In this document: one piece after another, positions 1 to 32,248 of the stretch
Numbering within the stretch: the stretch's first letter is position 1
How the letters are laid out: every line of letters starts with the position of its first letter
Origin: a virus
DNA length: 32,248 bases
Virus record (IMG/VR): IMGVR_UViG_3300008339_000286
Coordinates: 1-32,248 of that record
Strand: one strand, 5' to 3'
Program-made: the position numbers and the translations under genes
Notes under the pieces: model-generated
What the model saw: only the letters and a program-made list of their open reading frames with translations
Told to the model about the DNA's origin: nothing
The model's database searches: none

Positions 1-14
1 AACTTTCGTGTCAT
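1..14 (-). other. Start of a very short frame running off the left edge
   Basis: An ATG at 14-12 overlaps the stop codon of the RusA gene as ATGA, the same junction used between many genes here. The frame runs off the window after four codons. If the two window ends are joined, it continues for 16 codons in total and ends in a TGA that overlaps the start of the terminase small subunit gene. It may be a coupling peptide rather than a functional protein. The reading across the junction is inference. Confidence 0.25.
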
Positions 15-370
15 GCCGTATCACCTTTCGTATCTATGGTTACTTTTACCATCCCCCGAACTTCCGGGCGGATCGCAATTGTTAATGTAAACCTTTTATC
101 GTTAACTTTCAAGCCATCCGCAACACCATCTAAACCCGCCTTAAATGCCGCCAGGCAGTTATCCAGGTCATAAGCCCGTTTACTAGGCGGGAAGAACTCG
201 ATTACCAGGTGAATTGCCCCTTCTTGCGGTAGGGTTGGATTGCCTACGGTTTCTTTAGTCAATGCCCAACAAGCCATGCGGTACCGTTTCTTGGCTTCTG
301 CGACCCGCGCCCAATGATGCCTGGCGTTAGGGCGGCACTCAGCCGGGAACCAGGGAAGGTTAATAATCAT
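11..370 (-). CDS. rusA: RusA-family Holliday junction resolvase
   Basis: RusA-type endonucleases cut Holliday junctions and resolve branched DNA made during phage recombination and replication. The 119-residue length is normal for the family. The hallmark block is visible at about residues 67-91: Asp68, Asp70 and Asn71, followed by Lys77, Asp81, Asp85 and the Asn-Asp pair at 90-91, which are the acidic and basic residues expected of the active site. The start ATG overlaps the stop of the HNH gene as ATGA. It is the last gene of the leftward early cluster in this window and probably lies just upstream of the terminase genes if the genome is circular, a common place for junction-resolving enzymes that clean DNA before packaging. 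Confidence 0.93.
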   Translation of the reverse strand: MIINLPWFPAECRPNARHHWARVAEAKKRYRMACWALTKETVGNPTLPQEGAIHLVIEFFPPSKRAYDLDNCLAAFKAGLDGVADGLKVNDKRFTLTIAIRPEVRGMVKVTIDTKGDTA

Positions 371-624
371 TTCAGTAACTTTTCTATCGTGTCATTTAAT
401 ACGGTCAGTTCATCCTTTTTAAGAACATTCCATATACGGCGTTGCCCATGTATGCCATTGTGCGAACCTCGATGGCAATCCTGGCATAACGGGATGCAAA
501 TGTATTGCAGGTGTTGTTCAATGTGATGCGCTTCAATATCGCCTACGCGCCCGCAAACTCCGCATGGGAGTTGCTTAACGGCGGCGAGATGCTGGTTTTG
601 TTTTGGTGTTAATTTGTTGTTCAT
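367..624 (-). CDS. HNH nuclease-like zinc protein
   Basis: This 85-residue protein has the treble-clef pattern of small HNH proteins: Cys21 and Cys24, the His-His pair at 33-34, Cys47 and Cys50, and following histidines at 51, 55 and 59. It resembles the HNH core of phage recombination-associated nucleases such as the Ref type, though I cannot assign it to that family firmly. The frame stays open to 849, but the upstream part lies wholly within the Cys-rich gene at 575-865 and does not look protein-like. I therefore choose the ATG at 624, with a GGGG ribosome binding site about 8 bases upstream; the ATG at 630 is also possible. It overlaps RusA by ATGA. Confidence 0.75.
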   Translation of the reverse strand: MNNKLTPKQNQHLAAVKQLPCGVCGRVGDIEAHHIEQHLQYICIPLCQDCHRGSHNGIHGQRRIWNVLKKDELTVLNDTIEKLLK

Positions 625-865
625 AAACATACCCCATTCCGTTTGGGTTCGTAACGGCGGCTTTGCGTTTACAAACTCGTTCACAATCACAATGCTTGCC
701 TTCTTGCCACCCAGTAAATTCGCCATATCGCAAACGATAATATTCCACCAATACTTTACGAAGATACTTGCAGGGTTCGGATTGGATGAAACGGGTACGG
801 CAACTCTCACATTTGAAGTTGTACGATCCGGATGGTTGCGGCTTTTCACAATCAGCGCAACTCAT
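575..865 (-). CDS. Small Cys-rich, probably zinc-binding protein
   Basis: This 96-residue protein carries eight cysteines arranged partly in pairs: Cys3 and Cys6, Cys19 and Cys22, Cys32, then Cys59, Cys61 and Cys65. The first two CxxC pairs look like a zinc ribbon. The middle, about 33-50, is a basic amphipathic stretch rich in Tyr, Arg and Leu. I do not recognise a named family. Its start overlaps the stop of the replication protein as ATGA, and its last 50 bases overlap the HNH gene start, so it is translated within the same leftward message. A nucleic-acid-binding accessory role in replication or recombination is inferred from the zinc pattern and the neighbours. Confidence 0.65.
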   Translation of the reverse strand: MSCADCEKPQPSGSYNFKCESCRTRFIQSEPCKYLRKVLVEYYRLRYGEFTGWQEGKHCDCERVCKRKAAVTNPNGMGYVYEQQINTKTKPASRRR

Positions 866-1266
866 GCTGATTTAATGTTAACAACATTCGATGTTGCGCG
901 TAATACCGCTTCTTTGAACATATACGGTTGTTCAAAATCTGATTCGTAAATGCCCAACTCCGCGCCCTTTGCGGTAATTCCTTGCCAGGTTTCGCGCCAA
1001 TCCTTACCGGCAACAACTCCTGGAATGGTTACTTGAACTTCATCTGCCCACCTTTCAGCCCGTAACCAGGTTGCGGGGTACGGTATGTAGGCATGGTTAT
1101 CTTTAGTCCATTGATCCGTTTTGCATTGAACGGCAATGGCTTGCAGGATTTCATTTAGTCCTGGGCGAATCTTTTTGGTTTGCAACCAGGCTTTACGGGC
1201 ATCGCCCTTTGCGACCTTACGCGGATAGGCTTTGTAAAATATTTCAAATTCTTGTTCGTCTGTCAT
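862..1266 (-). CDS. Replication protein, DnaT/phage O C-terminal-like
   Basis: The N-terminal segment, about residues 5-30, has the phage replication signature: aromatic residues followed by an AYPRK core and a basic helix ending in a Trp. A second block near residues 58-75 has the pattern IPYPATWL followed by an aromatic-rich RW. Both occur together in the C-terminal parts of phage replication initiation proteins related to DnaT and lambda O/gp18 types, which help load the host DnaB helicase. At 134 residues it lacks the usual N-terminal winged-helix domain, so it is a minimal form. The start has a GATAAGAC sequence upstream. No phage polymerase or helicase is seen, so host replisome recruitment is the expected role. 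Confidence 0.72.
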   Translation of the reverse strand: MTDEQEFEIFYKAYPRKVAKGDARKAWLQTKKIRPGLNEILQAIAVQCKTDQWTKDNHAYIPYPATWLRAERWADEVQVTIPGVVAGKDWRETWQGITAKGAELGIYESDFEQPYMFKEAVLRATSNVVNIKSA

Positions 1267-1277
1267 GTCTTATCGTG

Positions 1278-1481
1278 TTAAAAAAATGATTCGGCTTTTA
1301 TTCCTTTTGACCTTAATATGCGTTTTGCTTTCGCTAGGGCTTTGCGTTCTTCTGCTAGTATGGTTGTTTTACTAACACCCAATACCGCGCCCACATCCTC
1401 TGCACTCATATTAAAACCGCTTGGGCGTTCTTGATTTGTTTCTGTTTCCAATGTTGTTAGTTTGCATTTTTTTAATGTCAT
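1278..1481 (-). CDS. Small HTH protein, sigma-70 region 4-like
   Basis: A 67-residue protein whose central part, about residues 25-60, reads as a helix-turn-helix: an acidic first helix, then a GVSKTT turn into the recognition helix, followed by a basic helix of Ala, Lys and Arg. The pattern is close to region 4 of sigma factors, where Gly-Val-Ser leads to the -35-binding helix. It is too short to be a full sigma factor. It may be a transcription regulator or a sigma-domain mimic. Its ATG overlaps the stop of the nuclease-like gene as ATGA. It is the only clear DNA-binding regulator candidate in the window. Confidence 0.7.
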   Translation of the reverse strand: MTLKKCKLTTLETETNQERPSGFNMSAEDVGAVLGVSKTTILAEERKALAKAKRILRSKGIKAESFF

Positions 1482-1921
1482 AAATTTTCATGCCCGATAT
1501 GAATGTTTATTAAGTTATAAACAAAATCATAAGCGGTATATTCCAACTCTGCAATTTGATGCCAAATACCATTGTGCCGATACTCAGTAACAATTGAGTT
1601 GGCAACATCAATATCACCAACTGCGTGATGGCTTACAACAATTAGGTATGAATGTTTATTGTTATCGGGATTGTGAACCGCATCGGTTAAGCGTTCCAAC
1701 GCGGCCTTCTGCGCGCCCTGCAATGGTGAATCACCATGCTTAGTTTCAATGAAGATAAAAAGTTTATTGTGGATTTCAATAAATCCATCAACATCCATCG
1801 GGCGAATTTTCCCGAATTTAATTCCGGTCAGTATGTTGAAGTTGCGTACTAATGATTCGTTGCGGTAATGCGGATTAGGCATTGGCATTTTTAATACGGA
1901 ACCCATTGCATAATTTTCCAT
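1478..1921 (-). CDS. PD-(D/E)XK-like nuclease
   Basis: The 147-residue protein contains a restriction-nuclease-like core: Asp43 and Asp45, a beta hairpin, then Glu59-Thr-Lys61 (the ExK element), and a downstream helix with Gln71 in a GAQKAAL context. This order (D, ExK, Q) is typical of PD-(D/E)XK and VRR-NUC-type nucleases. Target and role are not visible; phage examples act in replication or recombination. The ATG at 1921 lies inside the preceding small gene, and a second in-frame ATG at 1906 is possible; neither has a strong ribosome binding site, so translation is probably coupled to the upstream gene. Its end overlaps the HTH gene by ATGA. Confidence 0.65.
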   Translation of the reverse strand: MENYAMGSVLKMPMPNPHYRNESLVRNFNILTGIKFGKIRPMDVDGFIEIHNKLFIFIETKHGDSPLQGAQKAALERLTDAVHNPDNNKHSYLIVVSHHAVGDIDVANSIVTEYRHNGIWHQIAELEYTAYDFVYNLINIHIGHENL

Positions 1922-2054
1922 CTGTTATCGTTTCGTGTAGGTTGCAATACTCAAATACTCCAACTAACTGAAAATGTTTACATACTGAACAATTGGGCAA
2001 TCTAAAAAAGGTTGCAAATTGTTCTGATACAAAATCAATTTTGGCTTCAGTCAT
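1875..2054 (-). CDS. Overlooked 59-residue Cys-rich protein
   Basis: An ATG at 2054 follows a strong GAAAGGGG site six bases upstream. The frame runs 59 codons to a TAA at 1875-1877. The protein has Cys22 and Cys25 as CxxC, His27, then Cys37 and His40 as CxxH, and Cys49, consistent with a single zinc site. It falls just under a 60-residue cut-off, so it is easily missed. Its last 47 bases overlap the start of the nuclease-like gene. No family is recognised. The ribosome binding site, the paired Cys/His ligands and the way it fills an otherwise empty gap support it as a real gene. Confidence 0.7.
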   Translation of the reverse strand: MTEAKIDFVSEQFATFFRLPNCSVCKHFQLVGVFEYCNLHETITDGKLCNGFRIKNANA

Positions 2055-2110
2055 AACAAACCCCTTTCAAAGTTTGTTTACACCCGCAAACGATAACATC
2101 CGTTAACGAT

Positions 2111-2353
2111 TTAGGCAACTACCCATTCGGCGGTTCCAATCGGATTTCCCAATTCTTCCCAGGTTGCCCGGTAATACGCTTGCCCACCTGGTTGTTCATC
2201 TTTTCCCAGGGCTTGAACATATCCTTGCGCCCCCCAGGGTTTGATTTCAGTTACCACAAAGAAGCAACCCGCAAACATTCGGTTCCGGCAAGTTTCGGGA
2301 TTCAGTTGAATCACATCGTTAATTTCAATGTTCATGGTGTCTTGTTTTGTCAT
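2111..2353 (-). CDS. Conserved small phage protein, function unknown
   Basis: An 80-residue protein containing an LNPETC motif, an aromatic FAGCFFVVTE stretch, then WGAQGYVQ and AYYRATWEEL. I recognise this combination from many phage genomes, where it is annotated only as hypothetical. It looks like a small all-beta domain. The frame extends upstream to a GTG at 2380, but the ATG at 2353 is better: a GGGAAA sequence precedes it, and a promoter-like element at 2394-2421 would place the transcript start near 2387. It is the first gene of the leftward early unit. Function is not known. Confidence 0.75.
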   Translation of the reverse strand: MTKQDTMNIEINDVIQLNPETCRNRMFAGCFFVVTEIKPWGAQGYVQALGKDEQPGGQAYYRATWEELGNPIGTAEWVVA

Positions 2354-2393
2354 GTTAAAAATTTCCCGTTTTTTGAACACATTGATTGCCTTA

Positions 2394-2421
2394 TGTATAG
2401 GTATTCAATAATTTCACCCAA
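2394..2421 (-). promoter_or_regulatory. Candidate sigma-70 promoter for the leftward unit
   Basis: On the leftward strand TTGGGT (2421-2416) is followed after 16 bases by TATACA (2399-2394). The first gene start, the ATG at 2353, would lie about 34 bases downstream of the predicted transcript start. The match to consensus is moderate and the assignment rests on position and spacing. Confidence 0.35.
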
Positions 2422-2430
2422 ACGCCCCCC

Positions 2431-2851
2431 TACCCCCAAGGGGTAAGAAAGCAGGATGGCTTCACCCGGAAAAATTCCGACCTTCGCATGGAATGGATTG
2501 GATACCATTTCCCCCCGGCTTGAAGGTTCACGCCCGCCGCAGGAATGTAGGATTTGCACCTGGTCAACAAAAGTTGCCTACCTGTACCCTTTTCTACCAC
2601 GCAACCGGGTTAGGTTCTTACTGTCGGATGGTGTCCGGCAACGGCACAAAAGAAAAACCCCAATCGCTTTGGTGGGCTAGTCCTTTGGCAAGGCAACCTT
2701 GGGATAAGTGCGCAATAGGTTGGACAACCGACCCAAAACACCAATTCCAAGGTCTTACAAGCCCACCGAAACAATCGGGGTATGTTGTCCATTTTATGCG
2801 TTTCCAACAGTTGCCACACCGTTAGCCCTTTCATTATCTACCAGTTGTGGT
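2431..2851 (-). ncRNA. Candidate structured non-coding RNA and/or replication origin
   Basis: The stretch 2354-2998 has no convincing gene: frames are open by chance on both strands but lack suitable start signals and codon choice. It holds many paired segments. Local hairpins are TACCCC/GGGGTA at 2431-2445, CGGAA/TTCCG at 2466-2478, CAGG(aatg)TAGG with CCTACCTG at 2540-2584 enclosing CAAC-AAAA-GTTG. A nested series follows: ACCAC(gc)AAC 2596-2605 with GTTGTGGT 2844-2851; GGGTTAG 2607-2613 with TTAGCCC 2822-2828 (two wobbles); GGTGT(cc)GGCAAC 2630-2642 with GTTGCCACACC 2810-2820; and the 2657-2678/2760-2781 arms. Three 60-base lines counted by eye are 50-53% G+C. Strand is uncertain: three of four mismatches in the long arms become G-U pairs on the leftward strand, and a TTTTTCTTTT run follows the arm on that strand. 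Other pairs favour the rightward strand. Confidence 0.4.
2657..2781. repeat. Long imperfect inverted repeat
   Basis: Arms at 2657-2678 and 2760-2781 pair over 22 positions with four mismatches, including uninterrupted blocks ACCCC/GGGGT and GGTGGGCT/AGCCCACC. The 81-base interior can form GGTTGG-acaa-CCGACC (2718-2731) and a pairing of ACCTTGG (2696-2702) with CCAAGGT (2747-2753). It forms the core of the larger paired region. Confidence 0.75.
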
Positions 2852-2866
2852 TTTTAGGTCAACACC

Positions 2867-2890
2867 CCCTAAATCTAGGGATTTACCCTA
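2867..2890. promoter_or_regulatory. Operator-like palindrome
   Basis: TAAATC (2870-2875) and GATTTA (2880-2885) form a perfect 6-base inverted repeat with a 4-base spacer. It is interleaved with CCCTA (2867-2871), TAGGG (2876-2880) and CCCTA (2886-2890), which allow two alternative hairpins. The position about 30 bases upstream of the rightward promoter-like sequence suggests a regulator site. The small HTH protein at 1278-1481 is the only visible candidate to bind it, which is inference. Confidence 0.35.
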
Positions 2891-2917
2891 GGTATGCAAA
2901 AAAAGTTAACAAATCTA

Positions 2918-2946
2918 TTGCAACCGTTAACAATCCCTGTCATAGT
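2918..2946 (+). promoter_or_regulatory. Candidate rightward early promoter
   Basis: TTGCAA (2918-2923) and CATAGT (2941-2946) are separated by exactly 17 bases. A GTTAACAA sequence sits in the spacer (2926-2933) and a copy lies 21 bases upstream (2905-2912), two helical turns away, suggesting paired protein-binding sites. A transcript starting near 2953 would have a leader of about 46 bases before the first gene. Confidence 0.4.
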
Positions 2947-2998
2947 TACGGTACGGTCAAACACTTTCAAGACCGGATGAAAAACAGAAAGGTACAAG

Positions 2999-3526
2999 AT
3001 GAAACAAAACAACATCGCAATCGCAGTTGAACCCATCAAGCAAGCAAGCATTGATGCCGCAGTTGAAGCAACTCGCGAAGTAATCGCCGCTTACAAACAA
3101 AAATTGGAAGCCGCTAATTGGGATTTGAATGTTGCATTTCCACGCCCAAGCATTAATACATCACGCGCAACATATATGGCACAAAAATCGCGCCATGATT
3201 TTGCCCGTTCGTTAGTTACACCGGTTGGTTTCCCACGCCGTAGTGAACCTTACCTTGTTACCTGGTGTGAAGAAGGTGTTGCCCACGCACTAGATCAAGC
3301 CGCTAAAGATGCCGCACTCCAATACGAAGCGTATGTTTACAAGTTAGTTAAAAAGGTTGGCGATTGTGATGATGCAAAAATGGGCTTCAACAATGGCGTT
3401 TGGTTTGATTCAAACCTAGTTGTAACTAAGGGCGAAACCAAACAAGTATGGAATACTAAGTGCATTGTTAACCGTTCGGTTTACGGCAAAGTATTCAACC
3501 AGTTCCCAACAAGATTACGCAAATAA
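2999..3526 (+). CDS. Phage protein of unknown function (175 aa)
   Basis: First gene of the rightward unit, with a clear AAAGG ribosome binding site eight bases before the ATG. The N-terminal third, residues 8-38, is a charged Ala-rich helix. The rest is mixed, with several aromatic residues and a basic C-terminus; a DCDDAKMGFNNG segment lies near residues 122-133. There is no signal peptide or membrane segment. I do not recognise a family. Codon use matches the surrounding phage genes. Being first behind an early promoter and upstream of the recombination genes suggests an early function, perhaps host takeover or regulation, but nothing in the sequence shows this directly. Confidence 0.8.
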   Translation: MKQNNIAIAVEPIKQASIDAAVEATREVIAAYKQKLEAANWDLNVAFPRPSINTSRATYMAQKSRHDFARSLVTPVGFPRRSEPYLVTWCEEGVAHALDQAAKDAALQYEAYVYKLVKKVGDCDDAKMGFNNGVWFDSNLVVTKGETKQVWNTKCIVNRSVYGKVFNQFPTRLRK

Positions 3527-3531
3527 ACGCC

Positions 3532-3546
3532 GGGGGCTATGCCCCT
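3532..3546 (+). terminator. GC hairpin after the first rightward gene
   Basis: GGGGC (3533-3537) and GCCCC (3541-3545) form a stem with a TAT loop, eight bases after the stop codon. Downstream is CTGGTTCATCTTTTGA, with a late and weak T-run. It is more likely a partial attenuator or a message-stabilising hairpin than a full terminator. Confidence 0.4.
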
Positions 3547-3587
3547 GGTTCATCTTTTGATATTGTTAACAGATAGGATAAGAAACG

Positions 3588-3824
3588 ATGGAAGCACTTA
3601 AAAAAATTATGGTACCCCTGGTTTACTGCGATTACATTGCATCGGTAATCAAACGCGGGTTAACCAATGAATCTTTGCAAGGCGGTTCGCTGATTGCAGG
3701 ATGCGGCGCGGTTCGATCTGATCTCGATCATACGGGCGCGTTTGTTTCAACCACAAAGTACATCAATGTTGCAGATACCAACGGCAGGTTATACGAAATC
3801 ACAATACAAGAGGTTACTAAATGA
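3588..3824 (+). CDS. Small protein of unknown function (78 aa)
   Basis: The ATG follows AGGATAAGAAACG, giving an acceptable ribosome binding site. The protein starts with a hydrophobic/basic helix and continues as a likely small beta domain with two cysteines (14 and 39). No family is recognised. Its stop overlaps the next small gene as ATGA, showing that it belongs to a coupled group. Located between the first early gene and the recombination cassette. Confidence 0.65.
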   Translation: MEALKKIMVPLVYCDYIASVIKRGLTNESLQGGSLIAGCGAVRSDLDHTGAFVSTTKYINVADTNGRLYEITIQEVTK

Positions 3825-3985
3825 AAAATCAAAACTTAGTTAAGCGCGATTACGCAGATAAAGAAAAGCAAAAGTTATTTAAGGATGTGTACACACGCAC
3901 TCCATATAGGCAAGAATCCCTTGCCGAAAAGATCATTGGCGGCGTTGCGTTTGTCGCTTTTGTAGTTGCAGTTGTCTTTATTTGA
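3821..3985 (+). CDS. Overlooked 54-residue single-span membrane protein
   Basis: The ATG at 3821 overlaps the preceding stop as ATGA. The frame gives 54 residues: a highly charged N-terminal part of about 36 residues rich in Lys, Asp and Gln, then a C-terminal hydrophobic span of about 16 residues (Gly, Val, Ala and Phe) ending in VVFI. This topology fits a tail-anchored inner-membrane protein with its charged part in the cytoplasm. It is below a 60-residue cut-off. Its stop is followed directly by the AAAGGG site of the next gene. The function is unknown; early phage membrane peptides often affect host envelope or superinfection, which is only a possibility here. Confidence 0.6.
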   Translation: MKNQNLVKRDYADKEKQKLFKDVYTRTPYRQESLAEKIIGGVAFVAFVVAVVFI

Positions 3986-3995
3986 AAGGGAAACC

Positions 3996-4211
3996 ATGAA
4001 CACCGAAGTTAACAATCAAGAAACAAAACAACCGATTGATGTTTGGCATGAACAATTCCAGGCGTTAATGCAAGAAGCCCGGAACCAACAATTGTTTGCG
4101 CCTGATATTTTGTTTGTATTGCAACGCGCTTCAAACGAAATACAACATCAATTCAACTCAATTTTGTTTACTCACGAACACAAAACTAACCAGGATAAAG
4201 GCGAAGAATAA
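3996..4211 (+). CDS. Small acidic protein of unknown function (71 aa)
   Basis: The frame is open from 3966, but the ATG at 3996 has an ideal AAAGGG site at 3985-3990 and is chosen. The product is mostly helical and rich in Gln, Asn, Glu and His, without cysteines or membrane spans. Its TAA shares one base with the ATG of the Erf gene, so the two are probably translated together. No family is recognised. A helper of the annealing protein is conceivable from its position only. Confidence 0.65.
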   Translation: MNTEVNNQETKQPIDVWHEQFQALMQEARNQQLFAPDILFVLQRASNEIQHQFNSILFTHEHKTNQDKGEE

Positions 4212-4873
4212 TGCAAAAGATTGCTACTGCTTTAGTTGCCGCGCAAAAGGCGTTCGCGCCCGCGCTTAAAACGGCAACCAACCCTCACTACCGTACTAAG
4301 TACGCCGACCTTGCCGCCTGCGTTGAAGCGGTCATTGATGCGCTTAACGATAAGGGCATTGCCCTAATACAACGCACCCATGATTCCGATAACGGGGTTG
4401 CGGTTGAAACCTTATTTGTTCATGAATCAGGGGAAACCATTACCGGCGGCATCCTTCATGTGCCGGCACCCAAGCAAGACCCCCAGGGCTACGGTTCAGC
4501 ATTGACCTATGCGCGGCGTTATTCGTTGATGGCGGCTTGCGGGATTGCCCCCGAAGATGATGATGCCAACCTAGCAGTAAAAACGCGCCCTAGCGCGATT
4601 CCAAGGGTTGCCGGGGCATCGGTAACCAGGGAAAAGGATGGAAGTATTACGGCTACGCCTAACGCGCCTGGCGGCGAAGTTACGGTTACCCCATCCCAGG
4701 AAGAAATTGATAAGGCGGCGGGCATTATCAGGGCGTGTAAAACTTTGGTTAACCTGCAAGTGGAATGGCAGGGGTTACCAAAAGAAATTCAAAAGGCAAT
4801 CGTTGGCGTAAAGGATGAAGTTAAAGCGGCACTTGTTGCGGCGCAAAACAAACCCAAGGTTGCTAATGAATGA
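4211..4873 (+). CDS. erf: ERF-family single-strand annealing protein
   Basis: Erf proteins anneal complementary single strands and drive phage recombination, including repair and genome circularisation. The family core is complete: NPHYRTKYADLA at residues 24-35, a SGE block after a His near 71-75, the diagnostic QDPQGYGSALTYARRYSL at 89-106 and an acidic EDDDAN at 115-120. The C-terminal part, about 125-220, is a low-complexity linker and a helical tail typical of the family. It lies directly before a YqaJ exonuclease and SSB, so the three make a full exonuclease/annealase/SSB recombination module. Confidence 0.95.
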   Translation: MQKIATALVAAQKAFAPALKTATNPHYRTKYADLAACVEAVIDALNDKGIALIQRTHDSDNGVAVETLFVHESGETITGGILHVPAPKQDPQGYGSALTYARRYSLMAACGIAPEDDDANLAVKTRPSAIPRVAGASVTREKDGSITATPNAPGGEVTVTPSQEEIDKAAGIIRACKTLVNLQVEWQGLPKEIQKAIVGVKDEVKAALVAAQNKPKVANE

Positions 4874-5039
4874 AGTTACCCAGGCGGTTGATGATCGGAT
4901 TGATTACTTGAAAGCCAAGTATTCAAAAACGAATGGTGCCGAACGAATGGAATGGAAGGCAAGATTAAACGAAGCCAACCTTATTCGTGAAGCAATACTA
5001 CTTGCAATGAACAAACAAAAAGGAAACAACGATGCGTGA
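4866..5039 (+). CDS. Small helical protein between annealase and exonuclease
   Basis: The chosen ATG at 4866 lies seven bases before the Erf stop and has AAGG at 4856-4859 as a ribosome binding site. The frame is open upstream from 4815, but that part lies within erf. The 57-residue protein is almost all charged helix, with a Tyr-Leu-Lys-Ala segment near the start and a basic end. It overlaps the exonuclease gene by eight bases. I do not recognise a family. Conserved small genes in this position may help the recombination enzymes, but there is no direct evidence. Confidence 0.65.
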   Translation: MNEVTQAVDDRIDYLKAKYSKTNGAERMEWKARLNEANLIREAILLAMNKQKGNNDA

Positions 5040-5694
5040 TGCAAACCCATTTCAAAACAACGGTGCCTGGTTCAATGAACGCACCGGCAAACTAACGGCA
5101 TCCAGGATGGCGGCGGCAATGTCATTCTTGAAAGCCAAGAAGGATGAACCCGCCAGGGAATCATCCGAACGCCGCAAGTTGAAGATTGAGATACTTGCCG
5201 AAAGGTTAACGGGCAACATCGTTCCCAAATATGTAACTCAAGAAATGCAATGGGGCATTGAGAACGAACCGTTTGCAAAAGAAGCGTTTACCGCTAAGAC
5301 CGGGATGCAGATCACCGACCTGGGATTTGTAGAACATCCTTCAATTGACCTTTGCGGATGTTCACCCGATGGCTTGATTGAAGCCACGCATGAACTAATC
5401 GAAGTCAAATGCCCATCATCTGCCACCATGATTTCATGGTTGATTGAAGCCGCCCAGGATAAAGATTGGTTGCCCGAAGAATACAAACCACAAATGGCAT
5501 TGCAATCCGCTTGCATTGGCGGGGTGCCGGTTTGGTTTTGCGCCTTTGATCCACGCCTACCGGAAAAGAACCGGCTACTAATTCGTAAGTTCACGCCTAC
5601 AACGGAATACTTACAAGAGATTGAATCCAATGCCCAACGGTTCTTGGATGAAATTGAAGCAATGTTTGAACAATTAACTTTAGGGGTTGAATAA
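5032..5694 (+). CDS. YqaJ-family exonuclease (lambda Exo-like)
   Basis: YqaJ recombinases are PD-(D/E)XK exonucleases that resect double-stranded ends to give single strands for the annealing protein. The 220-residue protein shows the family blocks: TASRM at 22-26, MQWGIENEPFAKEAF at 72-86, SPDG at 111-114 with catalytic Asp113, then Glu124-Val-Lys126 as the ExK element, and the QMALQ helix at 154-158. All catalytic residues are present. It follows Erf in the same operon and shares its TAA with the first base of the SSB start codon. Confidence 0.94.
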   Translation: MRDANPFQNNGAWFNERTGKLTASRMAAAMSFLKAKKDEPARESSERRKLKIEILAERLTGNIVPKYVTQEMQWGIENEPFAKEAFTAKTGMQITDLGFVEHPSIDLCGCSPDGLIEATHELIEVKCPSSATMISWLIEAAQDKDWLPEEYKPQMALQSACIGGVPVWFCAFDPRLPEKNRLLIRKFTPTTEYLQEIESNAQRFLDEIEAMFEQLTLGVE

Positions 5695-6101
5695 TGATTA
5701 CAGTTGGATTAGCAAGAATTGGAAACGATCCTGCGGTTCGCTACACGCAAGATGGCAAGGCGGTGTTGGAACTTTCCCTGGCGTACAACTACGGGCGCAA
5801 GGGTCAGGATGGCAACTACGCTACGCAATGGGTTAACGCTTCTTTATGGGGCGAACGATGCGAAAAGATTGTTAACTATTTGCATAAAGGTGGGCAAGTT
5901 GTAGTGCAACTTAGCGACCTGCATTTGAACGAATATACTAAGCAAGATGGTACGAAGGGTGTAAACCTTCGCGCCCTGATTCGTGATTTGCAGTTGGTAG
6001 GTAAGCCCCAGGCAAAAGAACCTGCACCGCATGAACAATTCGAAAAGCCCGCAAGCCAACCTGCCAAGGATGCGGATTTAATTGATGACATCCCATTTTG
6101 A
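5694..6101 (+). CDS. ssb: Single-stranded DNA-binding protein
   Basis: The N-terminal 100 residues form an OB-fold of the bacterial/phage SSB type: a start with G-x-A-R-I-G-x-D-P, the central aromatic NYATQWVNASLWGE block, a Lys-Gly-Gly turn, then a conserved LIRDLQL strand. The tail after about residue 103 is Pro/Ala/Glu-rich and ends in the acidic DDIPF tip, the docking site for partner enzymes. At 135 residues it is short for SSB, with a reduced linker. It completes the Erf/YqaJ recombination cassette. The ATG overlaps the exonuclease stop. Confidence 0.95.
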   Translation: MITVGLARIGNDPAVRYTQDGKAVLELSLAYNYGRKGQDGNYATQWVNASLWGERCEKIVNYLHKGGQVVVQLSDLHLNEYTKQDGTKGVNLRALIRDLQLVGKPQAKEPAPHEQFEKPASQPAKDADLIDDIPF

Positions 6102-6111
6102 TTAAAATGGG
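6092..6111 (+). terminator. Perfect hairpin at the end of ssb
   Basis: CCCATTTT (6092-6099) and AAAATGGG (6104-6111) form an 8-base perfect stem with a GATT loop. The left arm contains the last ssb codons and the stop codon. There is no T-run, so strong termination is unlikely; RNA protection or partial reduction of transcription into the HNH gene is more plausible. Confidence 0.4.
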
Positions 6112-6140
6112 TACAATGGCACTTAATAGGAAGGGGCAAT

Positions 6141-6557
6141 ATGAAACTTTGCTTTAAGTGCCAGGTTAAAAAACCATTAACGGATTTTTATAAACATTCG
6201 GGAATGTTTGATGGTTATTTGAATAAATGCAAACAATGTGCAAAAAAAGATTCAAGGCAATATCGGGAATCAAATCTTGAAAAGGTGCGTTTATATGATA
6301 GGCAACGCGCTAAACTTCCATATCGCATGGAACTTTCAACAAGGCTTACTAAAATTTGGCGGGCAGAAGATAGGCGCAGAACTGCCGCACACAATGCGGT
6401 TATTCGCGCAATAAAAGCAAATAAGTTAATGCAAAAACCATGCGAAGTTTGCGGCAATAAAGAAGTTGTTGCCCACCATGAAGATTACGATAAACCTTTG
6501 GATGTTGTTTGGCTTTGTTATTCATGCCATGCAAAACATCATAAGGCAAAAAAATGA
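6141..6557 (+). CDS. HNH endonuclease with N-terminal zinc ribbon
   Basis: The 138-residue protein has an N-terminal zinc ribbon (Cys4, Cys7, Cys30, Cys33), a basic helical middle, and a C-terminal HNH fold: Cys101 and Cys104, His112-His113, Cys126 and Cys129, His130, then His133-His134. This architecture is common in stand-alone phage homing endonucleases. A strong GGAAGGGG site precedes the ATG. The gene uses more A/T-ending codons and lysine than its neighbours and is set off by a hairpin, which suggests separate acquisition. Its stop overlaps the next gene as ATGA, so it is well fitted into the operon. A packaging role is unlikely given its distance from terminase. Confidence 0.9.
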   Translation: MKLCFKCQVKKPLTDFYKHSGMFDGYLNKCKQCAKKDSRQYRESNLEKVRLYDRQRAKLPYRMELSTRLTKIWRAEDRRRTAAHNAVIRAIKANKLMQKPCEVCGNKEVVAHHEDYDKPLDVVWLCYSCHAKHHKAKK

Positions 6558-6799
6558 TATTTAGATATAGGGGGTTTAGATTGAGTTTCGGCGAACATGA
6601 TATGGCTAAGTCCATTGTTGATATTTGCAGGTTAAGTTCTGAATTGCAGAAGGTAAGCGCGGATGGCAGGAAGCGCAAACAAATGCGGGATATTGCAACT
6701 CAAATCATCCTGGAATGTGAAGTAATCCGGGAAGTAACTTCGCCGCCCTTAGTCAAAGTTAAGCCAGGTTTTTTTGCGCGACTGTTTGGCAATGGCTAA
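6554..6799 (+). CDS. Small basic helical protein of unknown function
   Basis: The ATG at 6554 overlaps the HNH stop as ATGA and gives 81 residues. A better initiation context exists in frame at TTG 6581, with AGGGGG six bases upstream, which would give 72 residues; the ATG at 6602 lacks a ribosome binding site. The product is mostly helical, with a Lys/Arg-rich centre (residues 35-45) and a C-terminus containing Phe-Phe and Gly. No family is recognised and no membrane span is convincing. Confidence 0.55.
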   Translation: MIFRYRGFRLSFGEHDMAKSIVDICRLSSELQKVSADGRKRKQMRDIATQIILECEVIREVTSPPLVKVKPGFFARLFGNG

Positions 6800-6935
6800 A
6801 ACAATTTGCATAACCCTGGTACCTATGCACTCCACCAAAATAGGCTTTGATGGTTTCTTAATTGCAATGCTTGTTTTGATGGGGTTTGTTTGGTACCTAG
6901 ATAACCGGAAGGATAAAAAGGATGGATATAAATGA
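6792..6935 (+). CDS. Overlooked 47-residue membrane peptide
   Basis: The frame starts at ATG 6792, inside the end of the previous gene, and ends with a TGA that overlaps the ATG at 6932 as ATGA. The product has one hydrophobic segment (about residues 19-35, FDGFLIAMLVLMGFVWY) followed by a strongly charged DNRKDKKDGYK tail, fitting a single-span protein with a cytoplasmic C-terminus. There is no clear ribosome binding site, so coupling to upstream translation is needed. Membrane span, tail charge and coupled ends support it, but it is short and could be spurious. Confidence 0.45.
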   Translation: MAKTICITLVPMHSTKIGFDGFLIAMLVLMGFVWYLDNRKDKKDGYK

Positions 6936-7116
6936 TGGCTTCACTCGCAACATATTTGTTCGCCGCCCTGGGCTATTGCATCGCTTTAATAGTAGGCGTA
7001 TTGCAAGTGCTATTTGCATTTTTGTTGGTATTGGCGGGCTTGGTATATATCATTATTTTGATACCGTTCGGGCTTATGAACGCGGTATTGAAGTGGGCAA
7101 ACAAGAATGTAAATAA
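6922..7116 (+). CDS. Alternative-frame membrane protein overlapping the next entry
   Basis: This 64-residue frame occupies almost the same bases as 6932-7120 in another frame. The first 25 residues look poorly protein-like, but the second half has a hydrophobic span (about 27-46) and a soluble YERGIEVGKQ-type end whose codons match phage preference: GTT for valine, GGC and GGT for glycine, ATT for isoleucine. The ATG directly follows AAAAAGG, too close for ideal binding, with AAGGA farther upstream. Either this frame, the other, or both are used; a frameshift joining the two is also possible. Confidence 0.35.
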   Translation: MDINDGFTRNIFVRRPGLLHRFNSRRIASAICIFVGIGGLGIYHYFDTVRAYERGIEVGKQECK

Positions 7117-7120
7117 ATAA
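6932..7120 (+). CDS. Small two-span membrane protein
   Basis: Starting at ATG 6932 (or the adjacent ATG 6935), with AAGGA nine bases upstream and ATGA coupling to the previous small gene, this frame gives 62 residues, very hydrophobic from about residue 5 to 50, consistent with two membrane spans and a short basic tail. It ends five bases before the terminator hairpin. Valine codons are GTA six times, GTG once and never GTT, which is unlike the neighbouring genes, so a shadow frame cannot be excluded. Topology resembles small holin-like or superinfection peptides, but its placement in the early unit argues against a lysis role. Confidence 0.5.
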   Translation: MMASLATYLFAALGYCIALIVGVLQVLFAFLLVLAGLVYIIILIPFGLMNAVLKWANKNVNK

Positions 7121-7124
7121 AAAA

Positions 7125-7146
7125 AGCCCCGGAATTAACCGGGGCT
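7125..7146 (-). terminator. Rho-independent terminator of the late unit
   Basis: AGCCCCGG (7125-7132) and CCGGGGCT (7139-7146) form a perfect 8-base stem with a 6-base loop. On the leftward strand the stem is followed at once by a T-rich run ending TTATT, giving a textbook terminator downstream of the endolysin. On the rightward strand the stem lacks a T-run, but it still lies at the end of the early operon, so the two convergent units meet here. Confidence 0.88.
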
Positions 7147-7201
7147 AAGTCCATCCCTCACTAGATGGCTACTGCTTGCAATGAACAAAACCAACTCTAT
7201 T

Positions 7202-7666
7202 TTACGCTTGCAAGCCCGGTAAATAAACCGTTTTGCCATCCTGCCTAATTGCCGTTAACGATTGGTTAATTAGTTTTTCAGGGTCATAAGAAACATGAAC
7301 CCAACCGGAATCCGGTACGCCTGGCGTGTAGAACTCCAGGATTAGTTGCGTGTATTTAAGGTTGCCTTCAATCCATTTTGCCAGGTCATAGTTGGCAAGT
7401 CCTGGAATCTCAATATCCGCCGCCATCCCTTTGCAATGATCTGATATACGCGATCCGCCAACTGCCGCGTTAACATCCGGCGAACGGTAACCGCTATTAA
7501 CTTTTACACCCTTGGCAAAATGATCGCGAACCGGTTGCAATACATGAGTTGCCAGGGCTTGTAGATTCTCGACAACTTCAACCGTTGGCGTGTTGTCCAG
7601 GTTGCGCCGCAGGGCAGTTTCACTTTTTGTTAATTCTTCCAGGGTGAAATTATTTGTTAACTTCAT
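7202..7666 (-). CDS. M15-family peptidase endolysin
   Basis: A murein D-Ala-D-Ala or L-Ala-D-Glu carboxypeptidase/endopeptidase-type endolysin. The 154-residue sequence has the M15_3 features: SGYRSPDVN at 58-66, GGS then SDH with zinc ligand His77, Asp84 in the AADI motif, and the final WVHVS at 122-126 with His124. No signal peptide is present, so it needs the holin next to it to reach the wall. The start lies inside the end of the holin gene (17-base overlap), as in many lysis cassettes. It is the last gene before the late terminator. Confidence 0.93.
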   Translation of the reverse strand: MKLTNNFTLEELTKSETALRRNLDNTPTVEVVENLQALATHVLQPVRDHFAKGVKVNSGYRSPDVNAAVGGSRISDHCKGMAADIEIPGLANYDLAKWIEGNLKYTQLILEFYTPGVPDSGWVHVSYDPEKLINQSLTAIRQDGKTVYLPGLQA

Positions 7667-8063
7667 TGCGCTTGCTTTTCATATCCATAATTTTTTCAAG
7701 GGTGCGCCCGCCAAAATAGAAACTCATTATTAACATTCCCCATTGACCTAGCAACTCCACATACTTTTCGTTGGCGTTGGAACCAAATGCCGACATCATT
7801 GCAAAAACAAAGTACGCGCCCAAGATAAAAATCAAAGTCATTGGGCGAATGTTCTTGCTTAACCAGGAATCCGAAGCCATATCTGCCGCCTGGCGTTTGG
7901 TCAACTCCTGGGCTTCAATGTTATCGGCATTGAGTTCCGCAAGCCGCCCTTCTTCTTGCATTTTTAATAGTTCTTGTTGCGCCTTGGCTTTTGCTTCCGG
8001 ATCAGGAATAAATTTATCCAAGACTTTCATACCAACATCAAACAACGCGGTAAGTGGAAACAT
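7650..8063 (-). CDS. 3TM-type phage holin
   Basis: From ATG 8063 the protein has 137 residues. An acidic/charged helical region (about 20-62) precedes the diagnostic DSWLSKNIRP block at 65-74, a hydrophobic span at 75-93 and a second at 104-118, followed by a basic end. This matches the '3TM holin' family of phages and gene-transfer agents. The frame is open to a TTG at 8075, but the ATG is preceded by GGGGG at a good distance and directly follows the stop of the upstream gene (TAATATG). Together with the M15 peptidase it forms the lysis pair. Confidence 0.88.
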   Translation of the reverse strand: MFPLTALFDVGMKVLDKFIPDPEAKAKAQQELLKMQEEGRLAELNADNIEAQELTKRQAADMASDSWLSKNIRPMTLIFILGAYFVFAMMSAFGSNANEKYVELLGQWGMLIMSFYFGGRTLEKIMDMKSKRNEVNK

Positions 8064-8064
8064 A

Positions 8065-8433
8065 TTAACCCCCAACTCTTTTGGTACTCATTTCGTTATC
8101 ACCCTTTGTTACCAATACGCGATCCTTATCAACAACAACATTCATCGGATCACGATCAGCCATGCGATCAAGGCGGGCTATCAACTCTTTCATAATTTCA
8201 AACTCGGGCTTCTCTTGTTTGGGTGATGCGCCTGCAACGCCATTCATCATTGAGATCAATGCCGTTAACGATGCGCCTAGCAATCCCATTACCGCCGCCA
8301 TCTTGGATTCTTCAAGAACAATAGATGCGCCAACTCCCATTGCAACAATAATAGTTATATAGATTAAGCCATGTTTGCCTATGGCTTTTCCTGCAACTTC
8401 TTTTGCGGATTCAATGTATGTTTCTTCTTTCAT
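8065..8433 (-). CDS. Two-span membrane protein of the lysis region
   Basis: A 122-residue protein with hydrophobic spans at about residues 22-40 and 45-66, a short acidic turn between them, and a C-terminal soluble charged domain containing a likely amphipathic helix (78-95). The order (two spans in a hairpin plus a cytoplasmic tail) fits a second holin or an antiholin. No family is recognised. It is coupled to the gene before it by ATGA and its stop lies one base before the holin start codon. No spanin pair is visible, so it could also take part in outer-membrane disruption, though nothing shows this. Confidence 0.7.
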   Translation of the reverse strand: MKEETYIESAKEVAGKAIGKHGLIYITIIVAMGVGASIVLEESKMAAVMGLLGASLTALISMMNGVAGASPKQEKPEFEIMKELIARLDRMADRDPMNVVVDKDRVLVTKGDNEMSTKRVGG

Positions 8434-8666
8434 CTATCTGCCTTTTGATCTAAGCGTTCATAAACCTTATCAAGCAATTGTTCAATGCGATCAAATCGTT
8501 GGTTAATATCTTCTTTACGAACATAATGCCTGGGCAAATCAACTTCAATCTTATGAATAGCGGATTTAAGTTCGCGCACCATATCCCATAATTCCCTGGC
8601 AAACCATCCAGTAACGGCAAGTACGCCGCCTGCGCCAATGTTAATTAAAGTTTGCCACTCCATCAT
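8430..8666 (-). CDS. Membrane-anchored coiled-coil protein of the lysis region
   Basis: The 78-residue protein has an N-terminal hydrophobic segment (about 6-24) and then a long charged helix with heptad spacing, including DLPRHYVRKEDI at 43-54, a motif I have met in many phage proteins next to lysis genes that remain unnamed. Topology suggests an inner-membrane anchor with a coiled coil. Two adjacent ATGs (8666 and 8663) follow AAGGGGAA; the second is better spaced. A spanin-like or holin-accessory role is possible. ATGA overlap with the next gene. Confidence 0.72.
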   Translation of the reverse strand: MMEWQTLINIGAGGVLAVTGWFARELWDMVRELKSAIHKIEVDLPRHYVRKEDINQRFDRIEQLLDKVYERLDQKADR

Positions 8667-8672
8667 TTCCCC

Positions 8673-10559
8673 TTAAATTGGATAAACTAAATCAACGCGA
8701 GTATTAACCGGTACGCCAGTTGCTAATACAACACTTGTACCGCTAGTAACTGTTACATCAACTCCATTAACCATTCTTACGCCATTAACATATACGCTAA
8801 TTTTTCCGCTTGTATAAGTTTGCGAAGTTGTAAATGTTGTTTGTGATGCGGTTGCATTAAATACATCGTAAATCATATCGGCGGTAATACTAAGGTTGCC
8901 GCCAAGAGTTAATGAACCGCTTGTTGTAACAGTTCCAGTAAGAGTTAAACCGGCTACCGTTCCGGTACCGCTAACACTTGTTACGGTTCCGCTACCACCC
9001 GAACCGGTAGATGCCGCAGTAATGCGCCCATAAGCATCAACCGTAATGCTTGCGTTTGTATATGAACCAGGAGTTACTGCGGTTGTTGCTAGATCAATTG
9101 CAGGCGTAGTTCCGCCGGATGAAGTAACGCGCCCTGCGGTTCCGGAAACGGAAGTTACCGGGGCGGTACCGCTTGAAGCGGCAGTTATTCTTCCTTGGGC
9201 ATCAACTGTAATACTTGCATAGGTATATGAACCAGGCGTTACCGCAGTATTTGCCAGGGCGATTGTGCCGCTTGTAGTAATGGTTCCACCGGATAAACCT
9301 GTTCCGGCAGTAATGCTTGTAACAGTACCGCCGCTTGAAGGACTTGTATTTGTGATTGTAAAGTTAGGATAAGTTCCGGTTACGCTAATACCAGTACCGC
9401 TAGTTAAAGCAACAGTTTGATCGGGTGCGGTGTTTGTAATTGTTACCGCGCCCGTTGCACCCGATACTGAAATGCCTGTTCCCGCAACTGCACTTGTAAC
9501 ACCTGCGTTAGTAATCGTTATTGATCCCGCGCCTTCGGTAATAGTTATGCCGGTACCATCGGTAAGGTTTGCGTTTTTCCAAACACCTATTGGGCTTGTA
9601 CTTGCATCATAGATAAGAATGTTGCCGCTTTGCGGTGATGTTATTTGAACATCATGCAGTTCGTCTAATTCGTAACCATTATCAATCTTTACATATATTG
9701 AACCAACAATGTTATCTACTCGTTCAACCCAACCCAAGACTACCAACTGATTAGGTGCCTGTGGTTTAGTGGTTGTTATTGCGCCTGCGGTTGTAGGCGA
9801 TAGATAAACAGTTGCGCCGGCAGTTAATCCGGTTGTGTTTAATTTATATAACGCACCGGAAACAATAACAAAACCTTCTGCGCCATTGGTAATAGATTCC
9901 GCAACCAATCCTATTGTGCCAAATGATGTTGCTTCAACATCCGCCCTTGCTAATTTAACGGCAACACGATTACCCTGGGAACCTGAAATATAAACAACCT
10001 GCCCAATTGTTAAAGTTGTTCCGCTATCGTTATATACCCTTGCATATTCCTGAGTGCCAACTTGCAAAGTGGTATTGCCGCCTTTTAATAAAACGGATGG
10101 AACACCATCGCCATCATCCCATGACATAGTGCCAACCGTAGTTGGAACAGTTGCCGGGGTTGTATCAAATCCTAATGAATTAACATTAACAAAGTTACCA
10201 TTATCATCTAGCGTAACAGTTGAATTTTGAATTACTTTGCCGGTAGTTCCATCAAAACGAACTACCGCGTTATCAGTTGAAGATGCCGCGCCAGTAACAT
10301 CACCGCTTCCGCCGCCGCCCGCCTGGTTTACCCAAACGCTTCCGTTGTATGTAAGAACTTGATTAGTTGCCGGGCTTGTAATGCTTACATCACCCAATCC
10401 ACTAAGGTTGCCCGCACCAACTTGTACAACTGTGGTGCCATTGTTAATGTAAACCTTTTTGTCCGCCATGTTAACGCCCAACTCACCGGATGTTAGGTTT
10501 CCGGTTGTTGGTACTACACCTGCGGAATTACTGCGTTTCGGTTTAATAATGTTTGCCAT
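8673..10559 (-). CDS. Tail fibre with repeated beta modules (628 aa)
   Basis: The N-terminal 50 residues resemble the virion-attachment domain of tropism-determinant-type fibres: a start of MANIIKPKR, a SGELGVN turn and an INNGTTVVQVG strand. The body is Thr/Ser/Gly-rich with shallow repeats, including two in-frame copies of a TAVTPGSYTxASITVDAxGRITAAS-type module. The last 65 residues form a compact YVNGVRM domain often found at fibre tips. Its probable role is receptor contact. A clear AAGGGG site precedes the ATG. It sits at the distal end of the tail genes, just before lysis. Confidence 0.8.
   Translation of the reverse strand: MANIIKPKRSNSAGVVPTTGNLTSGELGVNMADKKVYINNGTTVVQVGAGNLSGLGDVSITSPATNQVLTYNGSVWVNQAGGGGSGDVTGAASSTDNAVVRFDGTTGKVIQNSTVTLDDNGNFVNVNSLGFDTTPATVPTTVGTMSWDDGDGVPSVLLKGGNTTLQVGTQEYARVYNDSGTTLTIGQVVYISGSQGNRVAVKLARADVEATSFGTIGLVAESITNGAEGFVIVSGALYKLNTTGLTAGATVYLSPTTAGAITTTKPQAPNQLVVLGWVERVDNIVGSIYVKIDNGYELDELHDVQITSPQSGNILIYDASTSPIGVWKNANLTDGTGITITEGAGSITITNAGVTSAVAGTGISVSGATGAVTITNTAPDQTVALTSGTGISVTGTYPNFTITNTSPSSGGTVTSITAGTGLSGGTITTSGTIALANTAVTPGSYTYASITVDAQGRITAASSGTAPVTSVSGTAGRVTSSGGTTPAIDLATTAVTPGSYTNASITVDAYGRITAASTGSGGSGTVTSVSGTGTVAGLTLTGTVTTSGSLTLGGNLSITADMIYDVFNATASQTTFTTSQTYTSGKISVYVNGVRMVNGVDVTVTSGTSVVLATGVPVNTRVDLVYPI
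9013..9248. repeat. In-frame direct repeat in the fibre gene
   Basis: Two 71-base copies, at 9013-9083 and 9178-9248, are offset by 165 bases, exactly 55 codons, and share most bases, including the run TATATGAACCAGG. They encode the repeated VDAxGRITAA module. Such repeats allow fibre length changes by recombination. Confidence 0.75.
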
Positions 10560-10577
10560 TTGGCATCCCCTTCAATT

Positions 10578-10618
10578 GGCGTATATACGCCGGGTTTATA
10601 GCCCCCTATCTAGGGGGC
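10578..10618 (-). terminator. Palindrome and GC hairpin between two fibre genes
   Basis: GGCGTATATACGCC (10578-10591) is a perfect palindrome. GCCCCCT (10601-10607) pairs with AGGGGGC (10612-10618) across an ATCT loop. Both lie in the 71-base gap between the fibre genes. The sequence after the stem on the leftward strand is not T-rich, so it may stabilise or process the message rather than end it. Confidence 0.5.
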
Positions 10619-10630
10619 ATATAAGGTTAA

Positions 10631-11833
10631 TTAAAATGTACCGCCATCAATTGTGATGCCATCAAAGGTGGTAAGGTTTGTAATCGAACCGCCGGTGATT
10701 GCCACATTGTTTGCGTTTTGCGTTGACATTGTTCCAAGTCCGGAAACCTGGGTATTAGCAATTGCAATTGAAGTTGCGGCAAGCGCGGTAAGTTGACCTT
10801 GGGCATTAACGGTTGCAGTTAATGTTTCGGATGCTGAACCATAAGAACCCGCAACAACTGCGGTATTGGTAATGCTAAAAGTATTGCCGGCAAGAGTTAA
10901 TCCTGTACCTGCAACATAAGAACCGGCACCGCTAAACTGCGACCAGGTAACGGGCGTTGTACCCAGCGTTCCGCCCTGGTTAACCGTACACACCCAACCG
11001 GTATCAGCGTAGGTTGTACCTTCTTCAACAAAAGTATAAGCCGATACCAATTCTGCCCAAGTGTTTGCATCGGCAGATCGCGCCCATGCGCCGGATGCGG
11101 CAACATAAATACCGTTTTCAGCAGGTGCGGTTTGATTCTTAACCAATACACGATCACCTGCAATAATGGATACACCATCAATTGTTTGTGCGCCGGATAA
11201 GGTAATATCAGCAGTTGTTGCCGCCTTTACTGATCCCTTAACATCAAGACCTTGGGCAACGCTATCAACATAGTATTTTGTTGCGGCATCTTGATCGCTA
11301 ACTGGATCAGCAAGGTTAGTAATCTTGTAACCATTCATGCTAAAGTCAGCAGTTGTTGCGCCAAGATCAGCAAGAACTGCGGCACTAGCGGCAGTTACCA
11401 AACCTTTACCGTTAACAGTTACTTTGGTAAATGTTCCAACATTACTGTTAACAGTTGCTAAAGTTAATGCACCGCTTACATCAGCAGAACCATCCACGCT
11501 AGATAAGGTTGCAGTTGCATCACCTGTTAACGATAGATTACGGGCGGTTGCCCATTTAGTTGCGGTGCCTGCGTTGCCAGTAATATCGCCAACAATTGCG
11601 CTTGAAAATGTTTTGGTGCCTGCAATGGTTTGGCTTGTTGATAAATCAACAAATGCGCCATTACCCGCAATTGCAATAATTGATGTTGCTGAACCGCCAA
11701 CTCCACCGGTACCAGTTCCGTAGTAAAGAATATTACTAGATTCGTTAAACGCTAATTCTGCGTTTTCCAAACTTGTTGGTGCGCCTGATCCGCCCGATGC
11801 GGCGCGGCGTTTAATGCGTATAGTATTTGCCAT
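10631..11833 (-). CDS. Tail fibre / collar-type structural protein (400 aa)
   Basis: The N-terminus (MANTIRIKRRAASG, then an ELAFNESSNILYYG strand) parallels that of the following 628-residue fibre and probably anchors it to the tail tip. A central GYKITNLADPVSDQDAATKYYVD motif (about residues 167-189) is the known short-fibre/collar repeat found in T4 gp12-like and many phage fibres. The C-terminus ends in a TIDGGTF-type tip. Composition is Thr/Ser/Gly/Ala-rich with few charges. Likely a trimeric adhesion or fibre shaft protein. AAAGGGC precedes the ATG. Confidence 0.78.
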   Translation of the reverse strand: MANTIRIKRRAASGGSGAPTSLENAELAFNESSNILYYGTGTGGVGGSATSIIAIAGNGAFVDLSTSQTIAGTKTFSSAIVGDITGNAGTATKWATARNLSLTGDATATLSSVDGSADVSGALTLATVNSNVGTFTKVTVNGKGLVTAASAAVLADLGATTADFSMNGYKITNLADPVSDQDAATKYYVDSVAQGLDVKGSVKAATTADITLSGAQTIDGVSIIAGDRVLVKNQTAPAENGIYVAASGAWARSADANTWAELVSAYTFVEEGTTYADTGWVCTVNQGGTLGTTPVTWSQFSGAGSYVAGTGLTLAGNTFSITNTAVVAGSYGSASETLTATVNAQGQLTALAATSIAIANTQVSGLGTMSTQNANNVAITGGSITNLTTFDGITIDGGTF

Positions 11834-11847
11834 TTGTTAATGCCCTT

Positions 11848-12087
11848 TCAAAAGTTACCGCCATCGGTGATTTCTGTTTGCGGAATATTAGTCCACGCCC
11901 CTGCGTTAAACATTAGCGCATCATAATTATTTGGTACGCCTGATAATGCAATTGGGTAACCGCCAATAGTATTTGGTCCCGGTGGTCCCGGTGGTCCAAT
12001 CAAACCGCGATCTATGCTTATCGTATTTTGTACGGGCGGCGTTAGATTGATAACAACATTGTTCTGATCTACAACCGTTACATTCAT
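11848..12087 (-). CDS. Short fibre-type protein with collagen-like triplets
   Basis: A 79-residue protein with a beta-rich N-terminus, a GPPGPPGP collagen-like run near residues 31-38 and an ending EITDGGNF that resembles the end of the neighbouring 400-residue fibre. It may be a linker or an adaptor between tail tip and fibre. A strong AAGGGG site stands before the ATG. No named family is assigned. Confidence 0.65.
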   Translation of the reverse strand: MNVTVVDQNNVVINLTPPVQNTISIDRGLIGPPGPPGPNTIGGYPIALSGVPNNYDALMFNAGAWTNIPQTEITDGGNF

Positions 12088-12096
12088 GTTTGCCCC

Positions 12097-12582
12097 TTAC
12101 TCTCTTACGATTCCATCGGAACGAACTAAGAATAAAAGAAACACAATGTAATCGTTAGCAGGATTTGCGCCCGCAGGGAATCCAATCTTGATGCGCCCCG
12201 AAAATCCTACGCAATCCTGGGCGTTAATATTTAATTCCGGATCAGAAGAAATTAAACCCCATGCGCCCGCATCAATTGTTACCGTAAACCTTCCCGAAAC
12301 ATCAATTCGATTTGATATTGTTAATGGAATTGAAGGCGGGGTTGGCGTGTAATTGCCAATATCAAAAGATAAACCGTTGCGTGTATCTTGAATGTTTGTT
12401 ACTTCGCGGCGGATGATTTCGGCATCAATAGTTGCGCCGGTCAAATCAACGGCAACCGCAGGTGTTCCAGTAGTGATTTCCAGGTTCCAATAAGTTTGTT
12501 GATCCCAAACTAATTCGCCTGCGATGATAGGGTTATCGAACCCGCTTACTTGCGTAAGTGTATTTTTATTAAAAACTGCCAT
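12097..12582 (-). CDS. Beta-rich tail protein, possibly baseplate-like
   Basis: The ATG at 12582 (161 residues) is preceded by AATGGGG at good distance; an upstream in-frame start at 12633 has no support. The N-terminal half has a pattern of strands with VDLTGATIDAEI, like the Ig-like domain that opens some upper-baseplate and fibre-base proteins. The C-terminus contains a GRIKIGFP strand and ends in an aliphatic strand. Low charge and high Thr/Ile/Asn fit a structural role. I would not name it beyond that. An 82-base gap separates it from the cupin-like gene; I see no clear signal there except a possible 17-codon ATG frame. Confidence 0.65.
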   Translation of the reverse strand: MAVFNKNTLTQVSGFDNPIIAGELVWDQQTYWNLEITTGTPAVAVDLTGATIDAEIIRREVTNIQDTRNGLSFDIGNYTPTPPSIPLTISNRIDVSGRFTVTIDAGAWGLISSDPELNINAQDCVGFSGRIKIGFPAGANPANDYIVFLLFLVRSDGIVRE

Positions 12583-12664
12583 GTTAGCCCCATTCCCGGT
12601 TATAGCCCCCGCGCACTCGCAGAAAGCCGCCAATCATGTAGTATCTTATTTTTGCTAGTTTACT

Positions 12665-12943
12665 CTAATATTTGCCTTCTGCAAATATATTTACAAATAC
12701 TGTTTCATCTTCTAATGCTTCAATTTCATGCCATTGATTAGCGGGTAAATTTAATGGTTTATGGTTTTTATCCATAATGTAACTGCGCCCATCTAAACTT
12801 ACCTTGCATTTACCCGCATGACATATTGTTGCATGACTAAAACCATGTTCATGCTTTATTAACCCTTCGCCTTTATTGGCGTGATACACATTTATAGTTG
12901 CCCCATCATAAGTAAAAGTATGTTTAGGGGCAATACTTATCAT
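12665..12943 (-). CDS. Small cupin-like protein in the tail module
   Basis: A 92-residue single-domain protein with the two cupin motifs: motif 1 with His31, His33 and His37 and a Gly turn leading into a strand (residues 30-50), and motif 2 with Pro67, Trp71 and His72 before the last strands. Three or four histidines are placed to hold a metal. The length fits a minimal conserved-barrel cupin. Stand-alone cupins in a tail gene row are unusual; it could be a virion component that binds sugar, or a small enzyme acting on host or virion glycans. Coupled to the previous gene by ATGA. Confidence 0.7.
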   Translation of the reverse strand: MISIAPKHTFTYDGATINVYHANKGEGLIKHEHGFSHATICHAGKCKVSLDGRSYIMDKNHKPLNLPANQWHEIEALEDETVFVNIFAEGKY

Positions 12944-13263
12944 GCAGTTTCAACGCCAGTTGAAGTTGGTTGCGTTGGCATAACTGGCTTAGGTTGATTT
13001 GTAGTTAAAAATTCACCATCCCATGTATAGCCAATAGAACCATTACCAATTTGTTCAGTAAGAACAAAATCTGTAAAGTCAGCATTAGGAAGCCATACTA
13101 AAGTTTTAGTTGTATCTGCTACCAGTTGAATAGAATCTGCGGGTGGTTGCCATGTATTAACATCGCCATCCCATTCAACAATATTAGTTACTACATTGTT
13201 TTGCACAATTAAATAATTTTTTGCATTTGGGTCAGGAGATAAATCCCCTAATTGATTAGGCAT
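12940..13263 (-). CDS. Conserved tail-associated protein of aquatic phages
   Basis: A 107-residue protein: NYLIVQNNVVTNIVEWDGD near residues 16-34, a proline turn (WQPPADS), and an IGYTWDGEFLTTNQPKP block near 77-93. I recognise this combination as a common unnamed protein near tail fibre genes, especially in aquatic phages. The repeated aromatic strands suggest a small beta domain, perhaps a fibre adaptor. A strong AAAGGAAA site stands before the start. It is coupled to the cupin-like gene by ATGA. Confidence 0.7.
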   Translation of the reverse strand: MPNQLGDLSPDPNAKNYLIVQNNVVTNIVEWDGDVNTWQPPADSIQLVADTTKTLVWLPNADFTDFVLTEQIGNGSIGYTWDGEFLTTNQPKPVMPTQPTSTGVETA

Positions 13264-13275
13264 ATATTTCCTTTC

Positions 13276-14151
13276 TTACCATTCAAAAATTACAACACCG
13301 CCAGTTCCCGCACCGCCACCAGACGTTCCTCTACCTGAACCACCGCCACCACCCCCACGACCAGTTGCCGCAGATCCCGTTTGATAATTTCCCGCCATTG
13401 ACATCCCGCCAGCCCCACCAAAACCAAACAAAGAACCACCGCCCATGCCTGTTGATGACCAAAAATTACAAGAAGCACCCCCCGTAGCCGCACCGCTACC
13501 ATTCCCGCCTTGAATGTTTATTGTTCCACCACTTGCATTTCCTCCCGCCCCACCGTTTACTGTGCTACCGCCATTGTATACACCAGCACCACCGCCATTA
13601 CCAGTAATGGTGCTAATAGATTGTGTGCCCGATGCAACGGTAGAATTTCCACCTGCCGCATTATTACCACCACCACCACCAACAGTAACGGATAAAGTAT
13701 TCCCAGCAGTTAAGCCTGTTAAATAAGCAATAGCAGTTCCACCTCCGCCGCCGCATGATTGTGATTGTGATTGTGAACCAACATCATAAAATGCACCGCC
13801 ACCGCCACCGCCAGTAACAGTAATTTTTAATGCAGTAATGCCTGATGGAATAGTAAATGTTCCGTTGCTAGTAAATACTTGACCACGAGCACCGACATAA
13901 CCACCACCACCTGGGGCTTGACTTACCCAAGTTGTGCCGTTTGAAGTAAGAATATTACCGCTTGTTCCGGGTGCTACAAATTGAACCCCTGATGTTCCAT
14001 TGCCAAGTAATACATTATTTGCAGTTAAAGCAGATTGCCCTGAACCGCCATTAGCCACCGGAACAACTCCAGTTAAACCATCGGTTGCATCTAACTGCCC
14101 GGAAGTGTTTAAGTTATTTGCGAGTATTGCTAGGTTATATGCTTGCGTCAT
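13276..14151 (-). CDS. Glycine-rich tail adhesin
   Basis: The first 85 residues carry a fibre linker seen in many phages: GVVPVANGGSGQSALTANN, then VLLGNG and ILTSNGTTW. From about residue 105 to the end the protein is extremely glycine-rich, with several runs of five or six glycines broken by Ser, Asn and aromatic residues, ending GGVVIFEW. Glycine-rich domains of this kind form polyglycine type II bundles in the T2/S16 gp38 adhesins that recognise receptors. The glycine runs are rich in GGN repeats at DNA level and thus prone to change. It shares one base with the J-like gene's stop. Likely receptor-binding. Confidence 0.78.
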   Translation of the reverse strand: MTQAYNLAILANNLNTSGQLDATDGLTGVVPVANGGSGQSALTANNVLLGNGTSGVQFVAPGTSGNILTSNGTTWVSQAPGGGGYVGARGQVFTSNGTFTIPSGITALKITVTGGGGGGAFYDVGSQSQSQSCGGGGGTAIAYLTGLTAGNTLSVTVGGGGGNNAAGGNSTVASGTQSISTITGNGGGAGVYNGGSTVNGGAGGNASGGTINIQGGNGSGAATGGASCNFWSSTGMGGGSLFGFGGAGGMSMAGNYQTGSAATGRGGGGGGSGRGTSGGGAGTGGVVIFEW

Positions 14152-17100
14152 TAGACTGCCCCTGTTCTTGCAAAGGTTTGATTGACCATAATGTTAAGTA
14201 TTGTATCGGGGGTGTTGGTCAATGTATAGACCCCCGTACCAGTAGTAAAATCTGTACCCTGTTTTAAGTGAACACCATTTTGATATAAGTTAAAGGCGTT
14301 TGCATCGTAATTAAATAAGTATTGCGATTGTCCTGGCAGGGTATTAAACGCCACATTCACCGGATTGCCGTTTGGCGTTCCAAGGTTGTTTGGTGTCCAT
14401 TGATATACGACCACCTTCCCAGTAAGGGTGGATGGAAAATCAGTAATAACTTGACCAGTAATATTATAATCTTGATCATTAACAATTGTTCCGTTAATAA
14501 ATATAAGTTCAAATCCACTATTAAGCGTAAACAATCCGGTGCAATCTATTGAACTTACATTAACAACATCAATTTCATTTCGGCTAAATGATGCGTAATT
14601 ACCCGATACTGAGTTATAAGACCTAAACGAAATAATAAATATTTGATCGGCCAGGCTTGCGGGGTTTGTTAATGTAACCGTACCAGTTGCACCGCCGGTA
14701 TCTGTAAATTCGGAATCATCTAGCAGTACGCCATTTTGAAATACCCAACATTGCCCTGATATATATCCTGCGCTTCGGGTTACGCTAAATACAGTTTGCC
14801 CCGCAGTTGCAACAAATTGTTGTTCGGTATAGTAAAAATCATCCGGCGGCGCGAAGCCAACAACCCTTCCATAAATATCAACTGTTAATGTTGCAACCGA
14901 ACTTGTTTGTTGATAAGCCCCACCAAAATCTAGGTATGGTTTTAACGATGCAACTAATTTACCATCTTGATTGTTAACAACATCAATTTCGCCGGTGCCT
15001 ACCGTAGTGGTTCCCGATTGCAATAACTGCCCGGTGCGCTGATCTAGGTCAATAATATTTGTACCATCCGGCAATGCCGACCAAATCGAAGGATCAAAAA
15101 TAGATGCCTGAGTTAAAACAAACGCGCCATTACCACCGGCATACCCTGCGAATCCGGTATCAAAACTAAACTTACGACCAGTACGGTTTGTATAACCTAA
15201 AAATATATTAGTTCCAAAATTGGGATCGGCTAGATACCAGGAATAAGAAGATGGCGTTGATGGTGGGGTAACATTATCTTGATTGCATAAGCCATAATAA
15301 ATTCGATTAGTTGGGCTGAAACTAAAATTAGAAGTTCCTGTTGCGTTATCTGCATAGGCAACTGCTAGGTATCTTTCAACATATTGAAATGTCGTAGGAC
15401 GCCATTGGAATAAAACGCTTGCCGGTGAGTAATCAGAATTGCCAAGAGAATTAACCATTCTTGAAAATAAATACCAATTGCCCGATGGTATGTTTGTAAC
15501 TGTTATTGCAGGTAATACTGTGTTTGGTAAATATGGCGTACCATTAGATTGAATTTCAGTTGTACCCGCAAATATTAGTTGGCTTGTTGTTGGATTTGCA
15601 AATGCCGAATACCATAACTCGGCGTATTGAATAATACCTTGTTGACTTGAAACAATGTTAACAACAAAAGAAGGATTGGTTGCAGTTGGATATTGATTTG
15701 CAACTATTGGCGCAGGAATGTTTCCAAAAATTAACGGGTCAGGAATACCGGTATTAGGCGATGGTTGAAACTCTGTAATTGGCGTATCGTCATAAACAGT
15801 TGGATTAAATTCCGATAAAACTAATGCCGCCGTTACTGAACCGTTTGCGGCAAATTGTTCGGTAACCTTCATTACCCTAAACAATTTTGCAACCCATCCA
15901 TAATTGGCGTTAGTGATTGTTACTACATCGCCCGCTTCTAATTGAATACCTTGATAGTTAATGGTTACTTGAACTTGTAAATCTTCGCGCCCAGATTTAA
16001 GCATCCTGGTTGCAATGTATTGCGCCCGAACATTATTGTTAACTAATGGCAAACTCTCAGAATTTTTATTGACCGGTTCATTTGGATATAAAAGCGAAGG
16101 ATCAAGTTGCGCTAAATCAAATGTTGCAGAATTAAACGCATCCTGATTATTGGTATCGGGAAACTTACATTCAATAACATTATATGAAGCCGCAATATCC
16201 AATGGCGTGATTTGAATTGCAGATACCATATTGGAATCGTTCAAATCCATTGCTACCGTATAAGTAGGCGATTGAGTAATTACCCCCCATTGCCCGGTAA
16301 TCTCATTGTATTTAAGTAAACAATCGCAACAACTTGCCATATCCTGCAAGTTATCCATAATGGAACGGTTAGTATCTAATACACCATCAAACCTAAATCT
16401 TGTTTGTGTTAATGGGAATCCCGCAGAATTAGTGTATGGGAAAGAACCCGCACAATAGGCATCTAAAACAGTAAGGCTTGCAGTATTAACTTGGTTTAAT
16501 GGTATTGCCGCGCCATATACTTCATTCGTAAGATAATCTAAAAAACATTGCCCAGGTTGAAACCTGGAATTTGTTACTTCAAATTTTGTATTTTGTATTC
16601 CTGTTATTCCTGCACTAACACTATATGTAATTTTAACAATTGCAAATGCAGTATTGGTCATTAACTTAGTTGAATCCCAGGTATAAGTTAAACCCGAACT
16701 TTGCATAACTTGAATAGCAGTTTCAGTTCCGCGAACCGGGGTATTTGACCCATTTCTAAAAAGATATATTTGCAATTTGCCGTTAATAGAAGTATCGACA
16801 ACGCCAGTTGATTCGTCAGTAAGCGAAACAACATTTGGACTTGTCGCATCGGCAAAGTTGCAAAGTTTTCCCGCCCAGTAAACTTTGCCAAAAGTAATTG
16901 TGTCAGTTCCGTTGTTTGTAACTTCGCAAATACTCATTACATAGTAAAGCGTTTGGTTGTTACTGGTAATTGAAAGGTCAGTAATGGTTCCGCCTAACCA
17001 GGCTTTGCCATAAACAATTGGCAATTTATTATCAGTTGCCGGAGGAACTTGTTGCCTGTTGCCTGGGTTTGGCGCGCTACCTGCAATACCAAAACTGCCG

Positions 17101-17345
17101 CCTGAACTTGCTTGTTGCTGATTGAAAAATGCTTTTGATAAAACTGCGGATGCAACCATCGTAATAGCGGTTGCAATGATGGTACTCGTTGCAACGCCTG
17201 CGCCATAAGCAATGGCAGAATATACAACGGTTGCAATAATTGTTGTTGCCGCCAAGGTTGGGGCAACTAATGTTAACAATAAAACTGCAACAAATAATTT
17301 ACTGAATCCAGTTTTCATCTTTTTTTCTAAACCCATATTTTTCAT
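14151..17345 (-). CDS. Tail tip attachment protein, lambda J-like
   Basis: At 1064 residues this is the central tail tip (hub/host-specificity) protein. It has a hydrophobic N-terminus, with a signal-like stretch about 14-33 and two more apolar segments to about 70, and then the J-type core: KLPIVYGKAWLGG near 106-118, a conserved Cys-rich CCDCLLKYNEITGQW region in the middle, and an LQVQVTINYQG strand followed by GDVVTITN. The C-terminal 250 residues carry fibre-like modules, including three YQNGVxL-type repeats. Starts at 17345, 17336 and 17318 are all possible; none has a strong ribosome binding site and the gene overlaps the GNAT gene by up to 47 bases. No separate gpK or gpI gene is visible, so the apolar N-terminus may replace gpI. 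Confidence 0.88.
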   Translation of the reverse strand: MKNMGLEKKMKTGFSKLFVAVLLLTLVAPTLAATTIIATVVYSAIAYGAGVATSTIIATAITMVASAVLSKAFFNQQQASSGGSFGIAGSAPNPGNRQQVPPATDNKLPIVYGKAWLGGTITDLSITSNNQTLYYVMSICEVTNNGTDTITFGKVYWAGKLCNFADATSPNVVSLTDESTGVVDTSINGKLQIYLFRNGSNTPVRGTETAIQVMQSSGLTYTWDSTKLMTNTAFAIVKITYSVSAGITGIQNTKFEVTNSRFQPGQCFLDYLTNEVYGAAIPLNQVNTASLTVLDAYCAGSFPYTNSAGFPLTQTRFRFDGVLDTNRSIMDNLQDMASCCDCLLKYNEITGQWGVITQSPTYTVAMDLNDSNMVSAIQITPLDIAASYNVIECKFPDTNNQDAFNSATFDLAQLDPSLLYPNEPVNKNSESLPLVNNNVRAQYIATRMLKSGREDLQVQVTINYQGIQLEAGDVVTITNANYGWVAKLFRVMKVTEQFAANGSVTAALVLSEFNPTVYDDTPITEFQPSPNTGIPDPLIFGNIPAPIVANQYPTATNPSFVVNIVSSQQGIIQYAELWYSAFANPTTSQLIFAGTTEIQSNGTPYLPNTVLPAITVTNIPSGNWYLFSRMVNSLGNSDYSPASVLFQWRPTTFQYVERYLAVAYADNATGTSNFSFSPTNRIYYGLCNQDNVTPPSTPSSYSWYLADPNFGTNIFLGYTNRTGRKFSFDTGFAGYAGGNGAFVLTQASIFDPSIWSALPDGTNIIDLDQRTGQLLQSGTTTVGTGEIDVVNNQDGKLVASLKPYLDFGGAYQQTSSVATLTVDIYGRVVGFAPPDDFYYTEQQFVATAGQTVFSVTRSAGYISGQCWVFQNGVLLDDSEFTDTGGATGTVTLTNPASLADQIFIISFRSYNSVSGNYASFSRNEIDVVNVSSIDCTGLFTLNSGFELIFINGTIVNDQDYNITGQVITDFPSTLTGKVVVYQWTPNNLGTPNGNPVNVAFNTLPGQSQYLFNYDANAFNLYQNGVHLKQGTDFTTGTGVYTLTNTPDTILNIMVNQTFARTGAV

Positions 17346-17733
17346 ACTTCATATTTGGCGAAGTATCTAATTTAGTCATGGTGAAATATTTAATTCTGCC
17401 TTGTTCTTTTAATTGTTTGCCGTATGCTAAGTAAGCCGCAAACAATCTGAAGCCGCTAGTTGTATCGCGATACTGGGGGCGAACATACCAGGCAAGTTCG
17501 TGCATTGCAAAAGTTTTGTTGCACCAAATTGTAGGCAGTATCATCGCCATCAATAACCCCTTACCTTCTTCCAAAAACACCGCGCCTTGACCGGCAAAAA
17601 TATTATCCAACAAAGCGTTCCAATGTTGTTCATTTTCTATTTCTAATAACTCAGGAAAATTCGCTTCTGCGCGAAACTCCTTCATCATTTCTATTATTTG
17701 TGTTTTGTCGTATTTGTTTGCTTGTCTTATCAT
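17299..17733 (-). CDS. GNAT-family acetyltransferase in the tail module
   Basis: The 144-residue protein has a GNAT layout: an N-terminal MIRQANKYDKTQIIEMM strand and helix, a central strand pair ending in MHELAWYVRPQYR, then a DTTSGFRLFAAYL acetyl-CoA loop and helix (about 91-103) in place of the usual Q/R-x-x-G-x-G/A, and a C-terminal YEKYGFRKK strand typical of the fold. It lies between distal tail genes and J, where lambda-like phages have gpK and gpI, and overlaps both neighbours. A role in modifying a tail protein, or host proteins, is possible; the substrate cannot be read from sequence. Confidence 0.85.
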   Translation of the reverse strand: MIRQANKYDKTQIIEMMKEFRAEANFPELLEIENEQHWNALLDNIFAGQGAVFLEEGKGLLMAMILPTIWCNKTFAMHELAWYVRPQYRDTTSGFRLFAAYLAYGKQLKEQGRIKYFTMTKLDTSPNMKYEKYGFRKKDENWIQ

Positions 17734-18335
17734 GAGTTGGGCGGCGCATCTTTTCCGAAGTAATAGTTAATGGTAGAAACAAACGCAACTCGATTCATAC
17801 TGGTATCGCCTGGCGTAAAGAACTGCCAGGAATTGTCATTGGTATATCGCCCCGCAACCCGGTTCTTTAAGATCAACTGAATGGATGATGCGTTAACAGT
17901 AATTACGCCAACAAACATCCGCACTTCTTCCATCCATTGTTCGGATATTGCAAAACTATTTATATATCCAGTAAAGAATTTATAAAGCCCGCCGGTTCCA
18001 CCAGTAGTAATCAATGCGCCATTAACATCAAAGAACCCATGCCAGGCTTCAATTTTGGAACCTTTAATTTCATTGCTTAATACCCAACCTAACATTGCGG
18101 TATCAATACCAACAAGGCTAAATGTTGTTTCATTGGCGGTTGATTTAATATCCCTGGTTGCTTCGCCAACTTGTATCAATTGACCAACGCCCGCAAATGG
18201 TTGGGCATCAACTGCCGGTACGGTAATGGGTGTAGGTGCGGTTGTAAACAAATAAGTATTTGAAGGGGTTGTTACCCTTAAAAAATCCGCATATCGGATA
18301 TTATTTGTGTTATCTACTGGGGTAATAATGTTCAT
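17730..18335 (-). CDS. Distal minor tail protein (gpL/DUF2163-like)
   Basis: A 201-residue beta-rich protein. The middle has FSLVGIDTAMLGWVL and a Trp-containing IEAWHGFFD strand; the C-terminus has NRVAGRYTNDNSW and FFTPGDTSMNRVAF ending in YYFGK, a pattern I associate with phage tail-tip proteins of the gpL/DUF2163 sort. No cysteine cluster for an iron-sulfur site is visible, unlike lambda gpL. It lies two genes after the tape measure, as expected for a tip protein. ATGA couplings on both sides. Confidence 0.7.
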   Translation of the reverse strand: MNIITPVDNTNNIRYADFLRVTTPSNTYLFTTAPTPITVPAVDAQPFAGVGQLIQVGEATRDIKSTANETTFSLVGIDTAMLGWVLSNEIKGSKIEAWHGFFDVNGALITTGGTGGLYKFFTGYINSFAISEQWMEEVRMFVGVITVNASSIQLILKNRVAGRYTNDNSWQFFTPGDTSMNRVAFVSTINYYFGKDAPPNS

Positions 18336-19015
18336 GTTGTTACCGCTTCAAATGCTACGAAGTTGCCATCCCATGCAATGAATGAATCATTGGTGATTGG
18401 CATCAATGTATAGGTTGGGTATTCACGCAGTATTACCGGAAAAGTTACGCCGGTGTATGCAAACCCGCCCATGCTTACGGTGGTTCCATACTCGCCAATA
18501 ACTGCATTGATTGGGCTTGTTACGGTTGTTAACAAATTACGGTGTACTGGTATGGTTACAGTTGAACCGCCGCCGCGCTGAACATCTTGCGTTGCAATAT
18601 AACTATACAAACCAACTTGGCAAAAATCGCCGGCACGAACAATATATGTTGTAGATGGCACCGAAGGAAGGTTTCCTAATATTAAATTTTTATTTGCGCT
18701 TGATGCTTGCCATTGGCAAGAACTAATTTGTGCAGAATTTAATTGCCCTTGATAAGCAATATAGTTAACCCAACCAGTAGAACCAAAGTTTAGATATTGA
18801 GTTAATGCCTTATCGTAGTAACGCAAGTTGGCAAGCAAATCGCGGTTTTCAGAATAATACAAATACTTCATTGGGGTAAGCGTAAATTGAAACGGAACTA
18901 CCGTAAGAATTTCAGAAGTGCTAATGCGTTGATTGCGGCTAAGAACCTGACCAACAAATCGTTGATCGTTAACACTTATGTTTTCGGTAATTGCTAGTAT
19001 CTGATTCAAACTCAT
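18332..19015 (-). CDS. Minor tail protein downstream of the tape measure
   Basis: The 227-residue protein immediately follows the tape measure gene, in the position of lambda gpM or the siphovirus distal tail protein. It is beta-rich, with many Tyr and Thr, a PFQFTLTPMKYLYYS segment near residue 40-55 and a C-terminal IAWDGNFVAFEAV strand. There is no signal peptide or enzyme motif. Function as a tape measure-proximal tail tip component is inferred from gene order. Overlaps the next gene as ATGA. Confidence 0.72.
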   Translation of the reverse strand: MSLNQILAITENISVNDQRFVGQVLSRNQRISTSEILTVVPFQFTLTPMKYLYYSENRDLLANLRYYDKALTQYLNFGSTGWVNYIAYQGQLNSAQISSCQWQASSANKNLILGNLPSVPSTTYIVRAGDFCQVGLYSYIATQDVQRGGGSTVTIPVHRNLLTTVTSPINAVIGEYGTTVSMGGFAYTGVTFPVILREYPTYTLMPITNDSFIAWDGNFVAFEAVTT

Positions 19016-19019
19016 TTAA

Positions 19020-21296
19020 TCACCTGCTAGTTGGTACGCTACGGGCGGCAGATTGATTTGCCGCATATATCGCTTGTTTATTTTGCGAAAGGAATTGCAA
19101 CGCGCTTTGCGTATCAATCGCTGATAAGTTTTGTACAACCGGCGCGTTATATACAACTTGCGGTTGGCTTCCCATTACGCTTGATAATTGTTGGTTTGGT
19201 ACTACTGTTCCGCTTCGTTGCGGTATAAATAATTCAACTCCTGATTCACCAACAAATCGCGGGCTTCCGGCATCAACTTGACCGCCATCGGCTTCGCCAG
19301 GCAACACCATTAAACCGGTACTTGAAGTTGACCAACCGGCATCGCCGCCGCCTAACAAGCCGCTAATTACACCGCCTAATCCACCAACTGCGGATTTGAA
19401 TAATTGCATTGCCTGCATTTTTAATTGAATAGCAAGTAAGTCTTGTATTACTGATCTTGCAAAATCATTAAATGAGAACTTGCCGGTACGAACAAAAGTA
19501 TCAATTGCGGAATTCATATTGGAAACAACCGCATTAAATGATTCGCCGCCAACTCGCGCATAGTTTTCGGCATCTTCTGAAAAACTGCGGAACGCTTGAT
19601 TCCAACCTTCTGCAAAAGATTTTTGCCTGGTTCGTTCTGCTTCAATATTGCCAACGCGAATTTGCGATAGTTTTGTTTCGGCTTCCATCACGCCTTCAAT
19701 TTGAGTTTTGGCAAGTTGATACTCTCTGTTTTCTTCATTGCCGCCTGCTTTTGCCAGGGCTTCTTTGCGTTGTTGTTGTAACTCCAACATACGCTTTTCA
19801 AGATTAAGGCGTTCTTCTGCAATGCGATAATCAAACTGATTCATCTTGTACCGTTCGCCTTCGAGTTCAGATCGGCGTTGGTTAAAGATTTCCATTTGAA
19901 CAATGTATTCGCCCTGCATTTGCATTAGTTGCAATTCGCGTTCGCGTTGGGCAATAATAAATTCTCGATCTGCCTTTTCTTTTATATTGGCGTTTTCAAC
20001 TGCAACCTGATACCGTTCTTGGATTGCCGCCTGCATTGATGAACTTATGTTTGCTTTAGATAATGCTTCGTCGCGTTCTGCGGTTGCCCTGGCAATTGCT
20101 TCTTCTTTACGCAATGCAAGTTCTGCAATTTGTGTTTCTGCTTGGGAACGAGTTAACGATTCAACTTTAACTTCACCCCTGCGGCGTTCAATATCTAAGA
20201 GTTGCCGGTTTAGTTGTACTCGCGCCCGTAATGCTTCTGCTTCTTTACTGCCGGTTGCGCCACTACTTGCGGGTGCGCCACCCCCTGCTTCGGGTGCTGT
20301 TTCCGGATTGGCTTCTGCGGCGGCAATAACTTCTTCGCTTTGATCGTCAAATATTTTTTTAGCGGCAAAGTAAGAAGCCAATGCCGCGCCCGCCATTGCA
20401 ATACCTTTAATACCCTGGGCAGATTGAATTGCTACGCTAAGTGTTGCGGTTGTTTTTAAGGCAGAATTTAATGCCTTAAATACAGTAACCAATTTCATCA
20501 TTCCGTTTATAACGCTTACCGCAGTAATGGCAACAAATGCCGCCTTGATTGAATTAACACTTAATATTGCTTCGCCGCCAGTACCGCCAGTAAACGGTGA
20601 AAGCAAATCGGCAATGGCAAGTTTTAGATTGTTATAGGTTGCATCCAGGGCATCGCCTAATTGCGCCAGGCGTTTCATTGATTCTTCTTGCTTCTTAAAT
20701 TCATCGGTAGATTTGCCTAGGGCTTCGGCTATTTCTTCAACCGATTTGCCCATGCCGGCTTTACCTAGCATTTCTTTTGTTGCCTTAATGCGTTCGTAAG
20801 TATTGCCAATACTTGCAAGCCCTTCATATACCCGGCGAATTACCTGGTCAGGCGATAAACTTTGTAACTCTTTGAATGTAATTCCAAGTTGTTCAAACGA
20901 AGCAATTGCCGCATCGTTGCCTTCTTGCGCCATTGCAATTCGGCTAAACATGGTATTCATAATCTTGTTGGCATCTTCGGATTTACCGCCTGCCATCACA
21001 ATTGCTTTTTGGAATTGCAGAATCCGGGCAATACTTACATCGTAAGTTTTGGATAGATCATCAACCTGCCCCGCCATATCCAGGGTTGCTTTTGCCAGGA
21101 ATCCCATTCCCGCAACGGATAATCCCATTGCCCCGCCCAGGGCGTTAAATGTGTTCTTTAGATTTTTAAGATCAATGCCAAGGCTATCAAACGAACCCTT
21201 CAAATCTTTTGCTTGTTGTTTGGCTTTAGCGGTTGCCTTATCCCATTCAACCGTTACTAAACCTAACTTAACTGATAGTGATCCAATTACTGCCAT
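19020..21296 (-). CDS. Tail tape measure protein
   Basis: The tape measure sets tail length and is ejected ahead of the DNA. The 758 residues contain an N-terminal helical region (MAVIGSLSVKLGLVTVEWDKATAKAKQQAKDL-type start, split by glycine), a hydrophobic stretch around 245-310, a long charged coiled coil from about 350 to 550 rich in Glu, Arg and Gln, and a C-terminal lambda-type block with FAEGWNQAF, then FSFNDFARSVIQDLL and the closing ADGGQVDAG/FVGESGVELFIP motif. At roughly 1.5 angstrom per residue the tail would be about 110 nm. It follows the G/GT chaperones and gp10-like gene. Confidence 0.93.
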   Translation of the reverse strand: MAVIGSLSVKLGLVTVEWDKATAKAKQQAKDLKGSFDSLGIDLKNLKNTFNALGGAMGLSVAGMGFLAKATLDMAGQVDDLSKTYDVSIARILQFQKAIVMAGGKSEDANKIMNTMFSRIAMAQEGNDAAIASFEQLGITFKELQSLSPDQVIRRVYEGLASIGNTYERIKATKEMLGKAGMGKSVEEIAEALGKSTDEFKKQEESMKRLAQLGDALDATYNNLKLAIADLLSPFTGGTGGEAILSVNSIKAAFVAITAVSVINGMMKLVTVFKALNSALKTTATLSVAIQSAQGIKGIAMAGAALASYFAAKKIFDDQSEEVIAAAEANPETAPEAGGGAPASSGATGSKEAEALRARVQLNRQLLDIERRRGEVKVESLTRSQAETQIAELALRKEEAIARATAERDEALSKANISSSMQAAIQERYQVAVENANIKEKADREFIIAQRERELQLMQMQGEYIVQMEIFNQRRSELEGERYKMNQFDYRIAEERLNLEKRMLELQQQRKEALAKAGGNEENREYQLAKTQIEGVMEAETKLSQIRVGNIEAERTRQKSFAEGWNQAFRSFSEDAENYARVGGESFNAVVSNMNSAIDTFVRTGKFSFNDFARSVIQDLLAIQLKMQAMQLFKSAVGGLGGVISGLLGGGDAGWSTSSTGLMVLPGEADGGQVDAGSPRFVGESGVELFIPQRSGTVVPNQQLSSVMGSQPQVVYNAPVVQNLSAIDTQSALQFLSQNKQAIYAANQSAARSVPTSR

Positions 21297-21298
21297 GA

Positions 21299-21814
21299 TT
21301 ATTCGCCCTTACCTTTGTGTTGCCCCCAGTTAACTTCCGACCAAATGGCTTGCCCTAGGCGCGAAATTACGCGATCAACATTGTTATTTAACGCAGGCCG
21401 CAAGAATGGGCGCATAGGTGTACGCGCGTTGCCGAACTCCTGGGAAACTGGGGCGCGGCTTTTGTTTGACCATGTTGCCTGCAACTTGCCGCGTTTGTTA
21501 ACAATAAAATTCTGTACTGAATCCGAACGCAAGGTTGATGCAGTTACTCGCGCCATAAACATTTCGCCTGCATAACGGTTTGAACTTTTATCCCTGGATT
21601 GTGGGCGATGAACACGCATATAAATTCGATCTGCCATTTCGCCAGTATCTTTAGGGGCAAATGATTTGGCATCCTGTAACACCGGTTCAAATGCAAATGT
21701 TAATGCGTTACGCCAAATGCGATCCGTTTTGCCCTTGCCAATTTCTTCGGATAGTTCATCCATCTTGGCAAACAGTTCGGTAAAACCTTCAACCCTAAAT
21801 TCGGCGTTACTCAT
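21299..21814 (-). CDS. HK97 gp10-like head-tail/tail completion protein
   Basis: A 171-residue protein with family features: an amphipathic N-terminal helix, FAPKDTGEMAD near residues 53-63, and the diagnostic FGNARTPMRPFLRPAL near 127-142. These proteins act at the neck as tail completion or connector factors. Its place between the GT chaperone and tape measure is unusual, because gp10-like genes normally lie before the tail tube gene, so the order has been rearranged here. Coupled to the GT frame by ATGA. Confidence 0.85.
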   Translation of the reverse strand: MSNAEFRVEGFTELFAKMDELSEEIGKGKTDRIWRNALTFAFEPVLQDAKSFAPKDTGEMADRIYMRVHRPQSRDKSSNRYAGEMFMARVTASTLRSDSVQNFIVNKRGKLQATWSNKSRAPVSQEFGNARTPMRPFLRPALNNNVDRVISRLGQAIWSEVNWGQHKGKGE

Positions 21815-22170
21815 TTGCCAAACCTTTCTTTTTTGAACCCCTTGGCTTGCGCCATATATCCAAGTAAGTTGCTACTAACTTGTTCTTGGGGGGTTGGTTC
21901 AAAATCAGGGTTTACCAGGTATTCGTTAATCCAGGGGAATATTTGTTCAACCTTATATGAAGGTGCGTTTTGTGGGCGAATGTAATTAAACAATGCGGTA
22001 GTAATCGGTGCTAATGCATCGAAGATCGCCTTGTTCCCAAACATCCCATCTGCGTACATGATCTGTATATCCCCAAACAATTCTTCATCTAAACCATCTA
22101 TGTATTCTGTCGTATGTCCATTAAACACCATTGCCGCAGTTACCTGCCGGCGCAGGCTTCTTCTTAATTT
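21811..22170 (-). CDS. Tail assembly chaperone T part, made by -1 frameshift
   Basis: This frame lies at -1 to the G gene and is open from the A-run at 22168-22176 without a stop. Read through the slip it would add about 119 residues to G, giving a GT protein of about 291 residues. An internal ATG at 22131 could start a free 106-residue protein, but it has no ribosome binding site. The T-part contains an acidic helical start and YKVEQIFPWINEYL, a pattern typical of gpT-like domains that contact the tape measure. GT is made in small amounts and helps tail polymerisation. Confidence 0.82.
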   Translation of the reverse strand, partial: KLRRSLRRQVTAAMVFNGHTTEYIDGLDEELFGDIQIMYADGMFGNKAIFDALAPITTALFNYIRPQNAPSYKVEQIFPWINEYLVNPDFEPTPQEQVSSNLLGYMAQAKGFKKERFGK

Positions 22171-22176
22171 TTTTTT
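22143..22176 (-). promoter_or_regulatory. Programmed -1 ribosomal frameshift signal
   Basis: On the leftward strand nine A residues (22176-22168) cover the last codons of the G gene, offering A-AAA-AAA or A-AAA-AAT slippery sequences three to six bases before its TAA. About 11 bases farther a stable CCTGC-GCCG-GCAGG hairpin (22156-22143) can pause the ribosome. Slippery site, spacer and hairpin match the lambda-type G/GT arrangement. Confidence 0.82.
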
Positions 22177-22685
22177 ACTGTCTTATAGTCAGGCTTAATT
22201 GCCTGGTCAATTGCTTTAAGAATTTCTTGCACCGCAAATTCGGGGAACTCAGAAGTTATTTCATCATAGGTTTCTGTTACCGGTTCGTTGGTTTCTGAAA
22301 CTAATAAATGAAAATATTCTTCAACTCTAGTTTCTTCGATTGCGGCAAAAGTTGCAATTTGTTTTACGGATTTTCCATCAACAATTAAATCATCATCAAG
22401 CAGTTCGATGGTTTGTTTTTCTTTGTTAATGGCTTCCAAAAATTCTTTGCCACCTTCTTCCAAAGTTTTACGCAGGGGCGCGGCAAACTTATCATATAGT
22501 TTGGCAACCTTGTCTTCGGGCGGGTTAACAATCTTGGCGGTGATTTCTTCCATTTCTTTTTTCAATGGAACGCGAACGCGAATATCAAACTTCACTTCGC
22601 CCAGGTCAACGGTTGCTTTTTTAATCTTGGTTTGATCGGCAACAATCTCATAAGACTTGCCTAATTTGCTTGATAGTTTTCCCAT
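22164..22685 (-). CDS. Tail assembly chaperone G-like
   Basis: The 173-residue acidic, helical protein has a beta-rich start (residues 20-45, VKFDIRVRVPLKKEMEEI) and a Glu/Lys-rich body. It lies just after the tail tube gene group and before the tape measure, the standard position of gpG. It ends at the slippery A-run, where a -1 shift yields GT. Together these coat the tape measure during tail assembly and are not in the virion. Its ATG shares a base with the upstream TAA. Confidence 0.86.
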   Translation of the reverse strand: MGKLSSKLGKSYEIVADQTKIKKATVDLGEVKFDIRVRVPLKKEMEEITAKIVNPPEDKVAKLYDKFAAPLRKTLEEGGKEFLEAINKEKQTIELLDDDLIVDGKSVKQIATFAAIEETRVEEYFHLLVSETNEPVTETYDEITSEFPEFAVQEILKAIDQAIKPDYKTVKKN

Positions 22686-22942
22686 TATTCCGATCCCTTA
22701 ACAATCTTTAAGTAAATAGCATTGTTCAACTTCACCGCATATTCGGCGCATTGTTCCGGTGTCATTTTGTCCGCATGGTGTTTGGCGATTTCATAAGCAA
22801 TATGAATTCCTGCCAACCGTTGTTGCGGAAAGCCAAACCAGTTCTTTTGCCCGGTGTTGAATTGAGTTACTAGAAAAGTAAGTAGGGCTTCCGAGTTATT
22901 CGGAAAGGGGTTGTTGGGTATCGTATTATTGTTTATTGTCAT
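22685..22942 (-). CDS. Small protein between tail tube and chaperone G
   Basis: An 85-residue protein with an Asn/Pro-rich first 20 residues and a helical C-terminal two-thirds containing IHIAYEIAKHHADKMTPEQCAEYAVKLNN in two pieces around residues 46-74. No family is recognised. It follows the tail tube terminator hairpin, and its ATG has no obvious ribosome binding site; the only G-run is inside the hairpin stem, which could limit expression. It is probably a tail assembly helper by position. Confidence 0.65.
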   Translation of the reverse strand: MTINNNTIPNNPFPNNSEALLTFLVTQFNTGQKNWFGFPQQRLAGIHIAYEIAKHHADKMTPEQCAEYAVKLNNAIYLKIVKGSE

Positions 22943-22952
22943 ATTTTGTAAA

Positions 22953-22972
22953 CAAGCCCCCGAAGGGGCTTG
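22953..22972 (-). terminator. Hairpin with UUCG loop after the tail tube gene
   Basis: CAAGCCCC (22953-22960) and GGGGCTTG (22965-22972) form a perfect 8-base stem. On the leftward strand the loop is TTCG, a very stable tetraloop, followed by TTTACAAAAT. It lies nine bases after the tail tube stop codon and is expected to lower read-through into the assembly genes. Confidence 0.75.
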
Positions 22973-22981
22973 CCTGCTTAA

Positions 22982-23500
22982 TTAACTATTAGACCAACCA
23001 TAAGCGTTGCCGCCGGTTGGGTGAAGCGTAAAGATAAACTTGCCTTCTGCGCTTGGGCTTAAATCCCATTGCAAACCACCAACGCGGGCGTTGAAAGCGT
23101 AAGCAACGGTATCGGTACCATCGTAAGCGGCGATTACATAAGTACGAATAATCGTACCGTTGTAACCATCATCACGAATTAACAATTGTGCAGGATCGGC
23201 AGGATTCCATGCGGCGGTTACTGTTAAAGAAGTAACCTGGTTTTGCGTGGTGATCTTCGCACCGGTACGCGCACCTGCTACGCTAAATGCCGCAAACGCA
23301 TCATCGGCACCAAACGCGGGAATGGCTTCAACTGGAACTTGAATACCTGCGGTTCCAAGACCACCGGCAGAAGTACCAATAATTGTTTCGGTATCTGCCC
23401 AGGTGCCTAGTTCTGAATCAGTAAAAGGGGTTGGCGTTGCGCCTGATTGTGTCCAAAGGGTTGCAACATAACCCGGAAGAATTTTGTTAATGAGTGCCAT
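22982..23500 (-). CDS. Major tail tube protein
   Basis: The 172-residue protein fits a phage tail tube subunit in size and location between the tail terminator and chaperones. It begins with a short helix and then has beta strands rich in Thr, Ala and Gly, with SLTVTAAWNPADPAQLLIRD in two parts around residues 90-110 and an aromatic C-terminus. Tube proteins of this group vary greatly in sequence. It has a strong AAAGGAA site and a terminator hairpin after it, as expected for an abundant product. Confidence 0.83.
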   Translation of the reverse strand: MALINKILPGYVATLWTQSGATPTPFTDSELGTWADTETIIGTSAGGLGTAGIQVPVEAIPAFGADDAFAAFSVAGARTGAKITTQNQVTSLTVTAAWNPADPAQLLIRDDGYNGTIIRTYVIAAYDGTDTVAYAFNARVGGLQWDLSPSAEGKFIFTLHPTGGNAYGWSNS

Positions 23501-23503
23501 TTT

Positions 23504-23545
23504 TCAATTCCTTTTTGAAAGTGTTAAACAAAAATTTCGTGTCAT
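23504..23545 (-). other. Thirteen-codon mini-frame before the tail tube gene
   Basis: An ATG at 23545 overlaps the tail terminator stop as ATGA and opens a frame of 13 codons that starts MTRNF and stops three bases before the tail tube ATG. The ribosome binding site of the tail tube gene lies inside it. Its first 11 bases, ATGACACGAAA, are identical to those of the short frame after RusA. It may couple translation. Confidence 0.25.
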
Positions 23546-23955
23546 GTTGGTATATCCAAGGTGCAATCCAAAACAATTTGGTTCAACCCCAATTCATTAT
23601 CGTATGTATTGTAAAGCCAATTTACATCGCATTTAGCAGCGAAGAAACCGCTAACGCCGCCAAACTGCCCTGAATATCCATGCAATGATTGTAATATTGT
23701 GTTGCTTAAATTGAAAGCCGTCTGCATGGATTGGGCAAATATATTGACCTGGAATATTGGGCGGTCAATACCTTTATTGTTTTGGGTTTGTCCGGTATAA
23801 ACCGGTTGATGAACATTGCGTAAATTCCAAACCAGGAAAGAAGGTTCGGTTGCAAAGTTGCGGTTAAAACTTGCATATACGGGCGTGGGCGTTACCACCT
23901 GCCCCAACTGGTATTGGATGGCTTCGCCGTACTGGATTGGATTATTCTGCGCCAT
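23542..23955 (-). CDS. Tail terminator protein (DUF3168/gpU-like)
   Basis: Chosen from ATG 23955, giving 137 residues; the frame is open to a TTG at 23994 that overlaps the preceding gene. The ATG directly follows that gene's stop as TAATATG. Features are a GEAIQYQLGQ start, RPIFQVNIFAQSMQTAFNL in two parts around residues 65-82, and a C-terminal strand LNQIVLDCTL. These and the position after the connectors and before the tail tube fit the DUF3168/gpU class that caps the tail tube and joins it to the head. Confidence 0.75.
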   Translation of the reverse strand: MAQNNPIQYGEAIQYQLGQVVTPTPVYASFNRNFATEPSFLVWNLRNVHQPVYTGQTQNNKGIDRPIFQVNIFAQSMQTAFNLSNTILQSLHGYSGQFGGVSGFFAAKCDVNWLYNTYDNELGLNQIVLDCTLDIPT

Positions 23956-23956
23956 A

Positions 23957-24301
23957 TTAAAGTGGTACCGTAGGATCGTTTCGATAGCAAACAAAGGTTA
24001 CCTTTTGGCGATCATTTGATTCGCGCACATCGGTAATCCGGTATTCCTGTCCGCGCCAGGTGATACTGTAATCATCCTGGTTAATACTCATGGTGCGGGT
24101 GTTAGGCGTGTAGTTAACTGTTAGGTTAATTAAGTCCGAATAAACCCGGTACCGTTCGGATATACGCAACATATTCGATACATCGGAAACCAGGGCGCGG
24201 GTAGTAAACCACTTCGTTTTTGAAGTTGATTGTTCCCCTAAACTGTTAACGGTAGTGTTAACAGTATTTATATCAATGGTTTCATAGCGAACGATTGTCA
24301 T
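23957..24301 (-). CDS. Head-tail adaptor / head closure protein
   Basis: A 114-residue protein of small beta-barrel type, with FTTRALVSDVSNMLRISE in two parts near residues 32-49 and a C-terminal WRGQEYRITDVRESNDRQKV region near 82-101. The 'WRGQEYRI-D' strand is typical for phage head closure or adaptor proteins, such as HK97 gp7/lambda FII-like and SPP1 gp16-like. Position between gp6-like connector and tail terminator agrees. The ATG shares a base with the connector's TAA. Confidence 0.75.
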   Translation of the reverse strand: MTIVRYETIDINTVNTTVNSLGEQSTSKTKWFTTRALVSDVSNMLRISERYRVYSDLINLTVNYTPNTRTMSINQDDYSITWRGQEYRITDVRESNDRQKVTFVCYRNDPTVPL

Positions 24302-24972
24302 TACATAACCAGGGTTTTGTATGGGCGCAACAACTGATCTACGCCGTATGGAATAGGTGCGCGTTGCCCAACCGTTGCGCCAACTGCATCGCGGGAGTTG
24401 TAGTAATGCGTTAACAATAACAATCCTGCTTGCTTCACCGCAGGATAAGTTGCAACTTCGCTTGCATTAACTGTAAATAATGCTTCAATTGGATTGGCAA
24501 TATTCTGCGCCAATGGTGTTGGAATACCTTGCGTTACGATAATTCGGCTACCAGTTGGATCGTAGTAATAATCCGCAGGATCAAGCGGGGTACGAACTGC
24601 GCCGCTAGTGCCTGCCCAATATGCCACTTCGTTAATGGTTACCCCTGCCGCGCCCGGCGAAGATTCCGGCAAATCCAAATAAACCGCCGTACCGTTTACA
24701 ACAAACCCAGGGTTTGAATAGTAAGTACGGTATTGGGTATTAACAATTGCTAATCCCAAATAATCTTCAATCGCAAAACGAACCGCCAAACCTAAACTGT
24801 TAATGTAAGCATCTTGGCTTTCATCATCTATCAGGTTAAGTTGTTGGGTCATTTCTTCAAGCGTTAGCCAGGTTGTAACAACATCCCGGTTAACCTGTTC
24901 AATCTTTTCATAATTGAACGGGTTTCTATTGCTTGCGTAAAACGGGGCAATTGTTTGGTTTTCAACCGCCAT
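24301..24972 (-). CDS. Head-tail connector (gp6-like)
   Basis: The 223-residue protein has a helix with LTLEEMTQQLNL and DAYINSLGLAVRFAIEDYLG near residues 36-74, a beta-rich middle, and a C-terminal helix VKQAGLLLLTHYYNSRDA near 180-197 ending in PYGVDQLLRPY. This matches gp6-like connectors, which form a ring below the portal. It follows the capsid genes and has a strong AGGGGG site. Confidence 0.85.
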   Translation of the reverse strand: MAVENQTIAPFYASNRNPFNYEKIEQVNRDVVTTWLTLEEMTQQLNLIDDESQDAYINSLGLAVRFAIEDYLGLAIVNTQYRTYYSNPGFVVNGTAVYLDLPESSPGAAGVTINEVAYWAGTSGAVRTPLDPADYYYDPTGSRIIVTQGIPTPLAQNIANPIEALFTVNASEVATYPAVKQAGLLLLTHYYNSRDAVGATVGQRAPIPYGVDQLLRPYKTLVM

Positions 24973-24986
24973 GATTACCCCCTAAA

Positions 24987-26315
24987 TTAACCGACTAAAC
25001 GAACACCCGCGAAAACATCCAGGATCGTGCTACAAACGCGCTTCTCTGCAAATAGGTACACGAACCCTGGCGCAGTTTGATCGAAGCGTTTGATACTCAT
25101 TTGGTTGTTATCTGCGATGGTTACAAAGCGTTCCCAATCTGCCAAGTAAACGGGGTTGTTACCTGCACCCGCAACTTCCATATATGGGTTAGGGATTACC
25201 CTATGTCCAAAGATATATACAACTGCGCCGCCATCGTCATCGCCGGCTTCAACAAACATTGGCGAACCGCCGGTTGAACCTTTTAATTTGCGGATTGCAC
25301 CAATCGTAGTTGGGTGCATCATCCAACAAGTAGAAGGTTTGAACAAATACTGGGCGGGTAATGCCGCCATTAAATTTGCTAAATCGTCATACGATACTGC
25401 GCCTGCGCTTGCCTGGTTAACTTCCAATACGGTATGAATACCATTAGTAATCGCGCTACCGTTTGAACCAAACGCCGCCGCGCTAGTGCTACCAGGGTAA
25501 GAGTTCAAACCACGCAAGCCGCTTGTTGCGCCGTATGCGGTAGTAGTGCTACCTGCCTGGTCATTGTTTAGCATCATGGATTGGGCTTCAACCTGGGAAA
25601 ACTCCAGGGCTAAATCCATAACCAATGTTTCTTCCAGGTTATCAATATCGGAAAGGATTGCAGTACGAACTGGCAATACCGCGTTTACATCGCGAATCGG
25701 CAATTGCCAAAATGCGGTTGCCTGATTTGGCGAACCTTCATTGGTGTTAATGCCATAACCCCAGGGGTTTGTTGCATCCTGGGAGTTACCAGTTTTAACA
25801 ACAAACGCCTGATCGGAACCGGTAGTTACGATTTGGCGCGATACTTGGCGAAAAGGGTTTGCAAGGCGAAGTGATGCAAACGCATCATCGTATATAACGC
25901 GCCCGCCAACATCCGAACCTGAACCAGTTAACGCGCTTGCTTCGCGCAAGTTAACCGTTGCTTGCCCTTCAAGTAGGGCTTCTTTAATGCCTTGAAATAT
26001 TGCGCTATTATCCATTTTCCTTAGTTCCTTTTCTGCCCATGTTTTGCCAGGATCACCACCCCACAATGCCCACGCGATACGCCCCGCACTTGGGTACCCA
26101 TCCTCGCCAGGCTTCCAACCTTTGCCCTGCTTATCTACTTCATGCCGGGCAAAATAACTAACCATTCGTGCAATTGTCGCGCGGGGTAAATCCTTACCGT
26201 TGCTAATATCACGCGCCCTTGCAACTCCAACTTCTGTACCACCTCGCCCAAATTCCTTACGCCATTCTAAGCCCCTGCGGGCTTCTGCTTTCATAGCATC
26301 GGTTGGTTTAGGCAT
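24987..26315 (-). CDS. Second HK97-fold capsid paralogue with alternative N-terminal domain
   Basis: Residues from about 125 to the end (442) are clearly related to the capsid protein encoded upstream: both have EASALTGSG, LRLANP, WGY and WQL blocks, EFSQVE, DQAGSTTT, GLRGL and YPG in the same order, and end in RFDQTAPGF or RYDQTAPGF and EKRVCS. In place of the coiled-coil delta domain it has about 100 residues of a different domain: ARRGLEWRKEFGRGG near 12-26, FARHEVDKQGKGW near 55-67 and YPSAGRIAWALWGGDPG near 74-90. I have met this domain in other phage structural proteins but cannot name it. An internal ATG at 26015 could yield the capsid domain alone. It may be a minor shell protein or a second major one. 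Confidence 0.85.
   Translation of the reverse strand: MPKPTDAMKAEARRGLEWRKEFGRGGTEVGVARARDISNGKDLPRATIARMVSYFARHEVDKQGKGWKPGEDGYPSAGRIAWALWGGDPGKTWAEKELRKMDNSAIFQGIKEALLEGQATVNLREASALTGSGSDVGGRVIYDDAFASLRLANPFRQVSRQIVTTGSDQAFVVKTGNSQDATNPWGYGINTNEGSPNQATAFWQLPIRDVNAVLPVRTAILSDIDNLEETLVMDLALEFSQVEAQSMMLNNDQAGSTTTAYGATSGLRGLNSYPGSTSAAAFGSNGSAITNGIHTVLEVNQASAGAVSYDDLANLMAALPAQYLFKPSTCWMMHPTTIGAIRKLKGSTGGSPMFVEAGDDDGGAVVYIFGHRVIPNPYMEVAGAGNNPVYLADWERFVTIADNNQMSIKRFDQTAPGFVYLFAEKRVCSTILDVFAGVRLVG
26013..26030 (-). promoter_or_regulatory. Internal ribosome binding site and start in the capsid paralogue
   Basis: On the leftward strand AAGGAACTAAGGAAA (26030-26016) lies directly before an in-frame ATG at 26015-26013, which is codon 101. 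Two AAGGA copies precede it, one at usable spacing. Initiation here would produce a 342-residue capsid protein without the N-terminal domain. Confidence 0.45.
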
Positions 26316-26340
26316 TTATCTTTTTCTATTCATTTAAGAA

Positions 26341-26357
26341 GGGGGGCAAAGCCCCCC
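26341..26357 (-). terminator. GC hairpin between the two capsid genes
   Basis: GGGGGGC (26341-26347) pairs with GCCCCCC (26351-26357) across a 3-base loop. On the leftward strand TTCTTAAATG follows, giving a weak T-tract. It lies seven bases after the stop of capsid gene 1 and is expected to reduce transcription of the paralogue. Confidence 0.7.
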
Positions 26358-26364
26358 AACTTTA

Positions 26365-27681
26365 TTACGCGCCCGTTGCGGTAGAACGGTAACGAATGAT
26401 TGCAAATGGATCAACAACGCTAGAACAAACGCGCTTCTCACCGTAGAAGGTGATAAAGCCAGGTGCGGTTTGATCGTAACGGCGTAGAACCATGTTCAAA
26501 CGGTCAACAATGGTATGTCCGCGAGTAAAATCACCGAAGTACATTGGGTACTTAGAAACGGTACCAGGTGATGCGCCTGCGGCAACTGGGCTATCAACAT
26601 AGTTGTTAACAACTACATCGTAACCTAGCAACTTACCAACAATACCTTCGTAAACGCCAGGTGCCATGCGTTCAAATACTGGGGTGTTGTTATCGTCAAC
26701 CATGCCACGAATAAACGAAAGCATCAATGGCGAAACCATGAACTTATTGTTAGCGTTCCAATATTGTTGTGGAAGGCTATGCAAGAAGTTGATAAGGTCA
26801 GCAAAGACCATTTGGCTTGTTCCGCCTGCGGCGTTGGTGGTCAACTGGTCATAAGTTGCAATGCTATGCAAACCTGCGCTTGCGCCAGTTCCGCTAGAAC
26901 CAAATGCGGCGGTAGAAATTGTGCCACCGGTGTAAGTACCGTTTGCGCCAGGATAGTAATCCAAACCACGCAAACCGTTTGTGCCACCGGTTGCAGTAGT
27001 TGTAGAACCTGCCTGGTCATCGTTGGCGATCATGGATGCGCCCTCAACTTGCGAGAACTCAACCAACATATCATCAACCACATTGGCTTCCAAACCATCA
27101 ATATCATCCAAAGCCGCAGTACGGATTGGGAATTGGGTGTTGATGTCTTGCAAAGTCAATTGCCAAATGTTTGTATTCTCAGTAGTTGCGGCACCATTGT
27201 TCTGAATGGTGTAACCCCATGATGCGCCTGCGTTACCTGTCTTAGCGCGGAACTGATAGGTTGCGCCATCGGTAGATACATTGCGTGAAAGTCCGCGCAT
27301 TGGGTTTGCCAAACGCAAGGCATGGAATACGGGATCGTATGCAGTACGACCACCAACGCCCGCGCCCGAACCGGTCAATGCAGATGCTTCGTTTAGGTAG
27401 GCATCGTACTGATCGACTGATTCAAACATTTTGATTTCTTTTTCAAGGCTATTGCCCTTTGAAATGAACTCTTTAAGTTGTGATTTAACCATGCGGTTAA
27501 CATCACTCTTAATGGTTTTTGCAGGTGCCTGGATAATTGCGGGTGCCTTAACTTCTGCAACCTTGGCTTCCAGGGCGGCTAACTTCTCGGCAACTTCAAC
27601 CTTAACGGCTTCAACTGCTTCTGCAATCTTGGATTCATTTTGTGCCGCGATTGCATCTAATTTTTCAAATACTTTTTCCAT
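26365..27681 (-). CDS. Major capsid protein 1, HK97 fold with delta domain
   Basis: The 438-residue protein has an N-terminal charged coiled coil (about 1-95) like the HK97 delta scaffold, removed by the protease during maturation. The mature part probably starts near EASALTGSG at 98-106. Then come LRLANPMRGLSR, a WGY strand, EFSQVE, the DQAGSTTT loop and the C-terminal RYDQTAPGF and EKRVCS. It follows the protease by 12 bases and has a good AAAGGAAG site. A terminator-like hairpin behind it fits high expression. It is the more standard of the two capsid proteins and is probably the main shell subunit. Confidence 0.93.
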   Translation of the reverse strand: MEKVFEKLDAIAAQNESKIAEAVEAVKVEVAEKLAALEAKVAEVKAPAIIQAPAKTIKSDVNRMVKSQLKEFISKGNSLEKEIKMFESVDQYDAYLNEASALTGSGAGVGGRTAYDPVFHALRLANPMRGLSRNVSTDGATYQFRAKTGNAGASWGYTIQNNGAATTENTNIWQLTLQDINTQFPIRTAALDDIDGLEANVVDDMLVEFSQVEGASMIANDDQAGSTTTATGGTNGLRGLDYYPGANGTYTGGTISTAAFGSSGTGASAGLHSIATYDQLTTNAAGGTSQMVFADLINFLHSLPQQYWNANNKFMVSPLMLSFIRGMVDDNNTPVFERMAPGVYEGIVGKLLGYDVVVNNYVDSPVAAGASPGTVSKYPMYFGDFTRGHTIVDRLNMVLRRYDQTAPGFITFYGEKRVCSSVVDPFAIIRYRSTATGA

Positions 27682-27693
27682 TTTTCGCTTCCT

Positions 27694-28524
27694 TTAAGAA
27701 ATGCGTTTTTCCAATGCCTTTTCTAGTTCGCGTAATTCAAATGCGCGTACCAGTTCGGCTTCCATGTCCACCGCATCCGCTTCACACGAACTTGGGGTTT
27801 CCTGAACAACCTCTTGTTTCACCTCACGCGAAACCAAAAGTTTTTTCAGAATTGAAGATGCGGTGGTTGCATCTTTTCGGGAAACGCCTGCCTCACGCAA
27901 GAGTTTTTCGATTACTCGCGGATTCGGATTACCTTCCGCATCAAATGCTTCCAAGGCATGAATTTCTGCGCTTGGGTTATTTGGGTACATTACAACGGAT
28001 ACTTCACGCAAACCGCCTTTAGTGATTTGGAAATATGCATCATCGGATTGCCATTTTGGATTCGAATAGATTGAACCATCCGTTCCAGGCATTAGGGGTT
28101 CGCCTTCGGCATCAACCCAACAGGCTTCTTCGGCAAATGCGCCAACGGAAACGCCACCAAATAGATTGGGGCTTTCTTTTAATACGGTATATAAATCGTT
28201 GCCGGCAACGGTGTTCAAGAACAACTTGCCTTTAGCGGTCATGCCTTCATCGTCAAAATCAAATTCGTACCATTCGCCAACTGGCATATCCATATCGTTA
28301 TGGTTCAAAAACATTGGTAATGGTTTGCCGGCTTCGCGGAACTCCATCGCCCAATCCATAAATCCTTCGGGTTGGTAATTAAATTTGCGACCATCCGCAC
28401 CTTCCCTCGCGCCCCAGGTGGTAACGCGGGCTTCCATCATTCCCGATGGAACTGCGGCTTCATTCGCGGATTCGTTAACCTTTAATTTTGCTTCGCAAAC
28501 TAGGCTTAAATTCGGTAGTTTCAT
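27694..28524 (-). CDS. Prohead maturation protease (HK97 type)
   Basis: This serine protease cuts the capsid delta domain. The 276 residues have an EGFMDWA helix near residues 53-59, FLNHND with catalytic His75, a GEWYEF strand and GGVSVGAF with Ser126, followed by LREVSVVMYPNNPSA, the usual end of the protease domain. The C-terminal 80 residues, from about 200, are helical and charged, and may be a scaffold-like segment. A GGGGTGA ribosome binding site stands before the start. It sits between portal and capsid as is normal. Confidence 0.9.
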   Translation of the reverse strand: MKLPNLSLVCEAKLKVNESANEAAVPSGMMEARVTTWGAREGADGRKFNYQPEGFMDWAMEFREAGKPLPMFLNHNDMDMPVGEWYEFDFDDEGMTAKGKLFLNTVAGNDLYTVLKESPNLFGGVSVGAFAEEACWVDAEGEPLMPGTDGSIYSNPKWQSDDAYFQITKGGLREVSVVMYPNNPSAEIHALEAFDAEGNPNPRVIEKLLREAGVSRKDATTASSILKKLLVSREVKQEVVQETPSSCEADAVDMEAELVRAFELRELEKALEKRIS

Positions 28525-28654
28525 GTATCACCCCATGATGAATTGATTGGTTATCGTCTGTTATCTTGTGGGGCGTATTACCTTTACGCAGTTTAACATT
28601 TGGCTTCTTGATTTGGGAAGCCATTGTTAGCAATATTTTATTTAACAAATTCAT
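28475..28654 (-). CDS. Overlooked 59-residue basic protein between portal and protease
   Basis: The ATG at 28654 overlaps the portal stop as ATGA. The frame runs 59 codons to a TAA at 28475-28477, crossing the 126-base gap and overlapping the protease start by 50 bases. The product is basic: residues 1-10 hydrophobic, then SQIKKPNVKLRKGN at 13-26 and a His-containing middle. No family is recognised and no cysteine or membrane span is present. It fills an otherwise empty gap, and the coupled start is the pattern used across this genome. An alternative start is ATG 28624. Confidence 0.55.
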   Translation of the reverse strand: MNLLNKILLTMASQIKKPNVKLRKGNTPHKITDDNQSIHHGVIHETTEFKPSLRSKIKG

Positions 28655-30051
28655 GTTTTGCCAATATTTGTGCGTAAAGTTTGATTGCCGCCACCGCCCC
28701 CGGTGTCCTGGGGGCTTGATCCTGGTACTGGTTCAAAATCAGTTGGTTCAATTTTGATTACATCGCCGTTTTCAATTTTCGGCATATTCAAATATTCGCG
28801 GGCTTCGTTTACAGTCATGATGCCGGAATTAACTGCGGCATTAACAAAGTTAATCTGATCGAGTACGGCACCCTTCAAGAATTCCTTAGTATCAAAACGA
28901 ACCACTAAATTAGGGTAACCACGCAATAGGTGTTGATTCAATTTTTGTTCAACATTGATAACCATTGGATACATGGTTGTTTTGTAGAATTCATCCAACT
29001 GCGTTTGGGTGTTGTTGTACTTGGATTCGCCAATGCCTAGCATCGCGGCAGGTACGCCAAACAAACCGCAAATGCGCTTCATGGTTTGCATCTTTAGCGC
29101 GGCGGCTTCTGCATCTTGAAGCGTTAACATATCAATCGGGGTATATTTCATACCCTGATCTAGCAACATTCCTTGACCGGGTTTAGATAAATCCTGGTTG
29201 CGGGAACCTAGCATATTAGTCCAGGCTTCTTTTAGGCGGCCGGCGATTTCTTTATATTTCGCATCCGGAATTACCTGGTCAGTTGTAAACATTCCCGATG
29301 GCTTTGCGCCGTTTTGCATAATGTAATTGGCGTATAGGTCAATATCTTGATCTAGTCCTACCAACTCCGCCGCAAGAATTCCTTTGTTGAAACCTGATGA
29401 ACCTTGCCAGGCGGCTTCTTTAATATGCATAACCTGCCAGTATTCCAACGGGTTATCTTTTGAAAACCCATACGAAGGCGTTGATAGGCGATAGTATGGA
29501 TACCGGGTTTCCGAAATGCCTACGGTAATAAGCGTGGAATCCAGGTTATACATTTCAAGCGGCGTTTGCATTTGATCTTTTTGCTTATCGCGCCACCATA
29601 GCGTAAACGATTCGCCGGTCAAATCCTGCCACATACACCATTGATACCAAAACTCATAAGAGGATTGGAAGTTGTTTGGTTGGTATAGCAGATTCAATAC
29701 TTGTTTTGCTTTTGCCTTATCGCGGGCGGTTGTTTTATCGGATTGCAACGCATCAACAAAAGTACCATCATCCTGCTTCAACATAATGCGCTTGGGCAGT
29801 TGCGCCATTGCGCGGGCTTTAACTCCAACGCAAGCCATAATCGTACTGTTACGGGTAAGCATTGATAGATCAACTTGCCGCCCCGCAGTAGTTGCGCTTG
29901 ATGTTGTTACATATAAAAGTTGTTGGGCGATCTTCCCTTGTTGGGTTTGCCCATAAATAACCTGGTTACCAAGTTGGGTTTGTCCAAGAACGGTATTCGA
30001 TTCTTGTTGGGATTTACTATTTTTGCCTTTGAAAATGTCCAATATTCCCAT
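28651..30051 (-). CDS. Portal protein, HK97 family
   Basis: The 466-residue protein forms the dodecameric ring through which DNA enters the head. Features are a Gln/Ser-rich N-terminus, a stretch about 60-90 with MACVGVKARAMAQLPKR, LLYQPNNFQSSYEFW, an LDQDIDLYANYIMQNGAKPSG block near 228-248, and GVPAAMLGIGESKYNNTQTQ in two parts near 336-355, the latter diagnostic for the family. It ends in a Pro/Gly/Asp-rich tail. A GGGGG site lies before the ATG. It follows the terminase large subunit by 31 bases. Confidence 0.95.
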   Translation of the reverse strand: MGILDIFKGKNSKSQQESNTVLGQTQLGNQVIYGQTQQGKIAQQLLYVTTSSATTAGRQVDLSMLTRNSTIMACVGVKARAMAQLPKRIMLKQDDGTFVDALQSDKTTARDKAKAKQVLNLLYQPNNFQSSYEFWYQWCMWQDLTGESFTLWWRDKQKDQMQTPLEMYNLDSTLITVGISETRYPYYRLSTPSYGFSKDNPLEYWQVMHIKEAAWQGSSGFNKGILAAELVGLDQDIDLYANYIMQNGAKPSGMFTTDQVIPDAKYKEIAGRLKEAWTNMLGSRNQDLSKPGQGMLLDQGMKYTPIDMLTLQDAEAAALKMQTMKRICGLFGVPAAMLGIGESKYNNTQTQLDEFYKTTMYPMVINVEQKLNQHLLRGYPNLVVRFDTKEFLKGAVLDQINFVNAAVNSGIMTVNEAREYLNMPKIENGDVIKIEPTDFEPVPGSSPQDTGGGGGNQTLRTNIGKT

Positions 30052-30082
30052 GTTTTACCCCCGCAGTTTTATGAATTCTAAA

Positions 30083-31750
30083 CTAAAAACTACGAAAACC
30101 CCAACTATTTGATAGCGATGGATTATCTAAAGCGCAATGCATCGCGATAATCATTGCAATTATTCCATCAACTTTCGCTGATTTATCTGCTTCATTCTTA
30201 CGAACCTTAATGTTTCCGTTAACATCCTCGTAAACTTCGCAGTTGCCAAGTTGCCATCCAACGAACGGATTGCCGTTATGTTTGATTTGATGTTGCAAGA
30301 TTAACCGTTCAACCTGCTTGCTTGGATTGTTAAGAACTGCCATGCCTTGCCCTACCTTCTTTACCGGCAACCCGGCTTCGTGCAGGCGGGCAACCAGGGA
30401 TGCGGCGTTGTAGGCATCGTAACCAATTTCTTTAACATTCTTGTACTGCGAACATTTGTTAATAATGTAATCGGATATTTCGCGATCATCCATCACATTG
30501 CCTGGCGTTAACTTTAGAATTCCGGAATCTACTGCCACCCGGAATATGTCCTGGTAATGTTTGGGTACCAGGTTATATCCTTCTTCCGGTAAGAAGAACT
30601 GAAATTCAACTTCGTAATCATCATCGGCAAATCGTTTAAGAAAACAACAAGCGTTCAAATCTCGCGTTGCCGCAAGGTCAAATCCTACAAATACGGATTC
30701 GGGTTCGCGTTCTTCTTTAATTAAACAATCTTCGTGATCCCAATGGGCGCGATCTAACCAGGCAGTATTTGCGCTAACAAACACATTAAGGGTTTTGCAT
30801 AGGAATTCGTTAAGGCTTGCCGGCTTATGTTTGGCTTCTTCCGCCCGTTGTTCGATGGCTTCTTGAAATACGGTAATGCCATGCATCGGGTTAACTTTCG
30901 CCCAGGTGCCGGAATCCTTCCAATCATCCTGCGGATCAAGCCCATATAACAATCCAAACCACCTGGGGTTATCGGTTGCTTCGCCCGTTAACATTGATTG
31001 AAACAAATCGTAATCTTCGTAAAACTTTGTTTCTTTTGTAAACGATGCGGTGGTTATGTATATACGCAAGGGGTTCGCCCGCGCGACCATACCGGAATGA
31101 AGTACCTCGATGGAGTTGCGATCTACAATCTGCGCGGCTTCGTCAACAATCACGCAACTAGGGTTTTTACCATCCCCGCTTTTTTTAGTGTCGCGGCTTA
31201 GTGCCTTGAACACCGTTTGCGAATCGCCGGTTTTTTGTATCTCGTATTTGGTTGGGTTAAACAATGGCTTTAACTCCGGCGGCATGGATTCGATAAATCC
31301 CTTGGCGGAATTGAAAACAATGGATGCTTGTTCGCGGTTGGTTGCCAGGGTAAATACTTCCGCGCCCGGTTCGCCGCATACTAATTCATATAAACCAATC
31401 ACCGCAGTAAGGGTAGATTTACCTGCCTTCCTGGGAATAAACAAAATCACATCGGTAACCATCCGGCGGGCGTGATCCTTCTTGGATCGGAAACCGTAGA
31501 TGGCACATAAGAAGAACACCTGGAACGGTTCCAGGATAACGGGCTTGCCCGCCATCAATCCCTTTGTATGTTTTAGGCAGGCGGCAAAATCCAGTATGTG
31601 TTGCGGATAGTCCGGATCAAATACCCATTCCCATTCTTTATTTTCGTATTGGTTAATAAAGCGTTGGCAGGCTAATCGAACATTTCGGCAAACATTTATT
31701 TCGCCCTTCGTTACCGCGTGGGCGTATGCAACACCATCTTGCCAATTCAA
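30083..31750 (-). CDS. terL: Terminase large subunit
   Basis: The packaging motor ATPase and nuclease. In 555 residues it has Walker A PRKAGKST at 106-113, Walker B CVIVDEA at 199-205, and the RNase H-like nuclease with Asp358 and Asp364 in GFDLAATRDL. This is the HK97/Terminase_1 type. The start codon is TTG at 31750: an in-frame stop lies just upstream, no in-frame ATG exists before residue 66, and the first residues match the family's N-terminal helix. GGGTTAAC precedes it. It lies three bases after the small subunit stop codon. Confidence 0.95.
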   Translation of the reverse strand: MNWQDGVAYAHAVTKGEINVCRNVRLACQRFINQYENKEWEWVFDPDYPQHILDFAACLKHTKGLMAGKPVILEPFQVFFLCAIYGFRSKKDHARRMVTDVILFIPRKAGKSTLTAVIGLYELVCGEPGAEVFTLATNREQASIVFNSAKGFIESMPPELKPLFNPTKYEIQKTGDSQTVFKALSRDTKKSGDGKNPSCVIVDEAAQIVDRNSIEVLHSGMVARANPLRIYITTASFTKETKFYEDYDLFQSMLTGEATDNPRWFGLLYGLDPQDDWKDSGTWAKVNPMHGITVFQEAIEQRAEEAKHKPASLNEFLCKTLNVFVSANTAWLDRAHWDHEDCLIKEEREPESVFVGFDLAATRDLNACCFLKRFADDDYEVEFQFFLPEEGYNLVPKHYQDIFRVAVDSGILKLTPGNVMDDREISDYIINKCSQYKNVKEIGYDAYNAASLVARLHEAGLPVKKVGQGMAVLNNPSKQVERLILQHQIKHNGNPFVGWQLGNCEVYEDVNGNIKVRKNEADKSAKVDGIIAMIIAMHCALDNPSLSNSWGFRSF

Positions 31751-31753
31751 TTG

Positions 31754-32218
31754 TTAACCCTTCGCGCCCCGCAAAAATTTGGATGCAGGCGAATCTTCAT
31801 CCGGCTTAGTTGTGGTTAATCTGCTACGCGGTGTTAATCCCATTTCGTTCATCAACTGCAATACCAGGGATAAGGTTTTGTTACGAATGGTAATGTAAGG
31901 GTTTGCACCTATCGTTTTACCTTCGTTAAATTCAACCACCAAACCTTGCGCCGCAATGTATTTGTTGCACTCAATGTAAGTATCAAGTTGATCCGCCAAC
32001 ATCGCTAGGGTATGGCGATCTTGTTCGGAACCAATGCCGTAAACATTAAATAAAAACTCGGCGGTTTCAGTAACGAACCGTTCTTTGTTCCATTCTTCCG
32101 GATGATCCATCCATTCGGAAACTGGGATTCGCCCACGAATAGATTGTGGTAACAATCCCCCTTGATTGATTCCCTTAGAACCGTTGACTATGTGCAACTC
32201 CGGCGGAAGTTTGTTCAT
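31754..32218 (-). CDS. terS: Terminase small subunit (P27 family)
   Basis: The 154-residue protein recognises phage DNA for packaging. The C-terminal part has the P27-type pattern GANPYITIRNKTLSLVLQLM in the region 110-129, followed by GLTPRSRL near 133-140. The middle is helical with EQDRHTLAMLADQLDTY near residue 65-81. A GAAAGG site lies nine bases before the ATG. It starts the packaging/head/tail unit. P27 small subunits often come with an upstream HNH gene; the HNH at 367-624 would fill that place if the window ends are joined. Confidence 0.9.
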   Translation of the reverse strand: MNKLPPELHIVNGSKGINQGGLLPQSIRGRIPVSEWMDHPEEWNKERFVTETAEFLFNVYGIGSEQDRHTLAMLADQLDTYIECNKYIAAQGLVVEFNEGKTIGANPYITIRNKTLSLVLQLMNEMGLTPRSRLTTTKPDEDSPASKFLRGAKG

Positions 32219-32248
32219 GGTGTAAACCTTTCGTGATTAACTATTCGA

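Follow-up and report, generated by a model that had tools for sequence, protein, structure and literature searches.

A putative phage RNA family with a variable pseudoknot and a swappable 3' domain

Results and discussion

The spacer at positions 2354-2998 of IMG/VR virus record IMGVR_UViG_3300008339_000286, which separates the leftward from the rightward genes of this record, is probably the gene of a free-standing structured RNA, encoded on the minus strand under its own promoter and acting in trans as a "non-coding moron". That the RNA exists and folds as described here we regard as almost certain; action in trans, taken as a separate claim, is favoured on balance. The window (the whole stretch of DNA that was analysed) comprises 32,248 bases, and its gene content includes Erf, YqaJ, RusA-like, replication and structural genes. 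The promoter pattern, strand, fold, modularity and distribution of the RNA all emerge from comparison among related sequences. We class it as a new family, marked by an unusual variable pseudoknot and a swappable 3' domain, of a kind (the large phage RNA) that is already known, and as such it is a well-supported addition to the few large phage RNAs that lack a known function.

Folding energy and coding capacity

A structured, non-coding region at this place was the original prediction from the DNA, and it is borne out by folding energies below those of dinucleotide shuffles on both strands, the minus strand being the stronger, and by open reading frames that are broken in homologues. The region 2354-2998 has a z-score of -4.1 on the plus and -5.7 on the minus strand and beats 20 of 20 shuffles on either; for the core at 2585-2860 the values are -2.8 (plus) and -4.3 (minus), with none of 200 shuffles as good. 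When 12 full-length elements were compared with 60 shuffles each, the minus strand had the lower z-score in 11 (L040 is the exception), and on the plus strand of the window element 6 of 60 shuffles folded as well.

Five ORFs of the region were traced through seven homologues, two of which are alike. Stops arise in 1, 6, 4, 7 and 4 of the seven, respectively. The plus-strand ORF at 2456-2680 is stop-free in six of seven homologues, yet it has a net frame shift in four, and the minus-strand ORF at 2350-2559 is open and in frame in three. A protein-coding reading was rejected on these stop and frame counts, and the pairing evidence given below settles it.

Relatives and distribution

The best 80 of 133 viral loci anchored on Erf were taken for comparison. 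Seven of them (L002-L007 and L009) contain the non-coding stretch in alignable form, at 73-86% identity, but of these only L007 and L009 also have a homologue of the right-hand adjacent gene. A one-strand iterated nhmmer search yielded 29 matching records among the window and the 80 loci, some of them near copies; on both strands, the best match had one orientation relative to Erf, weaker reverse matches appearing because of the long helices. The covariance model R1, built for the 5' part, recovers 26 of the 81 records with scores of at least 70 bits, in each case on the minus strand of the locus, with plus-strand shadows of at most 25.6 bits; L055 and L056 score 17.6.

A three-part DNA pattern that is independent of Erf matched at least 120 stretches, a number that gives the family size as a lower bound. 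Of 116 new pattern loci, 105 were confirmed by nhmmer, and three of the other 11 have an R1 match of about 48 bits. The 101 RNAs counted throughout represent, without duplicates, 128 loci with profile matches extending to position 405, 18 coming from the window or the Erf-anchored set and 83 from the pattern scan; L049, L057, L058, L059, L067 and L074, with shorter profile matches, were left out. Of the 83 pattern-found RNAs, 41 have an Erf-like gene no more than 3 kb before or 4 kb after them; of all 101, 56 have one nearby, in 55 cases opposite to the RNA's strand. Exact-word scans with AGGATGGCTTCACCCG and TTCAYGCCCGCCGCAGG gave mostly chance matches among the matches listed.

A weak search for host or prophage copies, in which 7 candidates were scored per genome out of often hundreds, found none in 399 genomes from the order of a Limnohabitans genome and none in 398 from its phylum. 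As a control, the same search recovered nine of nine element-bearing records and was negative for Acidovorax phage AP1, these being small viral records of which six of the nine are in the model. Blastn for named phages, using the window region and four relatives as queries, yielded no convincing copy of the 5' domain: one query gave E-values of 2 to 7 only, and another gave one match, outside the 5' domain. Methylophilaceae phage P19250A (L357) has a TerL 70% identical to that of the window, suggesting related hosts for the two phages; it has a short divergent intergenic region at the corresponding place, with no R1 match.

Strand, promoter and extent of the RNA

The original prediction named no strand. 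Among paired cells of the 36-sequence alignment, minus letters give 167 G-U and 11 A-C pairs, and a structure derived independently from plus letters gives 89 A-C and 10 G-U; these counts fix the RNA strand as minus. As far as it is conserved, the RNA extends over 2404-2826 (minus strand, about 423 nt), as delimited by nhmmer profiles and, for the 5' part, by R1, whose match in the window runs from 2826 to 2647 with 105.5 bits.

Immediately upstream is a sigma-70-type promoter (2833-2862, minus strand), with TTGACC at 2862-2857, an 18-nt spacer and GATAAT at 2838-2833, and its position places the 5' end of the RNA, by our inference, near 2826. The window promoter scores 10 of 12 in a promoter scan, which alone is chance level (two sites found, 1.1 expected). 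The relatives are more telling: a -10 box (at least four of six matches, with A2 and T6, ending 11-17 nt before the conserved UGGCA) stands at the promoter place in 96 of 101 distinct relatives, against a mean of 4.65 and a maximum of 20 in control windows, and 68 of the 101 additionally have a -35 element (at least four of six matches) 16-19 nt upstream of the -10.

A plus-strand RNA starting from a promoter-like pair at the other end (2373-2378/2396-2401) was considered and set aside, since the G-U and A-C counts, the z-scores and the promoter statistics all favour the minus strand. The pair itself, TTGAAC-17-TATAGG (2373-2401, plus strand, read by eye), lies at the 3' end of the RNA, is kept in L003 (with one change), L004 and L005 and partly in L007, and would yield a transcript antisense to the RNA. 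Another promoter-like sequence on the plus strand, TTGCAA-17-CATAGT, occurs together with a conserved hairpin, CGGTCAAAC..GACCG, at 2918-2998, just 5' of the first rightward gene; this stretch can be aligned in eight sequences despite differences in the gene that follows. In L029 and L014, inspection by eye showed, immediately before the RNA and on its strand, a GCCCC..GGGGC hairpin with T7 after it; the -35 element of the RNA promoter lies inside the hairpin loop, so that an upstream terminator and the promoter would share letters.

Nested helices of the 5' domain

The pseudoknotted 5' domain (2826-2646, minus strand) consists, in RNA order, of P1 (loop GUGGCA), P2a, P3a, P4a, P2b, P4b, P5 (loop UGCCAA), P3b and a U-rich stretch. 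The P1 hairpin forms the 5' end (2804-2825, with 2818-2825 pairing to 2804-2811); seven of its eight pairs show a double change, and the GTGGCA of its loop is present in 100 of 101 sequences. P3 is a long helix (2657-2781, with 2758-2781 pairing to 2657-2680) that encloses P4 and P5 and is interleaved with P2. Both sides change in six of the eight pairs of its inner part, where 97.8% of cells are paired; its outer CCC/GGG part is conserved, without double change. For P4 (2697-2752, with 2747-2752 pairing to 2697-2702) the family columns show a double change in five of six pairs and 79.3% of cells paired; an insertion shifts the window's row of the alignment there, and the window pairs were read by eye. 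The P5 hairpin (2682-2693, with 2691-2693 pairing to 2682-2684) has double changes in two of four pairs and 96.5% of cells paired, and the GCCA of its loop occurs in all 101 sequences. Both loops are nearly invariant, and the GCCA of the P5 loop is complementary to the UGGC of the P1 loop, with which it could form a kissing contact.

Covariation among homologues, proposed with the original prediction as a check, is strong. In alignment A2 (36 of 38 sequences below 80% identity, L341 and L247 having been set aside by hand), double changes occur in 21 of 33 nested pairs. Double-change cells number 197, against 73.2 in shuffled alignments (none of 500 as high) and 29-62 in slid controls. The share of cells paired is 90.7% against 75.2% shuffled, a comparison favoured by a structure derived from A2 itself, and the covariation score is 0.500 against 0.228.

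The predicted set of four nested long-range stems came without coordinates; reconstructed from the fold, its inner members are P3 and P4, whereas the outer ones find no support. The outermost stem (about 2596-2608 with 2841-2851) would include promoter sequence that precedes the RNA start. The one inside it (about 2626-2643 with 2807-2820) conflicts with P1, a local hairpin that covaries. Helix P2 was absent from that prediction; a minimum-energy fold cannot show pseudoknots.

A pseudoknot helix with fast turnover

P2 makes the fold a pseudoknot by joining a segment before P3 with a segment inside P3. Its 5' strand, P2a (2784-2800, minus strand), pairs through 2784-2791 with 2721-2728 and through 2797-2800 with 2711-2714, the 3' strand, P2b (2711-2728), lying in the loop of P4. 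The evidence for both strands comes from a swap test: the mean duplex energy is -18.9 kcal/mol with the RNA's own partner and -9.3 with either swapped or shuffled partners, and in 95 of 101 RNAs at most 5% of swaps equal the own partner. In 374 pairs of sequences with 90% identity or more across P1, P3, P5 and the U-stretch, mean identity is 48% for P2a and 88% for P1, a comparison that is biased, because P1 lies within the 90% region, and that uses non-independent sequence pairs. The 13-nt words of P2a recur in their own locus or its reverse complement in six of 101 RNAs, and these recurrences are taken for the P2 helix itself. It is unusual for a helix to remain complementary as its sequence turns over, and an explanation is called for.

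The U-rich stretch and the 3' domain

Directly after P3 comes a U-rich stretch, UUUUUCUUUUG (2647-2657, minus strand), which is conserved in alignment A2 and is a putative linker or intrinsic terminator. The 3' domain of the window (2404-2645, minus strand, 242 nt) has an ACC/GGU closing pairing and several hairpins, e.g. at 2562-2578, 2490-2512, 2480-2527 and 2467-2479 on the same strand. Hairpins had been predicted at 2431-2584, and they are real, with compensatory change in several. This 3' domain is common to 19 full-length relatives (alignment A3). That alignment is divergent and its RNAalifold consensus sparse (25 pairs, five of them with double changes); the pairs, in a structure derived from minus letters, comprise 371 Watson-Crick, 87 G-U, no A-C and 13 other. 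In the eight closest sequences (two alike here), 23 of 127 pairs over the whole stretch, taken in plus letters, have double changes.

Judged by sequence matching at E <= 1e-5 over at least 40 nt, the 3' part is conserved across phages, yet its type varies: the 3' stretches fall into eight groups (48, 14, 11, 10, 3, 3, 2 and 2 members) and eight singletons. In 93 of 101 RNAs, the 230 nt that follow the U-stretch have a match in at least one other RNA, and in 90 they match a relative whose 5' domain is less than 80% identical; of the 11 RNAs without such a relative, eight match no other RNA. The 3' domain starts near GACCG in 47 of 101. The sequence GGUGCAAAUCC in the 3' domain, which we take to resemble sequences of the cobalamin riboswitch and the tRNA T-loop, was considered as either and rejected, no such family being found in the RNA region of six relatives with a similar 3' domain (E <= 0.5) or in the window (E <= 10).

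Gene context

The nearest recognised upstream gene among the 101 RNAs is a cluster c7 gene in 13, Cro/YdaS-like in 11, TerL in 8 and VRR-NUC-like in 6 (a name given from reading the sequence, Pfam showing no match), with none recognised in 41. The first recognised downstream ORF is on the RNA's strand in 56, on the opposite strand in 15 and absent in 30; because ORF calling was mechanical, individual assignments may be in error, and the 15 opposite ones may include spurious calls. This first ORF is a replication-initiation-like gene on the RNA's strand in 29 of 101. L029 and L014 have a similar small gene that runs against the RNA and stops at its 3' end, so the RNA is not a leader of that gene. 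The left operon of the window reads in the same direction as the RNA.

Comparison with Rfam families

With Rfam 15, the window has no family at gathering scores, and at E <= 10 it has six matches only, far below those scores. Together with the folding energy and the covariation in homologues, this supports the suggestion, made with the original prediction, of an undescribed phage RNA. No description of the RNA was found in a literature search outside which most subscription papers lay, and one may exist among these.

The Rfam family that comes nearest in the relatives is RF02932 (Betaproteobacteria-1), an orphan entry that hereby gains a second context. In the window it stays below its 49.4-bit cut-off, with no match for 2340-3000 even at E <= 10, and the 3' domain of the window belongs to another group. 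In seven of 35 relatives scanned (L303, L340, L292, L260, L278, L244 and L306), RF02932 stands directly after the U-tract as the 3' domain; the Rfam model itself differs in being 120 nt long and having no promoter-proximal pseudoknot domain. Bacterial genomes carry RF02932 too, in six of 300 from the order of a Limnohabitans genome (four over the cut-off). In all eight bacterial loci inspected (L349-L356; five over the Rfam cut-off) it is found without the 5' domain, so that the bacterial copies stand alone, whereas the window has a 5' domain scoring 105.5 bits. Acidovorax phage AP1 (L348, 4001-4084) has a blastn stretch of 81 bases, 81% identical, that resembles the 3' two-thirds of RF02932 and lies beside a primase gene, again without the 5' domain. 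It follows from the RF02932 matches that the catalogue knows one 3' module and not the whole RNA.

Interpretation and alternative explanations

Phage morons are genes with their own promoter and a shifting position. It is the RNA's own promoter and its several gene contexts (after Cro/YdaS-like, TerL, VRR-NUC-like and other small genes, before replication-initiation-like genes, and against convergent genes) that lead us to read it as a free-standing, trans-acting RNA gene. Transcription would run leftward from the RNA's own sigma-70-type promoter. The constant 5' domain may be a shared scaffold or platform for a host protein, for host RNA polymerase or the ribosome, or for a further copy of the RNA; what is acted on would be set by the exchangeable 3' domain. 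We infer transcription, the length of the molecule, action in trans and any partner. A more specific idea, that of a widespread phage "RNA moron" with a constant pseudoknotted 5' module, exchangeable 3' modules and a P2 diversified as an identity tag, is speculative, and we think it unlikely; if P2 were such a tag, it might serve self-recognition between copies, specificity of assembly, or escape from a host defence that reads sequence.

A point against the free-standing reading is that recognised downstream ORFs are mostly on the RNA's strand (56 versus 15), as would be expected of a cis-acting leader. This count and the U-tract after P3 make such a leader of the early (replication) transcript, which would modify RNA polymerase or control read-through, the strongest rival; we consider it possible but rather unlikely. 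It could take the form of an attenuator, with P3 and the U-tract as its terminator, or of an RNA antiterminator like HK022 put. The put RNA forms the 5' end of an early phage transcript, is known to act in cis only and is much smaller than about 420 nt; with an antiterminator of this type, the transcribing polymerase passes terminators in cis, and the RNA heads the transcript that it controls. Like put, the present RNA would lie, in many contexts, at the 5' end of an early transcript; the differences are in put's much smaller size and cis-only action. That the RNA begins at a promoter, that P3 with U5 resembles an intrinsic terminator, that a replication-initiation-like gene follows on the same strand in 29 of 101, and that the left operon of the window shares the RNA's strand would all fit a leader. 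Yet L029 and L014 have a convergent gene next after the RNA, the RNA follows TerL in eight loci, P2 does not appear positioned to compete with P3, as an attenuator needs, and conservation continues beyond the U-tract.

Termination at P3 and U5 could also occur at about 175-180 nt and make the 3' domain a second element. There would then be two adjacent elements, a terminated RNA of that length (P1-P5 and the U-tract) and a separate 3' domain often beside it, an arrangement we find improbable. It would explain why RF02932 lacks the 5' domain in eight of eight bacterial loci and why AP1 has the RF02932-like 3' two-thirds by itself, but 90 of 101 RNAs have a conserved 3' stretch behind the U-tract, no promoter is visible by eye between the domains, and no control window inside the RNA has a -10 box in more than 20 of 101. 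Least probable is a replication origin, primer RNA or packaging element in place of an RNA acting away from its site. The RNA adjoins replication genes or TerL in many records, as such an element might, but its position shifts between early and packaging regions, and the G-U signature is confined to a single strand. The replication origin, which the original prediction had offered as an alternative, gains nothing from RNA pairing on one strand (167 G-U versus 11 A-C) and a promoter pattern of its own.

Comparison with other large phage RNAs

The free-standing RNA proposed here invites comparison with GOLLD and ROOL, described in PMC12286853 as large structured phage RNAs with pseudoknots and of unknown function, whose profiles were taken from Rfam. 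By that account, GOLLD has one conserved and one less conserved part, one ROOL is 659 nt long and many GOLLD RNAs exceed 800 (PMC12286853). The likeness lies in a large, elaborately folded phage RNA with a pseudoknot; the RNA here is shorter, at about 420 nt, and differs in that its constant part is at the 5' end. The window has no match to the Rfam models of GOLLD or ROOL. A homo-oligomeric RNA complex is a feature of GOLLD and ROOL, and both are often near tRNA genes, whereas the window has no tRNA gene; six relatives (L058, L303, L245, L278, L259 and L239) do carry one. The compact models obtained here, with promoter, start and pseudoknot fixed, lend themselves to probing, deletion and pull-down tests.

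Other genes of the virus record

In the operon after the RNA, a small protein encoded at 1278-1481 (minus strand) has a weak likeness to sigma-70 region 4 (Pfam E-value 0.037) and matches a PHROG sigma factor with an E-value of 0.0013. Farther away, two genes at 24987-26315 and 26365-27681, both on the minus strand, match the major head protein family phrog_10 (E-values 5.8e-22 and 6.3e-29, respectively) and form a tandem capsid-like pair.

Follow-up and report, generated by a model that had tools for sequence, protein, structure and literature searches.

We have analysed a window of 32,248 nt (the whole of the stretch considered here, positions 1-32,248 of IMG/VR record IMGVR_UViG_3300008339_000286) in which the head genes lie on the minus strand in the order small terminase, large terminase, portal, S78 protease, capsid A, capsid B and head-tail adaptor (Table 1). 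Beyond the adaptor come further connector and tail genes, the tape-measure protein among them. This is a standard HK97-type siphovirus head module plus one surplus capsid gene.

Table 1. Features of the head-gene module, with positions in the window and the evidence for each.
Feature	Position	Strand	Evidence or remark
Terminase large subunit	30083..31750	-	PF20441/PF03354; 70.5% to P19250A TerL
Portal protein	28651..30051	-	PF04860, 209 bits; query of the capsid-blind census
Prohead protease (S78)	27694..28524	-	PF04586, 31 bits; phrog_3244; upstream of A
Gene A, main HK97-fold major capsid protein, 438 aa	26365..27681	-	PF05065, TIGR01554, phrog_10
Delta/scaffold-type domain of A (residues 1-95), predicted to be helical	27397..27681	-	Precedes the conserved N-arm motif EASALTGSG
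Hairpin, GC-rich, with a 7 bp stem and a 3-nt loop	26341..26357	-	GGGGGGC-TTT-GCCCCCC; just past the A stop codon
Gene B, second HK97-fold capsid paralog, 442 aa (full ORF)	24987..26315	-	PF05065; 43% identity to A
B residues 1-100, extra N-terminal domain	26016..26315	-	Not homologous to the delta domain; phrog_2859 type
ATG inside B (26013-26015), preceded by the Shine-Dalgarno GAAAAGGAACTAAGGAAA	26013..26033	-	Where the short B protein (MDNSAIF...) would begin
Putative short B form, 342 aa	24987..26015	-	24-residue N-terminal segment plus HK97 core; homologous to domain-free B, e.g., P19250A 6066-7124
Head-tail adaptor (gp6-like)	24301..24972	-	PF05135; phrog_442; directly after B

The original prediction had described the two capsid genes as tandem paralogs of the HK97 fold, sharing the same order of conserved blocks in their cores, and both points hold. 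Each product matches Pfam Phage_capsid (103 bits for A and 78 for B, with a cut-off of 24), NCBIfam TIGR01554 above its curated cut-offs and phrog_10, major head protein. The two align with 43% identity across 340 aa (E 1e-73) and with their motifs in identical order; this E value and the independent capsid profiles led us to reject a chance or low-complexity resemblance. The C-terminal half of the AF2 model of B is good (pLDDT mostly 75-93), and the top fold match of its core was the capsid of the Rhodobacter capsulatus GTA (RcGTA, 6tb9; E 1.4e-17, TM 0.71 by target length), with HK97 capsids also matched. The HK97 fold is thus predicted for B with E values down to 1e-17, and the model of A, which is poor (54 pLDDT), returned the same kind of capsid matches. 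RcGTA also provided the best PDB sequence match of A; in this particle one capsid protein makes both capsomer types. Mean column identity was 71% for A (43 sequences) and 49% for B. Judging by their location, their fold and the selection acting on them (see below), A and B are very probably both functional head proteins.

Hundreds of relatives of this phage were found in IMG/VR. Our census took every pooled locus in which a portal gene was followed by 4 kb or more of sequence, and a portal query was used as well so that loci were not picked by their capsid content. In 160/160 family loci (124 distinct pairs) there was a single A and, after it, a single B; all 45 loci (44 distinct) of the portal-only, capsid-blind subset are among them. 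The two genes occur together, always in this order, across a large freshwater phage family. Methylophilaceae phage P19250A (KX815270), described as a siphovirus of freshwater bacteria of the LD28 clade (PMC8163748), was the only isolate found to carry both genes, with the same operon, tandem A (58.6%) and B (57.3%) and a hairpin in the spacer, although its B is devoid of the extra N-terminal domain. We found no close isolate with a single capsid gene, the next relatives by TerL being only ca. 34% identical, and VW-6S and Azospirillum phage Cd, used as outgroups, have one capsid gene each. Some family contigs (L165-L170) had been assigned to MAGs of archaea and of alpha-, beta- and gammaproteobacteria; these assignments are probably binning errors and so do not identify hosts.

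The original prediction had proposed searching for the pair in related genomes and building a phylogeny of both copies. In such a tree, with the two outgroups included, A is monophyletic (support 0.96) and so is B (1.00). This reciprocal monophyly indicates one ancient duplication, older than the radiation of the family and not erased by gene conversion. Hence the duplication as first described was real, but it is not private to the phage of the window: it is ancient and family-wide. Decay of the B frame in relatives, one half of what had been named as a sign against the prediction (the other being absence of the protein from virions), did not occur in any of the loci. Median dN/dS was 0.13 for A and 0.10 for B (254 pairs), i.e., both genes are under strong purifying selection, and the B clade is ca. 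1.5-fold longer (8.6 vs. 5.7). The census, the reciprocal monophyly and the dN/dS values together dispose of a recent duplication, an assembly artefact or a decaying pseudogene. Pairwise distances in A correlated with those in the portal at 0.68, in B with those in the portal at 0.78, and in A with those in B at 0.66; taking portal, protease and adaptor together the ranges were 0.64-0.70 for A and 0.75-0.78 for B. Since A distances track the neighboring genes less well than B distances do, this suggests that A alleles have been exchanged somewhat more freely, by recombination. We also considered two adjacent ORFs of 220 aa elsewhere in the window (4211-5694) as a second duplication, but they correspond to an Erf annealing protein and an exonuclease and are not paralogs.

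The hairpin that had been noticed between the capsid genes is there. Taken alone the copy in the window is modest (shuffle z = -1.8, with a weak U-tract, TTCTT), and the case for it therefore rests on the family. A GC-rich hairpin lies within a few bases of the A stop codon in practically every distinct A-B spacer, as judged by folding energy and by eye, and 73 of 90 distinct spacers passed a strict perfect-stem test. Within the 60 nt past the A stop, 101 of 148 distinct sequences had a strong perfect stem and 92 a U-tract (at least 4 U within the next 8 nt). Strong hairpins were found after 0/136 TerL, 0/146 protease, 8/134 portal and 2/146 B stops, likewise within 0-8 of ca. 140 after the adaptor, and in 8/562 random stretches. 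The sequence of the stem varies across the family while the stem itself persists. What follows A in most relatives thus has the predicted signature of an intrinsic terminator or attenuator (a GC-rich hairpin and then a U-tract), and we take it to be an attenuator-like or terminator-like element, or else one that would form the 3′ end of an mRNA. Hairpins behind the structural genes with the highest expression would fit either attenuation or 3′-end protection, from which more A than B is predicted. The original prediction had read the hairpin as a sign of unequal expression; its conservation and usual U-tract are consistent with this, the unequal expression itself being what we infer from them. 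The second most common hairpin site in the family was after the gene at 22982-23500 (31/145 distinct), which has no family match and occupies the usual tail-tube position. In one relative (L129, 4307-4985) the A-B spacer extends to 679 bases, and the reading frame that follows the hairpin resembles, by eye, a GIY-YIG homing endonuclease.

The two proteins also differ ahead of the N-arm motif. In every A protein measured ca. 95-108 residues precede it, for which AF2 gives, at low confidence, helices at 2-43 and 57-75, while in B there are 21-40 residues or an unrelated domain (the motif search left some sequences unresolved). An HK97-type delta domain is an N-terminal scaffold of ca. 100 residues that the prohead protease cuts off; sequence and models make one plausible in A and speak against one in B, in agreement with the claim that only one copy carries it. 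What had been overlooked is that the B of the window has instead a different domain of ca. 100 aa and, behind it, an internal start with a strong Shine-Dalgarno. This domain matched phrog_2859 over residues 4-98 (3e-23), and searches of Pfam, NCBIfam and PDB with it gave nothing useful. It was found in 37 of 243 B ORFs. The same type of domain is N-terminal in the protease-capsid fusions of Roseobacter phage CRP-811 and Synechococcus phage S-CBS1, is included in the prohead protease of phiPsal1 and stands free as a protein of 110 residues in PaBG, a distribution from which it appears to be mobile and often head-associated. A sequencing error joining it to B can be rejected, as the reading frame runs through uninterrupted and 22 distinct genes share the fusion.

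In all 22 distinct domain-bearing B genes the internal ATG has been kept. It coincides with the start codon of the domain-free B genes, and at the equivalent place the Met is missing from the readable copies of the domain outside B. For these reasons the domain-bearing gene probably yields two proteins, one long and one short. The Shine-Dalgarno by itself is no proof of the internal start, because its GAAAAGGAA part doubles as the codons for EKE of the extra domain.

Taken together, we place just on the probable side a head built of two obligate paralogous HK97-fold subunits that derive from the single ancient duplication. In this model A, with its delta-type propeptide, would be made in quantity, direct the assembly of the procapsid and supply the hexamers. 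The conserved hairpin and U-tract past its stop would end or trim part of the transcripts before B, so that less B is made, and B, devoid of the delta domain, would co-assemble on the A lattice, most likely supplying the pentamers of the eleven vertices not occupied by the portal. Within the subgroup of the window, the extra N-terminal domain and the retained internal start would provide a long and a short vertex subunit from one gene. We infer, then, the presence of B in virions, its vertex position and the dual translation products, as we did the unequal expression. A more elaborate version, in which the long product of the dual-start vertex gene puts an exchangeable domain in or on selected vertices of this small siphovirus, the short one fills the rest and the attenuator hairpin sets the A:B ratio, we offer only tentatively, as a possibility that we would not call probable. 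Two arguments stand against placing B at the vertices. One is that HK97-type siphoviruses need no vertex protein, their pentamers being normally made of the same subunit as the hexamers. The other is that A alleles may have been swapped while B stayed constant, something that a close fit between vertex and hexamer might not allow.

Such a partial exchange of A alleles would suit a mosaic shell, in which B would be a minor subunit mixing with A in the hexamers or in both types of capsomer, with no fixed place at the vertices, tuning stability or surface. That both paralogs are obligate would suit such a shell as well, and so would the N-arm and P-domain contacts, which are conserved in both proteins. 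We also located the indels that are fixed between the A and B clades but not inside either (with the domain boundaries taken from predicted secondary structure by analogy to HK97). The N-arm, the spine helix and the P-domain hairpin, regions that make contacts between capsomers, have almost none. The E-loop does have some, and they are stronger in the axial domain at the capsomer center, with 26.8 columns between A and B vs. 3.9 within A and 2.4 within B. Subunits of the same capsomer pack against each other precisely there, and these fixed differences argue against free mixing, so that we regard the mosaic as unlikely. The same pattern is what a B capsomer of another symmetry docking in the A lattice would be expected to need, as at a vertex. 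We give it little weight, the signal being weak because axial-domain indels are also the most frequent class among distant HK97 capsids (A and VW-6S differ by 50 indel columns in the axial domain).

The absence of the delta scaffold in B might also point to a factor for assembly or for a special vertex, of which a small number of copies would nucleate the procapsid at the portal or carry a cargo domain into the prohead without being a general shell subunit. The domain of the subgroup, found elsewhere on the prohead protease or in protease-capsid fusions, is in line with this. Yet B has kept the complete HK97 core with a recognizable predicted fold, and the extra domain is absent from most B genes (206/243 ORFs); we consider such a factor improbable. 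A duplicated capsid gene with probable differential expression could also serve to make heads of two sizes, B replacing A in some particles or shifting the curvature. Against this, B is devoid of the domain with which HK97-type heads assemble, and only one genome size, 38.7 kb, goes with the nearest isolate, P19250A, with no hint of a satellite or of a second genome size, which leaves the idea very little room. The faster evolution of B would suit an allelic switch by host or condition, or a non-structural decoy or antidefence protein, but both genes are always present in a fixed order and dN/dS shows B to be no less constrained than A, making either highly improbable.

The two-paralog head with B at the vertices has an obvious counterpart in T4, in which the pentamers consist of gp24, a paralog of the major capsid protein gp23, and bypass mutations lie inside the capsomer (PMC3012670). 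In both cases there are two paralogous HK97-fold genes, both retained, and the proposed roles, an abundant hexamer subunit and a minor vertex one, would be equal. However, A and B belong to HK97-type siphoviruses of ca. 35-39 kb, B is devoid of the delta domain and is preceded by a conserved hairpin, and the pair is universal in its family, whereas gp24 has been regarded as recent and easily bypassed (PMC3012670). Chains of gp23 and gp24 were absent from the PDB sequence matches and from the best 50 fold matches of A and B, and for this reason the pair would be a functional analogue of gp23/gp24 at most, not a member of that system. The term “major capsid hexamer protein” is already in use as an annotation label in RazzB, a siphovirus among the cluster AP actinobacteriophages (PMC13014141).

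Textbooks cite the small siphoviruses of HK97 type as the example of a single protein making hexamers and pentamers. Dedicated vertex paralogs were known already from T4; what appears to be new is the pair in small siphoviruses of the P19250A type, as in a collection of open-access papers we found no description of it in these phages, nor of tandem HK97 paralogs in small siphoviruses in general. An abundant freshwater family in which every member carries a pair of capsid paralogs would lend itself naturally to the study of when and why capsids specialize their vertices, and also of how phages set subunit ratios. P19250A is in culture, which makes the two-paralog question testable now; in its record A is labeled “gene transfer agent capsid protein” and B only “hypothetical protein.” Finally, a 400-aa protein in the tail region of the window (10631-11833) matches phrog_2647 (“head decoration”) along with tail-fibre families, and may be a protein of the virion surface.
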